A program made the position numbers and the translations under genes. The notes below the pieces were generated by a model, which did no database searches, was not told the origin of the DNA, and saw only the letters and a list, made by a program, of their open reading frames with translations. This document shows, piece after piece, positions 1 through 64,000 of a DNA stretch of 64,000 nucleotides. How positions within the stretch are numbered: the stretch's first letter is position 1; each line of letters opens with the position of its first letter. Origin of the DNA: Gloeomargaritales cyanobacterium VI4D9 (GTDB lineage Bacteria > Cyanobacteriota > Cyanobacteriia > Gloeomargaritales > Gloeomargaritaceae); the NCBI GenBank assembly GCA_927797885.1, contig OV696605.1, positions 1,463,157-1,527,156 of the forward strand, read 5' to 3'.

Positions 1-103
1 GTGCCCGGTACCAAAAAATACAGTTGCCGCATCCCCTCCCCCGCCGCTGTTTTCCCAGTGTACGAAAAACTGTCATCATAGGAATAATTCTCTCACCCTG
101 CCC
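1..103. other. Short leader upstream of the first gene
   Basis: About 100 bases before the first start codon. I see no coding continuation and no clear promoter or terminator; the stretch just upstream of the ATG is AT-richer (GGAATAATTC). It probably holds the promoter of the O-methyltransferase gene, but that is inference. Confidence 0.3.
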
Positions 104-772
104 ATGTCGCCCCAAACCCTGAACCTGACCCCCGACCTGTACCGCTACCTGCAACGCCATTCCCTGCGGGAACCTGACCTCCTGCGCCAGTTGCGCCAGG
201 AAACCCAGACCATGCCCGGGGCACAAATGCAAATCTCCCCGGAACAGGGGCAGTTTATGGCGTTTTTGGTGCAGGTGATGGGGGCACACCGTACCCTGGA
301 AATCGGCGTGTTTACCGGCTATAGCAGTTTGGCAGTGGCACTGGCTCTGCCTCCCACCGGGCGGATGGTGGCTTGTGATATTAACCCGGAATCCACCCAA
401 ATCGCTCGCCGCTACTGGGAAAAAGCCGGGGTTGCCCACAAAATTGACCTGCGGTTGGCTCCGGCAAAAGATACCCTGAATACCCTAATTGCCCAGGGGG
501 AAGCCAATCATTACGATTTCGCTTTCATTGATGCGGACAAGGAAAATTACTGGATTTACTACGAACAATGTCTGCAATTGGTGCGCCCCGGTGGTTTAAT
601 TATGGTAGATAACGTCTTGTGGGGAGGGGCGGTGATAGATGCAACGGTTCAAGATCGGTCAACCCAAGCCATACGTCAGTTTAACGAGAAAGTTTATCAG
701 GACGAACGCATTACATTGGTCATGCTTCCTCTAGCGGATGGGGTGACGCTGGCGTGGAAACGACCTGATTAG
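104..772 (+). CDS. Class I SAM-dependent O-methyltransferase (CCoAOMT-like, family 3)
   Basis: A 222-residue protein of the cation-dependent O-methyltransferase family (caffeoyl-CoA OMT-like), which moves a methyl group from S-adenosylmethionine to a catechol-type hydroxyl. The SAM-binding motif I is seen as LEIGVFTGYSS at residues 65-75. The metal and substrate motif IDADKENY is at 142-149, followed by VDNVLWGG at about 168-175; these acidic and Asn residues are the usual divalent-metal ligands. The length is typical for the family. The ATG at 104 gives the full N-terminal helix, so I kept it. It ends 47 bases before purD on the same strand, so the two may be co-transcribed. The physiological substrate cannot be told from sequence; cyanobacterial relatives methylate small phenolics in vitro. 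Confidence 0.88.
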   Translation: MSPQTLNLTPDLYRYLQRHSLREPDLLRQLRQETQTMPGAQMQISPEQGQFMAFLVQVMGAHRTLEIGVFTGYSSLAVALALPPTGRMVACDINPESTQIARRYWEKAGVAHKIDLRLAPAKDTLNTLIAQGEANHYDFAFIDADKENYWIYYEQCLQLVRPGGLIMVDNVLWGGAVIDATVQDRSTQAIRQFNEKVYQDERITLVMLPLADGVTLAWKRPD

Positions 773-819
773 CAATGTAATGAATTAGTATTAAATATGT
801 ACAATTGGGAGTTTGGTCT

Positions 820-2097
820 GTGAAGGTGCTGGTGGTGGGTGGGGGTGGACGGGAACACGCCCTGGCTTGGAAGTTGGCGCAATCCCCGCAAGTAACGAAG
901 GTGTTTTGTATGCCGGGCAATGGCGGTACTGCCACCCTGTCTAAGTGCCTGAATATGCCCATGTTGCCGGTGGATGTGGAGGGAATTACCCGGTTTGCCC
1001 TGGTGCAGGGGGTGGGGTTGGTGGTGATTGGACCGGAAACCCCTTTGGCGTTGGGCATGGCGGATCAGATGCGGGCGCAGGGGTTGCGGGTGTTGGGACC
1101 AGGACAGGCGGGGGCGCAGTTGGAAGCCAGCAAGGTGTGGGCAAAAGCCTTCATGCAGGCGGAGGGGATTCCCACGGCTCCGGCGCAAGTTTTTCGGGAG
1201 TTGGCTCCTGCCCAAAGTTATATTGAGCAACAGCCCCTGCCAGTGGTGGTGAAGGTGGATGGACTGGCGGCGGGGAAGGGGGTGACGGTGGCGCAAACCC
1301 ACGCCCAGGCGATTCAGGCGGTGCAGGCGGCTTTGACGGGGCAATTTGGGCAAGCGGGACAGCAGGTGTTGGTGGAAACATTTTTGACCGGGGAAGAGCT
1401 TTCCCTGCTGGCTTTGACGGATGGGGAAACCCTCTACCCGCTTTTGCCCGCCCAGGACTATAAACGCTTGGGGGCGGGGGATACGGGACCAAACACGGGG
1501 GGGATGGGTGCTTGTGCGCCGGTGCCCTGGGTGACGGAGGAGTTATTACAGCGGGTGGAGCGGGAAATTTTTGCGCCGCTTTTGGCTGGGTTAAAACGGC
1601 AGGGGATTGACTATCGGGGGGTAATTTACGCCGGATTGATGGTGACGCCCCAGGGTGACCCGTTGGTGGTGGAATTTAACTGTCGCTTTGGTGACCCGGA
1701 AACCCAGGTGATTCTGCCCCTGTTGGATTCTTGCCTGTTGGAGTTGGCGTTAGCCTGTGCGGAGGGACGGTTGGGGGAAGTGCCGCCGCCAGTGTGGCGA
1801 CCTGGATATGCGGCAACGGTGGTGATGGCTTCCGGGGGTTATCCGGGGGAATCGGTTAAGGGTTATCCGGTGCGGGGGCTGGATTTAGCAGAGGCGACGG
1901 GGGCATTGGTGTTTCACGGGGCTACCCGCCGGGAGCGCAACCAAACCTTTACCGATGGGGGACGGGTGTTGAATATCACCGGCTATGGTGCCACGTTGGA
2001 CGAAGCGCTGGAGCAGAGTTATCTGGGGGTGAAACAGGTGAGTTTTACCGATTGCTATTATCGGGAAGACATTGGTTGGCGACTAAAAAATCGTTAG
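820..2097 (+). CDS. purD: Phosphoribosylamine--glycine ligase (GARS)
   Basis: Second step of de novo purine synthesis: ATP-dependent joining of glycine to 5-phosphoribosylamine, in the cytosol. About 425 residues, the usual size for monofunctional PurD. Seen: N-terminal VKVLVVGGGGREHALAWKL, the ATP-grasp region with VVVKVDGLAAGKGV, GPNTGGMGA in the middle, and FNCRFGDPETQ near residue 290, all PurD signatures. I chose the GTG at 820 rather than the TTG at 805, because a GGGAG ribosome-binding site (806-810) sits nine bases upstream and the protein then begins at the conserved first beta strand. Part of the same transcriptional direction as the methyltransferase upstream. Confidence 0.95.
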   Translation: MKVLVVGGGGREHALAWKLAQSPQVTKVFCMPGNGGTATLSKCLNMPMLPVDVEGITRFALVQGVGLVVIGPETPLALGMADQMRAQGLRVLGPGQAGAQLEASKVWAKAFMQAEGIPTAPAQVFRELAPAQSYIEQQPLPVVVKVDGLAAGKGVTVAQTHAQAIQAVQAALTGQFGQAGQQVLVETFLTGEELSLLALTDGETLYPLLPAQDYKRLGAGDTGPNTGGMGACAPVPWVTEELLQRVEREIFAPLLAGLKRQGIDYRGVIYAGLMVTPQGDPLVVEFNCRFGDPETQVILPLLDSCLLELALACAEGRLGEVPPPVWRPGYAATVVMASGGYPGESVKGYPVRGLDLAEATGALVFHGATRRERNQTFTDGGRVLNITGYGATLDEALEQSYLGVKQVSFTDCYYREDIGWRLKNR

Positions 2098-2167
2098 GGA
2101 TGGGATACCTACAGGTCGGTTCCATCTAATTGTTGAATTTTGCAAAGCCGTCTGATAATCAATTTGC

Positions 2168-2292
2168 TATAGCTAAGCATACAAAGGTTGACATGATATG
2201 GGTCGCTGGGCGTAGCCCCACATTGGTTTCCCATAGCGAAGCGTGGCGTAGCCATGAATCTTAAGGCGACAACCTTAACCTACATAGCTATA
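2168..2292. repeat. MITE-like element, family E copy 1
   Basis: A 125-bp element with terminal inverted repeats TATAGCTAAG at the left and a slightly diverged TAGCTATA at the right. The interior contains ACATGATATGGGTCGCTGGG and the short palindromic insert AGCGAAGCGTGGCGTAGCC. A second copy in the opposite orientation lies at 20693-20821, inside an IS1 transposase remnant. No coding capacity. The TA-bearing ends suggest mobilisation by an IS630/Tc1-type transposase, which is inference. Confidence 0.8.
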
Positions 2293-2293
2293 A

Positions 2294-2390
2294 TATAGTA
2301 ATCCTACTTAATTGAATGGGAATTACTTAGAACCAAGGACGGGGGCGGTGCCCCTGCGACCCCTGTTCTAAACCCATTCATTTAAGAGCC
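2294..2390 (-). repeat. Family A element, incomplete copy
   Basis: Starts with TATAGTAATCCTA, a one-base variant of the family A end TATAGCAATCCTA, then carries the GC-rich family core (GAACCAAGGACGGGGGCGG followed by TGCCCCTGCGACCCC). The right-hand inverted repeat is lost. Instead the sequence runs into a block that is the inverted copy of the region downstream of the DUF29 gene (6060-6265). It directly abuts the family E element on its left. Confidence 0.7.
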
Positions 2391-2477
2391 AGATTGATAA
2401 CGAAAAAAATTCTTCATTAAGTATTTTACCTACCTCAAATTTATAAACTTTTGTTGCAGAGTTCAACTGTCTATGAC

Positions 2478-2560
2478 CTATTCCGGTTGCCAAGGGAACC
2501 AGTTTTCATCCAGGGCTTGCTCTAGGGTAAAGTCAGGCTCTTCAGGAATTAAACTAGAGG
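2478..2560 (-). pseudogene. 3' remnant of a DUF29 gene
   Basis: Read on the minus strand this gives the last about 25 residues of a DUF29 protein (EEPDFTLEQALDENW, then FPWQPE and a stop), nearly identical to the C-terminus of the intact gene at 5651-6124. The homology continues past the stop codon into 2345-2477, which mirrors the downstream flank of the intact gene. No start or upstream part is present, so it is a fragment left by an inverted duplication. A 68-residue open frame on the plus strand here is a shadow of this fragment. Confidence 0.8.
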
Positions 2561-2601
2561 ATGTTTTCATTACTTTAAGTATGTTTTTTTCTGGCTTTTT
2601 G

Positions 2602-2720
2602 GGCACCTCTATTTATCAATTTTTGTACTTACACGACAGGCTCGGAAGCCCCATTCTTTCGCTGGTTAATGATCAATAACCGCAGGGGTTCTTCTCAATA
2701 GCTATGAATTAATCGAGGTG
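2602..2720 (+). repeat. MITE-like element, family C copy 1
   Basis: Begins GGGCACCTCTATTTAT and ends in the inverted form GAATTAATCGAGGTGCC, about 119 bp. The interior (CTTACACGACAGGCT, then GGAAGCCCCATTCTTTCGC) is shared with copies at 16035-16157 and, in inverted orientation, 52385-52555. No coding potential is apparent. It lies downstream of the minus-strand gene at 2766-3146 and could form a long hairpin in its transcript. Confidence 0.75.
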
Positions 2721-2765
2721 CCTGAGCGGAAGTGCCGTGTCTGGTAGGAGGTGGCAACATTTGGA

Positions 2766-3146
2766 CTAGCGGCTATGTAACCAAGTCGCCAAAATTTGAA
2801 TAAAGCCGAAAATGGCTAGTAAGATGATTACTAGCAAGAATAAAATAAATAGCAAGGGGAGGCGAATTAATAATAGAGAAAAGCCATTCAAGGGTGTGAC
2901 CCGTCCCCAAATCTGATAGAGTCTTTGCCAAGATTGCCCATCCCAAAACCAAGCCCGTTGGGCGGGATAGGTGCTACTGAGTTGTTCGAGAATTTGATCG
3001 GATTCTTTGAGTACAAAAATTTGCTGGCAACGGTCACAGCCCAAGGCATCGGTCAAGGTGATCCGCTGTAACCGACCCCCCCGGCGACAACAGGGGCAAG
3101 GGTACACCCGGTTGAGATCAATTTTTTGGGCACTCCATTTGCCCAT
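2766..3146 (-). CDS. Small zinc-ribbon protein with C-terminal membrane anchor, function unknown
   Basis: A 126-residue conserved-looking protein. Near the N-terminus it has two cysteine clusters, YPCPCCRRGGR and LGCDRCQQIF, consistent with a treble-clef or zinc-ribbon metal site. Near the C-terminus there is a strongly hydrophobic stretch (LLFILFLLVIILLAIFGFI) that is one long or two short membrane helices. The middle is Trp-rich. I chose the ATG at 3146 because AAAGGA stands about ten bases upstream; an in-frame ATG at 3176 would add ten unconvincing residues. It is divergent from the hydantoinase-like gene at 3206 with only about 60 bases between them, so the two share a promoter region. 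I do not know its function; a membrane-tethered nucleic-acid-binding or sensing role would be a guess. Confidence 0.75.
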   Translation of the reverse strand: MGKWSAQKIDLNRVYPCPCCRRGGRLQRITLTDALGCDRCQQIFVLKESDQILEQLSSTYPAQRAWFWDGQSWQRLYQIWGRVTPLNGFSLLLIRLPLLFILFLLVIILLAIFGFIQILATWLHSR

Positions 3147-3205
3147 CGTGTTAGGTTCCTTTCCCGATACCATCATTCTAAGCGTCTTTTGCGAATGGGG
3201 AGTGC

Positions 3206-5320
3206 ATGACCACCCCGGCGGGGATCAAAATTGGCATTGACGTGGGGGGCACGTTTACCCATGCGGTGGCGGTGGATACCCTCAGCCATCAACTGTTGGG
3301 GAAGGTGCGGGTGCCCACGACCCACCGGGCGGCATTGGGGGTGGCCGAGGGGGTTGTCCAGTCCTTACAGGAATTATTGCGGGTCACGGGGTTGGAACCA
3401 GCGCAAATTCAACTGATTGCCCACAGTACAACCCAAGCCACCAATGCGCTCCTGGAGGGGGATGTGGCGACGGTTGGCATTATTGCCCTCAGCAGTCGCC
3501 TGTTGGGATGGGTGGCGCAGGCGCAGACCCAGGTGCGGGATGTGGAACTGGCACCGGGGCAGTTTTTACCCACCTGTCACGGCTGGCTCCCGACGGATGG
3601 GGGGGTGAATTTAACGGATTTGGAAAGGTTGGTAACCCGTCTCCAAGCTCAGGGGGCGCAGGTGTTTGCCGTCAGTGGTGCCTTTGCGGTGGATGACCCC
3701 GAACCGGAACAGCAGGTGGTGGCTTGGTTGCGCCAGCGGGGTTTTTTGGCGACGGCGGGGTGTGAATTGTCCCAACTCTATGGGCTGGGGTTACGCACCC
3801 GCACGGCGGTGATCAATGCGGCGATTTTGCCCCGGATGCTGGAAACCGCCAACCGTACGGAACAGGCGGTGCGAGCCAGTGGCATTACCGCCCCGGTGAT
3901 GATTATGCGAAGCGATGGGGGGGTGATGGGGATTGGGGAAATGCGTCACCGCCCGATTTTGACCATCCTTTCCGGGCCAGCGGCGGGGGTGGCGGCGGCT
4001 TTGGGGTACGCCCGGGTTTCCCAGGGGTTATTTTTGGATGTGGGTGGCACCAGCACCGATATTTCCGTAATTCTCCAGGGGCGACCCCAGGTGAAAACGG
4101 CGGAGGTGGCGGGCAAACGGTTGTACCTCAAATCCTTGGATGTGCGTACCCTGGGAATTGCTGGGGGTTCCGTACCCCGCCTGCAGAGAAACCGGCTGGT
4201 GGACGTGGGACCCCGCAGTGCCCATATTGCCAACTTGCAGTATATGAGTTTTACCGATGCCGCCCCGGCACCCGACCCTTGGCAACGGCAGATTTTAACA
4301 TCTCAGCATTATTTAGCGGTGGCAGAAGGGGGACAGCCTGCTTGGACTTTTACCCCGACGGATGCGGCGGTGGTGTTGGGGTTATTGGCTGAACCAACTC
4401 TGGATGAAGCGGGCAAAACCCGGGTGACTTGGTTGGCTGAGGATTTGGGCATGACCCCCACGACCCTGGCGCAACGGGTGCTGGATTTAGCCAGCCGGAA
4501 GGTGCAACGAGTGATTGAGCGGCTGATCGCCGAGTATGAACTGGAACGGGACAGCTTGGTTTTGGTGGGGGGCGGCGGGGGAGCGGGGGCATTGGTGCCC
4601 TACGTGGCGCAAAAGATGGGGCTACCGCATTGGTTGGCTCCCGATGCGGAGGTGATTGCCGCCATTGGGGTCGCCCTAGGGTTGATCCAGGAAACCATCG
4701 AGCGGAGTGTGGTCAATCCCACCCCAGCGGATGTGCGCCAAGTGCGCCAGGAAGTTGTGCAGGCGGTTACTCGCATGGGGGCGCATCCGGCCACCATTAG
4801 CGTGCGGGTCGAGGTGGATCAACGGCAACAGAAAATCATCGCCACCGGCACCGGGGCGTTGGCATTGCAAACCCGGCGGGAATTATCCGCCCTAGAACCA
4901 GCTCATTTACTAACCCTAGCGGCGCAATCCCTGGGTTGTCGCAAAGAGCAGGTTCAGTTGGTGGCAGTGCAGGGGGACTACCGGATTTATCAACGGCAGG
5001 CTTCCCGGTGGGGGCAGGGTTATCCACCGGTGCGGGTCATCCATCGGGACGGGGTGATTGTTTTGCAATTGCGCCGGGCAGTGGTTCACGCCACCACCGT
5101 CGGGCAGGGGATTACCATACTCCTCGACCTGCTCAATACCCATAAAACCTATGGAGATGGGGGGGAATTATACCCAGCGGTGTGGATCATTCTGCCGGAG
5201 CGGATTTTGGACTGTTCCGGGTTGGTGACCCCGGCTCAGATTATTTCTCTGGTCAATCTGGAATTAGAAACCTATGGGGAAGAGGTGGAGATTATTTTGT
5301 TGTTGGCAGTGAAGATTTAG
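3206..5320 (+). CDS. Hydantoinase/oxoprolinase family protein (HyuA-like)
   Basis: 704 residues of the HyuA/oxoprolinase A family, ATP-dependent enzymes that open cyclic amides such as hydantoins or 5-oxoproline. Seen: N-terminal phosphate-binding motif GIDVGGTFTHAVAVD (residues 9-23), a second actin-like ATPase motif FLDVGGTSTDISVI at about 275, and the glycine-rich LVLVGGGGGAGALV at about 452. The C-terminal about 180 residues go beyond the minimal family core. The usual partner HyuB is not adjacent, so this may act alone or with an unlinked partner; substrate unknown. The ATG at 3206 has a purine-rich GGGGAG just upstream. Very GC-rich third positions match its housekeeping neighbours, so there is no sign of transfer. 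Confidence 0.85.
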   Translation: MTTPAGIKIGIDVGGTFTHAVAVDTLSHQLLGKVRVPTTHRAALGVAEGVVQSLQELLRVTGLEPAQIQLIAHSTTQATNALLEGDVATVGIIALSSRLLGWVAQAQTQVRDVELAPGQFLPTCHGWLPTDGGVNLTDLERLVTRLQAQGAQVFAVSGAFAVDDPEPEQQVVAWLRQRGFLATAGCELSQLYGLGLRTRTAVINAAILPRMLETANRTEQAVRASGITAPVMIMRSDGGVMGIGEMRHRPILTILSGPAAGVAAALGYARVSQGLFLDVGGTSTDISVILQGRPQVKTAEVAGKRLYLKSLDVRTLGIAGGSVPRLQRNRLVDVGPRSAHIANLQYMSFTDAAPAPDPWQRQILTSQHYLAVAEGGQPAWTFTPTDAAVVLGLLAEPTLDEAGKTRVTWLAEDLGMTPTTLAQRVLDLASRKVQRVIERLIAEYELERDSLVLVGGGGGAGALVPYVAQKMGLPHWLAPDAEVIAAIGVALGLIQETIERSVVNPTPADVRQVRQEVVQAVTRMGAHPATISVRVEVDQRQQKIIATGTGALALQTRRELSALEPAHLLTLAAQSLGCRKEQVQLVAVQGDYRIYQRQASRWGQGYPPVRVIHRDGVIVLQLRRAVVHATTVGQGITILLDLLNTHKTYGDGGELYPAVWIILPERILDCSGLVTPAQIISLVNLELETYGEEVEIILLLAVKI

Positions 5321-5410
5321 TGATAGCAATCATAAATGATTTTAGAACAGGGATTGCAGGGGCACTGCCCTCATCCTTAGTTCTGGGAAATTTCTATTCG
5401 TTTTTGTGAA
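5321..5410 (+). repeat. Family A element, truncated copy
   Basis: Starts just after the hydantoinase-like stop codon with ATAGCAATCATAAATG, a diverged A-family end, followed by the family core (AGAACAGGGATTGCAGGGGC, ACTGCCCTCATCC, TTAGTTCTGGG). The right inverted repeat is missing; the sequence passes directly into a family B element at 5412. Confidence 0.65.
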
Positions 5411-5411
5411 T

Positions 5412-5528
5412 TACAGTCTTTTGAGGGGTTATGGGATACAGTTGAACCTCACTTACCGTAGGTCAATCTTGGTAAGCCTTTAGGATGATCGAGGCTTTTT
5501 GTATCCTTTAATTGACAAATAGACTGTA
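5412..5528 (+). repeat. MITE-like element, family B copy 1
   Basis: 117 bp bounded by TA-CAGTCTTTTG at the left and AATAGACTG-TA at the right. Both ends continue inwards to GGATAC (inverted at the right end). It is nearly identical, in inverse orientation, to the 117-bp copy at 16357-16473. The outer bases match the ends of the IS630-type element at 21189-22215, which makes B a candidate non-autonomous derivative of that element. Confidence 0.85.
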
Positions 5529-5650
5529 TGAATGTGCCGGTGGCAGGTGGCCGTAGGCGTAGGAAGTATGTCAAGTAGATCAATTAGTCCTTATGGGGAA
5601 CGCCACGCTACGCTAAGAGAAGAACGACCTAAGCCTGGAGGTAATGAGCG

Positions 5651-6124
5651 ATGCAACCTCAAGTTAAAGCGAAACCCAAATCCCTATACGATACAGACTA
5701 TCAACTGTGGATTGATGGCACTGTTGCTCAGTTAAAATCAGGCGACTTCAGCGACCTTGATGTGGAGAATTTAATCGAGGAGGTTGAAAGCTTGGGCAGA
5801 AGTCAGAAACACGCCATTTCCAGTTACCTTCTGCGCCTTTGTGAACATCTGCTCAAGTTTAAATATTGGGAATCTGAGCGCGAGAGTTGTTTTAGGGGCT
5901 GGGATGTGGAGATTGCACATTTTCGTCTGCAAATCCAAGAATACCTTGATGCCAGTCCTAGCTTAAAGCCTTTCTTAAAGGACAACTTTCGCAAACAGTA
6001 CAACAACGGCAGGAAACTTTTTCTTAAAGCCAGTCGGCTTCATTCTAGCTTGATTTCTGAAGAGCCTGACTTTACCCTAGAGCAAGCCCTGGATGAAAAC
6101 TGGCTCCCTTGGCAACCGGAATAG
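5651..6124 (+). CDS. DUF29 family protein
   Basis: 157 residues of the DUF29 family, common in multiple copies in cyanobacterial genomes and of unknown function. Typical features seen: N-terminal YDTDYQLWIDGTVAQLKSGD, the DVENLIEEVESLGR motif around residues 37-50, and a helical middle with LLRLCEHLLKFKYW. A GGAG ribosome-binding site lies ten bases before the ATG. The last 80 bases and the downstream flank are duplicated in inverted orientation at 2345-2560. Repeats crowd both sides, which fits the mobile or accessory character of this family. No neighbouring gene suggests a role. Confidence 0.85.
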   Translation: MQPQVKAKPKSLYDTDYQLWIDGTVAQLKSGDFSDLDVENLIEEVESLGRSQKHAISSYLLRLCEHLLKFKYWESERESCFRGWDVEIAHFRLQIQEYLDASPSLKPFLKDNFRKQYNNGRKLFLKASRLHSSLISEEPDFTLEQALDENWLPWQPE

Positions 6125-6215
6125 GTCATAGACAGTTGAACTCTGCAACAAAAGTTTATAAATTTGAGGTAGGTAAAATACTTAATGAGGAATTTTTTTC
6201 GTTATCAATCTGGCT

Positions 6216-6310
6216 CTTAAATGAATGGGTTTAGAACAGGGGTCGCAGGGGCACTGCCCTCATACTTGGTTCTGGACAATTTTTGTCCGCTAATTAAAGT
6301 TAATTAAATT
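6216..6310 (+). repeat. Family A element core, decayed copy
   Basis: Carries the A-family core (AGAACAGGGGTCGCAGGGGC, ACTGCCCTCATAC, TTGGTTCTGG) followed by an AT-rich tail, without clear terminal TATAGCAATCC ends. Its left part belongs to the block duplicated in inverted orientation at 2345-2477. It sits 90 bp downstream of the DUF29 stop codon. Confidence 0.6.
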
Positions 6311-6344
6311 TGTAGATAGAAAACTTTTGGATTAAATATATGTA

Positions 6345-6446
6345 TATAGCAATCCTAAATAAGAATGGAACAGGGGTCGCAGGGGCACCGCCCCCGTCTC
6401 TGGTTCTGGGAAATTTGTGTTCGTTAATCAAATAGGATTGCTATAT
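6345..6446 (+). repeat. MITE-like element, family A, complete copy
   Basis: Ends are TATAGCAATCCTA and the inverted TAGGATTGCTATA; total about 102 bp. The core reads GAACAGGGGTCGCAGGGGC, ACCGCCCCCGTC, TCTGGTTCTGGG, with an internal GC-rich inverted repeat. Its right end lies only about four bases before the ATG of the coiled-coil gene at 6450. Confidence 0.85.
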
Positions 6447-6449
6447 ATT

Positions 6450-6809
6450 ATGGCACGTTGGAATGACGAGATGTTAGACCGCCTGGCTGACCAAACCCAG
6501 GCGAATGCCGAAGCCATTACTCGGTTAGAAGCCAAGGTAGATGCCAATACCGAAGCCATTAACCGGCTGGAAGCAAAAGTAGATGCCAACACGGAAGCCA
6601 TCCGAGAACTGCGATCAGGACAGGCGGCGAATGCTGAAGCTATCCGGGAACTGCGAGAAGGGCAAGCCATGATGATGCAAATGTTCATCCAACAGCAAAG
6701 TGCCATCGAAGAATTGCGTCGAGATACTCGTGCCATCCAAGCGGATGTACGTTTGATCCTAGATACCCTCACCCACAACTATCCCAATGGACAACAAGGG
6801 GTAAATTAG
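6450..6809 (+). CDS. Coiled-coil repeat protein, tandem paralogue 1
   Basis: 119 residues, unknown function. Almost entirely helical: a 14-residue unit of the type ANTEAITRLEAKVD is repeated about three times (residues 15-55), passing into RELRSGQ/RELREGQ units and a C-terminal QSAIEELRRDTRAIQADVRLILDTL segment. This predicts a long parallel coiled coil, probably an oligomeric scaffold. The adjacent gene at 6836 is a close paralogue with one extra unit. The ATG at 6450 begins MARWNDEMLDRLADQ as in the paralogue. No ribosome-binding site precedes it, because a family A repeat ends immediately upstream; the paralogue has GGAGTGA. Expression of this copy may therefore be altered. Confidence 0.7.
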   Translation: MARWNDEMLDRLADQTQANAEAITRLEAKVDANTEAINRLEAKVDANTEAIRELRSGQAANAEAIRELREGQAMMMQMFIQQQSAIEELRRDTRAIQADVRLILDTLTHNYPNGQQGVN

Positions 6810-6835
6810 ATAAATACCTTGTGGAGTGAATAATT

Positions 6836-7237
6836 ATGGCACGCTGGAATGACGAGATGTTAGACCGCTTGGCTGACCAAACCCAGGCGAATGCCGAAGC
6901 CATTACTCGGTTAGAAGCCAAGGTAGATGCCAATACCGAAGCCATTACCCGGTTGGAAGCAAAAGTAGATGCCAACGCCGAAGCCATTACCCGGCTGGAA
7001 GCAAAAGTAGATGCCAATACGGAAGCGATTCGGGAACTGCGGAAAGGGCAGGAGGCGAATGCGGAAGCCATCCGAGAACTGCGAGAAGGACAGGCGATGA
7101 TGATGCAAATGTTCATCCAACAGCAAAGTGCCATCGAAGAATTGCGTCGGGATACTCGTACCATCCAAACAGATGTACGGTTGATCCTAGATACCCTCAC
7201 CCGCAACTATCCCAACGGACGTAAAGGAGCAAATTAA
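6836..7237 (+). CDS. Coiled-coil repeat protein, tandem paralogue 2
   Basis: 133 residues, about 90 percent identical to the product of 6450-6809 over shared parts. It has four 14-residue heptad-pair units (ANTEAITRLEAKVD type) against about three in the first copy. The length difference is one 42-base DNA unit, so the repeat array itself expands and contracts. The C-terminal MMMQMFIQQQSAIEELRRD and VRLILDTLTRNYPNG are conserved. A GGAGTGA sequence about eight bases upstream is a reasonable ribosome-binding site. Function unknown; coiled-coil oligomerisation is the only supported inference. Confidence 0.75.
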   Translation: MARWNDEMLDRLADQTQANAEAITRLEAKVDANTEAITRLEAKVDANAEAITRLEAKVDANTEAIRELRKGQEANAEAIRELREGQAMMMQMFIQQQSAIEELRRDTRTIQTDVRLILDTLTRNYPNGRKGAN

Positions 7238-7586
7238 ATCGTAAAAAATACTGACAATTATTATACAGTTACTATACTTACACAACACTTAGTATTGAAA
7301 ATAAACGGCAAGGGCAGGAAAATCACTCAGAAAATGGCACAAAGACTAGGAATTTCTGGGAACTTGGACGCACCCACCCCCGTCCATCAGCATTAACCGT
7401 TTCTCTGGCTTTTGCGTCTGGCTCCTCAATGCTCCCAAAACCAGGGGATGCGGTCGGGTGATTCCTATCACATGGTTGATTAACTGGGCGTGATTATACT
7501 AATTGGTGTGATCTATTTGGTCATTACCAAATGGTATAAGTTCCACCCTCATCTGTAACATCCTCTTTCCCTCTGGACTAACGATT
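7238..7586 (+). promoter_or_regulatory. Upstream region of the hps operon with an inverted-repeat operator candidate
   Basis: 350 bases without a gene. About 55-70 bases before the hpsA start there is a perfect inverted repeat, ATTTGGT (7515-7521) and ACCAAAT (7526-7532) with a four-base gap, followed at once by TATAAG (7535-7540), a plausible -10 box. TGTGATCT (7506-7513) just upstream equals one half of a CRP-type site, but the second half is poor. No good -35 box is seen, so an activator-dependent promoter is likely. The rest of the gap shows nothing I recognise. Confidence 0.4.
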
Positions 7587-10500
7587 ATGTCTCATCCTCA
7601 TTCTCGTCAGAAGCGTCGCTCCCTGCCTCGGTTCCGTCCGGGGATTGTGTCTTGGTTGCTGGGAGCCTATTATCGGGGTCAAAAAAATAGCGGGTTTATC
7701 CTACCCACGGCGACCCTGCTGATTGTCGTAGCTTTTTTAATCATGATCAGTCTGCTGGCTCGGACGGCGAACCGGGTGGCGCTGGTTTCCGGACAAAGGG
7801 AACGGATTGCGGTGGAAGGCCCCTCGGCGGAGTCGGTGGATCGGGCACGGGCGAAAATTGAATTTTTGTTTACACGGGAGAAAGAACTTCCCACAAACCC
7901 GCTAGAAGACACTATTGAAGACTTTCTAGGCAATCGGCAACGGGATCTCGCAACCAAGCAGGTTGTTGCGCCTCGGAAACTGGATGACATCTATACTCTA
8001 CCTGATGAAAACCGTTGTCAGGCACAGAATGGGGATTGTGTAACTACTGGCGGAGCTTTTACGCCGGATGGGATTGCGCCCACTTGGTCCTATCGGGTGG
8101 ATTTGAATGGGAATGGGACGGTGGATGACCCGACGGACGGGATAGCGGTTTATAGCATTCTGGGGCGGGTGTTTCGGGATGGTAAGAGTGCTGTGCCGGT
8201 ATCTGATCCAGGCAAGACACATCTAACAAAGCGGCAGGATCGGGCTGCTAATTTTCTGGTGAATAATGCGCCTACCAAGGCGGAATCACCGGATGAGTTT
8301 TGTGAAGGTGCTTTGAGCGGTACTGTAGATGGGAATACAGGGCGTTTTTTGACGGGGAGTAGTGCGGAAGAACTCAAGAATTTTCAGATATATGCGCTGA
8401 CAATTCCCAACCGTCAAAATGATGCGACGCTGACCAGTAATGCGGTGGTATTTCAACAGGATCGCCGGTTTACGGGGGCGAATAAGTGGGGGGCGTATTT
8501 CCGCTATGACTTGGAGATATTCCCGGGGCCGCAATTTAACTGGAATGGGGCGATGCACACGGAAGGCTCGCTCTTTATTACTTCGGGTGGCCCAGGGTTT
8601 AACAGTTATTTGATCAGTGCGCCCAATTCGTGCTATTTCCTGCCGTCGGTCAACTCGCAGATTTCGGCACGGGGTCTGTTTATGACGGGTACCGTCCGGG
8701 ATGGCAATAATAATCCTGGTAACTCGGTGGTACATTTACAACCGGCGGGACGGATTGCGCCAACCCAATTGATTCAGTTATCAACCACTGGGGGATTTCC
8801 GAATCCAACCGGGCCAGGTACCTTTGCTAGCCAGGATTCGGTACTCGACAGATTTGTGCCAGAAGATTTGGCAATGGATCCGCTGTATTTGATCACTAAT
8901 AATTTACCAGTGGCTCGTAGGCGGGAAGGGGGAAGCGAGAGCTATAGCACCTATAAAGACCCGAACTGGGGGGGAGCCTTGGCTTCCCGGATTCAGGTGG
9001 ACAAGTGTGAAGCCCCGCCCTATGTGGATGACACGTTCCGGGCGGATGATCGCCTGGGGCCGAAACCCTCTTACGCCCGGGGGAGTTGCGATGGGGCGGA
9101 AACTTGGGAAAGCCTGGGGAAAGCGGGTGACCCGATCACTGGGAAACCGGAGTGGACAAGTAATAACCCGCCAGCGGATGCCCCGGATGAATATGGTGTG
9201 GATGGGTACTGGGAACGGCGTGCCCTGGGTCAGGGGATGAAGGTGATCGTTGGTCAACGGCTGGAACTGGGTAATGTCGGGGTCTGGGGTGGTTGGCGGT
9301 CGTACTTCAACTTCATTGCCTCTTCTTGGAATGATGACTCCTGGCGGTTCTGGGCAGGTCTAGGCGGTTCGTTTGGATGGAGTCCAACAGCCAGAATTTA
9401 TCAACCCACCACGACTCCCTATTTTTCGGGAGCAGTGCCGCTATATAGTCAGGAAATTTTTGGGTTTTTGATGCGACCCCGGCCTACGATTGGGAATATT
9501 CCGGCTCCTGGGGCGGCAGACCCGCTCTATCCACCGGCGGTTTTGGCACCGGAGTTTGGGGGGACATCGCCATATAACTTTGCGGGGGTTCCGGCACCCA
9601 CATTTGAACTCAGTCGGTTGAATTTACAGTTGAACCGGCGCACCCAGCGGGACAATTTGGCGGCAGTGCAGGCGGCGGCGGTTTACCATCACAAGGGGAC
9701 ACCGGATCGCACATTGCCCGTGCTGTGTTTGTCGAGCACGATTCATCCGGGGACGGAGGCGAGTTATTTCAATAGCATTACGTTTGGGGACCCGGTGAGT
9801 CCGGCTTCTCCAACTGCCATTAACCAGATGACCCGCTATCCGAGTAGTAATGCCAACTTTGTCCGACCGCCTGGTTCCCAAGCCCTGTTTCCGCCTTCGG
9901 ACTTTTTCACGGGGCGGGGCACGGCGAATATGGAATACGGGAATGGCACCAACCCGGATAACCCCCCGTTTGAGGTGGCGGATTTTGAATCAGGGACGGC
10001 TCTGATGAAGGTGCTGACGAATTTGGCACAGTTTGCTGGTGATCCGAGTGGGGCGTTTCCCCCGTTGCAGGCACCGCCGGGGAACAGTCAGGTGTATCCC
10101 GACCCGGTGCTGACCATGTGGGGGGATTATTCTAACCTGCGCCGCACCTTAACCACCTTGGAGACGGGTGGAAGCTACGCTGACCTCTCCCCCGCTGACC
10201 AAGCTAATCTGCACACGGCGGGCTGTACGATGAGCCTGTTGGCAACGAATGTGCATTGGTATTTGGACTGGGGGTATTTCGGGACGGGGAATGATTTTTA
10301 TCGCAGTAAGAATGGTCAAGAGCCGTTTAATCTTGTCCCCACTGTGCCGCCCTTGGGTACGGATGACGGTTCCTCACCGAATATCCGCACTGACTTGCAA
10401 CGGTTGGCTCATGCCATGCGGCAATTGCAGGATGGCATTTTTAACGAGGCTGTGGGTAATTATGAAGTTGGTTACGGGATTTTGAACTTTGTTCGGCTGA

Positions 10501-12965
10501 ACGATAGTGCTGGGGCTTGTACACCGATAACGAGCATCAACGCCAACTGTTACAACGTGCCTGCGGAGTATTACATTGCGGCTTTGGCGAGGATTCGGGA
10601 TGCTCAACCTTTCAGCACTGCAACCAATTCGCCCTACCAGCAGTGGAATCGGTTGGTGTATCTGGCTCGGATGTTGAATACCCGGTTGCAGATTGTGCGG
10701 GATCGCACCTACGGGTTCCGGGAGTATGTGCCGGGGCAGTGGATCGGAGTGGAGACGGTGCCGACCAATGATCCAGGTAATGGGATTGACCAGGCAACAG
10801 GGACGCTCCGCCCCAATCGCCAACGCTTGGCGTACACCATCAGGACACCGTTTACAGGACCCTACACCCTCGGACAAACCGTGAACCTGCCCTGCGACCT
10901 GAGTTTGGCAGATATTGACTACTTTGGGTACAAAAAACCCTCTGCTCTGAATCCAGTCAATCCGAATGACCAATTGGTAGAGCGGGAGATGGTCGCCCTT
11001 GCCCGGCTGTGTCCCACCCAGCCCAAGTACCCATCCTTGTATTACCTGTTCCCAGGGGATTTGAATTCCACCGGGGAGGTGGATGGGGCAGATAATCACG
11101 GTCACGATGGCACTTCCGGGATCAACCGGCGTAATAGCAGTGACCCCAGCCCCTACAACCAGCCCAGCGGCAGTGCGGGGAACAATCAGGAATCCTTCTC
11201 CGAACCCTACGTCCTGAGCCGTTACATTGCTGAGGATGCGAATGACCTGGCGACCTATGAGGCGGTTAAATTAGATGATTTGAATGAATTACGCTTGCAA
11301 AACCGTCAACCAGGTCCTACTCGCACATGGAAACTGCCAGTCCTCAATCTGGTAAATAATCAGCCAGTGACCACTACCGACCTCTACCAACGGGAAACGG
11401 ATTTGATTGTCAGTGAATCCCAACCGGCCAATGCCCACGCCAACTTGTCTGCCTATCGCACCGGTTTAGCGGAAAAAGCCCTCTATGACGGGCGGCAATT
11501 GCAGATGGTGCGGGTGATGGACTTCGACATTGACCTCCTGCGGCGGGTGAATCAGGCACCGGAATCCTTTGAGGGCGATGCCTGGTTGACGGTGGGGCAG
11601 GTGGCGACGGCGACGACCAAACCCATTGCGGGGGGGATCATCTACGCCTTCCGGGAGGATGCCAAGCGGGAAGATGCCCTCCTGCGTCCAGCGAATGCGG
11701 ATTGGCCTGCCTATGAAACCTCATGGAAAGCGAATTTTACCGATGGGCCGCCGGTGGCGTTGCAGATGAACCCCGACCCCCGCACTCCCTCTGATCCACC
11801 TACCACGCCGGTGAATATCAGCGGTAAACCGGTGGACTACTACGCTGACCCAGATCGCCGGGTGCATGGGTTCCGCTTGATGAATGGCAATGATGTGAGC
11901 CGGGTGGGTGTGACTCCGCCAGAACGGAATATCTTTGGGATGAGCTTCATCACCGATAACCCGGTCTATATCATGACCCAGTTGGCACGGGGGATCAGTG
12001 GGTTCAACCTGCACATGAGACCGGCTGGCGGGGTCGTGCAGGAATTTAATACTCTACTGCCGTTCCCGTACAACTTTAACCAGTTCTATGTGAACCGCAC
12101 CAACCGTGATTTAGGGTTTGCGACGGCGACGGGGGATACGTGGCGACCGGTGGAAATTCTGGCGGATGCGATTACCCTGATTACCCACAATTTCTGTGAT
12201 GCTTATCAGGAAAATGGCATTCGGAATATCCGCAATACGACGAGCAACCTAAACATTCCCGGCAAGGACAACGGGGGTACGGGTGCCAATGGGGACTGCA
12301 ATGGCTCTGCCAATGGGGGGCCTTCTGCCCGGAACACGACTGCGATTACCAACCCGGGGGTTGCAGGGTTTGCCACTCCTGAGGCACTGCCAAGAGACCG
12401 CTGGGCACGGGAACATCCCTACGACGAGGCATCACCAATCATTGTGGGGAGTGATGGGAGCCATCGGACGCAGACTACTGGGACACAGGCGATTGTCCCC
12501 CTGCTGAACTATCAGGGCATTAATCTCCGAGCCGCAGTTCCCCTTCGCAACACGGACTACCAGGTGAATGCGGTGATTGTGAGTGGGATTGTACCATCCC
12601 GGCGGCAACAACCCTATGGTGGTCTGCACAATTTCCCCCGCTTCATCGAAACGGGTAACGCTTTGACCATTCAGGGTTCCTTGTTGCAGTTGGGCTTTAG
12701 CAATTACGCTACGGCTCCCTTCGATTTCGACTCCTTTGAGCGCGGCCAATTCCCATTGGCGGCAGAATTCATTCCCTACTATGGTCCCCCGACCCGTTTG
12801 TGGGGGTATGACCCTGGGTTGCAGTACGCTCCGGCGGGGCCTGTGGCGCAACGGTTCATCAACCCCTCCAACGCCCGGAATGAATACTTCCTGGAATTGA
12901 CGGCGAATGACCCCTACACCTGTCAGATGAAGCGGTTTGTTGTCCCCGGTATAACGTGTCCCTAA
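7587..12965 (+). CDS. hpsA: Hormogonium polysaccharide pseudopilin-like protein HpsA
   Basis: 1792 residues, matching the very large HpsA proteins encoded first in cyanobacterial hps loci, where they are needed with minor pseudopilins for polysaccharide secretion and gliding of hormogonia. Seen: a basic N-terminus, then one hydrophobic helix (GFILPTATLLIVVAFLIMI, about residues 36-54) with a prepilin-like start, then about 1700 residues of extracellular-type sequence rich in Asn, Gly, Pro and Tyr with scattered paired Cys. The motifs GPQFNWNGAMHTEG and FQQDRRFTGANKWGAYFRYDLE (in part) are typical of the family. It is followed by hpsB, hpsC and hpsD with gaps of 14-21 bases, so a single operon is clear. 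The ATG at 7587 has no strong ribosome-binding site but no better start exists. Confidence 0.9.
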   Translation: MSHPHSRQKRRSLPRFRPGIVSWLLGAYYRGQKNSGFILPTATLLIVVAFLIMISLLARTANRVALVSGQRERIAVEGPSAESVDRARAKIEFLFTREKELPTNPLEDTIEDFLGNRQRDLATKQVVAPRKLDDIYTLPDENRCQAQNGDCVTTGGAFTPDGIAPTWSYRVDLNGNGTVDDPTDGIAVYSILGRVFRDGKSAVPVSDPGKTHLTKRQDRAANFLVNNAPTKAESPDEFCEGALSGTVDGNTGRFLTGSSAEELKNFQIYALTIPNRQNDATLTSNAVVFQQDRRFTGANKWGAYFRYDLEIFPGPQFNWNGAMHTEGSLFITSGGPGFNSYLISAPNSCYFLPSVNSQISARGLFMTGTVRDGNNNPGNSVVHLQPAGRIAPTQLIQLSTTGGFPNPTGPGTFASQDSVLDRFVPEDLAMDPLYLITNNLPVARRREGGSESYSTYKDPNWGGALASRIQVDKCEAPPYVDDTFRADDRLGPKPSYARGSCDGAETWESLGKAGDPITGKPEWTSNNPPADAPDEYGVDGYWERRALGQGMKVIVGQRLELGNVGVWGGWRSYFNFIASSWNDDSWRFWAGLGGSFGWSPTARIYQPTTTPYFSGAVPLYSQEIFGFLMRPRPTIGNIPAPGAADPLYPPAVLAPEFGGTSPYNFAGVPAPTFELSRLNLQLNRRTQRDNLAAVQAAAVYHHKGTPDRTLPVLCLSSTIHPGTEASYFNSITFGDPVSPASPTAINQMTRYPSSNANFVRPPGSQALFPPSDFFTGRGTANMEYGNGTNPDNPPFEVADFESGTALMKVLTNLAQFAGDPSGAFPPLQAPPGNSQVYPDPVLTMWGDYSNLRRTLTTLETGGSYADLSPADQANLHTAGCTMSLLATNVHWYLDWGYFGTGNDFYRSKNGQEPFNLVPTVPPLGTDDGSSPNIRTDLQRLAHAMRQLQDGIFNEAVGNYEVGYGILNFVRLNDSAGACTPITSINANCYNVPAEYYIAALARIRDAQPFSTATNSPYQQWNRLVYLARMLNTRLQIVRDRTYGFREYVPGQWIGVETVPTNDPGNGIDQATGTLRPNRQRLAYTIRTPFTGPYTLGQTVNLPCDLSLADIDYFGYKKPSALNPVNPNDQLVEREMVALARLCPTQPKYPSLYYLFPGDLNSTGEVDGADNHGHDGTSGINRRNSSDPSPYNQPSGSAGNNQESFSEPYVLSRYIAEDANDLATYEAVKLDDLNELRLQNRQPGPTRTWKLPVLNLVNNQPVTTTDLYQRETDLIVSESQPANAHANLSAYRTGLAEKALYDGRQLQMVRVMDFDIDLLRRVNQAPESFEGDAWLTVGQVATATTKPIAGGIIYAFREDAKREDALLRPANADWPAYETSWKANFTDGPPVALQMNPDPRTPSDPPTTPVNISGKPVDYYADPDRRVHGFRLMNGNDVSRVGVTPPERNIFGMSFITDNPVYIMTQLARGISGFNLHMRPAGGVVQEFNTLLPFPYNFNQFYVNRTNRDLGFATATGDTWRPVEILADAITLITHNFCDAYQENGIRNIRNTTSNLNIPGKDNGGTGANGDCNGSANGGPSARNTTAITNPGVAGFATPEALPRDRWAREHPYDEASPIIVGSDGSHRTQTTGTQAIVPLLNYQGINLRAAVPLRNTDYQVNAVIVSGIVPSRRQQPYGGLHNFPRFIETGNALTIQGSLLQLGFSNYATAPFDFDSFERGQFPLAAEFIPYYGPPTRLWGYDPGLQYAPAGPVAQRFINPSNARNEYFLELTANDPYTCQMKRFVVPGITCP

Positions 12966-12979
12966 TGGAGGTGGTCTGT

Positions 12980-13666
12980 ATGGTATCCAAGCGGTTTCAT
13001 GTTCACGGTGGGTTTAGCCTGATCGAGGCGCTGGTGGGGATTGCTATCGTGGGGGTGACGGCGGCCATGCTTCCCCCGATCTTGACCCTATCGGTGGCGG
13101 CTCGTGCCCAAAACCAACGGGTCGAACAGGCAACTCGGCTGGCACAGGGGCATCTGGATTTGGTGCGCCTGCGGATGGAACGGGGGCCAGCGGGACAACC
13201 GGCTTCGGTTTTTACCGCCGATATTGACCGGTTGGCACCCTTGGCGGGGGGCGCTTCGGTGGAAACGGTACCAGCCCCAGCGGCCAACGCCTTAAAGACG
13301 GCACCGTTTTGCGACCTGGATCACCCGACGACTCCGGTGGGGCCGCCCTGTCGGGTGGATATTGACCGGGATGGGCAGGCGGATTTTGGTCTGCAAGCCT
13401 TTCGGATTCGCCAGCGCATTTTCAATGGGGTGCCCATTTCTTTCGTTGTCGGGGTGCGGGTGTATCCCCGGGCGGTGGTACAGGGAACCTATACGGGGGC
13501 GTTGGGGATTCAGCCAGCCCAGATGCGACTGGGGGCACCGGAGACGGCCAGCAACCCCTTAGCGGTGCAGTACAGTGCGGTTCTCCTGCCAGATTCGCCT
13601 GGCTCCCTGGGGTCGTTTTGCCGCACCTTGGGGGGAAGTGACACCGCTTGTGCGGTCGTGGATTAA
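12980..13666 (+). CDS. hpsB: Minor pseudopilin HpsB
   Basis: 228 residues. A short basic leader ends in GG, followed by FSLIEALVGIAIVGV: the prepilin peptidase motif (cleavage after Gly11, Phe at +1, Glu at +5) and the N-terminal hydrophobic helix of type IV pilin-like proteins. The remainder is a globular periplasmic domain with a few Cys (CDLDHP, CRVD, CRTLGG, CAVVD). I chose the ATG at 12980 because GGAGGTGG ends five bases upstream; an upstream GTG at 12956 would overlap hpsA and lengthen the leader. Its place after hpsA supports assembly of a pseudopilus with HpsA, HpsC and HpsD at the inner membrane. Confidence 0.85.
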   Translation: MVSKRFHVHGGFSLIEALVGIAIVGVTAAMLPPILTLSVAARAQNQRVEQATRLAQGHLDLVRLRMERGPAGQPASVFTADIDRLAPLAGGASVETVPAPAANALKTAPFCDLDHPTTPVGPPCRVDIDRDGQADFGLQAFRIRQRIFNGVPISFVVGVRVYPRAVVQGTYTGALGIQPAQMRLGAPETASNPLAVQYSAVLLPDSPGSLGSFCRTLGGSDTACAVVD

Positions 13667-13687
13667 AAAATTTATGGGGAAGGGTTT

Positions 13688-14710
13688 ATGATGAGACGTT
13701 TACTGCTGTATCTGTGGAAAGCTCGCCGGTCTGCCCGTGCCGGTTTTACCATTGCCGAACTGGTGATTGGGGCAGCGATTGGTGCCTTTTTGATCACCGG
13801 CATGATGTACCTGGTGGTGGAGATGACCCGGGTGGAGCGCACCCAGACCGCCCGGGGGGAAACGGAACGGGAGATGGCGCAGGCTTTGGACTATATCGCC
13901 AACGAATTGCGGGAAGCGGTGTTGGTCTATGACCGCAACTGTCTGCGGACAAATGGGAGTGGTAATGGTGCGACGTGTCCAGGGTTGACTCTGCCTGTGA
14001 ATACGGTGTTAGCCTTTTGGAAACGGGAGCCGGTGCCGGATTTGAACTTTTTGAATCTAGTACCACCGACAAGCGGACCCGAGCAAACACAGATTGACAA
14101 TTACGCCAACAACAGTGCCTGTATCAGCAACCGGGACTGCAATGCCGTCATGAACTATGCCCGTACCCAGTACACCCTGGTGGTCTATGTGTTGTGTCCC
14201 AACGATGGACGGCCAGGCCCGAACTGTAGCTTCACGACCACTACCCAACCCCGGGGACCAGCGCGGATTATACGGGGTTATTTCCGGCAGTATGTGTGGG
14301 GGACTAATGCGAGCCAGTTTCAAAACCGCTTGGTGAACCTTGACCCCCTGGAGAACCCCACCTGGCCAGCAAGCGTACCTAAGTGGAATGATGATAATGC
14401 TGATACAGCACCTCTTGTATCAAATGTGGACTGGCAACCGCCCCGGGTGAATGTGGAGTGTCCGACGGGTTATGTGGCTACCACTGGGGTTGGAGCCAAT
14501 ACGGGCTTTCGTTCCTTCTATGGCTGTGTACGGGAGCGGAGCGGGGCGGCGGAAACCGGGTTTGTCCAGGACGTGTTTGTGTATCTGCGGGGGAATGCGG
14601 CCGAGCGGGCAGGCTTGCGGGAAATTGAAGGCAGTGGCACCAATATTTACCGTCCAGCGGTGGAAACCCAAGTCCGCACCCGGGGTTCCTACAACCGGCG
14701 ACCCAGTTAA
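13688..14710 (+). CDS. hpsC: Minor pseudopilin HpsC
   Basis: 340 residues with the prepilin signature RAGFTIAELVIGAAIGAFL: cleavage expected after Gly19, Phe +1, Glu +5, then a single membrane helix. The mature domain is large for a minor pseudopilin and rich in Asn, Pro and Cys, as in other HpsC proteins. Probable partner of HpsA, HpsB and HpsD in the hps secretion complex. GGGGAAGGG lies about six bases before the ATG. An ATG three bases further in is an equally possible start. GC content and codon use match hpsA. Confidence 0.85.
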   Translation: MMRRLLLYLWKARRSARAGFTIAELVIGAAIGAFLITGMMYLVVEMTRVERTQTARGETEREMAQALDYIANELREAVLVYDRNCLRTNGSGNGATCPGLTLPVNTVLAFWKREPVPDLNFLNLVPPTSGPEQTQIDNYANNSACISNRDCNAVMNYARTQYTLVVYVLCPNDGRPGPNCSFTTTTQPRGPARIIRGYFRQYVWGTNASQFQNRLVNLDPLENPTWPASVPKWNDDNADTAPLVSNVDWQPPRVNVECPTGYVATTGVGANTGFRSFYGCVRERSGAAETGFVQDVFVYLRGNAAERAGLREIEGSGTNIYRPAVETQVRTRGSYNRRPS

Positions 14711-14726
14711 TCTCGGAGGTGATCCT

Positions 14727-15296
14727 ATGCTCAAAACCATGCGCTCGAATCGTGCCGACCAAGGCTGGACCGTGTTTGAATTGATCGTCATCATGGCAAT
14801 TTTGGGGATTTTGGCTGCCATTGCCACCCCCAGTTGGTTGACCCTGCTCACCCGCCAGCGACTCTACGATGCCCGTGCCAACGCCTTGGACAAAATCCGG
14901 GAAGCCCAAAGCCAAGCTGTCCGTACCGCCCGTCCTTGGGAAGCCTGTTTTCGGGATAGGAATGGGATGGTTCAGGTCTCGGTACAACCCAGTGGCGATA
15001 ACAACAACTGCGCCAATCACACCGGTTGGCAACCCCTGCTGGAGTCTGGTGCGAATACCATTGCCATCAAAACCGGTACCCCTGGTACTTCCACTTCCCT
15101 CGGTAACCCTACCACGGGCTATAGTTTTCGCTTTGGCTCACTTGGGGATCGGATTAAGATGGGAGCCACCGCCCAGCAACTGGTGTTTGTTCCCCGAGGA
15201 CAGAATAATGGTCCCTTCTATTGCGTCTATTCAGAAACCATCATTGGGGCGATGCGGGAAGGGACGATTGGTCAACACGCTACTATGTGTCGCTAG
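14727..15296 (+). CDS. hpsD: Pseudopilin, GspH/FimT type (HpsD-like)
   Basis: 189 residues beginning at the ATG with GGAGG seven bases upstream. The leader ends DQG, followed by WTVFELIVIMAILGILAAIATPSWL. This is the pilin-like helix with Glu at +5, but with Trp instead of Phe at +1, an uncommon choice that is known in FimT/GspH-like proteins. The C-terminal part has paired cysteines (CFRDRNG, CVYSE, and the last residues CR). Fourth gene of the hps operon. No hps glycosyltransferases follow, since the next gene is an unrelated Uma2 gene. The name hpsD rests mainly on position and pilin-like fold. Confidence 0.75.
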   Translation: MLKTMRSNRADQGWTVFELIVIMAILGILAAIATPSWLTLLTRQRLYDARANALDKIREAQSQAVRTARPWEACFRDRNGMVQVSVQPSGDNNNCANHTGWQPLLESGANTIAIKTGTPGTSTSLGNPTTGYSFRFGSLGDRIKMGATAQQLVFVPRGQNNGPFYCVYSETIIGAMREGTIGQHATMCR

Positions 15297-15400
15297 AGCC
15301 ATTGATACCAATTAAATCCCATTCATCCCTGCCCTGATCCAATTGCGGATGGGGCATATAATTATTACTACGATAGATTTGGTATTGTAATACCTTAACC

Positions 15401-15979
15401 ATGACCGTCACCACAGAAAACAACACAGAAAAAAAGACTTGGACAGATGCGGAATTAATGGCATTATCCAGCCAGGAACATCGCTACGAACTGGTCAATA
15501 ATGAGTTAGTGGATATGGGACTTGCCGGTGCGGAACATGGTTATATCGCCTGTATTTTGACCATTGTTTTGGGGGGATATATTCGCCAAAATAAATTGGG
15601 AATGATTTGTGATTCGAGTACCGCCTTTGCCTTGAATAATGGCAATCGTCGTTCTCCCGATGTTTCCTTTGTCCGCCGGGAACGGTTGCAGGGGTTAAAA
15701 CGCCCACCCCAGGGGTTTTTCTCCGGTTCCCCAGACTTAGCCGTAGAAATTTTATCCCCCTCAAATACGATTGCGGAAATTCACGACAAAATTGTAGAAT
15801 ATTTTGCCAATGATACCCAGTTGGTATGGTTGATCCATCCCGATGAAAAATATATCCTCGTTTATCGTTCCCCTCAGCCAGAGAAATTGTTAAAATCAAC
15901 CGATATGTTAACTGGAGAAGATGTGATTCCCGGCTTCACCATGCCTGTCGCCGATTTGTTCGCTGAGTGGGATTTTTAA
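15401..15979 (+). CDS. Uma2 family (DUF820) predicted endonuclease, copy 1
   Basis: 192 residues of the Uma2/DUF820 family, a PD-(D/E)XK-like fold that is hugely expanded in cyanobacteria, with no settled biological role. Seen: WTDAELMALSSQEHRYELVNNELVDMG near the N-terminus, then RRSPDVSFVRRERL, then DLAVEILSPSNTIAEIHDKIVEYFA with the D...E.LS core that aligns with the nuclease active site, and VWLIHPDEKYILVYRS. A paralogue is at 51803-52375. Its AT content is higher than the hps genes upstream. The 104 bases between hpsD and this gene include an imperfect pair GATACCAAT/ATTTGGTATTG. Confidence 0.88.
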   Translation: MTVTTENNTEKKTWTDAELMALSSQEHRYELVNNELVDMGLAGAEHGYIACILTIVLGGYIRQNKLGMICDSSTAFALNNGNRRSPDVSFVRRERLQGLKRPPQGFFSGSPDLAVEILSPSNTIAEIHDKIVEYFANDTQLVWLIHPDEKYILVYRSPQPEKLLKSTDMLTGEDVIPGFTMPVADLFAEWDF

Positions 15980-16018
15980 TCTTGAGTGGAACTACCTACC
16001 GGTGTTTCCGTTTTGGTT

Positions 16019-16242
16019 CATAGCAATTCCATTTAGGGCAACTCTATTTATTGATTTTTGCACTTACATGACAGGCTTGGAAGCTCCATTCTCTCGTTGG
16101 CAATTATCAATAACCCAGGGGTCATTCTCAATAGTTATGAATTAATAGAGGTGCCCTTTAATTAATCAACAGAAGTCCCCCAGAACTAAGGACGGGGGTG
16201 GTGCCCTGCGACCCTATTCCGTTCTCATTTAGGATTGCTATA
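16019..16242 (-). repeat. Family A element interrupted by a family C element
   Basis: The outer element starts ATAGCAATTCCATTTA and ends TTTAGGATTGCTATA with the A core (CAGAACTAAGGACGGGGG, GTGCCCTGCGACC) between about 16158 and 16242. Within its left arm a complete family C element (16035-16157) is inserted, flanked on both sides by TTTA. So C jumped into A here, with an apparent four-base target duplication. Confidence 0.7.
16035..16157 (+). repeat. MITE-like element, family C copy 2 (nested)
   Basis: Begins GGGCAACTCTATTTATTG and ends TTAATAGAGGTGCCC. The interior (CTTACATGACAGGCTTGG, AGCTCCATTCTCTCGTTGG, CCCAGGGGTCATTCTCAATA) matches the copy at 2602-2720 with scattered substitutions. 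Flanked by TTTA on each side within a family A element. Confidence 0.75.
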
Positions 16243-16356
16243 TTTTTGAGAACTTAAACCCTATAATGCTACCCTGTTAGGCTAGTAAACACACTAAACT
16301 GCCTGTTGATTCCCAATCTGGGAAGGTGGCCATTAAATGCTTCATTAAACCATGAT

Positions 16357-16473
16357 TACAGTCTATTTATCAATTAAAGGATACAAAAAGCCTCGATTAT
16401 CCTAAAGGCTTAGCATGATTGACCTACAGCAAGTGGAGTTCAATTGTATCCCATAACCACTCAAAAGACTGTA
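16357..16473 (-). repeat. MITE-like element, family B copy 2
   Basis: 117 bp bounded by TA-CAGTCTATTTATC and CAAAAGACTG-TA, the reverse complement of the copy at 5412-5528 with roughly 88 percent identity by eye. Inner ends read AAAGGATACAAAAAGCC and GTATCCCATAACC. It lies about 115 bp before the mnmA start and may carry or disturb that promoter. Confidence 0.85.
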
Positions 16474-16587
16474 CAACCTAAATTGTCATCATCATATTTA
16501 AGCTGTCACAATAGGAGACGGTTGACTTCTGCTTTAGACGCGGGTTGATTGCATTTCACAAATTTTTCTGAACGGGTTCTAAGGGTA

Positions 16588-17655
16588 ATGGCAGGAAAAC
16601 GGGTGGTGGTTGGTTTGTCGGGTGGGGTGGATAGCTCCACAGTGGCGGCTTGCTTGGTAGCACAGGGGTATGAGGTGATCGGCGTGACCCTTTGGTTGAT
16701 GCCGGGGAAGGGGCAGTGCTGTAGCGAAGGGATGGTGGATGCCGCCCGGATTTGTGAACAGTTAAACATTCCCCATCACGTGGTGGATATGCGGGAGGTG
16801 TTCCGGGGGCACATCATGGATTATTTGGTGGCGGGCTATGGTCAAGGCATTACCCCCCTGCCCTGCTCCCAGTGCAATCGCTGGGTGAAGTTTGCCCCGA
16901 TGTTGCAGTACGCCCAAACCACCTGGGGCATTGACCAAATTGCGACGGGTCATTACGCCCGCATTACCTATAACCCTGTGACCGAACGCTACGAACTGCG
17001 CCGGGCGGTGGACCGCACTAAAGACCAGTCCTATTTTCTCTACACCCTGACCCAAGACCTGTTGGGGGCAACCCTATTTCCCCTGGGGGAATATACCAAA
17101 ACCCAAACCCGGGAACTGGCAGCTCGCTATGGTCTGGCGACGGCGACGAAACCGGAAAGTCAGGATTTGTGCCTGGTGGAAGCGCATGGCTCGATGCAGG
17201 CGTTTTTAGACCGCTATTTGCCCACCCAACCGGGGGAGATTGTCAACCGGCAAGGGCAGGTGTTGGGACAGCATCCGGGCATCCATCATTACACGGTGGG
17301 GCAACGGCGCGGGCTGGGAATTGCCGCCCCGGAACCCCTGTACGTCCTGGCGTTGGATGCGACACATAACCGGGTAATTGTCGGTTCCCGGGAAGAAGCC
17401 CTGTCAGCGGGATGCCACGTTCACCGCCTGAATTGGGTGAGCATGGCTCCGCCCACCACGCCCATTCCCGCCCAGGTGCAAATCCGTTACCAAGCCCCGG
17501 CGGTGGACTGCTGGGTGATTCCTACCGATACGGAGCAAGTGCAGGTGACGTTTGCCACGCCCCAGTTCGGGGTCACCCCTGGGCAAGCCGCTGTCTTTTA
17601 TCAAAACGATGTCCTGCTCGGCGGTGGGATTATTCAAACCCCCAGCGATAAATGA
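16588..17655 (+). CDS. mnmA: tRNA-specific 2-thiouridylase MnmA
   Basis: 355 residues; catalyses ATP- and persulfide-dependent 2-thiolation of the wobble uridine in tRNA Lys, Glu and Gln. The PP-loop SGGVDSS is at residues 11-17. The catalytic cysteines are expected in [11 protein letters not shown] (about residues 91-101) and in [10 protein letters not shown], and the C-terminal beta-barrel domain is complete. The conserved [11 protein letters not shown] is also present. I start at the ATG at 16588, which gives the conserved [12 protein letters not shown] near the N-terminus; the TTG at 16549 would add thirteen residues without support. The last 26 bases overlap the tail of the convergent ribBA gene. 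Confidence 0.95.
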
Positions 17656-19264
17656 CCTGGGTGGTGAGGGGTTCATCCGTGGGGTAGGGACGGCGATCCA
17701 ACTGCACTTGCAGGTTTAACAGGGGGTCAGTGCCCGTAGCCAGCAGAAACTCCAGCGCCGCCAGCCCCGACCAGTGGGAAATCTGGGTCAAAACGGTTTT
17801 CATCGCCTGGGTGTAGGGATGTTCCGCCTGCTGGTACCAATCCGGGGGAGCCAGTCCCGGCTGGTCAAACCCCAAATGCACAATCAACGCCGCCTGGTCA
17901 AACACGGCTCGTGCCACCGGACGATTCACTTCCCGTAAATGCAGGTCGGTCGCTGTTGCCAGATGCCGCAATTTTTCCAGATAGGTGTAGCGCTCGGTGG
18001 GGTCAGGGGGCTGTCGCCAGTGCAACGCCAAGGTGAGCAAATAGGTTTGGAGTAACAAATGCCCCAGTTTATCCGCCTTGGTGGTGAGATAGTCCAAATT
18101 GTAATGATTGATTTCCACCATCAGGGGCACCCGCTCCACCACCGTCAACCCGTAGCCCCGCAGTCCGGCAATTTTCCGGGGGTTGTTGGTAATCAGGCGA
18201 ATCTGGCTCACCCCCAAATCGCAGAGAATTTGCGCCCCCACCCCATAGTTACGCAAATCCGCCGGAAACCCCAATTTTTCATTGGCTTCCACCGTATCAA
18301 ACCCCTGATCCTGCAACGCATAGGCTTTGAGTTTGTTGACCAACCCAATGCCCCGCCCCTCCTGGCGCAGGTACACCACCACCCCCTGCCCGGCGTATTC
18401 AATCATCTTGAGTGCCGCCTGCAACTGCCGCCGACAATCACAGCGCAAGGAACCCAGCGCATCCCCGGTCAGACATTCCGAATGCACCCGCACCAACACC
18501 GGCTGTTGGGCAAATTGGCTGGGGTCGCCCTTGACAATCGCCACGTGCTCCGACCCGTCCCGCTGGTTGCGATAGCCGTAGATGTGAAAATGCCCAAATT
18601 CCGTCGGCAAGTCCGCCACCGTCTGCCGCACCACAAACCGCTCATGGTGCAACCGGTACTGAATCAAATCCGCAATGCTAATGATTAGTAAATTATGCTT
18701 CCGGGCATAGGCAAACAAATCCGGCAGGCGTGCCATTGAGCCATCCGGGTTTTGGATTTCGCAAATGACCCCCGCCGGGAGCAACCCCGCCAAACGCGCC
18801 AAATCCACCGCCGCCTCCGTATGCCCCGCCCGCTCCAAGACTCCCCCCGGTTTCGCCCGAATCGGAAACACGTGCCCCGGTCGCCGCAAATCCTCCGGGC
18901 GGGTTTTGGGGTCTAGTACCGCCTGAATCGTGCGTGCCCGGTCTTCGGCAGAAATCCCCGTCGTCACCCCCAAGGCTGGCGACGCATCAATGCTCACCGT
19001 AAACGCCGTTTGGTTGCTGTCCGTGTTATTGCTCACCATCAGGGGCAAATGCAATTCATCCAACCGCTCCCCCGTTAACGCCAGACAGATTAACCCCCGT
19101 GCCTCCACCGCCATAAAGTTAATCACGCTGGGGGTGGCAAACTGGGCGGCGCAGATCAAATCCCCCTCATTTTCCCGCTGTTCGTCATCCACAACAATGA
19201 TTGCCTTACCCGCTCGCAGGGCTACCAACGCTTCTGTAATAGTTGCAAATCCACCCTCGGACAC
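17630..19264 (-). CDS. ribBA: Bifunctional 3,4-DHBP synthase / GTP cyclohydrolase II
   Basis: 544 residues catalysing both entry reactions of riboflavin synthesis. The N-terminal DHBP synthase domain (about 1-205) has [18 protein letters not shown] with the acidic metal ligands, and [22 protein letters not shown]. The GTP cyclohydrolase II domain follows (about 210-405), with the zinc-binding cysteines in [21 protein letters not shown] and the catalytic RQEGRGIGL. About 140 extra C-terminal residues follow, a tail found in cyanobacterial RibBA proteins and of unknown role. The start is a GTG at 19264; an in-frame stop lies just upstream and no ATG fits. Its 3' end overlaps mnmA by 26 bases, tail to tail. 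Confidence 0.95.
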
Positions 19265-19377
19265 GCATTCAACACAAACCCATTATGTTCAATTGTAAAC
19301 ATTCTGAGCGAGGTTCCGCCGACTCCCAGCCCCATTCCCCCTGGAGGGAACCCGACAGGAAACCGCGGCGACCTGTA

Positions 19378-19566
19378 TTAAACCCCAGGCTCTAAGCCCC
19401 ACTGAAACTTGAGAAAATGCTGGTACATCTTCTCCTTGAGCAACATCTGGTGGTAAAGCTTGACCAGAAACTCCTGGGCTTGCTCCCGACTCATCTGCTG
19501 CACTTGGGTTTCAAACGAGCGCAGACTGAACTGCTGCTCCAGGGACAACTCAAGCGGCTGATCCAT
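19378..19566 (-). CDS. nblA: Phycobilisome degradation protein NblA
   Basis: 62 residues, the usual size for NblA, the small helical adaptor that brings phycobiliproteins to Clp protease during nitrogen or other nutrient starvation. The family pattern is clear: LSLEQQFSLRSFETQVQQM, then SREQAQEFLVKLYHQMLLKEKMY (split here for reading), and the C-terminal FLKFQWGLEP. A strong AGGAGGT stands six bases before the ATG. It lies alone, 110 bases upstream of ribBA on the same strand. I looked for a GTAN8TAC NtcA site in the 170-base leader and found no good match, so its regulator is not visible here. Confidence 0.93.
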   Translation of the reverse strand: MDQPLELSLEQQFSLRSFETQVQQMSREQAQEFLVKLYHQMLLKEKMYQHFLKFQWGLEPGV

Positions 19567-19737
19567 CTTGTACCTCCTCTGGGTAACGAACTATCCCGGT
19601 AACTAATTATGACACTTAGTTAAGAAATATAAATGATTCCTTGACAGAGTGCCAGGTGAGGAGCCTGAAACCGGGTTAGATGGTTTTTACCAGTACCACA
19701 GGGGAAGAACTGTTCACGGCAAACCATTTACTGGGGA

Positions 19738-20376
19738 TCAGGGAGCCAGGCGGGTTTGTCGCCAGATGCCATCGGGTTGCAACGTATAGGCAATGCGGTC
19801 GTGGAGGCGGGAGGGGCGACCCTGCCAAAACTCGATGCTATGGGGACTCAGGCAATAGCCACCCCAAAAAGGCGGGCGAGGAATCTCCCGGTCAGCGTAC
19901 TCCTGTGCCAATCGGGCAAACCGTTCCTCCAGCACCGTGCGGTCGGGAATAACTTGGCTTTGGGGAGATACCCAAGCCCCCAGTTGGCTATCCCGTGGGC
20001 GTTGCCGGAAATAGGCATCGGACAATTCGGCTGGCAGTGGTGTCACCGTCCCCCGAAACCGTACCTGCCGTTCCAACGGCTCCCACCAAAACACCAGGGC
20101 GGCCTGGGAATGGTGCGCCAACTGTTGCCCCTTAGCGCTAGTCATATTCGTGAAAAACTGCAACCCCCGGGGATCAAAACCCTTGAGCAGGACAATGCGG
20201 GCATCCGGGTATCCCTGGGCATCCACCGTCGCCAAGGTCATGGCATTGGGTTCCCGAATCGGGGCGGCGCAGGCCTCAGTAAACCATTGTTGGAACTGCA
20301 CCCAGGGGTCAGGGTCAGCCGTCAGTAGAACATTTTGAGTGTAATTCAGCCGCAGGTCGGCCACATCTCGGTTCAT
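19738..20376 (-). CDS. pdxH: Pyridoxamine 5'-phosphate oxidase
   Basis: 212 residues, FMN-dependent oxidation of pyridoxine or pyridoxamine 5'-phosphate to pyridoxal phosphate. Seen: AMTLATVDAQGYPDARIVLLKG-type FMN site (PNAMTLATVDAQG, ARIVLLKGFDPRG), FFTNMTSAKGQQL, LVFWWEPLERQVRFRG, and the C-terminal RPSRLHDRIAY followed by WRQTRLAP with the conserved final Arg and Pro. I start at the ATG at 20376 (MNRDVADLRLNY), which fits family length; the TTG at 20436 adds a doubtful hydrophobic stretch. It ends 170 bases before nblA in the same direction, but a shared transcript is not evident. Confidence 0.93.
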   Translation of the reverse strand: MNRDVADLRLNYTQNVLLTADPDPWVQFQQWFTEACAAPIREPNAMTLATVDAQGYPDARIVLLKGFDPRGLQFFTNMTSAKGQQLAHHSQAALVFWWEPLERQVRFRGTVTPLPAELSDAYFRQRPRDSQLGAWVSPQSQVIPDRTVLEERFARLAQEYADREIPRPPFWGGYCLSPHSIEFWQGRPSRLHDRIAYTLQPDGIWRQTRLAP

Positions 20377-20546
20377 GGGAAACAGGACGAGCAAGAGGGT
20401 TGCCAATCGGGTTCTACGGTAATTGATCCGGAGCAATACCTACATTCTTGCAATTTTTGGGCGAACCGTAGTCTGTTGTTCCGCTTGCCCCACCCTGCCT
20501 AGGCGACAGCACGACCCAAATGCTACAGCAACCCTATCAGAGATTG

Positions 20547-21056
20547 GTAGTGCTATCCAAGTAATACTTTGTTGTAATGATGGATGAAATTGAAGATGAT
20601 ACCAATGTGATTTTCTAAGTTTTTGGAAAAAGATAAAGTTTTTCTAGCCAAGCACCCAATGCGTTGCCGCAAGGTGTTGTGTAATTGCTCAATATAGCTA
20701 AGTAGGTTAAGGTTGTCGCCTTAACTTAAGATTCATGGCTACGCCACGCAAGCTATGGGAAACCCATGTGGGGCTACGCCCAGCGACCCATATCATGTCA
20801 ACCTTTGTATGCTTAGCTATATAAGAAGCTTTCCCACTGCTCTTGGAAACTCTTCGGTGTTGTTTTGGGGGATAATCTCCGTATGTGCCTGCCAAAAGTC
20901 TGTGTAAAACTTGGCCTGGTTTCGCCCAGCTTTGGGTAACTGTCTCAATACTCCTATCCCCAGCCCTAGCCACAACCATTGTGCATTCTGTTTAGAACCC
21001 ACCAACGACCACAGCAGGTTTACGCCACGCTTCGCTAACATCGCATTTCCGCACAC
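20547..21056 (-). pseudogene. IS1-family transposase remnant, interrupted
   Basis: On the minus strand the broken frames give VGSKQNAQWLWLGLG, then RNQAKFYTDFWQAH, then SSGKASY, and after a 127-bp interruption IEQLHNTLRQRIG, CLARKTLSFSKNLENHIG and FIHHYN. These are the hallmark segments of the IS1-type DDE transposase C-terminal half. The N-terminal zinc-finger half is missing. The break is a family E element (20693-20821) inserted with TA duplication. The element end GGTAGTGCTATCCAA is at about 20547-20561; a similar solitary end lies at about 22303. Not functional. Confidence 0.85.
20693..20821 (-). repeat. MITE-like element, family E copy 2, inserted in IS1
   Basis: 129 bp from TATAGCTAAG to CTTAGCTATA, a perfect ten-base terminal inverted repeat including TA at each side. 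Removing it with one TA restores the transposase reading SSGKASY-IEQLHNTLRQR, which marks the insertion point and a TA target-site duplication. The interior is the reverse complement of the copy at 2168-2292. Confidence 0.88.
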
Positions 21057-21125
21057 CGCAGGTGCTTCTTTTACGGGGGCGGTGCCCCTGCGACCCCCTG
21101 TTTCATTCTCATTTAGGATTGCTAT
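21046..21125 (-). repeat. Family A element, truncated copy
   Basis: Right-hand part of a family A element: CACCGCAGGTGCTTCTTTTA, CGGGGGCGGTGCCCC, then CATTTAGGATTGCTATA. It is the same sub-type as the copies at 26257 and 34260, with the GCTTCTTTTACGG insertion in the core. It truncates the 5' side of the IS1 remnant. Confidence 0.7.
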
Positions 21126-21187
21126 AGAGAACCCAAAAATAATCAGAGCTTAACTTCTCTCAAATAAATCGAGATAAAAATTGGTAG

Positions 21188-22216
21188 TTACAGTCTTTTA
21201 TGCTATTATGGGATACAAACCATAGAAATGAGAGGACAAAGAGATGCCTACACATTCCTTAGATTTACGGCAAAGAATTGTAGTTGCATACCAAGCGGGA
21301 GAACAATCCGGGAAGTAGCTAAGCGGTTTATAGCGAAGCGTGGCGAAGCCATTGGTAACTAAAAGGACAGTACATCGCCTGGTACAACAGTATAAACAGA
21401 CTCAAGACTTAACACCTAAAAAAGTAGGGACAAAACGAGTTGGAATTTTAGAACAAAATCAAGTTGAGATTTTAGCCATTGTTGAAGAGTATCCAGATAA
21501 GTGTTTGTGGCAATATGTTGAGATAATCGGAGAAAGGCTAGGAAGTGAGTATTAGCACATTGCATTCTTTCTTGAAAAAGCATAAAATCACTCTAAAAAA
21601 AAGACATTCCGCAGTGAAAAAGCCAAGAGTGAAGTTGTGCAGAACGCTTAGGATACTGGCATAAGATTGGAAGCGTTCCAGCCGAAGATATAGTTGCCGT
21701 AGATGAAACAGCAACCTGGGAGGGCATGGAGAGGAAAGTTGCATGGAGTTTACAAGGGAAAAAAGTTTATAGTTATCGCCAGAAAAACAAGGGTCAGAAA
21801 TACACGTTAATCGGTGCTATATCTGTGGAGGGCGTTGTTTGTCATAAAATCATCAAAGGCTCCATGAAGAAACAGGATTTTTTAGAATTTGTGAAAACAG
21901 AATTATGCCCAAAATTAAATGAGAAGAAGGTGGTAATTATGGACAACTTGAATAGTCATAAAGCCATAGAAGTACAACAGATGATTAGCCAGACCGGTGC
22001 TCGTCTATTGTATCTCCCTGTGTATTCACCAGAATTTAATCCAATGGAAATGATGTGGTCAGTTCTAAAGAATTTTATTCGACAGTTTCATGATTCACCA
22101 GTAAAGGATATACAGTCAATTATCCAAGCATCTTTGTTATTGATTAATCCTTCTTCTTTTGCAAATTGGTTTACCAAATGTTGCTACTGTACCCCATAAT
22201 AAAGGAAAAGACTGTA
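21188..22216 (+). mobile_element. IS630-type insertion sequence (degenerate)
   Basis: Bounded by TA-CAGTCTTTTATGC at the left and GGAAAAGACTG-TA at the right. The ends continue inward as matching inverted repeats to TATTATGGGATAC and GTACCCCATAATA, about 28 bases with few mismatches. Length about 1.03 kb, normal for IS630. The transposase inside is broken, so the copy cannot move by itself, but the ends are intact. Family B elements share the terminal sequence. Confidence 0.88.
21244..22199 (+). pseudogene. IS630-type transposase, multiply frameshifted
   Basis: Begins MPTHSLDLRQRIVVAYQAGEQS at the ATG at 21244, then breaks. Bases are missing at about 21309. A 22-base insert containing AGCGAAGCGTGGCGAAGCC interrupts the REVAKRF/VTKRTVHRLV helix-turn-helix at about 21329-21352. 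Further frame changes lie between 21555 and 21726. The C-terminal open part (21726-22199) is well kept. DDE residues can be located: Asp in VAVDETATWE (just before 21726), Asp in VIMDNLNSHKA, Glu in EFNPMEMMW. The tail SSFANWFTKCCY matches IS630 transposases. It cannot make a full protein unless frameshifts are suppressed. Confidence 0.88.
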
Positions 22217-22302
22217 ATTGGCACAATACTTGCATTATTTATTATCGTACAATAACAAACATGACTGATGGTGTCGGTGGTGTTGCCCGCCTAAACAAAC
22301 TG

Positions 22303-22325
22303 GGGTAGCGCTATCCAAATCATTG
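22303..22325 (+). repeat. Possible solitary IS1 end
   Basis: GGTAGCGCTATCCAAATCAT closely resembles the end of the IS1 remnant (GGTAGTGCTATCCAAGTAAT) at about 20547 and lies in the same orientation. No transposase sequence adjoins it. Confidence 0.4.
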
Positions 22326-22340
22326 CCTATGTATTAGTAT

Positions 22341-22443
22341 TATAGAGCAATCCTAAATGAAAATGGAATAGGGGTCGCAGGGGCACCGCCCCCGTCCTTG
22401 GTTCTAGGAAATTTTTGTTGGTTAATCAAATAGGATTGCTATA
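22341..22443 (+). repeat. MITE-like element, family A, complete copy
   Basis: 103 bp, from TATAGAGCAATCCTAAATG (one or two changes from the family end) to TAGGATTGCTATA. The core GGGGTCGCAGGGGC, ACCGCCCCCGTCC, TTGGTTCTAGG is present, and the GC-rich centre can fold on itself. It lies in the gap between the IS630 copy and the gene at 22571. Confidence 0.85.
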
Positions 22444-22447
22444 GTAT

Positions 22448-22487
22448 GACCAGGGGTTACAGGATAGGGTTGTAAACCCCTTTGGTC
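22448..22487. other. Inverted repeat in the 22444-22570 gap
   Basis: GACCAGGGGTTACA and TGTAAACCCCTTTGGTC can pair with a short loop. There is no T-tract after it on either strand, so it is not a typical terminator. It lies downstream of the minus-strand gene at 22571 and might act as an mRNA-stabilising hairpin. Confidence 0.3.
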
Positions 22488-22570
22488 TAACCCCATTGAG
22501 GTCAAGCCCTGGAAACACGATTTTTTCAATCCTTCAATTTGTGAACAGGCTGTACTACCCCACATTCCTC

Positions 22571-24187
22571 TCAACTAAAGGCCAGGATAGCGTCATGAAG
22601 TTTACCAACAATATTCAAATGTGATCCCAACCCATTACCAACCTTTGGATGTCCATTGAACACACTATCGCCGGTGCGGAAAACTGGACGGCCAAAAATA
22701 CGTGGCAACCTCTCCGGGAACATATGTATGTAAGGTTCGTAGAGAAAGGGTGGCTCAATGTATGACTCTTTTTTGCTGTCACGCTCTAGGATTTGTTCAA
22801 AAAAATCTAAAATCCGTTGATCCAGTTGTAAATCGCTGCCATGAGCCATGATAAATGAGTGTAAGTCAGTTTTTTGGAAAAGAAAGCGACTAAGTTGTTG
22901 ATAATCAGAGGGGGAAAGGTTAATTAAAATTAAAAGGCTATTGAGTTCGGGGCGTAATTTGCCAGGCCAAACATAAATCAAGCCATCACGATTATCTTTT
23001 TGTGCATGAGCTAAAAGATGATCATAAAGTGCCAAGGGTACATTGGTGAGCTTGAACATGGCAGATTTTAATTGTTTTCCCGCAAAACTTGGGTAAAAGA
23101 AAGACCCTTTTTGATCAAATATTAAACGCATATCCGGCATATCATCAAAGTTGGTAATGGCAAAGCCGCTATACCTGCGACCAAATTCGCAACAAGCGGA
23201 TAAATTGACAACGAAAGAACCATTATCTTGGTCATTTGGCGTAATAAAATTCAACTTTCCACCCGTGGCATCAATGACCATATCTGTCTCAGTCCCCCTG
23301 AGGAGCGATAGGGTATAGCTAGCAGTAAAATAGAACCGAACTCCCTGGTCTCGATTGGCAAGAAAAAGCAAAGTTTCCAAAATATTGAGAGGGACGCCCA
23401 TATAATCCCCATTGCCAAATTCACGGAGAATAGTGACAACTCTAGGGTCAAAAAAATCTTCATACATAGCATTAGATAGATTCGTTAACCAATTGCGGGT
23501 ATAGGGCTTCTTAATATGTTTGGATTGCACCCGATTTTCAATCATAAGAATATTTACTAAATCACCCAGTGAAGTTTTCAGAACATTGGCGAAGGCCAGC
23601 CCAACACAACCCGCCCCAAGAATCAGAATGTTAAGTTTACCACCACATAGTGTTTTTCTTAGGGAATCGGATAATTCAAGGTCGCTAACATCAGCAAAAT
23701 CATCGGATAAAAGTTGATCGTTTTGAGTGGCAATCAGTTCATTAACATAGTGCCACCGGGTTTGAATATCACTCATACTCAGAATTTGCTCTAAGTATTC
23801 AGAAGCATTATAGGGTGCTTTAGGTAGGATGATTTCCTGATTACTTTCCGGTTGCTTTTTGGGTAGCATCGCTCGTAATGAAGGGTCAATAAATGCCGAA
23901 TCTATCCCCAGGCAATACCGCCAGCCAAGGGATGCCATGCTAATAACATCTGCATAGATGGCTCGATATTGTTTCTCTAAAGCCACTAAAAATTTTTCTT
24001 TATCCTGTAAAAAGCTAGAGCGAGCATTTCGAGAAATTTGCCGCAATAACTGACGGGTTTCATAGTCCTGGGGTTGCTCGGCAAGGATTGTGTAAAGTCG
24101 GTATTTTTCCTGAGCAATACTCTCATTATTCAGAGAAGATTGGCCGAAATCAGTAACTTGATTTTGTGTTGCTTTTTTAGGAGGCAT
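22571..24187 (-). CDS. Uncharacterised Rossmann-fold, probable FAD-dependent oxidoreductase
   Basis: 538 residues that I do not recognise as a named enzyme. The first about 185 residues are mostly helical and polar. A classic dinucleotide-binding strand-turn-helix follows (LNILILGAGCVGLAFANVL, GAGCVG at about 191-196) with an acidic end of the second strand (ILMIENRVQ). Near the C-terminus, FRTGDSVFNGHPKVGNGLG resembles the GD motif of FAD monooxygenases and halogenases, where Asp contacts the FAD ribityl chain. No signal peptide or membrane segment. It lies 92 bases downstream of the acetolactate-synthase-like gene on the same strand, so co-transcription is possible. A flavin-dependent hydroxylase or oxidase role is inference. 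It is AT-richer than most neighbours, and repeat-rich DNA lies on its downstream side. Confidence 0.7.
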   Translation of the reverse strand: MPPKKATQNQVTDFGQSSLNNESIAQEKYRLYTILAEQPQDYETRQLLRQISRNARSSFLQDKEKFLVALEKQYRAIYADVISMASLGWRYCLGIDSAFIDPSLRAMLPKKQPESNQEIILPKAPYNASEYLEQILSMSDIQTRWHYVNELIATQNDQLLSDDFADVSDLELSDSLRKTLCGGKLNILILGAGCVGLAFANVLKTSLGDLVNILMIENRVQSKHIKKPYTRNWLTNLSNAMYEDFFDPRVVTILREFGNGDYMGVPLNILETLLFLANRDQGVRFYFTASYTLSLLRGTETDMVIDATGGKLNFITPNDQDNGSFVVNLSACCEFGRRYSGFAITNFDDMPDMRLIFDQKGSFFYPSFAGKQLKSAMFKLTNVPLALYDHLLAHAQKDNRDGLIYVWPGKLRPELNSLLILINLSPSDYQQLSRFLFQKTDLHSFIMAHGSDLQLDQRILDFFEQILERDSKKESYIEPPFLYEPYIHMFPERLPRIFGRPVFRTGDSVFNGHPKVGNGLGSHLNIVGKLHDAILAFS

Positions 24188-24279
24188 GATAAGTTCCCAG
24201 TCCTCTAATTTACCCTATGCTACAGCAATTCCACCCGTTAGTGAGAGTAGCGTGATCACTTGGCGAACAGATGTCACGT

Positions 24280-25917
24280 TCAAATATGACAGACTAAATC
24301 CCCAGCCCGTTGGGTAAACCGTAGATTTTCCCGATAGTCCACCGGGCAATCAATGACTGCGGGAACCGTTTGCTCCAAGGCCGTTTTTAAGGTCGGGATA
24401 AAGTCTTCTGTTTTTTCAATACGATAGCCCTTCAAACCCATACTCTCCGCTAATTTTACAAAATCAGGATTACCAAATTCAATATACTTACTATGGCCGT
24501 AATGTTGGTGCTGTTTCCACTCAATCAAGCCGTAACCTCCATCATTAAAAATAATCGTTACGAAGGGAGTTTTAGCTCGTAAAGCGGTTTCCAATTCCTG
24601 ACAATTCATCATGAATCCCCCATCTCCAGTAACAGCCACCACCCGGCGGTCGGGAGCCACTAATTTGGCAGCAATTCCCCCCGGTACAGCAATTCCCATT
24701 GCCGCAAATCCATTGGAAATCAAGCAGGTGTTGGGTTGCAGGCAATGATAGTGACGCGCCATCCACATCTTATGGGCACCCACATCACTAATGACAATGT
24801 CATCGGCTCCCATCACTTGCCGCAAATCATAGATGAGTTTTTGGGGCTTAATGGGAAATCCATCATCCTGGGCATAGCGTTGATAATCTGCCCGAATTTC
24901 ATCCCGAAATTGTAGGGCATAGGGTTCCGGTTTTCCCCGACGATGGGTACGTTTGAGAATCTCTGTTAAGGAGTCGGAAATATCTCCTACAACTTCTACA
25001 ATTGGGATGTAGCTACTGTCAATTTCTGCGGAATTTTGACCGATATGAATAATCGGTATCGTACCCTGGGGATTCCATTTTTTGGGCGAGTATTCTACCA
25101 GGTCATAGCCAACGGCAATGATCAAATCCGTGTGATCCAGGGCGCAGTTAATATGATCCCGCAATTGCAAACCCACACTCCACAAGGCTAAGGGATGGGT
25201 GTAGGGAATCACTCCTTTGCCCATGAAACTATTGGCAACGGGAATATTTAACTGTTCGGCAAATTCGGTAAGAGCCTGATGGGCATGATTTCTAATAGCA
25301 CCATTCCCCACTAAAATCAAAGGGTTATGGGCATTTTGAATGGCTTGGGCGGCTAATTCAATGCTTTTGAAAGAGGCATAAACTTTTTCCTTACGGTCTT
25401 GTTTCAAGGCGTGACCGGCGGCGGGCATGGCGGCAATATTTTCCGGTAAATCAATATGCACTGCCCCTGGTTTTTCCTGTTGGGCAATTTTGAAGGCTTT
25501 GCGGACAATTTCCGGGGTGATACTAGGCCGCACAATTTGGGCATTCCATTTGGTTACGGGGGCAAACATCGCCACCAAATCCAGGTATTGGTGGGACTCA
25601 ATGTGCATCCGATCTGTACCCACTTGCCCTGTGATGGCAACCAAGGGTGCTCCGTCCAAATTGGCATCTGCCACCCCGGTCATCAGGTTGGTGGCTCCAG
25701 GCCCTAAAGTGGACAGACAAACCCCCGCCCGTCCCGTTAGACGACCATAGACATCGGCCATAAAAGCTGCCCCCTGTTCATGGCGGGTGGTAATGAATTG
25801 AATTGAGGACTGACTGATGGCCTCCAGTAGTTCTAAATTCTCTTCTCCGGGTAGGCCAAAAATGTATTCCACTCCCTCGTTTTCTAAACAGCGAACCAAC
25901 AATTCTGCCGTATTCAT
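24280..25917 (-). CDS. Acetolactate synthase large-subunit-like ThDP enzyme
   Basis: 545 residues of the thiamine-diphosphate-dependent acetolactate synthase family. The catalytic Glu is in TTRHEQGAAFMADVYGR (Glu47). GPGATNLMTGVADANLDGAPLVAITGQV lies at about 70-97 (shown for order; the key part is GPGATN). The ThDP and Mg motif GDGGFMMNCQELETALR is near residue 430. The length and ILVGNGA/AVGYDL middle domain fit the ALS-like proteins that cyanobacteria carry besides the biosynthetic IlvB. No small regulatory subunit gene is adjacent, so a catabolic-type or specialised enzyme is likely; the donor is probably pyruvate. The ATG at 25917 is supported by MNTAELLVRCLENEGVEYIFG. Confidence 0.88.
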   Translation of the reverse strand: MNTAELLVRCLENEGVEYIFGLPGEENLELLEAISQSSIQFITTRHEQGAAFMADVYGRLTGRAGVCLSTLGPGATNLMTGVADANLDGAPLVAITGQVGTDRMHIESHQYLDLVAMFAPVTKWNAQIVRPSITPEIVRKAFKIAQQEKPGAVHIDLPENIAAMPAAGHALKQDRKEKVYASFKSIELAAQAIQNAHNPLILVGNGAIRNHAHQALTEFAEQLNIPVANSFMGKGVIPYTHPLALWSVGLQLRDHINCALDHTDLIIAVGYDLVEYSPKKWNPQGTIPIIHIGQNSAEIDSSYIPIVEVVGDISDSLTEILKRTHRRGKPEPYALQFRDEIRADYQRYAQDDGFPIKPQKLIYDLRQVMGADDIVISDVGAHKMWMARHYHCLQPNTCLISNGFAAMGIAVPGGIAAKLVAPDRRVVAVTGDGGFMMNCQELETALRAKTPFVTIIFNDGGYGLIEWKQHQHYGHSKYIEFGNPDFVKLAESMGLKGYRIEKTEDFIPTLKTALEQTVPAVIDCPVDYRENLRFTQRAGDLVCHI

Positions 25918-26050
25918 AACCCCAATCTCGTACCTCTATATCTTTTAGCCTAGTTCTCCAATTTAGAGTTGGCGGCTTTTTGTGACGAAATCCCGCTAAA
26001 TTTAACAATAATGCCGAGATGTTTACAAATATTAATACTGGACTTATTTT

Positions 26051-26075
26051 AGGGCGCCTCTATTTATGCAAAACA
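26051..26075 (+). repeat. Solitary family C end
   Basis: AGGGCGCCTCTATTTATGCA matches the left end of family C with one change. I cannot find its partner end before the IS630 remnant at 26131, so this is a fragment. Confidence 0.45.
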
Positions 26076-26130
26076 TGAGAACAAAACACAGGAACAGCGG
26101 CTCATTGCTCAGTATTTCTTGTACTAAGAT

Positions 26131-26256
26131 TACAGTCTACTAATTAAAAATGGGATACAAGTATTCCAGAGGGAGGAGAGAGGGACAGGCCGACCCATTC
26201 CTTGGATTTGCGGCAAAGAGTTGTGGCGGCGAGGCACTAGGCGGCGGAACGGTTCA
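26131..26256 (+). pseudogene. IS630-type element, left-end remnant
   Basis: Starts TACAGTCTACTAATT and reaches ATGGGATACAAG as in the left end of the IS630 copy at 21188. It then gives a diverged transposase start: CCCATTCCTTGGATTTGCGG encodes THSLDLRQR, followed by VVA. The element is cut after about 40 codons by a family A insertion at 26257 and never resumes. Its higher GC and lack of an ATG show an older decay than the copy at 21188. Confidence 0.8.
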
Positions 26257-26391
26257 TATAGCAATCCTAAATAAGAATGGAACAGGGGTCGCAGGGGCAC
26301 CGCCCCCGTCAAAGAAGCACCTGTATGGTTCTGGAAAATTTTTGTATGCCTACGGCACGCAAGCTAGTGTAAATCAAGTAGGATTGCTATA
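26257..26391 (+). repeat. MITE-like element, family A, long sub-type
   Basis: 135 bp with ends TATAGCAATCCTAAATAAG and TAGGATTGCTATA. The core carries the extra TCAAAGAAGCACCTGTATGG and CCTACGGCACGCAAGCTAG segments also seen at 34260-34400. It truncates the IS630 remnant. Its right end is 75 bases before the pyrG start, so it lies in or next to that promoter. Confidence 0.85.
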
Positions 26392-26451
26392 GAAGGTTAC
26401 CTAGACCATCTAGGAGCGCCGTAGAAGCATCTTATAATCGAAATGTATTAA

Positions 26452-28083
<1,632 letters not shown>

Positions 28084-28143
28084 ACGCTTTGAACCTCGCC
28101 CCGGTGGTAGCCGTCTAAATTCTCGGTGTCATTTTGAGTATTT

Positions 28144-28734
28144 ATGGTTCCAGCGGCGTGTGTGAACCCCATCCCGACCCAGGCGGAAACGCCTCTGCAT
28201 CCCGATTTGGCGTTGGTGCAACGGTGTCAGCAGGGAGACCCGGAGGGGTTTCGTTGGTTGTACCGCCGGTTTCAGCCCCGGGTGCGGGGAACGCTTTATC
28301 GCCTGTGCGGGGCGGTCGCCCTGGATGACCTAACCCAGGAGGTCTTTATGCGGGTGTGGCGGGGTTTGCCTCGCTTGCGGCAATTGGATATTTTCAACAC
28401 CTGGCTGTATCGGATTACCCTGAATGTGGCTACGGACTACCGGCGGCAATGCGCCCAAAAGCGTACCCAGATGGAAACCCTGACCCAGACCAGCCCCGAC
28501 CGGGTGCCCGCCCCGGATTTGATGCACCTCCACTACGAGGAATTGGTGCGCCAGGGGCTAGAAACCCTCAGTTTTGAGCATCGCACCGTGTTGGTATTGC
28601 ATGATTTGGAATCCCTGCCCCAGAAGGAAATCAGCGAGATTTTACGCATCCCGGTGGGCACGGTTAAATCCCGGTTATTTCACGCCCGTGCCGCCCTGCG
28701 CCGTCATTTGGAACAGCAAGGAGTGACCCTATGA
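28144..28734 (+). CDS. ECF-type RNA polymerase sigma factor
   Basis: 196 residues of the sigma-70 ECF group. Region 2 is seen as DLALVQRCQQGDPEGFRWLYRRFQPRVRG and LDDLTQEVFMRVWRGL (the -10-binding and core-binding helices). Region 4 is seen as LSFEHRTVLVLHDLESLPQKEISEILRIPVGTVKSRLFHARAALRRHL, a helix-turn-helix for the -35 element (key residues GTVKSRL at about 172-178). The cyanobacterial SigG group is the closest type I recall. Its stop overlaps the ATG of the next gene by four bases, and that gene encodes a one-helix membrane protein that fits an anti-sigma factor. Likely stress-responsive and autoregulated, which is inference. Confidence 0.88.
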   Translation: MVPAACVNPIPTQAETPLHPDLALVQRCQQGDPEGFRWLYRRFQPRVRGTLYRLCGAVALDDLTQEVFMRVWRGLPRLRQLDIFNTWLYRITLNVATDYRRQCAQKRTQMETLTQTSPDRVPAPDLMHLHYEELVRQGLETLSFEHRTVLVLHDLESLPQKEISEILRIPVGTVKSRLFHARAALRRHLEQQGVTL

Positions 28735-29012
28735 ACCCCGACCCGTTGGTGGATTTTCTTCGGCAGTACGCCCCCACCGCCCCCCCGCCCTCGCCAGGAC
28801 TGGAAGCCCGGATTCTGAATGCTACCCGTCCCCAACCCCGCCCCGTGTGGCATTGGTTTCCCCCTGCCTTGGCGGTCGCCGGTCTTTCCCTCTGGTTGGG
28901 GGTCGCTTCCGCACACCTTTGGCAACCGAGTCCCGCCCAAGTTGCCGAAATGGAAGCCTGGGTCGAAGCCAATTGGCATGGCAGTGGTGATGAATTGCTC
29001 CCCCTGCCCTAG
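28731..29012 (+). CDS. Probable anti-sigma factor with one membrane helix
   Basis: 93 residues. The start ATGA overlaps the stop of the ECF sigma gene, so the two are translationally coupled. A cytoplasmic N-terminal part of about 40 residues (VDFLRQYAPTAPPPSPGLEARIL) precedes one hydrophobic helix (WFPPALAVAGLSLWLGVASA, about residues 43-62) and a short outer tail. No ZAS zinc motif (HxxxCxxC) is present, so it is not the classical type. The role is inferred from order, size and topology only. Confidence 0.65.
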   Translation: MNPDPLVDFLRQYAPTAPPPSPGLEARILNATRPQPRPVWHWFPPALAVAGLSLWLGVASAHLWQPSPAQVAEMEAWVEANWHGSGDELLPLP

Positions 29013-29094
29013 GTTATTGATCCGGTTATCCTTGCGATGGCTGGGCTAATCGTGGTATGGTAATTAACTGCCCCTTCAATTGCCGATGTTTTCC

Positions 29095-29373
29095 ATGAGC
29101 CTACTGCAAGAACAAAAGCAAGCGTTGATCAACGAATATCAAATGCACGCCACGGATACGGGTTCCCCAGAGGTACAGATTGCCCTGTTGAGTACCCGGA
29201 TCAACCAACTGAGCGAACATTTGCGTACCCACAAAAAAGATTTTTCCTCCCAGCGGGGGCTGTTGCGGTTGATCAGCCAACGGCGGCAGTTGCTTTTATA
29301 TTTACGCAAACACCATTTTGACCGCTATGAAAATGTGATTAAGCGGCTTGGCATCCGGGGGTTACGTTCTTAA
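29095..29373 (+). CDS. rpsO: Small ribosomal subunit protein S15
   Basis: 92 residues, S15 of the 30S subunit, which binds the 16S rRNA central domain early in assembly. HATDTGSPEVQIALLSTRIN, then LSEHLRTHKKDFSSQRGLL and LISQRRQLLLYL, and the C-terminal YENVIKRLGIRGLR, are family signatures. Three in-frame starts exist (TTG 29080, ATG 29086, ATG 29095). I use 29095 because MSLLQEQKQ aligns with the usual N-terminus. Followed 40 bases later by a Pam68-like gene, an arrangement known from other cyanobacteria. Confidence 0.95.
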   Translation: MSLLQEQKQALINEYQMHATDTGSPEVQIALLSTRINQLSEHLRTHKKDFSSQRGLLRLISQRRQLLLYLRKHHFDRYENVIKRLGIRGLRS

Positions 29374-29413
29374 TTTTGGATAGTTTTTGAATAGTTTTGC
29401 ACCGTAGGTCATT

Positions 29414-29803
29414 ATGGCGAAAAAAAACCGGCGTACCCCACCCCCCCCTCCCAAAAAACGGGGCTGGCAACAGATTCAAGCACCAGGGATGCCCCAGGTG
29501 GTCAGCAACCGGATGGTGCGGCGGATGGCTTTTTTTTGTGGGGTGCCAACCGGGCTGGGATTGCTGGCTTTTCCGGTGAGTTATTCCCTGATCCAACAGG
29601 GGCTAAAAATTCCGGTAGCCGCCGTGGTCGCCGTCACCCTGGGCTGTTTTGGGCTAGGGATTGTCGGTTTGAGCTATGGCATCCTCTCCACCTGTTGGGA
29701 TGCGGAGCGGGTGGGGCATTGGCTGGGCTGGCAGGAGTTTCGCACCAACTGGGGGCGATTGCGGGCAAATTCTAAAGCAAATCGTAACAATGCCCCAACC
29801 TGA
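29414..29803 (+). CDS. Pam68-like photosystem II assembly factor (DUF3464)
   Basis: 129 residues. A basic, proline-rich N-terminus (MAKKNRRTPPPPPKKRGW) is followed by two membrane helices (about residues 39-62 and 69-95) and a short C-terminal tail, the DUF3464/PAM68 layout. In Synechocystis the homologue Sll0933 is encoded beside rps15 and helps insertion of chlorophyll into CP47 at the ribosome; the linkage to rpsO seen here is the same. CP47 itself (psbB) is in this window at 42475-44010. The ATG at 29414 is fixed by the conserved start; no strong ribosome-binding site precedes it. Confidence 0.88.
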   Translation: MAKKNRRTPPPPPKKRGWQQIQAPGMPQVVSNRMVRRMAFFCGVPTGLGLLAFPVSYSLIQQGLKIPVAAVVAVTLGCFGLGIVGLSYGILSTCWDAERVGHWLGWQEFRTNWGRLRANSKANRNNAPT

Positions 29804-29854
29804 ACCCCTTCCCTCGTTACAATACAAAAGCCCTAACTTATCATCTCTACTGCC

Positions 29855-30913
29855 ATGATTATTGTGATGCAACCCGGTGCGCCGGAATTGGAAATTGAGC
29901 GCATCAGCGATGAACTCCGTACCTGGGGATTGCATCCTGAAAAGATTGTTGGTCAGTACAAAGTAGTTATCGGACTAGTGGGGGAAACGGCGGGTTTACA
30001 GCCGGAGCGGATTCAGGAACTCAGCCCCTGGATTGAAGAAGTCGTACGGGTGGAACAGCCCTTTAAGCGGGCAAGCCGGGAGTTTCGCCACGGGCAACCG
30101 AGTGATATTGCCATTGACACGCCGAATGGGACGGTGGTGTTCGGGGAAGCCCAGCCCTTGGTGGTGGTGGCGGGTCCCTGTTCGGTGGAAAACGAGGAAA
30201 TGATTGTGGAGACGGCTCTGCGGGTAAAGGCGGCTGGTGCCAAGTTTTTGCGGGGGGGAGCCTACAAGCCCCGGACATCTCCCTATGCTTTCCAGGGGCA
30301 CGGGGAAAGTGCGTTGGAATTGTTGGCGGCGGCACGGGCGGCTTCCGGGCTGGGAATTATCACGGAGGTCATGGACACCGCCGATATTGACAAAATTGCT
30401 CAGGTGGCGGATGTGTTGCAGGTGGGGGCACGGAATATGCAGAATTTTGCCCTGCTGAAAAAAATTGGTGCCCAAAACAAGCCGGTGTTGCTGAAGCGGG
30501 GGATGTCCGCCACGATTGAGGAATGGCTGATGGCGGCTGAGTACATCTTGGCTGGGGGCAACCCAAATGTGATCCTGTGTGAGCGGGGGATTCGCACCTT
30601 TGACACCCGTTACACCCGCAATACCCTGGATTTATCGGTGATTCCCGTTCTACGTAAGCTCACCCACTTGCCGATTATGATTGACCCCAGTCACGGCACG
30701 GGCAAATCCGAGTATGTGCCAGCGATGGCGATGGCGGCGGTGGCGGCGGGTACGGATGCCCTGATGATCGAAGTCCATCCCAACCCGGCGAAAGCCCTGT
30801 CCGATGGACCCCAATCCTTAACCCCGGAGCGGTTTGACCGGTTGATGCGGGAGGAATTGGCGGTGATTGCTCAGGCGGTGGGACGTTGGCCGCAGGTGGC
30901 GGTGGGGGTGTAG
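29855..30913 (+). CDS. aroF: 3-deoxy-7-phosphoheptulonate synthase (DAHP synthase, type I-beta)
   Basis: 352 residues; condenses phosphoenolpyruvate and erythrose 4-phosphate as the first step of the shikimate pathway. The N-terminal about 80 residues are a ferredoxin-like regulatory domain ([21 protein letters not shown]). The barrel follows with [18 protein letters not shown] (catalytic Lys region after it), [29 protein letters not shown] and [10 protein letters not shown]. This is the type I-beta architecture, not the E. coli AroG type, and is probably feedback-controlled through the N-terminal domain. About 50 bases separate it from the Pam68-like gene. Confidence 0.93.
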
Positions 30914-30972
30914 CTGGGGAGGCGATTCCCCGCTCAGGTGGGCGTAGTATCGAGCCTAGCCAGGTTGGAGCG

Positions 30973-32844
30973 ATGGCACACCTTATCTGCCCCTCACGCA
31001 CCGAATTAGATAGCTTGCGAACGCCCCTGACGGCGGGTGAATTACGAGTGCTGGAGTTTTTTGACCGGTACCTGCCAGAGGGATGGGAAATTTACATTCA
31101 ACCGCATCTGAATGGGTTGCGCCCAGATTTTGTGCTCCTCCATCCCCACATTGGTATTGCGGTGTTTGAGGTCAAGGATTGGCACTTGGAGGCCATGCCG
31201 TATTTTGTGGGGCAAATCGATGATGTTCCTTCCCTGTGGAGTCGGGATCAAGAGGGCCAAGAGTTTCGTTGCCGGGACAATCCGGTGGAGAAAGTGGCGC
31301 GCTACAAGCAACAAATTCTCGACCTCTACTGCCCCAAACTCGGCTTGCTGGTGAAGGAGCGGGCACAAGCAATGTCGGTGATCACCGCAGGTGTGATCAT
31401 GACAGAAGCCAGTACTGCGGGCGCAACCAAATTGTTTCAGCCCTTCTTGAAGCATTTGGGCTGGCTCGATGACAGGGCTAAAAAATATCATCCCGTTGTG
31501 GGTCAAGACGCTTTAGCCAACGGCAGTCTGACCCAAGTCTTTCCCAGCGCTAAGTTCAGGCGATCCAAGTTTATGACCCCTGCCCTGGCGAATGACCTGC
31601 GTAGTTGGCTGCGGGAACCGGACCATGCTGCCGAACAGCGAACGCCCCTGTCGTTGACCCCCAAGCAAAAAGAAATCGCAACTACCCGCACCCAGACGGG
31701 CTACCGCCGGGTAAAAGGGGCGGCTGGCGCTGGTAAGTCCCTGGCCTTGGCGGCGCGGGCGGCTCATCTGGCGGGCGAAGGCAAGGAAGTCCTGGTGGTC
31801 ACGTTCAATATCACCCTTTGGCACTATCTACGGGATTTAGCCGTGCGTTACGACCACCCTAGCCAGCCTGTCCCGAATTTTATGCAGAACATTACCTGGT
31901 TGCATTTTCACGAATGGTGCAAACGTGTTTGTCAGGACGCGGGTTTGGAAGCGGATCACAAGCGACTTTTCGCAAATCCAGACACCCAGGATGACCTATT
32001 TGAAGAACGCATTCCGGCCTTGGTGGAACGGGCGCTCAAGGAAGCGAGAGAATCCATTAGCTCCTACGATGCCATTTTGGTTGATGAGGGCCAGGACTTT
32101 AACCTGACGTGGTGGAATTTGTTGCGCCAGGTGCGTCAGGAGGGCGGCGAAATGCTTTTGGTTGCCGATGCCACCCAAGACCTGTACCGGCAGGCTTGTC
32201 GCTGGACCGATGAGCAGATGCGCGGGGCGGGCTTTACTGGCCCTTGGTTTCAACTTGAGGAGAGCTATCGGTTGCCGCCGGGACTGATTCCCTACCTGCG
32301 GCGTTTTGCCGAAACCTTTTTGTCCGGCAACGACCTTGATCTCCCCAGCGAGGTGCAAGGCGATTTGTTTGAGCAACCACTCACGCTCCGCTGGCTTCAG
32401 GTGCAAGAACAGGATGCGGTGGATACCTGCGTCCAAGCAGTGTGCGATTTGGTCAGCAACTCACCCAATCTCACCTGGGCAGATATTACCCTGCTGGTCG
32501 CTACCCACGAAATGGGAATGCGTTGTGTTGACAAACTTGCGGAGAAAAACATTCACGTTTGTCATGTATTTGCTGAGGATTATCGATCGCAAAAAAGGCT
32601 CAAGATGCAGTTTTGGATGGGCGATCCGCGGCTGAAAGCAGCCACCGTGCATAGCTTCAAAGGCTGGGAGACTCGGGCACTCGTTGTACATATCAACAAA
32701 GCCACGACAGCCAGCGATCTCGCTGAGACTTATGTGGCTCTGTCACGGCTACGGCGCAGTGAGAAAGGGAGCTTCTTGACAGTAGTATGTTCAGCGCCGG
32801 AACTAGCATCCTACGGTAGCACTTGGCCAGAGTTTGTCACCTAA
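30973..32844 (+). CDS. NERD nuclease-related domain fused to UvrD-like SF1 helicase
   Basis: 623 residues. Residues about 20-150 form a NERD domain, a PD-(D/E)XK-type nuclease relative: LRPDFVLLHPHIGIAVFEVKDWH gives the D...E.K active-site pattern. From about 230 there is a superfamily 1 helicase: Q-motif LTPKQKEIA, Walker A VKGAAGAGKS (about 247-256), Walker B ILVDEGQDFN (about 370), motif IV-VI pieces LEESYRLPP, TVHSFKGWETRALVV and TYVALSRLRR. So it is a predicted ATP-driven DNA unwinding and cutting enzyme. GGAG lies four bases before the ATG. It stands alone between aroF and chrA. Single-protein nuclease-helicases of this kind can act in DNA repair or phage defence; which applies here is not shown. 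Confidence 0.85.
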   Translation: MAHLICPSRTELDSLRTPLTAGELRVLEFFDRYLPEGWEIYIQPHLNGLRPDFVLLHPHIGIAVFEVKDWHLEAMPYFVGQIDDVPSLWSRDQEGQEFRCRDNPVEKVARYKQQILDLYCPKLGLLVKERAQAMSVITAGVIMTEASTAGATKLFQPFLKHLGWLDDRAKKYHPVVGQDALANGSLTQVFPSAKFRRSKFMTPALANDLRSWLREPDHAAEQRTPLSLTPKQKEIATTRTQTGYRRVKGAAGAGKSLALAARAAHLAGEGKEVLVVTFNITLWHYLRDLAVRYDHPSQPVPNFMQNITWLHFHEWCKRVCQDAGLEADHKRLFANPDTQDDLFEERIPALVERALKEARESISSYDAILVDEGQDFNLTWWNLLRQVRQEGGEMLLVADATQDLYRQACRWTDEQMRGAGFTGPWFQLEESYRLPPGLIPYLRRFAETFLSGNDLDLPSEVQGDLFEQPLTLRWLQVQEQDAVDTCVQAVCDLVSNSPNLTWADITLLVATHEMGMRCVDKLAEKNIHVCHVFAEDYRSQKRLKMQFWMGDPRLKAATVHSFKGWETRALVVHINKATTASDLAETYVALSRLRRSEKGSFLTVVCSAPELASYGSTWPEFVT

Positions 32845-32873
32845 ATTAATCACAATTAATCACGTCAAAAACT

Positions 32874-32925
32874 GAGCAAGGGGCTGTGCTTCTGCGACCC
32901 CTGTTCCATTCTCATTTAGGATTGC
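32874..32925 (-). repeat. Family A element fragment
   Basis: GCAAGGGGCTGTGCTTCTGC, then GACCCCTGTTCCATT and CATTTAGGATTGC is the right half of a family A element. It lies about 30 bases after the NERD-helicase stop codon. The rest of the 130-base gap before chrA shows nothing else. Confidence 0.6.
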
Positions 32926-32978
32926 GACGGTTTGGATAAGAGAGCCTATTTCCTCAAAGCAATTGTGCTCGGAGATGT

Positions 32979-34151
32979 CTAATTAGGAATGATCCCCAAC
33001 CCATACCCTAGCACCCCCAAAACTGCTCCCAAGCCAATTAACCAGGGAGCCGCAACCCGCCGCCAAAATAACAAAACCCCACTGAAAATAGTAATTCCCA
33101 ACACCCAGACCCCTTGTCCCACCGTGGTAGCAAAAGACATCGCCCCAATTTGCCAACCCAAACGCACCGCCACCACCACAATCAACGCCACTGCCCCCAC
33201 ATTTAACCCATCCAAAAACGCCCCCGCCCAAACCGTGCGCCGACACCAGAGCAAAATCGGATTCAAGAGTGCCACAAACACAAACGAGGGTAGGAAAATG
33301 GCGACCGTTGACACAGCCGCTCCCGCCCACCCAGCAATTTGAAACCCAATAAAACTGGCAGTGGACAACACCGGCCCCGGCGTAAATTGTCCCACCGCAA
33401 TCGCATCCAAAAGCTGTTGCTGGGTCAACCAACCGTAGCGATTCACCAGGTCATTTTCAATAAAGGCCACCAGTAGATAACCACCCCCAAACAAAACCGC
33501 CCCCACCTTCAGGAAAAACAGTGCCAGCAACCCCAAATTGGGAGGTGGCATGGCCGCCCCCGGCATGGCCATCGCCCCGACCGGGAACCCCAGCCAAGGC
33601 CACCCCGCCCCCTGCCTCGGTTGAGGGGGTCGCCGCACTCCAATACCCAGGAGCCCTGCCGCCAGTAGCGCCAGCATCTCCCCCGTCCCCAGCCAGGATA
33701 ACGCAATTACCCCCACCCCCACGAGTAGTAGGAGCCGACTTTTCACCGCCTTTTGCCCCAACCGCCAGCCCGCATCCAGAATCAACACTACCGTTACCGG
33801 CTGAATCCCCACTAGCAGGGGTGCCACCTGGGGTAATGTCCCCCATTCCCGATACCCCCAAGCAATTAGCGTCGTGATTAAAGCCGCTGGTAGAATGAAA
33901 CAGACCCCTGCTACCCCCAGCCCCGCCCAACCCGCCCGGCGCAACCCCACCAGAATCGCCATTTCCGTGGAATTAGGGCCAGGGATGAGATTGACCCCCC
34001 CCATCAAGTCCAGAAATTCCGCCGCCTCCAACCACTGGCGTTCCTCCACCACCTCTTTTTGCATCAATGCCGTATGCGCCGCCGGTCCCCCAAACGACAA
34101 GGCACCCAAACGCAAAAAGACCTGGGCTACTTCTAGCAGGCGTGGGGTCAT
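32979..34151 (-). CDS. chrA: Chromate transporter, ChrA family
   Basis: 390 residues with two homologous halves, each a CHR domain, and about ten to twelve predicted membrane helices. Seen: LGALSFGGPAAHTALMQ (first half signature) and LKVGAVLFGGGYLLVAFIENDLV (second half), GGVNLIPGPNSTEMAILVG and VGQFTPGPVLSTASFIGFQ. ChrA proteins export chromate across the inner membrane in some bacteria; many cyanobacterial members are uncharacterised and may carry other oxyanions. The ATG at 34151 starts just before the first amphipathic helix. No chrB-type regulator is nearby. Confidence 0.88.
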   Translation of the reverse strand: MTPRLLEVAQVFLRLGALSFGGPAAHTALMQKEVVEERQWLEAAEFLDLMGGVNLIPGPNSTEMAILVGLRRAGWAGLGVAGVCFILPAALITTLIAWGYREWGTLPQVAPLLVGIQPVTVVLILDAGWRLGQKAVKSRLLLLVGVGVIALSWLGTGEMLALLAAGLLGIGVRRPPQPRQGAGWPWLGFPVGAMAMPGAAMPPPNLGLLALFFLKVGAVLFGGGYLLVAFIENDLVNRYGWLTQQQLLDAIAVGQFTPGPVLSTASFIGFQIAGWAGAAVSTVAIFLPSFVFVALLNPILLWCRRTVWAGAFLDGLNVGAVALIVVVAVRLGWQIGAMSFATTVGQGVWVLGITIFSGVLLFWRRVAAPWLIGLGAVLGVLGYGLGIIPN

Positions 34152-34259
34152 TGGGGATTCAGGGGTAGGACGGTCTCAGTCATGCCTTCCAGTGGTGTTA
34201 AATATCTGTAATAGGGCAGGGTTATGTTACAAGTGGCTCCATTTGTACCATAGCAATCC

Positions 34260-34400
34260 TATAGCAATCCTAAATGAGAATGGAACAGAGGGTCGCAGGG
34301 GCACCGCCCCCGTAAAAGAAGCACCTGCGGTGTATGGTTCTGAAAAATTTTTGTATGCCTACGGCACGCAAGCTAATGCAAATCAAGTAGGATTGCTATA
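34260..34400 (+). repeat. MITE-like element, family A, long sub-type with duplicated left end
   Basis: 141 bp, from TATAGCAATCCTAAATGAG to TAGGATTGCTATA. Immediately left, CATAGCAATCCT repeats the terminal ten bases once more. The core has the AAAAGAAGCACCTGCGG and CCTACGGCACGCAAGCTAA segments of the long sub-type (compare 26257-26391). The remaining bases of the 34152-34597 gap contain nothing I can support. Confidence 0.85.
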
Positions 34401-34597
34401 GGTGATCATAACAACAGATACTCACAAAAATTAGTTGCCAGTGGGCTTCCTATATGATTGCCGTTTCAATCTTTGGGATGGAAATTTTATACTTAGAAAA
34501 TCAAGGGTTGCTGGGTGTAACCTGGTTTTGATGCTGATAGCCTGCCTGACGTGGCTGTATCACCTTATTACTCACACAAATTGCCTGGGATATTTAT

Positions 34598-35857
34598 ATG
34601 TCCAATCTTCATCCCTTTGAACCCGAAACCTGGCCTTTTAGCATTGCGGATTTGCCTCCCGGTGGCTATCTAGTGGGAGGAGCAGTCCGGGATGGGCTAT
34701 TACACCGCAATAAGAATCATTGGGATTTGGATATTATTTTACCTGATGATGTAATTCCCTACGCCCAAAAACTAGCCCAAAAATATCATACTGGCTTGGT
34801 TATTTTAGATGCGGAACGCCGTATTGTCCGACTTATTTTTCCGCAGATGACATTAGATTTATGCCAGATGTGTGGCCAGGATGTTACTACGGATTTAAGT
34901 CAACGGGATTTTACCATTAATGCTCTGGCGTGGAATTACCAAACCCAAGAATTCTATGACCCCCACCATGGGCAAAAGGACTTAGAAAATAGACTAATTC
35001 GCATGATTCATCCCCATAATTTGCGCCATGACCCCCTGCGTTTATTCCGGGCTTATCGGCTGGCGGCTCAATTAGAATTGACGATTGAAACTCAGACGCA
35101 TCAAACCATTAAAACGTTAGCACCTTCACTGGCTGATGTTGCGCCGGAACGTGTCCAAAATGAATTACATTTATTATTAGATAACCCTCTGGGTGGCAAT
35201 TATTTAATACAGGCTTGGTCGGATGGGATTTTAACCCCTTGGTTTCCCGGGGTTGAATCCTATTGGTTGCAATTGCTTCTCCGCTGGGATGGTCTATGGT
35301 TCTCCTACCCGGAATTGGCACCCGAATTACACAAAAAAATCCGTCAGGATCGTTCGGTATTGCACTTACTAAAATTACGTTCTCTCCTACCGGAACATCG
35401 GGAAGGTGCCCAGCAGATTTTGACCCGGTTGCGCTACAGTCGTGCGGAAATTCAATACATTGATAAATTGATAACGCTCTGGCCGGTCTTCGAGCGACTG
35501 ATAACAGTACCGGAGCCACCGATTTCGGCTCAGTTTGACCTGTTTCAACAGGCGGGGCAAGCACTGCCTGGATTGTTGGCGATAGCGTTAGTCCATGACT
35601 ACGGGTGGCCGGTGGTGGCTGGCTGGCTGGAGCGATTTACCAATCCCCAAGACCCCGTTGCTCACGCCCTGCCCCTGGTCAGTGGCCATGACTTGATAGA
35701 ACGGCTCCACCTGCCCCCTGGCCCCCAGGTGGGTCAACTCCTGCGCTGGTTGGCTCTTGCCCACGCCGAAGGGCGAATTAGTACCCCCACAGCGGCTTTG
35801 GAATTGGCGGCAATCCTCCAGGGGGCGGTTCCAGTCCCATCCGATAGGACGGTGTAA
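34598..35857 (+). CDS. tRNA nucleotidyltransferase / poly(A) polymerase family protein
   Basis: 419 residues of the class II tRNA nucleotidyltransferase family, which add C or A to tRNA 3' ends. The catalytic core is visible: GGAVRDGL (27-34), WDLDIIL with the metal-binding Asp pair (43 and 45), the RRIVRL strand, QRDFTINALAWN (motif B) and DPLRLFRAYRLAAQLELTIE (motif C-D). The tRNA in this window lacks an encoded CCA, so the activity is needed. Cyanobacteria can have separate CC- and A-adding enzymes; I cannot decide which this is. AT-rich 5' half, GC-rich 3' half. Confidence 0.85.
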   Translation: MSNLHPFEPETWPFSIADLPPGGYLVGGAVRDGLLHRNKNHWDLDIILPDDVIPYAQKLAQKYHTGLVILDAERRIVRLIFPQMTLDLCQMCGQDVTTDLSQRDFTINALAWNYQTQEFYDPHHGQKDLENRLIRMIHPHNLRHDPLRLFRAYRLAAQLELTIETQTHQTIKTLAPSLADVAPERVQNELHLLLDNPLGGNYLIQAWSDGILTPWFPGVESYWLQLLLRWDGLWFSYPELAPELHKKIRQDRSVLHLLKLRSLLPEHREGAQQILTRLRYSRAEIQYIDKLITLWPVFERLITVPEPPISAQFDLFQQAGQALPGLLAIALVHDYGWPVVAGWLERFTNPQDPVAHALPLVSGHDLIERLHLPPGPQVGQLLRWLALAHAEGRISTPTAALELAAILQGAVPVPSDRTV

Positions 35858-35916
35858 ATTTCTCGCCCCCCAGCCCAACCGCTAGACTATTATTCTGTCG
35901 TTGCTCAGCCATTGTC

Positions 35917-36834
35917 ATGCCTTCCCTCCCCCGCCCCCGGAAACGCCCTGTCCTGGCCAAAAAAAACCTGCGACCTAAACCGTCCGCCCGCCTGCCCCGT
36001 CCCGTGTTGAAATCGGAACCTCAAGCCCCATCTACCCCCCCCCCTGACCGGGAATTGCCCCCCATTTCTGACCCCCCGGACTATATCTACGGGCGGCATA
36101 CGGTACTGACAGCTTTAGAACAAAAACAAACCCTCAATCGGATTTGGATCATTCCCCCCCTGCGCTACGACCATCGCTTCCAAACCCTTTTGACAGAAGC
36201 CCAGGGGCAGGGAACCGTTATTGACCAAGTGGACACGACCCGTCTGGACCAGATGACCCAAGGAGCTCGGCATCAGGGGGTGGTTGCCCAGGTCGCCCCC
36301 TATCGCTATTGGGATTTAGCCCAATTTCTGGAACATATCCGCCCCCATCCCCATCCCCTGGTGGTGGTCGCTGAGGGAATCATGGACCCGCAAAATTTGG
36401 GTGCCATCATCCGCACTACCGAAGCCCTGGGCGGCCAAGGGCTGATCATTCCCCAACGGCGATGCGTCGGCGTGACCAGCACCGTCGCCAAGGTGGCTAC
36501 CGGCGCCTTGAGCCATCTGCCCGTCGTCCGGGTGGTCAACCTCACCCGCACCCTGGAGGAACTGAAAACCGCCGGGTTTTGGAGCTATGCCCTGGTTCCC
36601 GAAGCCACTACCCGCCTGGAGCAGGTGCAATTTTCCGGCTCGGTCGCTCTGGTCGTCGGCTCCGAAGGCACGGGTCTGACCCTGAACCTACGCCGCCACT
36701 GTGACGTTTCCCTGTGCATCCCCCTCGGCGGCAAAACCCCTAGCCTCAACGCCGCCGTCGCCTGTGCCATTGCCCTCTACGAAGTGCGCCGCCAACGTCC
36801 CCCCGCCCGCCTGGTTGGCACAATATCAGACTGA
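35917..36834 (+). CDS. rlmB: TrmH-type 2'-O-ribose methyltransferase, RlmB-like
   Basis: 305 residues. A basic, proline-rich N-terminal tail of about 50 residues is followed by the substrate-binding domain (YIYGRHTVLTALEQ). The SPOUT knotted domain then has NLGAIIRTTEALGGQGLI, VVGSEGTGLT and the C-terminal SLNAAVACAIALYE. This is the pattern of 23S rRNA Gm2251 methylase RlmB. Sixty bases downstream of the tRNA nucleotidyltransferase gene, same strand, so an RNA-maturation pair is plausible. The exact rRNA site is inferred from family similarity. Confidence 0.88.
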   Translation: MPSLPRPRKRPVLAKKNLRPKPSARLPRPVLKSEPQAPSTPPPDRELPPISDPPDYIYGRHTVLTALEQKQTLNRIWIIPPLRYDHRFQTLLTEAQGQGTVIDQVDTTRLDQMTQGARHQGVVAQVAPYRYWDLAQFLEHIRPHPHPLVVVAEGIMDPQNLGAIIRTTEALGGQGLIIPQRRCVGVTSTVAKVATGALSHLPVVRVVNLTRTLEELKTAGFWSYALVPEATTRLEQVQFSGSVALVVGSEGTGLTLNLRRHCDVSLCIPLGGKTPSLNAAVACAIALYEVRRQRPPARLVGTISD

Positions 36835-36990
36835 TATAGTCAATGATTATGAGTTTCCGTTACCGAAATCGTTACAAAACTTTAAGGATAATTACAAAAA
36901 TTTAGTATCACTTTAGGTAAAATCTAGATAAAACCATTTTGGTGAAGGGTTGGGCGGCTAGATCAGAGGCATCATTGGTGGTATTTCCCT

Positions 36991-37308
36991 ATGAGATTCA
37001 AAGATTCATTTCGAGAACTGTTTACCTCGGTGTTGGAGCGGGTGGGGTTAGCCTGGTGGGTAAAAATTCGCACCACCCGCCCGGCTTGTGAATACTACTT
37101 TGGGCCTTTTGCTACTCGGGAGGAGGCGGCTACGGCGCAACCGGGCTATCTGGAGGACCTGTTGGGGGAACAGGCAGAGGGCATCACCTGGGAAATTTGC
37201 CAAGCCCGACCCCAGACATTGACCTTAGAAGACCCGCCAGAAGTTGCTTCTGCCCTGGCAAATGGCCATCCCCCCCGTCCCCAGGAGCCTCAACTCCCCT
37301 TGGGATAA
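36991..37308 (+). CDS. DUF1816 domain protein
   Basis: 105 residues with the cyanobacterial DUF1816 domain: WWVKIRTTRPACEYYFGPFATREEA, then GYLEDLLGEQAEGI. Small, soluble, no signal peptide. Family function is not established; homologous domains appear in cyanobacterial proteins only and sometimes near phycobilisome genes. The 155-base leader is AT-rich. Its last 19 bases overlap the 3' end of the convergent glycosyltransferase gene. A proline-rich tail follows the domain. Confidence 0.8.
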   Translation: MRFKDSFRELFTSVLERVGLAWWVKIRTTRPACEYYFGPFATREEAATAQPGYLEDLLGEQAEGITWEICQARPQTLTLEDPPEVASALANGHPPRPQEPQLPLG

Positions 37309-38471
37309 ATCCGCCCCTTCCAGGCGCCCCCCCGTCCCTGCCAATGTTGCCAGGCGGAATCTAGGGTCATGAGGGTATACAACCCAGCGGCTAAGGGCAG
37401 GGTTAATCCCCACATCGTCGGCAAATTGTACCAACGTAATGTCTGACGATACAAGCCCCCCATCAGACCCCAAGTCAACCCATTCACGCCCACCAGCCAA
37501 GGAATTCCCCCAACCAGTCCCCAGACCAATCCCAGCGGCGGCCACAGGTAGATCAAGCCCATCCCCAGCACGGTTCCCAGCAACAACCACGGCGAGTAAT
37601 CCAATTGGGTAAATGCTGTCCGGCTGACCATGCCCCAGGTACTCGCCAAAGTGCCGTAGGGGCGCACGCTGAAGGTAGTATTTGTTAACCCCAGCCAGAC
37701 CGGCACCCCCAACCCTTTCACCCGTTGCGCCAGGGTGCAATCGTCAATCAACGCCCCCTGCAAACTGCGAAAACCCCCTAGTTTGTGTAACACCCCTTGG
37801 GCTAACAAAATACAGCCTCCTGCCGCCGCCGCCGTCGGTTTGGCCGGGTCATTCACCCAGGGAAAGGGATAAAGTTTCTGGAAAAAAAACACAAACGCCG
37901 GAATCAGCAGGCGGTCCCAAACAGACTCACACCGCAAACGCACCATCCAGGACACCAGCCCCAGGTGTTGGGTTTCCGCCTGAGTGACCAACTGCGCCAC
38001 ACTGTCCGGGGCATGGCAAATATCCGCATCTGTTAGTAGAAGATACTTAAATTTATCCTGGGGTGACTGCGCTTGCACGGCTCGCCAGCCCTGATCCAGT
38101 GCCCAGAGCTTCCCTGACCAGCCCGCCGGTAACGCCCCTCCTGTGAGGATATGTAACCGTTCGGTCGCCCCCAATTCCTGAGCAATTGCCGCCGCCACCG
38201 CCCCTGTCCCATCCTCGCTTTGGTCGTCAATTAACCAAATCTCCCAAGCACCTTCATACTGCTGTTGTAATAAAGATGGCAGGGTTTGGGGTAGGGAATT
38301 TGCCTCGTTGCGAGCGGGGATCAGCACCGCCACCCCCGGCCAATGGATCAGCGGTTCTGGGTGGGTAGGCAACACCTGATCCGCCCGCCAAAACCCGCCC
38401 CGTCCCAGCCACAGCCCCAACCACACCAGCAACGCCAGGGCACTGCCCCCACCCATCAGCCAGACCAGCAT
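37290..38471 (-). CDS. hpnB: Hopene-associated glycosyltransferase HpnB
   Basis: 393 residues of glycosyltransferase family 2. N-terminal membrane helix, then VAVLIPARNEANSLPQTLPSLL (nucleotide-sugar fold), YLLLTDADICHAPDSV with the DxD-type metal site at about 150, AGGCILLAQGVL, GALIDDCTLA with the catalytic acidic pair, and three more membrane helices at the C-terminus. The run LIPAFVFFFQKLYPFPWVND is distinctive of HpnB, found with hopanoid biosynthesis genes in other bacteria. No other hopanoid gene lies in this window. An alternative is CruG-type carotenoid glycosyltransferase, also GT2 with membrane helices, but the HpnB-like blocks fit better. Confidence 0.85.
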   Translation of the reverse strand: MLVWLMGGGSALALLVWLGLWLGRGGFWRADQVLPTHPEPLIHWPGVAVLIPARNEANSLPQTLPSLLQQQYEGAWEIWLIDDQSEDGTGAVAAAIAQELGATERLHILTGGALPAGWSGKLWALDQGWRAVQAQSPQDKFKYLLLTDADICHAPDSVAQLVTQAETQHLGLVSWMVRLRCESVWDRLLIPAFVFFFQKLYPFPWVNDPAKPTAAAAGGCILLAQGVLHKLGGFRSLQGALIDDCTLAQRVKGLGVPVWLGLTNTTFSVRPYGTLASTWGMVSRTAFTQLDYSPWLLLGTVLGMGLIYLWPPLGLVWGLVGGIPWLVGVNGLTWGLMGGLYRQTLRWYNLPTMWGLTLPLAAGLYTLMTLDSAWQHWQGRGGAWKGRIYPKGS

Positions 38472-38674
38472 TCTCGCCTAACCAAGACAACCCGTATTAT
38501 TATCCCTCCGATGATTCCCAAGGGGAGTCGCAATCACCCCAACTGCCACCCACCGCCACCGGATTTTGACCTTGCCCGTAGCAATCTCCCGCTGAAACTT
38601 GCCCAACATCGGGGTGGAAATCCATGACGTTATCAATCTTAATAAATTTTTTCGTTTTTGCCGGACGGGGAACG

Positions 38675-39181
38675 CTACAGCCCCCGGGGATGGTTCACCG
38701 GCACCACCCGAAAAATCCGTTTGGTGTGATAGTCATTACAGGGATGGGTGCGGGCATCCTCCACCGTACCCCTGGCGGAATCCAGGATGCGATCCCGGTG
38801 CAAAAGCACGATATGGGAACCAGTCACCCAGCCCTTGGCATCGGGTTCTGCCAAAATCCGCTCCGGGTTCCGGGTGGTGTAGTAACTGAGGGTAAACAAA
38901 TCATCCAGGGCAATCAGTTCCGGCAGGTAGTTTTTCAGGGTGCGGACATCCGTCGGGCAATAGGCTAACTTCATGCCATACTCGGCGAGGGCTTCAGACC
39001 AAGAAACCGGATTTTGGGTATTGACCCGACCTTGAAACCGCTCTGGGGTTTGCCCGGTCAAGATGGCTAGAACCGTAGAAACACAGTGGGGTCCCTTTTG
39101 CCGTTGCACCTCAAAGGTGGCTGAACGAAAAAACGCTTCCTCCCTGTCCGTCCATAGGGTCGTATGGGTATCGTAGGCCAT
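38675..39181 (-). CDS. Predicted papain-fold (C39-like) cysteine peptidase family protein
   Basis: 168 residues, no signal peptide. A candidate catalytic triad can be seen: Cys in QKGPHCVSTVLAILTG (about residue 33), His in VTGSHIVLLHRDR, and Asp in ILDSARG right after it, in the order expected for C39-like peptidases or bacteriocin-processing folds. The remaining sequence has no known motif. Length fits a single domain. It could equally be a non-peptidase member (transglutaminase-like amide hydrolase). No partner gene is evident; the downstream gene hpnB is 200 bases away. Confidence 0.6.
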   Translation of the reverse strand: MAYDTHTTLWTDREEAFFRSATFEVQRQKGPHCVSTVLAILTGQTPERFQGRVNTQNPVSWSEALAEYGMKLAYCPTDVRTLKNYLPELIALDDLFTLSYYTTRNPERILAEPDAKGWVTGSHIVLLHRDRILDSARGTVEDARTHPCNDYHTKRIFRVVPVNHPRGL

Positions 39182-39228
39182 TGGTACACCTTTTTTCTAT
39201 ACTCTTTTCTAACTTCTGGTTTTCTAAA

Positions 39229-39762
39229 CTAATACACCTGCAGGGAATTTACCACCTGCTGGAGGGTCGGGGCTAATTTCGCCCAGCGGGATTCGGGCAC
39301 CGAAGCATTTAGGGTGTACAGTTTGCCGTGACTGGTGGCAATGGTAGCAATATTGTGACGAGTGCCGGTATTCGTATTGACAATATATTCAAGAGTGTAA
39401 TACAATTGCTGGTCGTCCCGATGGCTGTCCGCACTCACCAATTGGGGCTTTTGATCCACCGCCGCCTGCGCCAAAGCCGTATTCATCAACTGCTCCCCCA
39501 ACTCCAGGGGCGAACCCAACTCCGCCAGGGTTTTGCCGGATTTCACAGGACTAATCACCACGCTGACGGTTTCGCTGGGGTCAATCAGGTCGTGGAATAA
39601 AATATCCATTCCCTGGTTGGACTGAACCTGTACCCAGCCATTGGGATAGAGAAACTGATACCCATCCACCGTGTCAATGTAGGGATTCAGCCCCGCCGTA
39701 GCGACACCACACCCCCCCAAACAGAGAGCCAGAAGCGTTAACCCCAACCAAATCCAGCGCAT
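39229..39762 (-). CDS. psbP: CyanoP, PsbP-family lipoprotein of photosystem II
   Basis: 177 residues. A lipoprotein signal peptide is clear: MRWIWLGLTLLALCLGGCG, with the lipidated Cys at residue 18. The mature part has the PsbP pattern: DGYQFLYPNGWVQVQSN, DPSETVSVVISPVKSG, LELGEQLMNTALAQ and YYTLEYIV. Cyanobacterial PsbP-like proteins are thylakoid lipoproteins assisting early photosystem II assembly. An ATG eight codons upstream (39786) is possible but would lengthen the signal peptide unusually. It is divergent from the carotenoid oxygenase gene (39868) with about 100 bases between. Confidence 0.88.
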   Translation of the reverse strand: MRWIWLGLTLLALCLGGCGVATAGLNPYIDTVDGYQFLYPNGWVQVQSNQGMDILFHDLIDPSETVSVVISPVKSGKTLAELGSPLELGEQLMNTALAQAAVDQKPQLVSADSHRDDQQLYYTLEYIVNTNTGTRHNIATIATSHGKLYTLNASVPESRWAKLAPTLQQVVNSLQVY

Positions 39763-39867
39763 GGGATGACTCAAAATTGCCCACATTTAATTCTACCACC
39801 AAATGCCCCCACCCCCACGCTAAAATCAATTTGTTACGATTCTTTAACATCCCATCTGTTGACCGTT

Positions 39868-41298
39868 ATGACCGCCACCACCTCGTTTTCCTACCGTTTG
39901 GACGATTGGCGGGGGGGGCACCGCACCCAACCCCAGGAGTTTGCCTACTGGATTGAGGACATCACGGGCACGATACCGGCGGATTTGACCGGGACGCTGT
40001 TTCGCAATGGACCGGGGCGTTTGGATCGGGGTGGGCAGAAGTACCACCATCCCTTTGACGGGGACGGCATGATCAACCAGGTGAGTTTTCGGGAAGGGCG
40101 GGCGTTTTATCGCAACCGTTATGTGCAAACCCCGGAATTTCAGGCGGAACAACGGGCGAACAAAATTCTCTACCGGGGGGTATTTGGCACGTTGAAACCG
40201 GGGGGCTGGTTCAATAATATTTTTGACCTGCGTTTGAAAAATATCGCCAATACGAATGTGATTTACTGGGGTGGTAAATTGTTAGCCCTTTGGGAAGCGG
40301 CTCCCCCCTACCGGCTTGACCCCCAAACTTTAGATACTTTGGGTTTAGATAATCTCGGCGGACTCGTCCCCAATGGTCAGGGATTTTCTGCCCATCCCCG
40401 TATTGATCCCCAGGGCTTTTTGGTGAATTTTGGGGTACAAACGGAACCCAACAGTCAGATCAACCTTTATGAATTCGACCAAAGCTGGCAGTTGGTTCGT
40501 CAGCAGGAACACCCCATCAATGGCTTTGCTTTTTTGCACGATTTTATTGTCACCGAGAACTACTATATTTTCTTTCAAAATCCGGTGAATTTTAACCCCC
40601 TTCCCTACGTTTTGGGCTGGACAGGGGCGGCACAATGTTTACAGTTTGACCGGGAACAACCCACCCGGATTTTGGTGATTCCCCGTCGGGGTGGCGCCGT
40701 GCGGGTATTTTTAACCGATCCCTGTTTTGTGTTTCACCACGCCAATGGCTATGAGCAAGGGAATGAATTGGTTTTAGATTCGATTTGTTACAGCCATTTT
40801 CCCACGATTGACCAACAAACGGACTACCAAACCATTGATTTTGCCAGTCTGCCGAGCGGTCAACTGCGGCGGTTTCGGGTGAATTTAACCACCCATCGAG
40901 TGACCAATACCCTGCTGTTGGAACGGTGTTGTGAATTTCCCCAGGTGCATCCCCAACGGGTGGGACGGGCATACCAACGGGTTTACTTGGGGGTGGCGGC
41001 GGACCCGGTCGCCAATGCGCCTTTACAGGGGATTATGGCGCTGGATGTGCCAACCGGACGGCAGAAGCTGTGGCTGGCAGGCAGTCGGGGCTTTGTGAGT
41101 GAACCGGTCTTTGTGCCCAGGGGTGAAGCGGAAGACCAGGGCTGGTTGATTACGTTTGTCTATAATGCCGCCCGTCAATGTAGTGATATTGTCATTCTGG
41201 ATGCGGCGGATGTGACCCCGGTAGCGACCTTGCATCTCCACCATCACATTCCCTACGGGCTACATGGCTCCTTTACCCCGGTATTATTTGATGCTTAG
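39868..41298 (+). CDS. Carotenoid (apocarotenoid) cleavage oxygenase
   Basis: 476 residues of the RPE65/carotenoid oxygenase family, which cut a polyene double bond using non-haem Fe(II). All four iron-binding histidines are present in context: SAHPRIDP (about 174), FLHDFIVTENY (about 223), FHHANGYE (about 289) and YGLHGSFTP (about 466). N-terminal GTLFRNGPGRLDR and HPFDGDGM are also typical. Length is close to the apocarotenoid-15,15'-oxygenase of Synechocystis (Diox1 type). The ATG at 39868 gives this length; the longer frame from 39766 would run into the psbP promoter. Product is probably retinal or related apocarotenals, from family knowledge. Confidence 0.92.
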   Translation: MTATTSFSYRLDDWRGGHRTQPQEFAYWIEDITGTIPADLTGTLFRNGPGRLDRGGQKYHHPFDGDGMINQVSFREGRAFYRNRYVQTPEFQAEQRANKILYRGVFGTLKPGGWFNNIFDLRLKNIANTNVIYWGGKLLALWEAAPPYRLDPQTLDTLGLDNLGGLVPNGQGFSAHPRIDPQGFLVNFGVQTEPNSQINLYEFDQSWQLVRQQEHPINGFAFLHDFIVTENYYIFFQNPVNFNPLPYVLGWTGAAQCLQFDREQPTRILVIPRRGGAVRVFLTDPCFVFHHANGYEQGNELVLDSICYSHFPTIDQQTDYQTIDFASLPSGQLRRFRVNLTTHRVTNTLLLERCCEFPQVHPQRVGRAYQRVYLGVAADPVANAPLQGIMALDVPTGRQKLWLAGSRGFVSEPVFVPRGEAEDQGWLITFVYNAARQCSDIVILDAADVTPVATLHLHHHIPYGLHGSFTPVLFDA

Positions 41299-41354
41299 GG
41301 TGCCCCTATCCCTGGGAATGCTAGGATAAGGAGGTTTAAGCGTCAGGGAGAGGA

Positions 41355-41693
41355 ATGTTACCAGAAACGGATCAACCGGAAACCATCAGCCAGCCCATCC
41401 ATCCTTCACGGCTAAAAATTTTCTTGGGCAGTTTCTCAACGGTTTTGCTGGCGGAATTGGGGGATAAAACCCAAATTACCACCCTGTTGATGACGGGTTC
41501 TTCTCAGCAACCTTGGGTGATTTTCGGGGGGGCGGCTTTGGCGTTAATTGCCACCAGTTTTTTGGGGGTGTTTGTGGGGCAATGGCTTAGTCAAAGGCTT
41601 GATCCCCGCCGCATTGAGATCATTTCTGGTTTAATTTTCCTAGGGGTTGCCCTGTGGTTGGTGTGGGATATTTTTCAGAGTTGGCAGGCATGA
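41355..41693 (+). CDS. GDT1/UPF0016 half-size cation transporter, subunit 1
   Basis: 112 residues with three predicted membrane helices and one copy of the signature: AELGDKTQITTLLMTG (ExGDK[ST]). Full-size GDT1/TMEM165 proteins carry two such copies; here they are on two genes, the second overlapping by four bases, so the transporter is most likely a heterodimer. Family members export Mn2+ or Ca2+; in cyanobacteria the Mnx protein of this family moves Mn2+ from the cytosol. A longer polar N-terminus (MLPETDQPETISQPIHPS) precedes the first helix. AGGGAGAGGA just upstream serves as ribosome-binding site. No Mn riboswitch is visible in the 55-base leader. Confidence 0.88.
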   Translation: MLPETDQPETISQPIHPSRLKIFLGSFSTVLLAELGDKTQITTLLMTGSSQQPWVIFGGAALALIATSFLGVFVGQWLSQRLDPRRIEIISGLIFLGVALWLVWDIFQSWQA

Positions 41694-41965
41694 ATTGGCA
41701 GTTATTGGGATTGACTTTTTTGACGGTTTTTTTAGCAGAAATTGGGGATAAAAGCCAATTGGCAACTATTGCCCTAAGTGGGGGTTCGAAAGCGCCCCGG
41801 TGGGTGTTTTTGGGTACGGCGACTGCCCTGATCACGGCTAGTTTTTTGGGGGTGTTTTTAGGGGAGCAACTGACGCAGATTTTGCCCTTGGATGCGGTGC
41901 AAATTGTTGCCGCCGTTGGTTTTTTCCTGTTGGGGATTCGCAGTTTGTTGCCGAAAAAGTCCTAA
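41690..41965 (+). CDS. GDT1/UPF0016 half-size cation transporter, subunit 2
   Basis: 91 residues with three predicted membrane helices and the motif AEIGDKSQLATIALSG. The ATGA start overlaps the stop of subunit 1, which implies translational coupling and equal amounts. The two subunits share about 40 percent identity by eye (LTVFLAEIGDKSQ against STVLLAELGDKTQ, SFLGVFLGE against SFLGVFVGQ), with the inverted topology expected for the two halves of a full-length GDT1. Ends with LGIRSLLPKK. Downstream is a 500-base repeat array. Confidence 0.88.
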   Translation: MNWQLLGLTFLTVFLAEIGDKSQLATIALSGGSKAPRWVFLGTATALITASFLGVFLGEQLTQILPLDAVQIVAAVGFFLLGIRSLLPKKS

Positions 41966-41993
41966 CAATTCCTAACAATATAGTAATTTCAAA

Positions 41994-42016
41994 CAAGGGC
42001 ACCTCTATTTATTTGC
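41994..42016 (+). repeat. Family C left end
   Basis: AAGGGCACCTCTATTTATTT is an exact family C end. No right end follows within 200 bases, so it is truncated, probably by the repeat array at 42078. Confidence 0.5.
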
Positions 42017-42077
42017 ATTACCAGAAGGTTATCTTGTTAAACTGCCCATATTAATCGCTACGCCACGCAGGCTATCG

Positions 42078-42413
42078 AGAACCAAGGACGGGGCGGTGCC
42101 CTGCGACCCCTGTGTTCCATGCTTAATTTATCTCGTTTAATTTAGTGTTTCAGAACCAAGGGCGGGGCGGTGCCCTGCGACCCCTATTCCATGCTTAATT
42201 TATCTCGTTTAATTTATAGTCGTTTCACAAGAAAATGCAACACTCTGAGGCACTGGTAATCACTGTATCCCCTGCTAGGACAGGGTTTGCAGGTAAAGGC
42301 GAATGTCGCAAACTTGTTTGAAATGACTATAGTGTTCCAGAACCAAGGACGGGGCAGTGCCCTGCGACCCCTATGTTCCATGCTTATTTATCGCATTTAA
42401 TTTAGTGTTGCCA
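42078..42413 (-). repeat. Three tandem copies of a 74-bp unit built on the family A core
   Basis: Units start at 42078, 42152 and 42339. Each has AGAACCAAGGACGGGGCGG and TGCCCTGCGACCCC, then TTCCATGCTTAATTTATC and a tail TTTAATTTAGTGTT. Units two and three are separated by a family D element (42215-42331). The array lies between the convergent GDT1 and psbB genes. The core shared with family A shows that it can also amplify in tandem. Confidence 0.8.
42215..42331 (+). repeat. MITE-like element, family D copy 1, with TA target duplication
   Basis: 117 bp from TATAGTCGTTTCACAAG to CTTGTTTGAAATGACTATA. The flanking tandem repeat gives the empty site: intact units read TTTAATTTAGTGTT, while here AATTTA, the element, then TAGTGTT is seen. 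So a TA was duplicated on insertion. The second copy (50418-50534) shares the right end GAATGTCGCAAACTTGTTTG. Confidence 0.88.
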
Positions 42414-42416
42414 TAC

Positions 42417-42452
42417 TCAAAAAATAGGGAGCCAGGAAACCCCTGACCCCCC
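42417..42452 (-). terminator. Rho-independent terminator of psbB
   Basis: On the minus strand, GGGGGTCAGG pairs along its whole length (two G-T pairs) with CCTGGCTCCC over a five-base loop, and is followed by TATTTTTTG. It begins about 25 bases after the psbB stop codon. Confidence 0.75.
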
Positions 42453-42474
42453 AAGGGATGGATATTAGGGTAAA

Positions 42475-44010
42475 TTAAACCGCTGTTTCTTCCGTGCGGC
42501 GGGTGGTTTTGTCCCCCACTTTCAGGAAGGCACCAAATTCCACCTGCTCGGTAACGCTTTCGTCAATCCCGGCAAACACATCCCGGAACAGGGTGCGGGA
42601 GCCGTGCCAGATGTGACCAAAGAAGAACAGCAGAGCAAAACAGGCATGACCGAAGGTAAACCAACCCCGAGGACTGGTGCGGAACACCCCGTCCGAGTTG
42701 AAAATTTCCCGGTCAAAGGCGAAGGGTTCCCCCAGTTGGGCTTTGCGGGCAAACTGCTTCACCATCGCCGGGTCGGTAAAGGTTTTGCCGTTGTTTTCGC
42801 CGCCGTAGAAGGTAACCGTCACCCCGGTTTGCTCGATACTGTACTGGGAATCCGCCCGCCGGAAGGGAATGTCCGCCCGTACCACCCCGTCCTGGTCCAC
42901 CAGCACCACCGGGAAGGTTTCAAAGAAATTGGGCAAACGGCGCACAGTCAGGATACGCCCCTCGGCATCCTTGAACTCGGGATGACCCAGCCAACCCTGA
43001 GCCAGCCCATCCCCCTTGTTCATCGGTCCGACCCGGAACAAACCGCCCTTAGCCGGACTGTTGCCCACATAATCGTAGAAAGCCAATTTTTCGGGAATGT
43101 TCGACCAGGCTTGCTCCTTGGTGAGACCCGCCGCCAAATCCGCCTGCACCCGCCGTTGAATTTCCTGCTGGAAATAGCCCTTGTCCCATTGGTAACGGGT
43201 GGGACCAAACAGTTCAATGGGGGTGGTCGCCGAACCGTACCACATCGTCCCCGCCACGATAAAAGCGGCGAAAAACACGGCGGCAATACTGCTGGAAAGC
43301 ACGGTTTCGATATTCCCCATCCGCAGTGCCCGGTAGAGCCGTTGGGGCGGTCGCACAGTCAGGTGGAACAGCCCCGCAATGATCCCCACAATGCCCGCCG
43401 CAATATGGTGCGCCACCACGCCCCCCGGATTGAAGGGATTAAACCCTTCCGGTCCCCAGGAGGGTGCCACCGGTTGCACATGACCGGTTAACCCGTAGGG
43501 GTCAGACACCCACATCCCCGGTCCAAACAGCCCCGTGAGGTGAAATGCCCCAAACCCAAAGCACAGCAGACCAGATAGGAACAGGTGAATGCCGAACATC
43601 TTGGGCAAATCCAAAGCCGGTTCGCCCGTGCGGGGGTCACGGAACAGTTCCAAATCCCAATAGACCCAGTGCCAAATCGCCGCCAAGAACAACAAACCCG
43701 ACAGAATAATATGCGCCGCCGCCACCCCTTCAAACGACCAAATGCCCGGGTCCGTTGCCGGTTCACCCGTGATGCTCCAGCCCCCCCAGGATTGGGTCAC
43801 GCCCAGACGCACCATGAATGGGAGAACAAACATCCCCTGCCGCCACATGGGGTTCAACACCGGGTCGGTGTGGTCAAAAATAGCCAACTCGTAAAGCGCC
43901 ATCGAACCAGCCCAGCCCGCCACCAGCGCCGTGTGCATCAAATGCACCGAAATCAGCCGCCCCGGGTCATTAATGACGACTGTATGAACACGATACCAGG
44001 GTAGTCCCAT
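42475..44010 (-). CDS. psbB: Photosystem II chlorophyll-binding protein CP47
   Basis: 511 residues, the inner antenna of photosystem II in the thylakoid membrane with six membrane helices and about sixteen chlorophyll a. Unmistakable start [19 protein letters not shown] and conserved blocks such as [58 protein letters not shown] and [18 protein letters not shown]. The large lumenal loop E is intact. AAGGAGG stands nine bases before the ATG. It is monocistronic here: psbT does not follow, and a terminator lies right after the stop. It is divergent from the radical SAM gene. Confidence 0.98.
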
Positions 44011-44208
44011 TGACTACACGCCTCCTTCGTCTTAAATCTTTTTTGTACCGACAGCTTCGATTGTAAGGGTTAATTAGGCTAGGAGAACCAGCCACCCCCC
44101 CACCGCCAGTGGGACGGCAACGAAACTTGGGTTACATTTTACTAAGAAACCCCTGGAAAACCCCAGCCATTTCTTAATATCACTTAACATTACCCTCAGC
44201 AAACCCCA

Positions 44209-45813
44209 GTGAATCTTCCTTGGGCGGATGAAATTCACCTGTTGACCCCAGCCATGCCTTCTGTAGGGGCGGTGCCGGTGGTGTGGGCGTTTCCGAATAC
44301 CTACACGGTGGGCATTACCAGTCTGGGGTACCAGTGGATTTGGGGAATGTTGGCGCAACGGGGGGATGTGCGGGTGAGCCGTTGGTTTACGGATGGGGGG
44401 GAACCGGTGCCGGAACCGCCGGAATTAGTGGGGTTTTCCTGTGGTTGGGAATTAGATTATCCCCACATTTTTGACCTGTTGGAGCAGTTTGGTATTCCCT
44501 TACTCAGTCGGGAACGGGAAAATCCCCATCCTTTGGTGTTTGGGGGTGGTCCCGTGTTGAGTGCCAACCCGGAACCGTTTGCCAATTTTTTTGATGTAAT
44601 TTTGCTCGGCGACGGGGAAGAATTAATCCCCAATTTGTTGGATCATTATCAGGAAATACGTCGGGATGACCGACTGGAAAAGTTATTAAAATTAGCCCAG
44701 ATTCCGGGGGTTTATGTGCCCCAATTTTATCAACCCATTTATACCAGCCTCACGGGGGCAATCGAGACAATTATCCCCCACCCGGACGTGCCGTCAAACA
44801 TTCAGCGACAAACCCATAAAGGCAATACCCTCGCCACTTCTACGATTGTTACCCCCCATGCCGCCTGGGAAAACATTTACATGGTGGAGGTGGTACGCAG
44901 TTGCCCAGAAATGTGCCGGTTTTGCCTCGCCAGTTATTTAACCTTGCCCTTTCGCAAGGCGGGGATGGCACAGGGGTTAATTCCTGCCATTGCACGGGGG
45001 TTACAGGTGACCAATCGGATTGGTTTACTGGGTCCTTCGGTGACGCAACACCCGGAGTTTCCTGAATTATTAACCTATCTCAACCAACCAGAATTTGATG
45101 CCATGCGCCTGAGTATTGCTTCCGTGCGGGCGGCAACGGTGGATGAATTACTCGTAAAAACCCTGGTGCAACATCAGACCCAATCCCTAACCATTGCCGT
45201 AGAAAGTGGTTCGGAACGATTGCGCCAGGTGATTAACAAAAAACTCACCCAGGCGGAAATTCTCCAGGCGGCTCAAACTGCCCAAACCGGGGGCTTAAAA
45301 GGGTTAAAACTTTACACAATGGTAGGGGTGCCGACGGAAACTGAAACCGATGTACAAGCTACGATTAACCTAGCGCAAGAACTACGCAAACGTACGCCCC
45401 GACTACGTTTAACCCTGGGTTGCAGTACCTTTGTCCCCAAAGCCCAGACCCCTTGGCAATGGTTCGGGGTGAATCCCCAGGCGGAAAAACGTCTGCAATT
45501 CTTGGGCAAACAATTGGGGAAATTGGGGGTAGAATTTCGCCCGGAAAGCTACAAAGATTCCCTGGTACAGGCGTTAATTTCCCGGGGGGATCGCCGCTTA
45601 ACGGAAATTCTTTTGCTCACCCGCAGTTATGGGGTTTCCCTGGGGGGTATTCGACGGGCATTTAAGGAATTAAAAGGACAACTGCCACCCCTAGATTTTT
45701 ATGTGCATGAAAACTGGGTAGAAAATGCCTGTTTACCCTGGCAACATTTGACCGGCACCGTCGGTTTAGAAATGCTGGTTTCCCATCGGCAACGTTCCCT
45801 GGCTATGTCATGA
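44209..45813 (+). CDS. B12-binding-domain radical SAM protein
   Basis: 534 residues. An N-terminal cobalamin-binding-like Rossmann domain (about 20-190: AFPNTYTVGITSLGYQWIWG, VGFSCGWELDYPHIFDLLEQ, LVFGGGPVLSANPEPFANF) is followed by the radical SAM barrel with the cluster motif RSCPEMCRFC (CX3CX2C, about residue 232) and LTIAVESGSERLRQVINKKL. C-terminal about 80 residues are extra. Conserved in cyanobacteria; the reaction is unknown. The start is a GTG at 44209; an ATG at 44254 would still keep the first strand. It is divergent from psbB, and its stop codon overlaps the convergent SRPBCC gene by 11 bases. Confidence 0.85.
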   Translation: MNLPWADEIHLLTPAMPSVGAVPVVWAFPNTYTVGITSLGYQWIWGMLAQRGDVRVSRWFTDGGEPVPEPPELVGFSCGWELDYPHIFDLLEQFGIPLLSRERENPHPLVFGGGPVLSANPEPFANFFDVILLGDGEELIPNLLDHYQEIRRDDRLEKLLKLAQIPGVYVPQFYQPIYTSLTGAIETIIPHPDVPSNIQRQTHKGNTLATSTIVTPHAAWENIYMVEVVRSCPEMCRFCLASYLTLPFRKAGMAQGLIPAIARGLQVTNRIGLLGPSVTQHPEFPELLTYLNQPEFDAMRLSIASVRAATVDELLVKTLVQHQTQSLTIAVESGSERLRQVINKKLTQAEILQAAQTAQTGGLKGLKLYTMVGVPTETETDVQATINLAQELRKRTPRLRLTLGCSTFVPKAQTPWQWFGVNPQAEKRLQFLGKQLGKLGVEFRPESYKDSLVQALISRGDRRLTEILLLTRSYGVSLGGIRRAFKELKGQLPPLDFYVHENWVENACLPWQHLTGTVGLEMLVSHRQRSLAMS

Positions 45814-46336
45814 CCAACTGATTCACCCGCTCCCGAATTGCCAGTAAATTCCTCTGAATCCCCCGGGTAATCCGCCCTTCAATCAATCGCACCGGTAAGC
45901 TCGCCCGGGGACGCAAATGCACCAGGTAACATAACTGGGTTGCCGTGGCTTGGGGTTGCAAAGACCACGCCCCATCAAACCGGCTAAAATCCCCTTCCAC
46001 CCCCGTGAAGGCGATGCGTTGCGGGTAAAATTCTTCAATATCCACTACTACCCGTGCCCGAAAATTAAATTTCAACAGCGGCTGGGTGCCCACCTGCTCC
46101 AAACGAATCTTCGCTTCTGGGTGTGCCAATCGGCGACTCACCGCCAAATTGGGGATAAAATTCGCCAGGGCTTCATAGTCCGTCAACACCCGCCAAATCG
46201 GTTCCACCGGCTGGGGAATCGCAATGGTCGCCTGAATCCGCCGCTCCCAACGACTCAACCGCTCCACCACCACCGGCACCTCCGGCTCCTCAGGTTCTAT
46301 ACAGGCTTCCCCAAACGCGTCTAAGTCTTGATTCAT
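45803..46336 (-). CDS. SRPBCC family protein (COQ10/START-like lipid-binding fold)
   Basis: 177 residues. After a short acidic N-terminal extension (ACIEPEEPEVPVVVERLS), a single SRPBCC/COQ10-like domain: ATIAIPQPVEPIWRVLTDYEALANFIPNLAVSRRL is the classic start (helix-grip fold, key residues VWRVLTDYE and F.PN), ending with the long C-terminal helix GIQRNLLAIRERVNQLV. Such proteins bind hydrophobic ligands; cyanobacterial members are often linked with quinone or lipid metabolism, but the ligand here is unknown. Adjacent to a HAD phosphatase gene 20 bases upstream on the same strand, so probably co-transcribed. Confidence 0.8.
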   Translation of the reverse strand: MNQDLDAFGEACIEPEEPEVPVVVERLSRWERRIQATIAIPQPVEPIWRVLTDYEALANFIPNLAVSRRLAHPEAKIRLEQVGTQPLLKFNFRARVVVDIEEFYPQRIAFTGVEGDFSRFDGAWSLQPQATATQLCYLVHLRPRASLPVRLIEGRITRGIQRNLLAIRERVNQLVMT

Positions 46337-46356
46337 ACCTACCCCAGTTCCCGCCG

Positions 46357-47091
46357 CTAAGGTAGCACAGATTCGGGAATCAACAGATTAAGTTTAGGCA
46401 AAACCAGGTCGGCTCCCTGCTGTTGTAATGTTTTTGTATAACTATCAATCGCCTGCTGATTTGCTTGTACATGGGGGGGAAGAATCCCAACAGCGACCCA
46501 GCGATACCCCGGTTGTTCCCGCTCCGCCGCCCGCACCGTCAGCATATCCGCCACCGTATCCCCGGCATAAATCATGGGCGTACCGGGGGGGCAATTCCAG
46601 GTCGCCACCAGCCGCAAAAGTCCCGTCGGGTCGGGTTTTGCCGGTGCATCCTCCATCCCCACCAAGGGGGCAGAACTCACCCCCAACCGTTCCAGGGCGT
46701 ACTGCGCTTCCCGGCGGGGGGCACCGCTGAAAAATCCCCACCCCCACCCCCGTTGGCTTAATTCGGTGAAATACTCTGCCGTAATTAACAATTCCTCCTG
46801 GGTAATCAACCCGGTGGGTGCCTCCGTCTCGCCCCAGTACAGTTTTTGAAAGTGGGTGATAACTGCCTCCAGGGGCACCGCTTTTCCCCAACGCCGGAGC
46901 AATTCCTGGGTAGCTGACCAATCGTTATTCCAATAGCCTTCGCTTTTGAGTTGGTCAATATCGGTGAGGGTCGGTTCGTACTGCCCCTGGGTGAAGTGGG
47001 CAACGGTCGCCTGGATCGCCCGCCGGTAGGAATGGCGCACATCCCGGATCACCCCATCAATATCACAAATCAATACGCCAAACTTCGGCAT
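46357..47091 (-). CDS. HAD-superfamily hydrolase, TIGR01548-like
   Basis: 244 residues of a haloacid-dehalogenase subfamily IA group. The nucleophile motif CDIDGVIRDVRHSYRRAI is at residues 8-25 (Asp9 nucleophile, Asp11 acid), motif II is GFFSGAPRREAQYAL, Lys motif III is APAKPDPTGL, and motif IV is IYAGDTVADML. The insert YWNNDWSATQELL fits the TIGR01548 group, common in cyanobacteria, substrate unknown. I start at the ATG (47091), three codons after a GTG at 47100. Followed by the SRPBCC gene. Divergent from the PSRP-3 gene. Confidence 0.85.
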   Translation of the reverse strand: MPKFGVLICDIDGVIRDVRHSYRRAIQATVAHFTQGQYEPTLTDIDQLKSEGYWNNDWSATQELLRRWGKAVPLEAVITHFQKLYWGETEAPTGLITQEELLITAEYFTELSQRGWGWGFFSGAPRREAQYALERLGVSSAPLVGMEDAPAKPDPTGLLRLVATWNCPPGTPMIYAGDTVADMLTVRAAEREQPGYRWVAVGILPPHVQANQQAIDSYTKTLQQQGADLVLPKLNLLIPESVLP

Positions 47092-47177
47092 GGCAAGCAC
47101 AGGATGGCAAAAACGGCAGGAATAAGTTATCGTAATAGACTATCATTACCATCAATAAGTTAATTCTGGAGGTTCAT

Positions 47178-47483
47178 TTGCTTAAATTTCAGTTGAAAGC
47201 CCTCTGGTTGCAAAAAGATGTGGGGCTGGCGGTTGATCAAGTTGTCGGCACGGGGAGTAGTCCCTTGACCTGTTATTTTTTTTGGCCCCGGGACAATGCC
47301 TGGGAACAACTGAAAAATGAACTGGATGCCAAATCCTGGATTCCCGAATCGGATAAAGTAGAATTGTTGAATCAAGCGACGGAAGTGATTAACTATTGGG
47401 AGGAGGGTAGAGCCACCCGTTTCCATACCCTCCACGAGGCACAAAACCGATTCCCCAATGTCATTTTTGCGGGGAGTAATTAG
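47178..47483 (+). CDS. Plastid/cyanobacterial-specific ribosomal protein PSRP-3 (Ycf65)
   Basis: 101 residues matching the Ycf65/PSRP-3 family of the 30S subunit in cyanobacteria and plastids. Seen: [38 protein letters not shown] and [20 protein letters not shown], all strongly conserved. The start is a TTG at 47178, six bases after TGGAGG, an unusual but well-supported start; no ATG or GTG is available upstream in frame. Downstream, 60 bases separate it from the SPOR-domain gene. Confidence 0.9.
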
Positions 47484-47542
47484 TTTCTAGTCGCTGGCTT
47501 CGCTCCTCCCCCGCAACCTTTAATTTCCTGTGAGGTGTGACC

Positions 47543-48631
47543 ATGAAAACCACTGCGGAGCGGACGACCTTAATGGCGGCTTTGGGCTGTCTGGATATTG
47601 ACATAGAGCAGGAGTTACGCCGATTACAGACGGAGCGGCACCATTGGCAACCGGAATTTTGGCAGTCGCTTTTGGCGAGTCACCCCACCCCACCCCCGGA
47701 AACCGCTTGGACGTTTCCCCCGGCGGCCAGTGCGGATGCACCCCTGGAACCGACGGAGGCGGTCATGCCCCCCTCAGAGGTTGCACCGGAATTGGCGGCA
47801 ACGGTGGCTATGACCAAACTTCCGGAACAACCGGAGGCATTGGATGCGACCGTGGCTTTTGTGCCGCCAGCGGACCCGCCCCCGGATGCCCTGGCTCTTT
47901 TGGATGTGGGGGAGGATGAAATTACGGATGAGGTCGCCCACTTGCTCGCAGAAGTGGCACCAGAAGCCGTACCAGAAGAGCAAATACAACCAGAAGGCGT
48001 GCCCCCCCGTCCCTCCTGGTCGGAGCGTCTGCATCGGGTGTTGGCTCGCCGTCCAGGCCTTGCCTCAGCCCGAACCTTGGCGGTGCCCCCGGAAGCGGTA
48101 GGCGACCCCTGGCTGGAAACCTTCTCGGAACCCCACCAGCAACCCCTGTCCCAGGGAGGAATGCGCCCGTCGGTCTTGGGTTTTGCCCTGGGGGTCACGA
48201 CGGCCACCCTCGGTACCTTGGGAATTTTGTTTCTTTTCAACCGGGAACAGCCCCGTCCGGCTCATAGCCCCCAGTTGACGGTACCCGCCCCGCCGCCGGA
48301 GCAGGCGGTAGTGGCCTCCCCCAAGTCCTCCCCCCTCGCTCCCGTCCCCAATCTCACCCGTAAGGAACTGCCGGATGTGAGTGCCATTCCCACCGCCAGC
48401 CCCAAAGCCAGCCCAGCGGTCAGTCCCAGCCCGGGGTTTTACTATGTGGTCACGGACTACCGGAATGAGCAGAGCCTCACGGAAGCCCAAAAGGTAGTAC
48501 CGGAAGCCTTCGTCTGGCAATTTTCCGACGGGGTCAAGATTCAACTGGCCGCCTTTGAGGCACGGGATCAGGCGGAGCAATTTGTGGCAGACTTAAAGGC
48601 AAAGGGCATGACGGCCCGTGTTTATCCCTAG
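47543..48631 (+). CDS. SPOR-domain membrane protein
   Basis: 362 residues. An N-terminal cytoplasmic part with a short helix (TTLMAALGCLDIDIEQELRR) and a long Pro/Ala/Glu-rich linker, one membrane helix (SVLGFALGVTTATLGTLGILFLF, about residues 209-231), a second Pro-rich linker, and a C-terminal SPOR-like domain of about 65 residues (FYYVVTDYRNEQSLTEAQ, WQFSDGVKIQLAAFEARDQAEQFVADL). SPOR domains bind denuded peptidoglycan at division or remodelling sites, so a cell-envelope role is likely. The ATG at 47543 has GAGG seven bases upstream. Upstream of, and nearly touching, the PspA-like gene. Confidence 0.8.
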   Translation: MKTTAERTTLMAALGCLDIDIEQELRRLQTERHHWQPEFWQSLLASHPTPPPETAWTFPPAASADAPLEPTEAVMPPSEVAPELAATVAMTKLPEQPEALDATVAFVPPADPPPDALALLDVGEDEITDEVAHLLAEVAPEAVPEEQIQPEGVPPRPSWSERLHRVLARRPGLASARTLAVPPEAVGDPWLETFSEPHQQPLSQGGMRPSVLGFALGVTTATLGTLGILFLFNREQPRPAHSPQLTVPAPPPEQAVVASPKSSPLAPVPNLTRKELPDVSAIPTASPKASPAVSPSPGFYYVVTDYRNEQSLTEAQKVVPEAFVWQFSDGVKIQLAAFEARDQAEQFVADLKAKGMTARVYP

Positions 48632-48641
48632 AGGTGCCCCG

Positions 48642-49109
48642 GTGAACCTGTGGCCTTGGCGACATTCCCCTGACCCGGAACGACTGCTGGAGCAGTGGGT
48701 GAACCAATTACAGCGGCAATTGCTCCAGGTTAAGCGGATGGTGGCCTTGGTGGTGGCGACCCAACGACGGCTCCGTCGTCAGCTACAACGGGCGGTTTGT
48801 CCCCAAATTCGCCAGGAATTGCAACAGGCTCTCGCCCATCAGAGTCTCCACTGCCGCCAACTCCAGGAACAACTGCGCCATCTGGAACAGCAAGTTCAGG
48901 CGATCCAGGTGCGGCGGGAAGTTCTAACGGCGCGGGTATCCACCGCCGAAGCCCGTAAAGCCATCTGCGACCTGCGCCAACACATCACCGATGGCACCCT
49001 CCCGGCGGTTTTGAACGACACGGAGGAACTGGTGCATCGCCTAGAAGCGGAGGTGGAACTGTGGGAACATCACCTGGGGGAATACCTGCCCTCCGTGTAT
49101 CAGCGGTGA
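48642..49109 (+). CDS. PspA/IM30-like coiled-coil protein (short form)
   Basis: 155 residues, very rich in Gln, Arg and Leu, predicted as long antiparallel helices. The opening PDPERLLEQWVNQLQRQLLQVKRMVALVVATQRRLRRQL resembles the alpha1-alpha2 hairpin of PspA/Vipp1, and KAICDLRQHITDG is close to later helices, but it is shorter than Vipp1 (about 220-260) and lacks its C-terminal part. It is probably a paralogue of unknown role, perhaps peripheral membrane binding. The GTG at 48642 follows GAGGTG. It overlaps neither neighbour: the SPOR gene ends at 48631 and recF begins at 49113. Confidence 0.7.
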   Translation: MNLWPWRHSPDPERLLEQWVNQLQRQLLQVKRMVALVVATQRRLRRQLQRAVCPQIRQELQQALAHQSLHCRQLQEQLRHLEQQVQAIQVRREVLTARVSTAEARKAICDLRQHITDGTLPAVLNDTEELVHRLEAEVELWEHHLGEYLPSVYQR

Positions 49110-49112
49110 TCG

Positions 49113-50216
49113 GTGTATTTACACCATCTGCACCTGTGGCACTTTCGCAACTATACCGAGCAGGCCATCACCTTCAGTGGTAACCAGACTATCCTGCTGG
49201 GGGACAACGCCCAGGGCAAATCCAACCTCATTGAGGCGATTTTGCTATTGGCAACTCTCCATTCCCCCCGGGCGCAACGGGATGGGGATTTGATCCAAAC
49301 CAACCAGGCAATGGCACGCCTGCAAGCTGACGTGGAACGGCAACCCGACCCGGCGCAGTTAACCTTGACCCTACGGGCTTCCGGGCGGCGTACCCTGGCG
49401 GTGAATCAGCAGACCCAACGGCGGCAGGTGGACTTTTTGGGGTATCTGCGGGCGGTATTTTTTTCCTGCCTAGACCTGGAACTGGTGCGGGGCGGCCCGG
49501 GGCAACGCCGGGAATGGCTGGATCAAACCCTCGTGCAACTGGAACCCCTGTACAGCCAACTCTTGCAGGAATACCAACGGGTTCTGCGTCAGCGCAATGC
49601 CCTCCTCCGGCAGGAACCCCTGACCCCGGCGCACCTCACCCCCTGGAATGACCTGCTGATCCAAACCGGCACCCGTCTGATCCGCCGTCGTTTTCGTCTC
49701 CTGGAGCGGCTGGCACCCCTGGCACAGACCTGGCACCAACGCATTAGCCAAGCGGCAGAAGCCCTAGAGATCACCTACGCCCCCTGTGTGCCCGTGCCGG
49801 AGAATGATCATGAAGTGATTCGGGCGCAATTCCAGCGGCAACTCGAAGTGAAACTGCCCGCCGAACTCGCCCAAAAAACCACCCTAGTCGGTCCCCACCG
49901 GGACGAGGTACAATTCCGGCTCAACGGTCATCCCGCCCGCACCTACGCCTCCCAAGGGCAACAGCGCACCCTGGTTCTGGCTCTGAAAATGGCGGAATTA
50001 GAGCTTTTGGAAACCATCCTGGGGGAACCCCCCCTTTTACTTTTGGATGACGTGCTGGCGGAACTGGACCTGAAACGGCAACAGCAATTACTGACCATCA
50101 TCAGCGAGCGGGTGCAAACCATCATTACCACCACGGATTTAGAGCGGTTTTATCCCCCCTGGCTGGCAGGGGCGCAACAATTTCAGGTGGTGCAGGGGCA
50201 GGTGATTCCCCGCTAA
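49113..50216 (+). CDS. recF: DNA repair protein RecF
   Basis: 367 residues of the SMC-like ATPase RecF, which loads RecA at single-strand gaps with RecO and RecR. Walker A is ILLGDNAQGKSNLIEAI (about residues 27-43), the signature motif is TYASQGQQRTLVLALKMAE, and Walker B is LLLLDDVLAELD. The start is a GTG at 49113, giving MYLHHLHLWHFRNY, which fits the family N-terminus. It follows the PspA-like gene after three bases, so it is likely the last gene of a SPOR-PspA-recF operon. A tRNA gene follows 45 bases later. Confidence 0.95.
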   Translation: MYLHHLHLWHFRNYTEQAITFSGNQTILLGDNAQGKSNLIEAILLLATLHSPRAQRDGDLIQTNQAMARLQADVERQPDPAQLTLTLRASGRRTLAVNQQTQRRQVDFLGYLRAVFFSCLDLELVRGGPGQRREWLDQTLVQLEPLYSQLLQEYQRVLRQRNALLRQEPLTPAHLTPWNDLLIQTGTRLIRRRFRLLERLAPLAQTWHQRISQAAEALEITYAPCVPVPENDHEVIRAQFQRQLEVKLPAELAQKTTLVGPHRDEVQFRLNGHPARTYASQGQQRTLVLALKMAELELLETILGEPPLLLLDDVLAELDLKRQQQLLTIISERVQTIITTTDLERFYPPWLAGAQQFQVVQGQVIPR

Positions 50217-50260
50217 ATCTTGCTGAAATACCCCCCAGCTTGCTATGATAAAAAACGCAT

Positions 50261-50332
<72 letters not shown>

Positions 50333-50361
50333 TTAGAAATCAAATTCCATTTCAGGTATAA

Positions 50362-50382
50362 CCCCACTTTTCGGGTGGGTAA
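50362..50382 (+). terminator. Possible terminator after tRNA-Asn
   Basis: CCCACTTTTCGGGTGGG forms a five-pair stem with a short loop, 30 bases after the tRNA. The following bases are A-rich rather than T-rich, so support is weak. Confidence 0.35.
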
Positions 50383-50417
50383 AAGGTGGATAAAAATTGT
50401 CAAACCGTTATGGGTAG

Positions 50418-50534
50418 TATAGTCATTTTGATTCAGATGCGACACTTTTTAAGTATTTGTAATCGCTCTATCCCCTTCTAGGAAAGGGGTTGTAGGTAGA
50501 GGCGAATGTCGCAAACTTGTTTGAAACTACTATA
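50418..50534 (+). repeat. MITE-like element, family D copy 2
   Basis: 117 bp from TATAGTCATTTTGATTCAG to CTTGTTTGAAACTACTATA. Same length as copy 1 (42215-42331); the right 50 bases are almost identical, including GGCGAATGTCGCAAACTTG. Confidence 0.85.
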
Positions 50535-50571
50535 TTTCAGGAACCAATTGCAAACGTAAACATTATGTAAA

Positions 50572-50757
50572 TATATAGTAATCAAGCTGTGATTGTAGGC
50601 AAAAATTAGGTAAAATTACTTAGAACATCAAGGGTCGCTCGACACCGCCTTCCCTATTTCTTGGTCATCTTGCTCGTAATTGACATAACATAAACCATTT
50701 TTAGCATTGCCATATCTTTTGCAAATTTGTTTCCCCATTGGGTTAGGACTGCTATAT
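50572..50757 (-). repeat. Strongly diverged family A copy
   Basis: Begins TATAGTAATCAAGCTG, has ACTTAGAACATCAAGGGTCG in the middle and ends GGGTTAGGACTGCTATA, all recognisable as degenerate A-family parts with an unrelated insertion between. An old copy. It ends about 60 bases before the rhodanese start. Confidence 0.45.
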
Positions 50758-50814
50758 TAATTTAATAGCTGGATGTTCCCCAATATCCTAAACCTTTGGA
50801 TAGTAATCGGAACC

Positions 50815-51147
50815 ATGTTCAAGCAAATCAGTGGATCAGATTTAGCCCAACAGTTGGCTCAAAACCCAAGCTTACAACTTTTGGATGTGCGCGAGTGGTG
50901 GGAAGTGGAACGGGCGAAATTACCCAACTGTTTACACCTCCCTTTGAGTGAGTTTGCCCAGTGGTCTGTCCAGGTGCGGGAATTGCTCGACCCCCACCAA
51001 CCGGTGGTCGTGGTCTGTCATCACGGGGTGCGTTCCGCCCAGGTATGCGCCTGGTTGCTGGAGCAGGGGTATGCCCAGGTTGCCAATCTAGCGGGCGGGT
51101 TGGAAGCCTATGCCCTCCAGGTTGACCCGACCTTCCCCCGTTACTAA
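50815..51147 (+). CDS. Rhodanese-like sulfurtransferase domain protein
   Basis: 110 residues, a single rhodanese domain. The active-site loop is VVCHHGVRSAQV, with the catalytic Cys and the six-residue CHHGVR(S) loop seen in sulfur-transferring members. LLDVREWWEVERAKLPNCLHLP is the conserved N-terminal CH2A motif, and VANLAGGLEAY is the C-terminal end. The ATG at 50815 (MFKQISGSDLAQQL) is preferred to the ATG at 50773. Substrate unknown. Same direction as the conserved gene at 51185. Confidence 0.88.
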   Translation: MFKQISGSDLAQQLAQNPSLQLLDVREWWEVERAKLPNCLHLPLSEFAQWSVQVRELLDPHQPVVVVCHHGVRSAQVCAWLLEQGYAQVANLAGGLEAYALQVDPTFPRY

Positions 51148-51184
51148 TCGGCTAGGATGGGGGTGTTGTCGTGGAATGTGAGCC

Positions 51185-51793
51185 ATGCTGGCGCAGTTGG
51201 TACGCCCCCTCGTTCGTGCCCAGATTCAACTGCTGACGCAAGCCCAATCGGCGGGGAGTAAATTGGTGGTGATGGTGTCCCAGTGGCTCGGCTATTTGGG
51301 GGTGCAGGCGCAGGTGACGGAACTCTCCACGACCGGGAACCACATCCAGGTTTCCCTGCGGGTGGGGCGACCGGAACTCTGCACCGAAGAAGAATGGCGC
51401 ACCATTTTGCAAAATTTAGAATCCAGCCAACCCCAAGCACCAACGGCTACAGAGATCACCTATCCCAGGATGACTCCGGCGCAACAAAATCAGGTCAACC
51501 GCCTACTTGCCCATGTGATTCGAGTCGGGAACCCTCAAATTAGTGAATCCTGGGAGCAAATTCAACCTCAACTCTATGCCCTGGGGCTGTCTGAGGAAAT
51601 GGTATTGGGCATCAGGGCGGCGTTAAAAGTTCCCACCGATCTGGACGATTTAATTGATAATTTAGAACCCGAGTTAAGTGCTTTTGTTTTATCCAAAGCC
51701 ATTGGTTTGGCACTGATGGATCAACAGATTACCCGAGATGAAAATGATGCCTTGAAAGCCCTCTATCGGGTATTAGAACAAAAAGTCACCTAG
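51185..51793 (+). CDS. Conserved hypothetical protein, two-part architecture
   Basis: 202 residues that I do not recognise. An N-terminal part (about 1-75) begins with an amphipathic helix (AQLVRPLVRAQIQLLTQAQ) followed by predicted strands. A proline- and threonine-rich linker (SSQPQAPTATEITYPRM) leads to a helical C-terminal domain of about 100 residues (NRLLAHVIRVGNPQISESWEQI, ELSAFVLSKAIGLALMDQQITRDENDAL) that looks like a TerB- or EF-hand-like helical bundle with an acidic loop at ITRDENDALKAL. No signal peptide. It sits between a rhodanese gene and a Uma2 gene, with the latter only nine bases downstream. Confidence 0.65.
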   Translation: MLAQLVRPLVRAQIQLLTQAQSAGSKLVVMVSQWLGYLGVQAQVTELSTTGNHIQVSLRVGRPELCTEEEWRTILQNLESSQPQAPTATEITYPRMTPAQQNQVNRLLAHVIRVGNPQISESWEQIQPQLYALGLSEEMVLGIRAALKVPTDLDDLIDNLEPELSAFVLSKAIGLALMDQQITRDENDALKALYRVLEQKVT

Positions 51794-51802
51794 GAAGTTC
51801 CC

Positions 51803-52375
51803 ATGACTAGCACGATTGCCCCTAAAAAAAACTGGACTGATGAAGAATTTATGGCTCTGCCCCAGGACGGTCATCGTTATGAAATTGTCAATGGAGAACT
51901 GGTGGATATGGGTAGTTCTGGAGCGTTGCATGGCAATATCGCTATTATTTTAAGCTCTGCTTTATTTTCCGTGGTTCATGCTCAAAAATTAGGTGTTTTA
52001 TTCGACTCCAGCACAGCTTTTAAGATGAAAAATGGCAATCGCCGTTCGCCGGATATTGCTTTTTTTAGCAAGGAACGCCTGCAAGGCATGACCCAATTAC
52101 CTACCGGTTTTTTAGAAGGTGCCCCCGATCTGGCGGTGGAAATTTTATCCCCAGGCAATACGGTGGCGGAAATGGAAGGTAAAATTGAAGAATATTTTGC
52201 TAATTCTAGCCGTTTGGTTTGGGTAATTAGTCCGACGCAACATTACATCCTGGTTTATCATTCCGCCCAGGAACCAGAGCGATTACTCAAAATGAACGAT
52301 ACGCTGGATGGGGAAATGGTAATCCCTGGATTTAAGCTACCCGTAGCGGACTTGTTTCAACCTCTCAATTTTTGA
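51803..52375 (+). CDS. Uma2 family (DUF820) predicted endonuclease, copy 2
   Basis: 190 residues, paralogue of 15401-15979. Shared blocks: NWTDEEFMALPQDGHRYEIVNGELVDMG, FDSSTAFKMKNGNRRSPDIAFFSKERLQGM, DLAVEILSPGNTVAEMEGKIEEYFA and FKLPVADLF. The PD-(D/E)XK-like centre (Asp of SPDIAF, Glu of VEILSP) is kept. The ATG lies nine bases after the preceding stop with AGGAAG upstream, so it may be co-transcribed with 51185. Biological role unknown. Confidence 0.88.
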   Translation: MTSTIAPKKNWTDEEFMALPQDGHRYEIVNGELVDMGSSGALHGNIAIILSSALFSVVHAQKLGVLFDSSTAFKMKNGNRRSPDIAFFSKERLQGMTQLPTGFLEGAPDLAVEILSPGNTVAEMEGKIEEYFANSSRLVWVISPTQHYILVYHSAQEPERLLKMNDTLDGEMVIPGFKLPVADLFQPLNF

Positions 52376-52384
52376 TTGTTTTTA

Positions 52385-52555
52385 GGGCACCCCTATGAAT
52401 TCCTAGCTATTGACAACGACCCCTGCGCTATTAATAATTGCCGAGGAAAGAATGGGGCTATCAGACCTGCTATAGCAATCCTACTTGATTAGTGAACAGA
52501 GATTCCCCAGAACCAAGGGCGCTACGACCGCTAACTTTGAATTGATAGAGGTGCC
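52385..52555 (-). repeat. Family C element with a family A fragment inserted
   Basis: Outer ends GGGCACCCCTATGAATTC and TTGATAGAGGTGCC. The C interior is inverted relative to 2602-2720 (ACGACCCCTGCGCTATTAAT, GGAAAGAATGGGGC). At 52471 it is broken by TATAGCAATCCTACTTG, followed by a short A core (CCCCAGAACCAAGGGCGC) up to about 52530, after which C resumes. So here A is inserted in C, the reverse of 16019-16242. Confidence 0.7.
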
Positions 52556-52593
52556 TTAATGATTACCAAGAATTACCAAGATTCATACAAAAA

Positions 52594-55374
52594 CTAACTG
52601 GCGACCGGTTGCACTTGAGGTTGGAATTGGAACAGGGCATACACCACATTGCGGCGGATATTGGTCATCATGTCCTGGAATAATTCATAGCCCTCAATTT
52701 TGTATTCAATCAACGGGTCTTGTTGCCCATAACCCCGCAACCCCACCGACTCCCGCAGGGCATCCATCTGTTGCAAATGTTCCCGCCAAAGGGTATCCAC
52801 CTGTTGCAGGATGAAAAACCGTTCCGCTTCCCGCATTAAACCCGGACGAATTTGCTCCACTTGGGCTTCCTTCAAGTCGTAGGCAATGCGGACTTGTTCA
52901 TGCAAAAAAGCCTGCATTTCTGGAATGCTCAAATCCTCTAATTGACTTGCCTCTAAATCGCTCAATAAATAAATAAATTGTTTCACTTTTTCCACCACTG
53001 CGGCTAAATTCCATTCCTCAGCGGGTAAATCCGGGTTGATGTAGGCGGCAATAATATCATCAATGGTTTTTTCAGCGTATTGAATCACCAATTCCCGCAG
53101 GTCTCGCCCCTCCAAAATCCGCCGACGCTCCGCATAAATTGCCCGGCGTTGGTTATTCATCACCTCGTCGTATTCAAACACCTGTTTGCGGATGTCGTAA
53201 TAGTAGGTTTCCACCTTCTTTTGCGCCCCCTCCAGCGACCGGGTGAGCAACCCCGACTCAATCGGCATATCCTCCTCCACCCGGAAGGCATTCATCAACG
53301 CCGCCACCCGCTCCCCGCCAAAAATCCGCAGGAGATTGTCCTCCAAACTCAGGAAAAACCGAGTGGTACCCGGGTCTCCCTGCCGCCCCGCCCGCCCCCG
53401 CAGTTGGTTATCCACCCGCCGGGATTCATGCCGCTCCGTGCCAATCACGTGTAACCCGCCCAGTTTGACCACCTCGTCATGTTCTGCTTTGGTATAAACT
53501 TCGTACTCACGGCGTACCAGATTGTAAGCCTCCCGTAAGCGGGCAATCACCGGGTCATCCGTCGGGGCTTTCTCCGAAGCAATCGCAATTTTATCCTCCG
53601 CCACCAACTCCGGCAAACTCTGCTCCCCGTACACCTGCACCGCAAAATCCACCGCTGACCGCAACGCCCGCTCTGTCTCCGGGGACAACTCCGTCGGGAA
53701 AATATTGGGGGACGCTTTCCAGGTTTTGACTTTTTTGCCCGTGCCAAACCCCACGCCACCAGAGCGGTTTTGCCCCAGCAGGGACGCAAAAACATTCAAC
53801 CCCTCATCACTTTCCGGCATCACCAACCGGGGCATGAAATACTCCCGTACTTTTAACCGCGCCATGTACTCCGCATTCCCCCCCAGGATGATGTCCGTCC
53901 CCCGCCCCGCCATATTGGTGGCAATGGTCACCGCCCCCTTGCGCCCCGCCTGCGCCACGATTTCCGCCTCCCGCTCCACATTCTCCGGTTTGGCGTTGAG
54001 CAGATTGTGGGGAATCCGGCGCTCCTGAAGTAATGAAGATAAAAGTTCGGATTTTTCCACACTGGTTGTCCCCACCAACACCGGGCGACCCATAGCGTGC
54101 AATTCCGCACATTCTTCCGCAATCGCCAGCCATTTCGCCGTCTCCGTTTTGTACACCACATCCGGTAAATCCTTCCGCACGTTGGGGCGGTTGGTGGGAA
54201 TGGTGGTCACGTCGAGTTTATAAATTTTGCCGAATTCTGCTTCCTCGGTTTTTGCCGTGCCGGTCATCCCCGCCAATTTCGGGTAGAGCAAAAAGAAATT
54301 TTGATAGGTAATGGTGGCGAGGGTTTGGGTTTCCGGTTCAATGGGCACCCCCTCTTTGGCTTCGATTGCCTGGTGCAGTCCATCACTCCAGCGTCGCCCT
54401 GGCATCACCCGCCCGGTAAATTCATCCACGATTACAATCTCATCATTACGAATAATATAGTTCACATCTTTGATGAATAATTCCTTGGCTTTGATGGCAT
54501 TAAACACATAGTGCGCCCAGGGGTTTTCCGGGTCGTATAAATCCGTAACGCCCAGGATTTTTTCCGCCAGGATAAAGCCTTCATCCGAAAGTAAGATATT
54601 CCGGTTTTTCTCATCTACTTCGTAGTGTTCATCCCGCTGGAGTTGGGCGGCAACCTGGGCGGCGGTGATGTATTTCTTTTCCCGTTCTTCCGGGTCGCCC
54701 ACCTGACCGGAAATAATCAAAGGCGTGCGGGCTTCGTCAATCAAAATCGAATCCACTTCGTCAATAATGCAGTAATGAAAATTCCGTTGCACCACGTCTT
54801 CAATGCTCGTCGCCATGTTGTCCCGCAGGTAATCAAACCCCAATTCGCTATTGGTGGCGTAGGTAATGTCACAGGCGTAGTTTTTGCGCCGTTCGCTGGC
54901 ATCCATCCCCTGTTGAATTAACCCAACACTTAAGCCCATAAACCGATGCAATTGCCCCATCCATTCCGCATCCCGCCGGGCGAGGTAATCGTTCACCGTC
55001 ACGATGTGTACCCCTTTGCCGGTGAGGGCATTCAAATAGGCGGGCAGGGTCGCCACCAGGGTTTTCCCCTCCCCGGTTTTCATCTCGGCGATTTGCCCCT
55101 CGTGGAGTACCATCCCCCCCAACAATTGCACGTCAAAATGGCGCAGACCCAACACCCGTTTCCCCGCTTCCCGCACGGCGGCAAAGGCTTCCGGGAGCAA
55201 ATCCTCCAGGGTTTCTCCCCGCTCTAAACGCTGGCGAAATTCCGCTGTTTTCCCCCGCAATTCCTCGTCCGAAAGCCTCTGCATCTCCTCTTCCAGCAGG
55301 TTGATTTCCACCACCAGCGGCTTGTACTGGTTGATGCGGCGCTGATTGGGGTCACCGAGCAGAAGTTTTAACAT
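52594..55374 (-). CDS. secA: Protein translocase ATPase SecA
   Basis: 926 residues, the motor for post-translational export through SecYEG at the plasma and thylakoid membranes. Walker A is [22 protein letters not shown] (key MKTGEGKT at about 95-102). The DEAD motif lies in [41 protein letters not shown] and [22 protein letters not shown] (helicase motifs V and VI) are intact, and the preprotein cross-linking domain and helical scaffold are complete. The zinc-binding C-terminal tail of E. coli SecA is absent, as usual in cyanobacteria. The ATG at 55374 ([10 protein letters not shown]) is the family start; the open frame extends to 55497 without support. Confidence 0.97.
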
Positions 55375-55495
55375 GGGTGCGTGGCTAACAAAAGGATAGG
55401 AATAGGCATTATTTATCCTAGCATTGGCGGATGGGCGCATTGGGGGGGCGAGTGTGGTAGTCTGAAAGCATTTGAACGTGGAGGCATTTGGACAC

Positions 55496-55840
55496 ATGAC
55501 TCAGGGGAAAGGATTCGGGTTCGGGCTGGGCAAGATGAAGGAATTTGCCGATGCCATCAAAAAGGCGCAACAGGTGCAAGAGGGTGCCATCCAAATGCAA
55601 CAGGAACTCGACAGCATGGAAATCGTCGGGGAAGCAGCCGAAGGGGCGGTCAAGGTGGTGTTGAGTGGCAACCAGGAACCCCGGCGGGTGGAAATTGCGC
55701 CAGCGGCACTGGAAAAAGGGGCTGGGGAACTGTCGGAATTGGTGTTTACGGCACTCAAGGCGGCTTACGATGAGTCCACCGCTACGATGAAAAAGAAAAT
55801 GGACGACCTCACGGGGGGCTTAGGCTTGCCGGGGGTCTAA
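55496..55840 (+). CDS. ebfC: YbaB/EbfC family nucleoid-associated protein
   Basis: 114 residues, the YbaB/EbfC fold: a dimeric DNA-binding protein that coats the nucleoid. N-terminal glycine-rich stretch ([11 protein letters not shown]), the first long helix ([23 protein letters not shown]), the three-strand sheet ([27 protein letters not shown]), and the C-terminal helices with [13 protein letters not shown]. The ATG at 55496 is chosen; GGAGG lies 11 bases upstream. Its last 21 bases overlap the convergent DUF1537 gene. It is divergent from secA with about 120 bases between. Confidence 0.9.
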
Positions 55841-57139
55841 CCGCTGCACAATCGTGGTTAAAATTGCCTCGTTCCCCACATTGCCCGGTACGATGACTAC
55901 GGGTAAATTGGGGAATTGGGGGTGATCCTTGGGGGTGCGAATCACATTGATCCCCGGCGCAATTTGTCCCAACAATCGCACGGCAGTTAAATCCAATCCG
56001 TGACTGAGAATTTCATTGGATGTAATACCCCCTTTGCTGACCAAAAAACCAATTTCTGAAGGTAAATGGTGTACCAATAGGGAGGTCACCTGCGCCACCT
56101 GCCGACCGAAATCTAAGCGGGTTTGGGTATCAGGAAATTGCAATTCCTCACGGGGCGTATAAAGCACGGGGATCAATCCCTGATTCAGGGTACTAGTAAT
56201 TAATTCTACAGCCATTTGCACCACTTCTAAAGGGGTTTTGCCCTGGAGTAATTGGGTAATGGCTAATTCAATCCCCCGCACATTTTCCTGTTGTAATAAA
56301 TGCCGAACCTGCCGGGTGGACAACTGCACATGGGAACCCACAATCACCACGCCGGGTAAGCTACCTTGGACATAATTCGACATCAATTCTGGGGCGACGG
56401 GTTGGGGGGGCAATTGGGCAAGGGCACTGATAATTCCGGCGGCAGAACGCAAGAGAAACCGTTTGCCCTGGGCATGGGCACGATAGAGGGCTTGGGCAAA
56501 TAAATTTAAGTCCTCCTGGGTCACCGCATCCACCACCCCACAGGCATTATTGTGCAAACTCAGTAACAATTCATCACAGCCGGAACGGATTTTATCCAAA
56601 GTAAAACGCACCACCTCCTGACTTGGAATTTTACCGCCGGTTTTTTCTTCCACATAAGCGGGTAAATAGGCAGAGCGATACCCGAATACCGAATCTTTAG
56701 CAAATTCCGTTTGATCCACTGGCACGGGCGTTCCCTGCACGAGTAAATAATGCACACTATCCCTGGTGATTCTCCCCCCTTCGATAAATGCTGGAATGAG
56801 CAAATGGGCATCAAATTCACCCAATTCCCGATTCATCACCTCAATTTCCAGGGGATAATGCCCCCGCAACGTGGAATCCGAACGGCTGATGATTAAGTGA
56901 TTTTTTAATAAATCGTCCCCCACCACCTGCCGCAGATTTCGGCAAATTTCTTGGGTAATTTGGGCGGCTTCCGCAGGCGTTCGGGCACGGGTATTGCCCA
57001 GGATAAACAATAGGGGTGATTCATCCGCTAGTGCCAGGCGTAGGGTGTCCACATCCCAGCGCAGTAGGAGCAAACAGCCATGCACCGTCTGGGAGCCGGT
57101 GGGGTCGTCATCCAAAACCAGTAATTTCGGGTGGGTCAT
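55820..57139 (-). CDS. Four-carbon acid sugar kinase family protein (DUF1537)
   Basis: 439 residues of the four-carbon acid sugar kinase family. N-terminal [13 protein letters not shown], then [30 protein letters not shown], and the C-terminal nucleotide-binding [17 protein letters not shown]. Characterised members phosphorylate threonate, erythronate or similar acids; the cyanobacterial substrate is unknown. No isomerase, aldolase or transporter partner lies beside it, unlike in proteobacterial catabolic clusters. Convergent overlap of 21 bases with ebfC; divergent from glyQ, 60 bases away. Confidence 0.88.
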
Positions 57140-57198
57140 CTTGTCACGGGAACCCTCAAGCCTTCAGTATAGACACAAGACGGTTACGGGGTGAGCAG

Positions 57199-58092
57199 GT
57201 GAATTTTCAGGAGTTGCAGGCGACATTACATGAATTTTGGGCGGCGCAGGGGTGTCTGATCCTCCAGCCCTACGATGTGGAAAAAGGGGCGGGCACCATG
57301 AGTCCCCACACGTTTTTGCGTGCCTTGGGGTCAGAACCTTGGGCAGTGGCGTATGTGGAACCCTGTCGTCGTCCGGGGGATGGGCGTTACGGGGAAAATC
57401 CCAACCGCTTTCAGCATTATTTTCAATATCAAGTGTTAATTAAACCTTCGCCGCCGGGCATTCAAGAAACCTATTTAGAATCCCTGCGCTGTTTGGGCAT
57501 TGCCCCCGAAGAACACGACATTCGTTTTGTGGAAGATAACTGGGAATCCCCGACCCTGGGCGCTTGGGGCGTGGGTTGGGAAGTTTGGTTAGACGGCATG
57601 GAAATCACCCAATTTACCTACTTTCAGCAGTGCGGCAGTTTGGATTGCCACCCGGTCGCCATTGAAATTACCTATGGGTTGGAACGGCTGGCAATGTATC
57701 TGCAAAATGTGGATAAAATCACCGATATTCGTTGGAATGACCAGGTGACCTACGGGGAAATTTATCTGCAAAATGAAATCGAACAATGTACCTACAATTT
57801 CCAAGCCGCTGACCCCCATATTTTATTCCAATTATTCACGCTTTACGAAAAAGAAGCCCAACAATTACTTAGCCAAAAACTGGTCACCCCCACCCTGGAT
57901 TACGTGCTGAAATGTTCCCACACGTTTAATTTGCTGGAAGCCCGGGGGGTGATTGCCGTCACCGAACGCACCCGCTACATCGGTCGGATTCGCCAACTGG
58001 CTCGCCAGGTCGCCCAACTGTATGTACAACAACGGGAAGCCCTGGGTTTTCCGCTGCAACGTTCTAGCGTCCCGTCCCCCGAACCGGCATAA
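57199..58092 (+). CDS. glyQ: Glycine--tRNA ligase alpha subunit
   Basis: 297 residues, the catalytic subunit of the bacterial heterotetrameric glycyl-tRNA synthetase. [21 protein letters not shown], then [41 protein letters not shown] (class II motif 2 region) and [16 protein letters not shown] are diagnostic. The start is a GTG at 57199 with GGGGTGAG upstream; the open frame to 57016 is not conserved. The beta subunit glyS is not in this window, so the genes are unlinked here. The thioredoxin-like gene follows 33 bases later. Confidence 0.95.
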
Positions 58093-58125
58093 TAAAAGCA
58101 AGCGTTGGGTCTAGGAGTTGGGATT

Positions 58126-58719
58126 ATGGCACGCACCCCCTCGGTGATGGTTGATTTGGGCACCCCCGCCCCGGAATTTCACCTGCCGGATGTGGTTACT
58201 GGCAATACGATTCGTTTGGATACCTTTGCGGGTAAAACCGGGTTGTTGGTGATGTTTATTTGCCGCCATTGCCCCTACGTGAAACACATTCAAGACCAAT
58301 TGGCGCAATTGGGACGGGATTATCAAAACAAGGATTTAGGCATTGTGGCGATTAGTTCTAACGATGCGGAAAAATACCCGGACGACAGCCCCGAATCCCT
58401 GAAAGAAATGGCGAAAGAATTGGGGTTTACATTCCCGTTGTGCTACGACGCCACCCAAGCGGTTGCCAAAGCCTACCAAGCCGCCTGCACCCCGGATTTT
58501 TACCTGTTTGACCGGGAGCGCAAATTGGTGTATCGGGGGCAATTTGACGACAGCCGCCCCAAGAGCGACCCGCCCATTCCCGTCACCGGCAAAGACCTAC
58601 GCGCCGCCATTGATGCCCTGCTGAGCGGTCAGCCCATCCCCACCGACCAACGGGCGAGCATCGGGTGCAACATCAAATGGAAACCAGGCAACGAACCGGA
58701 TTATTACAAAACCGCCTAA
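58126..58719 (+). CDS. Thioredoxin-like (AhpC/TlpA-type) redox protein
   Basis: 197 residues with a thioredoxin fold. The redox site is FICRHCPYVKHIQDQL: a CxxC (CRHC) followed by the cis-Pro region later (QAACTPDFYLFDRERKLVYRG, Thr-Pro). The PAPEFHLPDVVTGNTIRLDTFAG start is peroxiredoxin/TlpA-like, but no classical peroxidatic PxxxTxxC motif is present. Soluble, no signal peptide. Probably a thiol oxidoreductase of the group often annotated as thioredoxin family protein. AGGAG is eight bases before the ATG. Its stop overlaps the convergent cpcE gene by four bases. Confidence 0.85.
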   Translation: MARTPSVMVDLGTPAPEFHLPDVVTGNTIRLDTFAGKTGLLVMFICRHCPYVKHIQDQLAQLGRDYQNKDLGIVAISSNDAEKYPDDSPESLKEMAKELGFTFPLCYDATQAVAKAYQAACTPDFYLFDRERKLVYRGQFDDSRPKSDPPIPVTGKDLRAAIDALLSGQPIPTDQRASIGCNIKWKPGNEPDYYKTA

Positions 58720-59483
58720 AGCAACCCATCCATCAGGGCAAACACCGACCCCAGCGCCTGCCAATCAAGCGGTTGGGACTGCGTGCTTAACCATTGACTG
58801 AGCAGTCGGTGCAGACCCATCAGCTTAAAACTGGGTTCCGCCTGCACCTGCACCATCGCCGCCGCCACCGGCAGATAGCCCGTTTCCCCCAAATCCCCCA
58901 ACAAAACCCGCTGTAACCGGGTGTCCGCCCCGTTGATCACCTGCAACAACTGTTCAATGTACTGGGTGTCCTGGGTGAGTAAATACATCGTACAGAGAGC
59001 CGCCCCCTGCACCCTGGGCAGAGGATGGGTGAGAAACGGTTGAATGTGGGGGATCGCTCCCTGGGCATTTAAGCGTCCCAACGCCAGCAGAATCGCCGGA
59101 TAGGGTTGGGGCAACTCCTCCGTCCCCAACGCCGAGGGCACCCCAGTGGCGGTTAACAATTCCACCAGATCGGGAATCGCTTGCCCTGCCCCCAACAAGC
59201 CCAACGCCGTCGCCGCCGCCCCCCGCAACTGGAAATCCGCCACCTGCAAACAGGCGCGCAACCCCGGAATCGCCTGCGGGTCACCAATCTGCCCCAGGGC
59301 ACGCGCCGCATTTCGCCGCAGAGGGTAGCCCCCCAACGCCGTGCGGTCGGATTCATCCTGCAAGGCAAGGAGCAACGCCGGGACTGCGGCTTGCACCCGA
59401 AACCGCCCCAACCACCAGGCGGCATAGTACCGCTGGCTCACATCCGGGGACTGGAGTTGGGCAATCGCTTCCTCGACCGTCAC
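58716..59483 (-). CDS. cpcE: Phycocyanobilin lyase subunit CpcE
   Basis: 255 residues of HEAT/PBS-lyase repeats. The N-terminal LQSPDVSQRYYAAWWLGRFRV and the following DRTALGGYPLRRNAARALGQIGD are the characteristic CpcE blocks, and five or more helical repeats follow. CpcE with CpcF attaches phycocyanobilin to Cys84 of the phycocyanin alpha subunit. The GTG start overlaps the stop of cpcD (GTGA), so it is translationally coupled to the linker gene. CpcF and cpcBA are not in this window. A related lyase such as PecE cannot be fully excluded. Confidence 0.85.
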   Translation of the reverse strand: MTVEEAIAQLQSPDVSQRYYAAWWLGRFRVQAAVPALLLALQDESDRTALGGYPLRRNAARALGQIGDPQAIPGLRACLQVADFQLRGAAATALGLLGAGQAIPDLVELLTATGVPSALGTEELPQPYPAILLALGRLNAQGAIPHIQPFLTHPLPRVQGAALCTMYLLTQDTQYIEQLLQVINGADTRLQRVLLGDLGETGYLPVAAAMVQVQAEPSFKLMGLHRLLSQWLSTQSQPLDWQALGSVFALMDGLL

Positions 59484-59734
59484 CCCGGCTGACCGTTGGC
59501 ACTCCCTAGGGCTTCAATCCGCACGATTTTGCCCCCCAAACGGGTGATGCGGCGCATCTCTTCATTCATGCGGTTGTAGGGCACCGTGAGGAACACACTG
59601 CCACTTTTGCGGATGGGAAAATTGCGGCGGTCGCTCTGGTCGTTCTGGCGCAAACCCACCACTTCATAACGAAATAAACGCTGATTGGCTTCCGTTACTT
59701 CAGAAGCTCCGGCAATCGCTGACCCATAAAACAT
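59480..59734 (-). CDS. cpcD: Phycobilisome small rod-capping linker CpcD
   Basis: 84 residues with the CpcD/FNR-type linker domain: RLFRYEVVGLRQN, then FPIRKSGSVFLTVPYNRMNEEMRRI, and TRLGGKIVRIEAL. CpcD caps the end of phycocyanin rods. I start at the ATG at 59734 because GGGAG lies nine bases upstream and the length matches CpcD; an ATG at 59767 would add eleven residues and has no ribosome-binding site. Coupled with cpcE. ApcC is a related small linker, but the RYEVVGL and GSVFLTVPY blocks are those of CpcD. Confidence 0.9.
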   Translation of the reverse strand: MFYGSAIAGASEVTEANQRLFRYEVVGLRQNDQSDRRNFPIRKSGSVFLTVPYNRMNEEMRRITRLGGKIVRIEALGSANGQPG

Positions 59735-59865
59735 CGGTGCGGCTCCCGTATGAATTGCTTTTCCCATTTTAGGGGCTGGTGGCTCCCCGCCGAAACTATG
59801 ACAATTTGTAACAATGAAACCTATAAAATTTACCCTAGGATGGGCTTAAGCATCGGGTTCGCACC

Positions 59866-61566
59866 ATGACGCAGGTGAAGCTCAAAAAACTCCTCCACCA
59901 GCCCGAATTGGCGGCACTGTTGGGGGAAATAACCCAGGGGCAAACCTGGGGTGTGACCGATGCCAGCGGCAATCTCCTCGCAGGCACCTTGACCAGCGGC
60001 ACCGGCGAAACCATTCAAAACGAAGGGAAAACCCTGGGCTGGGTGTACGGTTCCCAGGCGACCTTCCTGGCTCGGTGGTTGCAGTACATCGTCAATCAGG
60101 AGCAAGCCAAACGCACCCTGGCGCAGGAGACCCTCGACCGCTACCGGGAGGTGAATCTGCTTTATGATTTGGCGGAAAAAATGCACGCCACCCTGGATTT
60201 GCAAGCCCTAGCGGATTTGGTGATCCGGGAAACCCAAGCCCTGTTGGGGGGAACCCAGGGCTGTTTGATGCTCTACAATCCCCATACGCAGGTCTTGGAG
60301 GTGGTCAGCAGTTATGGTCCCCCGGTCGAGCAGACCTACTTCCCGCCGGGGATGGGGATTGCCGGTCATGTGTTCCAAACGGGGCGGGCGGAAATTGTCA
60401 ACGATGTCAGCCAAGATGCCCGGTTTGTGCCCGGTTTGATCCCCATCCACGCCCTAATGTGTGCCCCCTTGGTCACCAAAGCCGGGGTGATTGGGGTGAT
60501 CAACGTCACCAGTGATACCCCGGTGGAGTACACCGCCAGCCACCTGAAGCGATTGATGGCGCTTGCCGCCCAAGCCGCCCTGGCGATCAGCAATGCCCGC
60601 GCCCACGCCGACAAACTCCAGGAAGAACGCCTGCGGGTCAACCTGGATCGGTATTTGGGCGGACGGTATCGGATTTTACGCACCCTAGGCACTGGTGGAT
60701 TTGGGCACACCTACCTAGCCGAAGACCTGCAACGCCCCGGCACCCCCGCCTGTGTGGTCAAGCAACTCCAACCCGCCCGGGACAACCCCACCCGGATGGA
60801 CGTCGCCCGCCGCCTGTTTCGAGCCGAAGCGGAAACCCTGGAAGTGCTGGGCAAACACGACCAAATCCCTGCCCTGCTGGCTTATTTTGAGCAGGACGAG
60901 GACTTTTATCTGGTGCAGGAGTACATTGACGGGCAATTGCTGAGCGAGGAACTGGCGCAAACCGCCCCCTGCCACCCCCAGCGGGTGATCCAACTTATCC
61001 AAGAAATTCTGCATATCCTCGCCTTTGTGCATCATCATCAGGTGATCCATCGGGATTTGAAACCGGACAATATCATCCGCCGCCGCCGGGATCGCAAACT
61101 CGTCCTGATTGACTTTGGCTCCGTGAAACAATGCCGGGGTGCCAACCAAAAACAGGAAACCATCGCCGTCGGTACCCGGGGGTATGCCCCCAGCGAGCAA
61201 TATGCGGGTCGCCCCCGGTTCAGCAGTGACATCTACGCCGTCGGCATCATCGCCATCCAAGCCCTGACCGGTTTACCCCCCAGCCAATGGCAAGCCCAGG
61301 ACGGTACGGGGCAACTGCGCTGGCGAGACCACCGCCCGGACGTACCGGCAGACCTCGCTCAGGTGCTGGACAAGATGGTATGCGAACAAGCCTGGGAACG
61401 CTACGCCAAAACCAGCGATGTCCTCAAAGCCCTAGAACAGGTGTCCATCCCCGACACCCCCGACACGGAAATCCTCACCCCCATGCCCCCTGACCCCGAA
61501 CCCTCCCTCCTCGCCCAAAGTAGCCGTTGGCTGGTGGAAACCGCCCGCCGCTTGATCCAGGGGTGA
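59866..61566 (+). CDS. GAF-domain serine/threonine protein kinase
   Basis: 566 residues. A short N-terminal domain (about 1-85, like a degenerate GAF/PAS), a helix linker, a GAF domain (about 105-245: LADLVIRETQALLGGTQGCLML, PPGMGIAGHVFQTGRAEIVNDV, GVIGVINV), then a Hanks-type kinase domain (about 268-530). Gly loop GTGGFGHTYLAED, Lys in CVVKQLQ, catalytic HRDLKPDN, and DFGSVK are all present, so it should be active. APSEQYAGRPRFSSDIYAVG marks the activation loop end. No membrane helix. Sensing of a small ligand by GAF controlling the kinase is likely; targets unknown. It is divergent from cpcD (about 130 bases). Confidence 0.9.
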   Translation: MTQVKLKKLLHQPELAALLGEITQGQTWGVTDASGNLLAGTLTSGTGETIQNEGKTLGWVYGSQATFLARWLQYIVNQEQAKRTLAQETLDRYREVNLLYDLAEKMHATLDLQALADLVIRETQALLGGTQGCLMLYNPHTQVLEVVSSYGPPVEQTYFPPGMGIAGHVFQTGRAEIVNDVSQDARFVPGLIPIHALMCAPLVTKAGVIGVINVTSDTPVEYTASHLKRLMALAAQAALAISNARAHADKLQEERLRVNLDRYLGGRYRILRTLGTGGFGHTYLAEDLQRPGTPACVVKQLQPARDNPTRMDVARRLFRAEAETLEVLGKHDQIPALLAYFEQDEDFYLVQEYIDGQLLSEELAQTAPCHPQRVIQLIQEILHILAFVHHHQVIHRDLKPDNIIRRRRDRKLVLIDFGSVKQCRGANQKQETIAVGTRGYAPSEQYAGRPRFSSDIYAVGIIAIQALTGLPPSQWQAQDGTGQLRWRDHRPDVPADLAQVLDKMVCEQAWERYAKTSDVLKALEQVSIPDTPDTEILTPMPPDPEPSLLAQSSRWLVETARRLIQG

Positions 61567-61625
61567 GCCAGGGATAAAATAGGACATTCCCAAGCCTTTT
61601 CACCCCATTTTTGAGGAGTTGCCCC

Positions 61626-61877
61626 ATGCGTCCCCACCCTTGGATGCTGACCACCCTATGCCTCACCGCTCTGACGGCTCCCGCCCTAGCGCAAACCCCC
61701 GCCAAAGTCACCACCAGTAATACCCCCATCACGGATCAGTTCAGAATCCCCCCCTTTCGGGATTACACCGGGGATGGGGTGCAAAACCTGGATGACATCC
61801 CCGCCCACCAAAAAAACTACAACAACTTGCTGAAACAATGGGCGGCGCGCATCAGCGGTACCGGTGGCTCCCTCTAA
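61626..61877 (+). CDS. Small secreted protein with dockerin-like calcium loop, paralogue 1
   Basis: 83 residues with a signal peptide (MRPHPWMLTTLCLTALTAPALAQ, cleavage after ALA). The mature part shares with the next gene the block FRIPPFRDYTGDGVQNLDDI, followed by PAHQKNYNNLLKQWAARIS. DYTGDGVQNLDD has Asp at positions 1, 5 and 12, with Gly-Asp-Gly in the middle, as in EF-hand-type loops of dockerins, so Ca2+ binding is likely. A stretch of about 30 residues in the paralogue is missing here. GAGGAG is nine bases upstream. Function unknown; I recall no described family. Confidence 0.7.
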   Translation: MRPHPWMLTTLCLTALTAPALAQTPAKVTTSNTPITDQFRIPPFRDYTGDGVQNLDDIPAHQKNYNNLLKQWAARISGTGGSL

Positions 61878-62076
61878 AGCCTTGACTTCTGGGACGAGAT
61901 TCGCCACACTCAAAGAAGAATTTCCCAGCCCCAGGTTATCACCAGGTTAAAGTTGGGAATTCGTTAGCCAAATCCTGGGTATTTCCTGCTAAAATTTGGT
62001 TAACTTCGCCACGAATTTTTGTGGTGGATTTCGGCTTCATCGCATCGAACTGTTTAACTGTTGAGGAGTTATGGCT

Positions 62077-62625
62077 ATGCGTCCCCAAATGTTATTTTCC
62101 TTGTCCGTAGCTGGCACAGTGCTGGCGGCGGCAATGGCTCCGGCGAGTGCCCAACCCGCCCCGAAACTGTACGACCCCCCGGTGATGACCACGACAGCGG
62201 CGAAAGCTGAGGCTTGGCCTCCTTTTACCAAGCCCTTCCTGTGGAATCAGCCCAAGACCACGATTCAGTTTCCCAAGCCCTCCTACTACGAGCATCCCTT
62301 CGCCATCGAGCGGAGTATGGAGCCGTTCAGAATTGGCATCAAGAAAGTCAGTGGTACCTCCGCTACCCCGGTGAGTGACAAGTTCCGCATCCCTCCTTTC
62401 CGGGATTACACCGGGGATGGGGTGCAAAACCTGGACGACATCCCTGCCCACCAAAAGAACTTTAACGATCAGTTGAAAAGGTGGGCTAGCACCATAAGCA
62501 CCTGCTCCAAACAACGGGGGGTGATGTTCCGGCTCGTGGGCAAAGAAGAAGTACCCATTCAAATCAACGGCGACCCCGGCAAGGTGCAGTTGAATGCCAA
62601 CAACGTTCCCGTCTGCCCCGGCTAA
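62077..62625 (+). CDS. Secreted protein with dockerin-like calcium loop, paralogue 2
   Basis: 182 residues. Signal peptide MRPQMLFSLSVAGTVLAAAM ending at ASA-Q. A middle segment unique to this copy (KLYDPPVMTTTAAKAEAWPP, FLWNQPKTTIQFPKPSYYEH, SMEPFRIG) precedes the block shared with 61626: KFRIPPFRDYTGDGVQNLDD, then IPAHQKNFNDQLKRWASTIS, then CSKQRGVMFRLVGKEEVPIQ and a C-terminal Cys (VCPG). Two Cys (about residues 147 and 180) may form a disulfide. I start at the second ATG (62077) because GAGGAG then lies at an eight-base distance and the product begins MRP like its paralogue. Both genes are probably exported and calcium-binding. Confidence 0.75.
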   Translation: MRPQMLFSLSVAGTVLAAAMAPASAQPAPKLYDPPVMTTTAAKAEAWPPFTKPFLWNQPKTTIQFPKPSYYEHPFAIERSMEPFRIGIKKVSGTSATPVSDKFRIPPFRDYTGDGVQNLDDIPAHQKNFNDQLKRWASTISTCSKQRGVMFRLVGKEEVPIQINGDPGKVQLNANNVPVCPG

Positions 62626-62653
62626 ATTGGGTTTTTAGTTTTAAATTTGCGTG

Positions 62654-62684
62654 GCTCCCTGGGCGACTGGGGAGCTTATTTTTT
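62654..62684 (+). terminator. Rho-independent terminator
   Basis: GCTCCC and GGGAGC form a six-pair stem around a ten-base loop, followed by TTATTTTTTAT. It begins 28 bases after the stop codon of the secreted-protein gene and closes that unit. Confidence 0.75.
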
Positions 62685-62803
62685 ATAAATCAAATTATCA
62701 AATTCCTTACGTCTAATTCACAAACACCTATGAATCCCCGTCTTTTTTACTTCACCAATGGTGTTGAAGAACGATTAATACACAGTTTTTTGGTTAACTC
62801 GAC

Positions 62804-63556
62804 ATGTTAGAAGAAAGCACTTTATCGAGACTGTTGTTACTAAACTGTTCTCAGCGCAAGAAGTTTGATGAACGACTATTACCGGCAATCGAACGCTACG
62901 ATGGACCTGCCTACCGTGTATTGCGACGATACCTAAAACACAATTTAACCCCATCTGTTGATGTCAGAATTCTTTCGGGGAAGTACGGGTTAATCCCTGC
63001 TGATTACTATTTGCCGTACTATGATCGCAAGCTAACGAAGGGACAAGCCCAAAAATTACACTATCAGGTTATCACGGAATTAGAAGCAATTCTTAACAGA
63101 AAATCTTATACAAATCTTTTGATTTGCTTAGGAAAAGAGTATCTTGAAGTAATCTGTGACTATGAAACTATAATCCCAGATAGTTTACCAGTCCAAGTTG
63201 CCACTGGCGGAATTGGCAAAAAGCTGTCAGTTCTGTACAATTGGCTTTATGGAGGGTTCAGTTTGGAGACCAAGCAGGATTTGGCTTCTACGAAAGGAAC
63301 AGGTCGCATTAGAGGCGTTGAGGTGACTTTAACAGCAGAACAAGTCCTTGATGTTGCCAGACAGGCGCTCACCACCCAAGATGAGAGAGCCACCCGTTAC
63401 CAATCTTGGTATGTGCAGGTTGATGATCTGCGAGTAGCCCCAAAATGGTTGGTCAGTCAAATTACCGGATTGCCAGTGAACAAATTCCACACGGGTAGTG
63501 CAAAGAAATTATTAAGGGAACTAGGAATTTCAGTTCTTTTTGATGCACAGATTTAG
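62804..63556 (+). CDS. YaaA/DUF6884-like protein with C-terminal putative DNA-binding domain
   Basis: 250 residues. The N-terminal domain (about 10-150) reads LLLLNCSQRKKFDERLLPAI, then RILSGKYGLIPADYYLPYYDR. The Cys-Ser near the start followed by a Leu-Ser-x-Lys-Tyr-Gly-Leu motif is the pattern of the YaaA/DUF6884 group found near modified-DNA and defence genes. A linker with GTGRIRGVEVTLTAEQV leads to a C-terminal domain (about 190-250): SWYVQVDDLRVAPKWLVSQI, then TGLPVNKFHTGSAKKLLRELG, which looks like a small helical DNA-binding module also found in nuclease or defence contexts. The next gene starts 22 bases later and encodes a HerA-like protein. AT-richer than the rest of the window, suggesting transfer. 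Function inferred only. Confidence 0.6.
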   Translation: MLEESTLSRLLLLNCSQRKKFDERLLPAIERYDGPAYRVLRRYLKHNLTPSVDVRILSGKYGLIPADYYLPYYDRKLTKGQAQKLHYQVITELEAILNRKSYTNLLICLGKEYLEVICDYETIIPDSLPVQVATGGIGKKLSVLYNWLYGGFSLETKQDLASTKGTGRIRGVEVTLTAEQVLDVARQALTTQDERATRYQSWYVQVDDLRVAPKWLVSQITGLPVNKFHTGSAKKLLRELGISVLFDAQI

Positions 63557-63578
63557 TTGTTTACAGGAGAAATTAAAC

Positions 63579-64000
63579 ATGAAAAGTTTTTCAAGTGATG
63601 AGAATCTCTCAGTTAAGACAGTCGCCAATAGCAACAAGCAACTGGTTGTTGGCACGGTAATTTCTGATCAGGAGACCCCAACGTTTGAAACTGTCAGGAT
63701 TAAGTTGAAGGCGGGTCAAGATCTGAAGCCTGGAACGCTTGTTCGGGTTCCAGTTATGCGTAATGAACAAACTATTCTTATTGGACGGATTCGTAGTGCT
63801 TATGAATGTAATCCAAATGAGCGTGTGGAAAGCGTTGGCGTACGTGATGCTTTGAAAATACCAAAGATGCATCCGACAGAAGAACATAGCACAAGAATCT
63901 TTCGCTTAGCTGAGGCAGATTTAATTGAAGAGATTTTTAACCGGGAGTTTGTTGAAAATGGTGAAAAGAAAATAAAAACAGAAACAAGGGCACCTCAGAA
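63579..64000 (+). CDS. HAS-barrel domain protein, probable HerA-type ATPase (5' part only)
   Basis: The frame is open from the ATG at 63579 (AGGAGA eight bases upstream) to the window end, giving about 140 residues with no stop. The opening LVVGTVISDQETPTFETVRI, then LKPGTLVRVPVM, NEQTILIGRIRSAYECNPNE resembles the N-terminal HAS-barrel that precedes the RecA-like domain in HerA/FtsK-type DNA-translocating ATPases. The ATPase part, if present, lies beyond the window. Upstream partner: the YaaA-like gene 22 bases before. AT-rich codon use like its neighbour. HerA-like ATPases drive DNA processing with a nuclease partner, in repair or defence. Confidence 0.6.
   Translation, partial: MKSFSSDENLSVKTVANSNKQLVVGTVISDQETPTFETVRIKLKAGQDLKPGTLVRVPVMRNEQTILIGRIRSAYECNPNERVESVGVRDALKIPKMHPTEEHSTRIFRLAEADLIEEIFNREFVENGEKKIKTETRAPQ

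Follow-up and report, generated by a model that had tools for sequence, protein, structure and literature searches.

A short, probably IS630-mobilised MITE inserted at TA dinucleotides in a Gloeomargaritales cyanobacterium

The window analysed here, a stretch of 64,000 nucleotides that corresponds to positions 1463157-1527156 of a 3.16-Mb single-contig genome (G000), contains a short element, E, lying on the forward strand between two parts of an IS1 transposase gene that is read from the reverse strand. The 3' part of this gene (20546..20692), identified by profile and DNA matches, reaches an IS1 end, GGTAGTGCTATCCAAGTAAT, at 20546, and the 5' remnant (20822..21015) shows more frame damage; its DNA match to other copies extends to about 20944, past which it was followed by eye on the protein. 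E itself, counted with its flanking TAs, covers 20693..20821. A copy of a 21-22-bp dispersed repeat, with 3 mismatches, sits in the IS1 remnant (21016..21037, forward strand) and is absent from another IS1 copy, L059. Further along lies an IS630 element of a different type (21189..22216, forward strand), with ends TACAGTCTTTT... and a gene in pieces, which carries the same repeat at 21331-21352. A second copy of E is found on the reverse strand at 2168..2292. The letters of 20547-21056 agree with the description given in an earlier note on this DNA. G000 has ten matches to phycobilisome domains, a family that among 14 control genomes matched in Synechococcus elongatus alone, which marks it as probably cyanobacterial.

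The profile places the interrupted gene in IS1 at the margin: one of the nine matches to Pfam DDE_Tnp_IS1 in G000, at 1483736-1483849 (window 20580-20693), scores 24.0 bits alone and 24.8 bits with its frame neighbours included, against a cut-off of 24.1. The DNA match to other, clearer IS1 copies is strong, and the gene can be assigned, marginally, to this family. When the two flanks of E were joined with one TA, they aligned gaplessly across the junction, at a single TA, with six distinct IS1 copies (L055, L056, L057, L058, L059 and L061, the last a fragment only) at 81.9-84.7% identity over 203-204 bp, in 10/10 alignment rows that count certain places under two locus identifiers. Two further copies, L054 and L060, gave no alignment across the junction point. 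Extra bases at this point were found in none of the six, and the protein, read here for one of them (L059), runs GSGKTSY-IERFNNTLRQR where the window has SSGKASY and IEQLHNTLRQR on either side of E. The alignment of other IS1 copies called for in the earlier note thus revealed neither a gap nor additional residues, and bore out its claim that removing E with one TA restores the reading SSGKASY-IEQLHNTLRQR. This restoration is local, however, and does not extend to the whole gene: the 5' part has other lesions, namely the dispersed-repeat insertion near 21016-21037 and a frame change, with which the gene would still be broken even without E. With this damage elsewhere, the gene that E struck may already have been broken.

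The ends of E had been placed exactly, although the span 20693-20821 counts both TAs; by the convention for IS630 elements the element proper is 20695-20819, 125 bp, and the net gain at the site is 127 bp. Whether a TA was duplicated or is borne by the element cannot be distinguished from sequence alone. The left terminal repeat, TATAGCTAAGTAGGTTAAGGTTGTC (20693..20717, forward strand, TA included), rests on window and genome-wide pattern matches: it has 4 matches in the window against 0.09 expected by chance, and with up to 3 mismatches the end pattern occurs at 42 forward and 43 reverse places in the genome, against 0 and 0 for a reversed control. The right terminal repeat, TATAGCTAAGCATACAAAGGTTGAC, lies on the reverse strand (20797..20821, TA included). 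A DNA search of G000 with the 129-base query, in which the best 40 of 166 initial candidates were scored, gave at least 50 matches. Together, similarity and end-pattern matches yielded 32 complete copies, 31 of them tabulated and one (L013) added, as well as a truncated copy with one end missing (L021). With their TAs, copies are 124-129 bp long if they carry an internal module and 103-105 bp if they do not; L013 has the module and an internal deletion, and measures 110 bp. The genome-wide collection proposed earlier as a check of the TA flanks turned up no copy without them: TA, which makes up 4.1% of the dinucleotides in the window, flanks 64/64 ends of 32/32 complete copies, 31/32 starting TATAGC and 32/32 ending GCTATA. 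The collecting end pattern itself starts TATA (3 mismatches allowed), a caveat tempered by the full-length similarity search, which recovered most of the copies as well. A simple rule applied to the ends divides the copies into two subfamilies and 5/32 mixed copies. Four pairs of copies at different places are identical. Six-frame reading of four representatives gave a longest frame of about 42 codons; E is a short, multi-copy element without a transposase gene. As single-stranded DNA it folds better than its shuffles (z -3.09, 0/200 as good), as its inverted ends would lead one to expect. A reading of E as a member of an RNA family found no support, there being no Rfam match in window 19800-22400 up to an E-value of 0.1.

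We joined the flanks of all 32 complete copies, taking as qualifying any alignment with at least 80% identity and at least 30 bp on each side. Among the loci retrieved, 13/32 joined sites had a qualifying alignment and 19/32 had none. At least one gapless empty relative with a single TA was present at 11/32 sites (L001, L003, L004, L010, L011, L014, L019, L024, L026, L027 and L080), the relative of L004 being a repeat nearby in its own locus. Single-TA matches may have been favoured, in that some of the loci were retrieved by means of the joined sequence. In the cleanest case, the L026 site is empty in a sister species (G003), the 123 query bases matched being 100% identical; a second alignment gives 98.0% over 202 bp. 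Gapless relatives with and without the TA numbered 1 and 33 at L011 (6 others gapped), 0 and 13 at L020 (2 gapped), 1 and 2 at L080, and 1 and 1 at L026, the TA-less one there being in G004. In 12 further alignments, spread over five sites (L003 2, L008 1, L011 6, L020 2, L024 1), a gap lies 15 bp or less from the junction. Because the TA-less gapless relatives retain the spacing, we read them, together with the gapped ones, as probable diverged paralogues. Non-TA relatives at four sites notwithstanding, E inserts at TA with a gain of 2 bp, and the target rule first drawn from the window copy holds across the flanks of the complete copies and at the single-TA empty sites.

The module that divides long from short copies is a 21-bp dispersed repeat, located in the window copy at 20735..20755 (forward strand) and in the same alignment place in all copies that bear it. 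It is present in 17/32 copies and absent from 15/32, with both states in both subfamilies, a distribution that recombination between E copies could explain. The repeat, ATGGCTACGCCACGC..GCTA, also occurs at 2234-2255 within the second E copy as well as in the neighbouring IS630, and the form in the IS1 remnant has 3 matches in the window against 0.00 expected. In a space of about 620 bases the repeat has three unrelated carriers, E, the IS1 remnant and the neighbouring IS630. Between L059 and the IS1 remnant the difference is the module plus a few bases; for the neighbouring IS630, a copy lacking the module was not encountered. With up to 2 mismatches, one 21-base form was counted at 30 places in G000, a figure that excludes the shorter-middle form found in the E copy at 20693-20821, whereas G003 has 2 such places, G004 has 4 and five other genomes have none. 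We tentatively entertain the idea, somewhat short of an even chance, that the module is a micro-repeat mobile in its own right, which inserts into larger mobile elements and is carried along by them. It may be of the small-dispersed-repeat (SDR) kind, such repeats of cyanobacteria having reportedly been described by Elhai et al. in 2008. Other dispersed repeats (GGGGCACCGCCCCCGTCCTTGGTTCTGG and its neighbours) recur in the window at about 2.3, 5.3, 6.3, 16.2, 22.4, 34.5 and 52.5 kb, and also in the surroundings of several E copies.

The earlier note had expected a Tc1/IS630-like transposase as the mover of such an element, and G000 does contain a candidate, whose ends are similar to those of E and whose gene is uninterrupted. 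Among 23 matches to DDE_3 in G000, this candidate partner (3131275-3132221; L031 1039-1985) is 947 bp long and encodes a predicted 294-residue transposase that scores 192.5 bits against NF033545 transpos_IS630 (cut-off 100), 114.8 against DDE_3 and 49.8 against HTH_Tnp_IS630; with its DDE domain and N-terminal HTH it is assigned to the IS630 family. In sequence it also matches Sleeping Beauty (E-value 2.3e-6) and Mos1 (E-value 4e-4). Its element ends are TATAGTCAAGCAGGGTAAGGTCGTC and TATAGCTAAGCAGGCAAAGGTTGGC. Compared with the partner's ends, those of both E subfamilies agree at 17-22/25 positions, against a mean of 7.9 and a maximum of 15 for the E1 ends compared with 2,629 forward-strand TA-starting 25-mers of the window, a maximum that sets aside two scores per end (24 and 18; 25 and 19) taken as the window's own E ends. 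By this comparison E and an IS630 element appear to have terminal repeats in common. The right end of the window copy matches the partner's right end at 22/25, and another copy, L012, carries this partner end letter for letter. The match of the ends is a resemblance short of identity, at 19-20/25 for the left one, and the polarity is ambiguous, the E1 left end matching the partner's left end at 19/25 and its right end at 20/25. The interiors of E and the partner have nothing evident in common by eye. Four other partner copies (L042-L045, 926-928 bp) have broken frames and another, at 1043261-1045323, is interrupted, as judged by end matches and split protein matches, so that among the matches listed G000 has one uninterrupted partner gene. 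A relative in G003 (L127, 93% over the best stretch) has ends of the partner kind, and one in G006 (L128, 61%) has ends that start TATAGCTAA. Protein matches to the partner transposase, mostly distant, occur in 30/39 genomes; a wider contig search, from which near records were possibly omitted, confirmed no named relatives.

E is very probably an IS630-type MITE for which an IS630 element with like ends supplies the mobilising transposase in trans, and we infer that the L031 transposase is the one concerned. The observations at its base are the copies, their ends, the empty sites with a single TA, the candidate autonomous element and the empty site in the sister species. The element closest at hand as an alternative mover is the neighbouring IS630, which adjoins E, belongs to the same family, has ends that start TA and is present in several copies: its transposase domain is found seven times in the genome with scores alike, most copies being more than 99% identical to that in the window (L034 is split and L035 is 96% identical). 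Its ends, however, match the E1 ends at only 7-11/25 positions, near the background mean, a difference on which we rejected it as a partner; its gene in the window is in pieces; and the stretch that carries the repeat is common to 6/7 copies, not being seen in L035. Mobilisation of E by this neighbour is therefore highly improbable. The near identity of its broken-gene, repeat-carrying copies could reflect movement in trans. That E lies inside IS1 might likewise suggest IS1-type transposition as its mode of movement, or that it belongs to IS1 as a variable segment, a reading we regard as scarcely credible, given that six IS1 copies lack E and that, in the loci retrieved, L001 is the sole site of 32 whose joined flanks align to an IS1 locus. 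IS1 duplicates 8-9 bp of its target, whereas the gain here beyond the element is 2 bp.

More weight attaches to the relation between E and any present mover. G004 holds at least 44 matching E-like pieces and no close relative of the L031 transposase (the best match is 36% over 155 residues), which speaks against L031 as mover and implies that the mover there was lost or is different. Together with the 5/32 copies that mix subfamily ends and the single uninterrupted partner gene among the matches listed for G000, this would fit copies of E that are relics without a present mover, exchanged solely by recombination. Such a history seems unlikely, since both the four identical pairs at different places and the L026 site, filled in G000 and empty but otherwise identical in G003, point to fairly recent insertion. 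We accordingly retain mobilisation in trans by a like-ended IS630 transposase as the preferred account.

E is narrowly distributed. At an E-value of 0.001 or below, matches occur in 7/39 genomes (match counts per genome, drawn from best-scored candidates, are lower bounds): G000, five of the six other members of the genus, and G029, where the match is a 30-base stretch. No match at this threshold was found in G002, and those in G001, G005 and G006 are partial only. Among the 39 genomes, then, E appears confined to this genus, save for the one 30-base match. Three single matches of the end pattern outside (a deltaproteobacterial MAG, Fulvivirga and Cellulophaga) were taken as chance. In G004, two E-like copies lie head to tail with one TA in common (L064 1464-1671). 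The L026 copy (G000 552818-552922) has a visible effect on its host, splitting a gene with an alpha-amylase domain: a 626-residue query from G003 is full-length and stop-free in G003, G004, G001, G002 and G006, which has one more, weak match at 34%, and in G000 falls into two pieces that flank E. A gene conserved in these five other genomes of the genus is in this way disrupted in G000.

In the mechanism we propose, the gene-free E would have its ends recognised by a transposase supplied in trans from a like-ended IS630 element, and this enzyme would join E to a TA and thereby duplicate the TA; the L031 transposase would act in this way on the E ends, with chemistry borrowed by analogy from ISY100. 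With the limits of the MITE fixed to the base, a candidate partner, a target rule and an empty sister site in hand, trans-mobilisation by a bacterial IS630 becomes testable with defined DNA. A literature search, by titles and abstract beginnings, found no published description of E, which is weak evidence that it is unpublished.

E is a new MITE of a known type, with a plan similar to that of RUP. The excerpted account in PMC3049150 describes RUP of pneumococcus as about 107 bp long, with ends similar to those of IS630-Spn1 in the same genome, and as proposed to prefer insertion in or near IS elements. Compared by description, the two are alike in size class, in having ends like those of an IS630 element of the same genome, and in insertion in an IS; they differ in phylum and in the optional 21-bp repeat nested in E. 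Nezha, likened to E by description as another cyanobacterial MITE, has ISNpu3-like elements as its proposed mover in the same excerpt (PMC3049150), and appears in the reference lists of PMC10969869 and PMC4596501. ISY100 of Synechocystis, a member of the IS630/Tc1/mariner group, inserts almost exclusively at TA, which it duplicates, and its transposase is sufficient in vitro, according to the abstract of PMC2170065. By that description ISY100, although autonomous, provides the mechanistic model for E.

Follow-up and report, generated by a model that had tools for sequence, protein, structure and literature searches.

The two AT-rich genes that run off the right edge of the window, the 64,000-nucleotide stretch of DNA analysed here, are the first half of a four-gene operon encoding a DUF6884 protein, a HerA-type ATPase, a 539-aa NurA-fold protein and a TGT/DpdA-like transglycosylase. 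The operon, the domains of its products and the NurA fold are secure. Since likely enzymes of base replacement are paired in it with a HerA-NurA-type machine, the operon is probably a compact restriction-modification system that combines the two, a reading for which the module swaps described below are the chief functional evidence and which is given a probability of 0.68 (about 0.7 for a restriction-modification function as such). The substrate of the transglycosylase (DNA), the identity of the base, the protection conferred by the mark and an anti-phage role are inferred.

Layout of the operon and its surroundings

The initial annotation had described a gene pair with a 22-base gap, rich in AT and preceded by a terminator, and this is borne out by the open reading frames, the base composition and a hairpin upstream; both genes are real, but the pair is half of an operon of four. 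Given that the host assembly is a single contig (C1, 3.16 Mb, of which the window is C1:1463157-1527156), the operon could be completed beyond the window edge by extension in the genome.

62653-62676 (+): terminator-like hairpin, a 10-pair stem then a T run, closing the preceding gene
62804-63556 (+): gene 1, DUF6884/YaaA-like (DpdC-like) protein, 250 aa, PF21818 match
63579-64000 in the window, C1:1526735-1528360 in full (+): gene 2, HerA-type hexameric ATPase/translocase, 541 aa, DUF87
C1:1528360-1529979 (+): gene 3, NurA-fold protein (AlphaFold2 model), 539 aa, its start overlapping the stop of the HerA gene
C1:1529990-1531036 (+): gene 4, TGT/DpdA-like transglycosylase, 348 aa, GTG start, PF01702
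C1:1531019-1531125: MITE-like repeat at the right end of the operon

The ATG of gene 2 (63579) is preceded by AGGAG and follows the stop codon of gene 1 by 22 bases, and the ends of genes 2-4 overlap or nearly adjoin. Only four genes lie between the terminator and an IS630-type remnant found beyond the MITE-like repeat on the right, and no further enzyme domains were found in them with Pfam, PADLOC, NCBIfam or PHROGs models. The GC content of the module is 39.8%, against 53% for the window as a whole and a span of 42.4-57.1% across 5-kb windows. Terminator-like hairpins were found at 2 sites, against 0.6 expected in shuffles.

The MITE-like repeat that bounds the operon is about 107 bp long, has the ends TATAGCAATCCTA/TAGGATTGCTATA and is present in many copies, among them the following.

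Window 6345-6449: MITE-like repeat
Window 16158-16242: MITE-like repeat
Window 21072-21126: MITE-like repeat
Window 22343-22447: MITE-like repeat
Window 26257-26309: MITE-like repeat
Window 34260-34314: MITE-like repeat
Window 52471-52516: MITE-like repeat
L003 4264-4365: MITE-like repeat

Tandem secreted-looking paralogues with a common FRIPPFRDYTGDGVQNLDDIPAHQKN segment (window 61611-61877 and 62071-62625) are present in all seven members of the genus. Downstream of the operon, two identical transposase genes of 330 aa lie about 6 kb apart (L002:11829-12821 and L002:18013-19005), and at about 27 kb downstream on C1 there is a gene for Cas12k (L003:13370-15175, +; NCBIfam NF038191, E 7e-202). 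With L003:5857-7522 and 7580-13271 it makes up a locus in which an integrase/TnsB-like transposase, split over two overlapping frames, lies nearby; the interval between Cas12k and transposase holds methyltransferase-like genes, a helicase and a MerR-like protein that includes a type I R-subunit-like part. From its gene content this locus looks like a type V-K CRISPR-associated transposon with restriction-like cargo.

The HerA-type ATPase and its NurA-fold partner

The expectation of a HerA-like second gene was confirmed past the window edge: gene 2 matches DUF87/HerA (PF01935) above the cut-off with an E value of 1.4e-25, its Walker A (GTTGSGKS) and Walker B (VAVIDEAH) motifs are invariant across 10 loci, and its nearest solved structures are HerA proteins. 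The HAS-barrel that had been read into the opening of the gene is unconfirmed, no HAS-barrel family being matched. A nuclease or SIR2 protein had been envisaged as a further partner, of which a putative nuclease was found, as NurA-fold gene 3, but not the SIR2 protein; the YaaA-like protein, initially cast as the effector partner of HerA, probably loses this part to gene 3.

Gene 3 belongs to no sequence family in Pfam, PADLOC, NCBIfam or PHROGs, a PDB sequence search gave no useful match, and the NurA model PF09376, which the separate canonical NurA of the host matches at 4e-39, is not matched up to E 1. Comparison by hhalign with 20 cyanobacterial NurA proteins gave a signal no better than decoys, in a low-confidence alignment that sets DVSQ of gene 3 over DGSQ of NurA and DGSL over DGSL. 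An AlphaFold2 model from a four-sequence alignment was unusable (pLDDT 35), and one built on 11 sequences, three of them distant and with homologues down to 20-24% identity, reached a pLDDT of 77.2 and a pTM of 0.78. The best structural match of this model is NurA 2ygk (Z 19.7 over 292 residues); other NurA-type structures (9x1m, Z 15.0; 3taz, Z 14.5) and the TdpAB chain 8wfd_G (Z 13.4, with a structural link also to 8wet) come next, other RNase H-fold proteins trail at Z of about 10, and the top match in Foldseek is the Deinococcus NurA 7f6d_G (E 9.9e-4). Given the matches to 2ygk, 9x1m, 3taz and 7f6d_G, it is concluded from the model that gene 3 is a NurA-fold protein overlooked by sequence models. 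Residues D176, D256, D281, K330 and H509 are invariant in 11 diverse homologues and, with this fold and conserved acidic residues, gene 3 is a putative active nuclease. As sequence models miss the family, related systems have probably been overlooked.

As is proposed for the operon, the Tdp system of Thermus ties a HerA-type ring and a NurA-fold nuclease to modification of self DNA: TdpC is responsible for the modification and TdpAB, a HerA/NurA-like complex, spares phosphorothioated self DNA. The Tdp mark, however, is a backbone sulphur, whereas the TGT and DUF6884 proteins of the operon point to base replacement, and gene 3, with 539 residues against 358 in the Tdp counterpart, is about 11% identical to it over the aligned part. 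The SIR2-HerA and DUF4297-HerA systems also join a HerA ring to an effector, and the sequence matches of gene 2 include solved HerA chains; the operon, by contrast, has neither a SIR2 nor a DUF4297 partner, its effector being a NurA-fold nuclease, and it carries a base-modification pair of its own.

The HerA motor and the NurA fold are shared, too, with the HerA-NurA end-resection complex, and it is conceivable that the operon serves DNA repair (end resection), with its base-modification pair as an accessory. In archaea, end resection links HerA and NurA to Mre11 and Rad50 (PMC2288612, PMC5715905), and a variant of the operon in Aulosira, described below, has SbcCD-like genes. Such a role is highly improbable on two counts: a separate canonical NurA, present in roughly half of the phylum members sampled, is encoded by the host as well, so that the more diverged gene 3 is additional to it, and a repair gene would not be expected to be as rare, AT-rich and mobile as this operon. 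Degradation of foreign DNA, as in the restriction-modification reading, is preferred for this half of the operon; HerA-NurA of Thermococcus cuts both strands of dsDNA in vitro with ATP-driven translocation, and an antiviral role has been suggested for it (PMC12977600).

The DUF6884 protein and the transglycosylase

The first gene had been called YaaA/DUF6884-like, and rightly so: it matches Pfam DUF6884 (PF21818) at E 7.1e-11 and 42.8 bits, for a cut-off of 30, and YaaA (PF03883) weakly. Its motifs are CSQRKK and LSGKYGL; among 12 relatives compared, CxxxK is found in 11 and an LSAxxG-type motif in all, and the copy in the Poribacteria genome L058 is without the N-terminal motif. A C-terminal domain of about 85 aa (approximately residues 165-250) is conserved, is without a family match and may bind DNA, as the initial annotation had suggested. 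Of the PADLOC models, PDC-M57A is matched at E 6.2e-7 (27.8 bits), with no match to the M57 partner models in genes 2-4, and the DpdC model at only E 0.056; a PDB sequence search returned nothing useful. DpdC carries DUF6884 (PMC11888242), and gene 1 qualifies through PF21818 as the DpdC-type (DUF6884) component of a Dpd island. The Pfam curators place DUF6884 close to YaaA and suggest DNA binding, with flipping and recognition of damaged bases (PMC11701544). Because the operon also has a NurA-fold nuclease and a TGT, DUF6884 is probably to be placed on the modification side, as a modification enzyme acting with the TGT, not an effector paired to HerA.

Gene 4 has the domain of the TGT family (PF01702, 33.3 bits for a cut-off of 26.3), its two catalytic aspartates and its CxCxxC...H zinc site. 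It matches the archaeosine TGT structure 1iq8 at E 5.3e-11, D68, D223 and the zinc ligands C268/C270/C273 and H295 align to that structure, and these residues are invariant in 12 of 12 relatives. As an equivalog of DpdA the protein is rejected (NCBIfam NF041059, 27.3 bits against a 200-bit cut-off), and it is somewhat closer to the archaeosine tRNA-TGT model (42 bits), so that a tRNA substrate is possible. The TGT may then act on tRNA, other RNA or protein, and the operon would be an RNA-centred stress or abortive-infection module. This is decidedly unlikely, given that the machine it is partnered with is of the DNA-translocating and nuclease kind, that the alignment to the archaeosine TGT spans the catalytic part alone (chain residues 65-327 of 582) and that DUF6884 is a domain of the DNA-acting DpdC.

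With DNA as the presumed substrate, the TGT-family and DUF6884 (DpdC-type) enzymes of the operon are those shared with Dpd islands (dpdA-dpdK), consistent with 7-deazaguanine in DNA. In such islands DpdA inserts preQ0 and DpdC converts it to ADG, and 7-deazaguanines shield phage DNA (PMC12839542, PMC6884629). Nevertheless, the operon is not a Dpd island: these have up to eleven genes against four here, no model for DpdB, present in canonical islands, or for the dpdD-K products (helicases, phospholipase-like proteins) is matched among the four genes, the nuclease half is HerA-NurA and gene 4 lies far below the DpdA equivalog cut-off. BREX-Related Capture (BRC) systems share a HerA/FtsK translocase and, in a subset of loci, a TGT; however, they are without DpdC and are built on PglZ, BrxC-like DUF6079, DUF4007 and a STAND NTPase (PMC12839542), all absent from the four operon genes.

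The host is able to make preQ0, with QueC at C1:1206693, and QueC is present in 9 of 9 module genomes checked. Given that 93 of 98 cyanobacteria have QueC, its co-occurrence is worthless as evidence and was rejected as support. On haloarchaeal plasmids (L025:2447-9915 and L021:5916-12707), two TGT-type genes and a BREX-type ATP-binding protein lie near preQ0 biosynthesis genes (queC, folE, queE, queD-like) or a queuosine precursor transporter, possibly another 7-deazaguanine defence cluster.

Distribution, exchange of modules and proposed function

A relative of gene 4 was found in five of 386 cyanobacterial genomes, in one as a contig-edge fragment (G118, L008/L012), and the operon is carried by about 1% of cyanobacteria. 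It is complete, with identical order and strand, in nine genomes of Cyanobacteria, Poribacteria and Latescibacteria: the window genome, its sister species G085, Tychonema, two Roseofilum, Oscillatoriales USR001, the Poribacteria MAG L014, Latescibacteria L015 and Poribacteria L058; a tenth genome (L017) has genes 2-4 without DUF6884. The initial annotation had staked its proposal of a defence or DNA-modification module on a RecA-like ATPase and on a place outside the core genome: the ATPase exists, the operon is sporadic rather than core, and a module of this kind fits the four genes with their HerA, NurA fold and TGT.

The flanks of the operon differ between genomes, except for a left flank common to G085 and the window genome. 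In four of the six other genus members (G241, G536, G537, G538) the same upstream gene has no operon downstream, and in G539 the contig ends at this gene. In G085 the MITE-like repeat flanks the operon on both sides, whilst in the window genome it is found on the right. Trees built for genes 1, 2 and 3 place the Latescibacteria copy amid those of Poribacteria, with some low support values, as horizontal transfer would give. No relatives of gene 3 were found on plasmids or, in a scan with gene 3 alone, in viral contigs, and no consistent defence-gene neighbourhood surrounds the operon copies.

The IS630 remnant and the MITE-like repeats at the operon ends are what might be seen if unrelated genes had ended up side by side by chance or decay. 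This reading is refuted by conservation and its probability is close to nil: the order is kept in nine genomes of three phyla, the frames are open, the catalytic residues are intact and, between the sister species, dN of the operon genes is well below dS. Between the window genome and G085, dS is 0.011 for gene 3, 0.039 for HerA, 0.11 for TGT and 0.14 for DUF6884, against 0.13-0.23 for three flanking genes; the values of genes 2 and 3, far below their surroundings, suggest that these genes were recently exchanged or gene-converted. In protein sequence DUF6884 is the fastest to diverge, a pattern that a specificity component could show; this is only a lead.

The two halves of the operon are also found apart. 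At three of three distant loci (L048, L057 and L062; HerA 32-36% and gene-3-like proteins 20-24% identical), the HerA and NurA-like pair lies beside a divergently adjacent C5-cytosine DNA methyltransferase, and no TGT or DUF6884 was seen there. The methyltransferase matches PF00145 at L048 (E 2.3e-54) and L057 (1e-79) and was identified from motifs at L062, where a Vsr model match lies beyond it. Family-less proteins on the far side of the methyltransferase (L057:4115-4762 and L062:3384-4226) are a possible extra component. On plasmid6 of Aulosira laxa, DUF6884 (49%) and TGT (63% identical) stand at both ends of a gene set that encloses a sigma-like protein, an M78 peptidase, a weak HerA-like ATPase, an SbcD-type phosphoesterase and an SbcC/LmuB-like SMC protein. 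DUF6884 adjoins TGT on a Haladaptatus plasmid, where the ATPase beside the pair was rejected as a HerA, being GHKL-type, and adjoins a DpdA-like protein, recognised by eye, on the phage contig L064. L058 carries, immediately upstream of the operon, a cassette that joins DUF6884 to a true NurA (PF09376, E 8.4e-9) and HerA. These reciprocal swaps, of which the independent ones are few, indicate that the marking half and the DNA-degrading half can each be exchanged, which is what restriction-modification would lead one to expect. It is somewhat favoured that one HerA and NurA-fold machine is reused with exchangeable marks, base replacement by 7-deazaguanine in this operon and methylation of cytosine at C5 in its relatives, and that the TGT and DUF6884 pair is reused by an Mre11/Rad50-like plasmid machine.

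A TGT 83% identical to gene 4 is encoded, without the other three genes, on the IMG/VR contig L063, which is phage-like (head and terminase-like genes recognised by eye); just upstream of it, L063:2045-7323 encodes repeated CRISPR type IV/RAMP-like proteins and two PAPS-reductase-like genes, also recognised by eye. Phage possession of this TGT, and of the DpdA/DUF6884 pair of L064, would be in keeping with a modification-dependent (type IV-like) restriction or editing system, in which TGT and DUF6884 target foreign DNA or recognise 7-deazaguanine marks of phages, and HerA-NurA destroys DNA with the mark instead of DNA without it, as would the base flipping and recognition proposed for DUF6884/YaaA (PMC11701544). 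This is nonetheless unlikely: the HerA/NurA-like pair beside a plain C5-methyltransferase, in three of three cases, is the usual restriction-modification layout, and a phage with TGT alone is what the copying of a host mark would look like, and fits escape by that route better.

Joining HerA-NurA degradation to Dpd marking, the following model is proposed for a restriction-modification system. Gene 4 would swap guanine in host DNA for the precursor of a 7-deazaguanine, the likeliest being preQ0 supplied by the host's queuosine pathway, and DUF6884 would finish the inserted base, as DpdC turns dPreQ0 into dADG, with the C-terminal domain of gene 1 perhaps helping to pick the modification site. 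The HerA ring would thread dsDNA into the NurA-fold nuclease, such that marked DNA is spared and unmarked phage or plasmid DNA is degraded.

No description of HerA and NurA with DpdA or TGT as one system was found in the open-access literature, in which coverage is incomplete. The four-gene system is apparently undescribed and, if the proposal is true, it is a minimal 7-deazaguanine restriction system. Gene 3 gives a name to a NurA-fold family invisible to sequence models, the reciprocal swaps amount to a natural experiment in the recognition of different self-marks by a degrading machine, and the reach of HerA-NurA would extend from repair to mark-guided defence.
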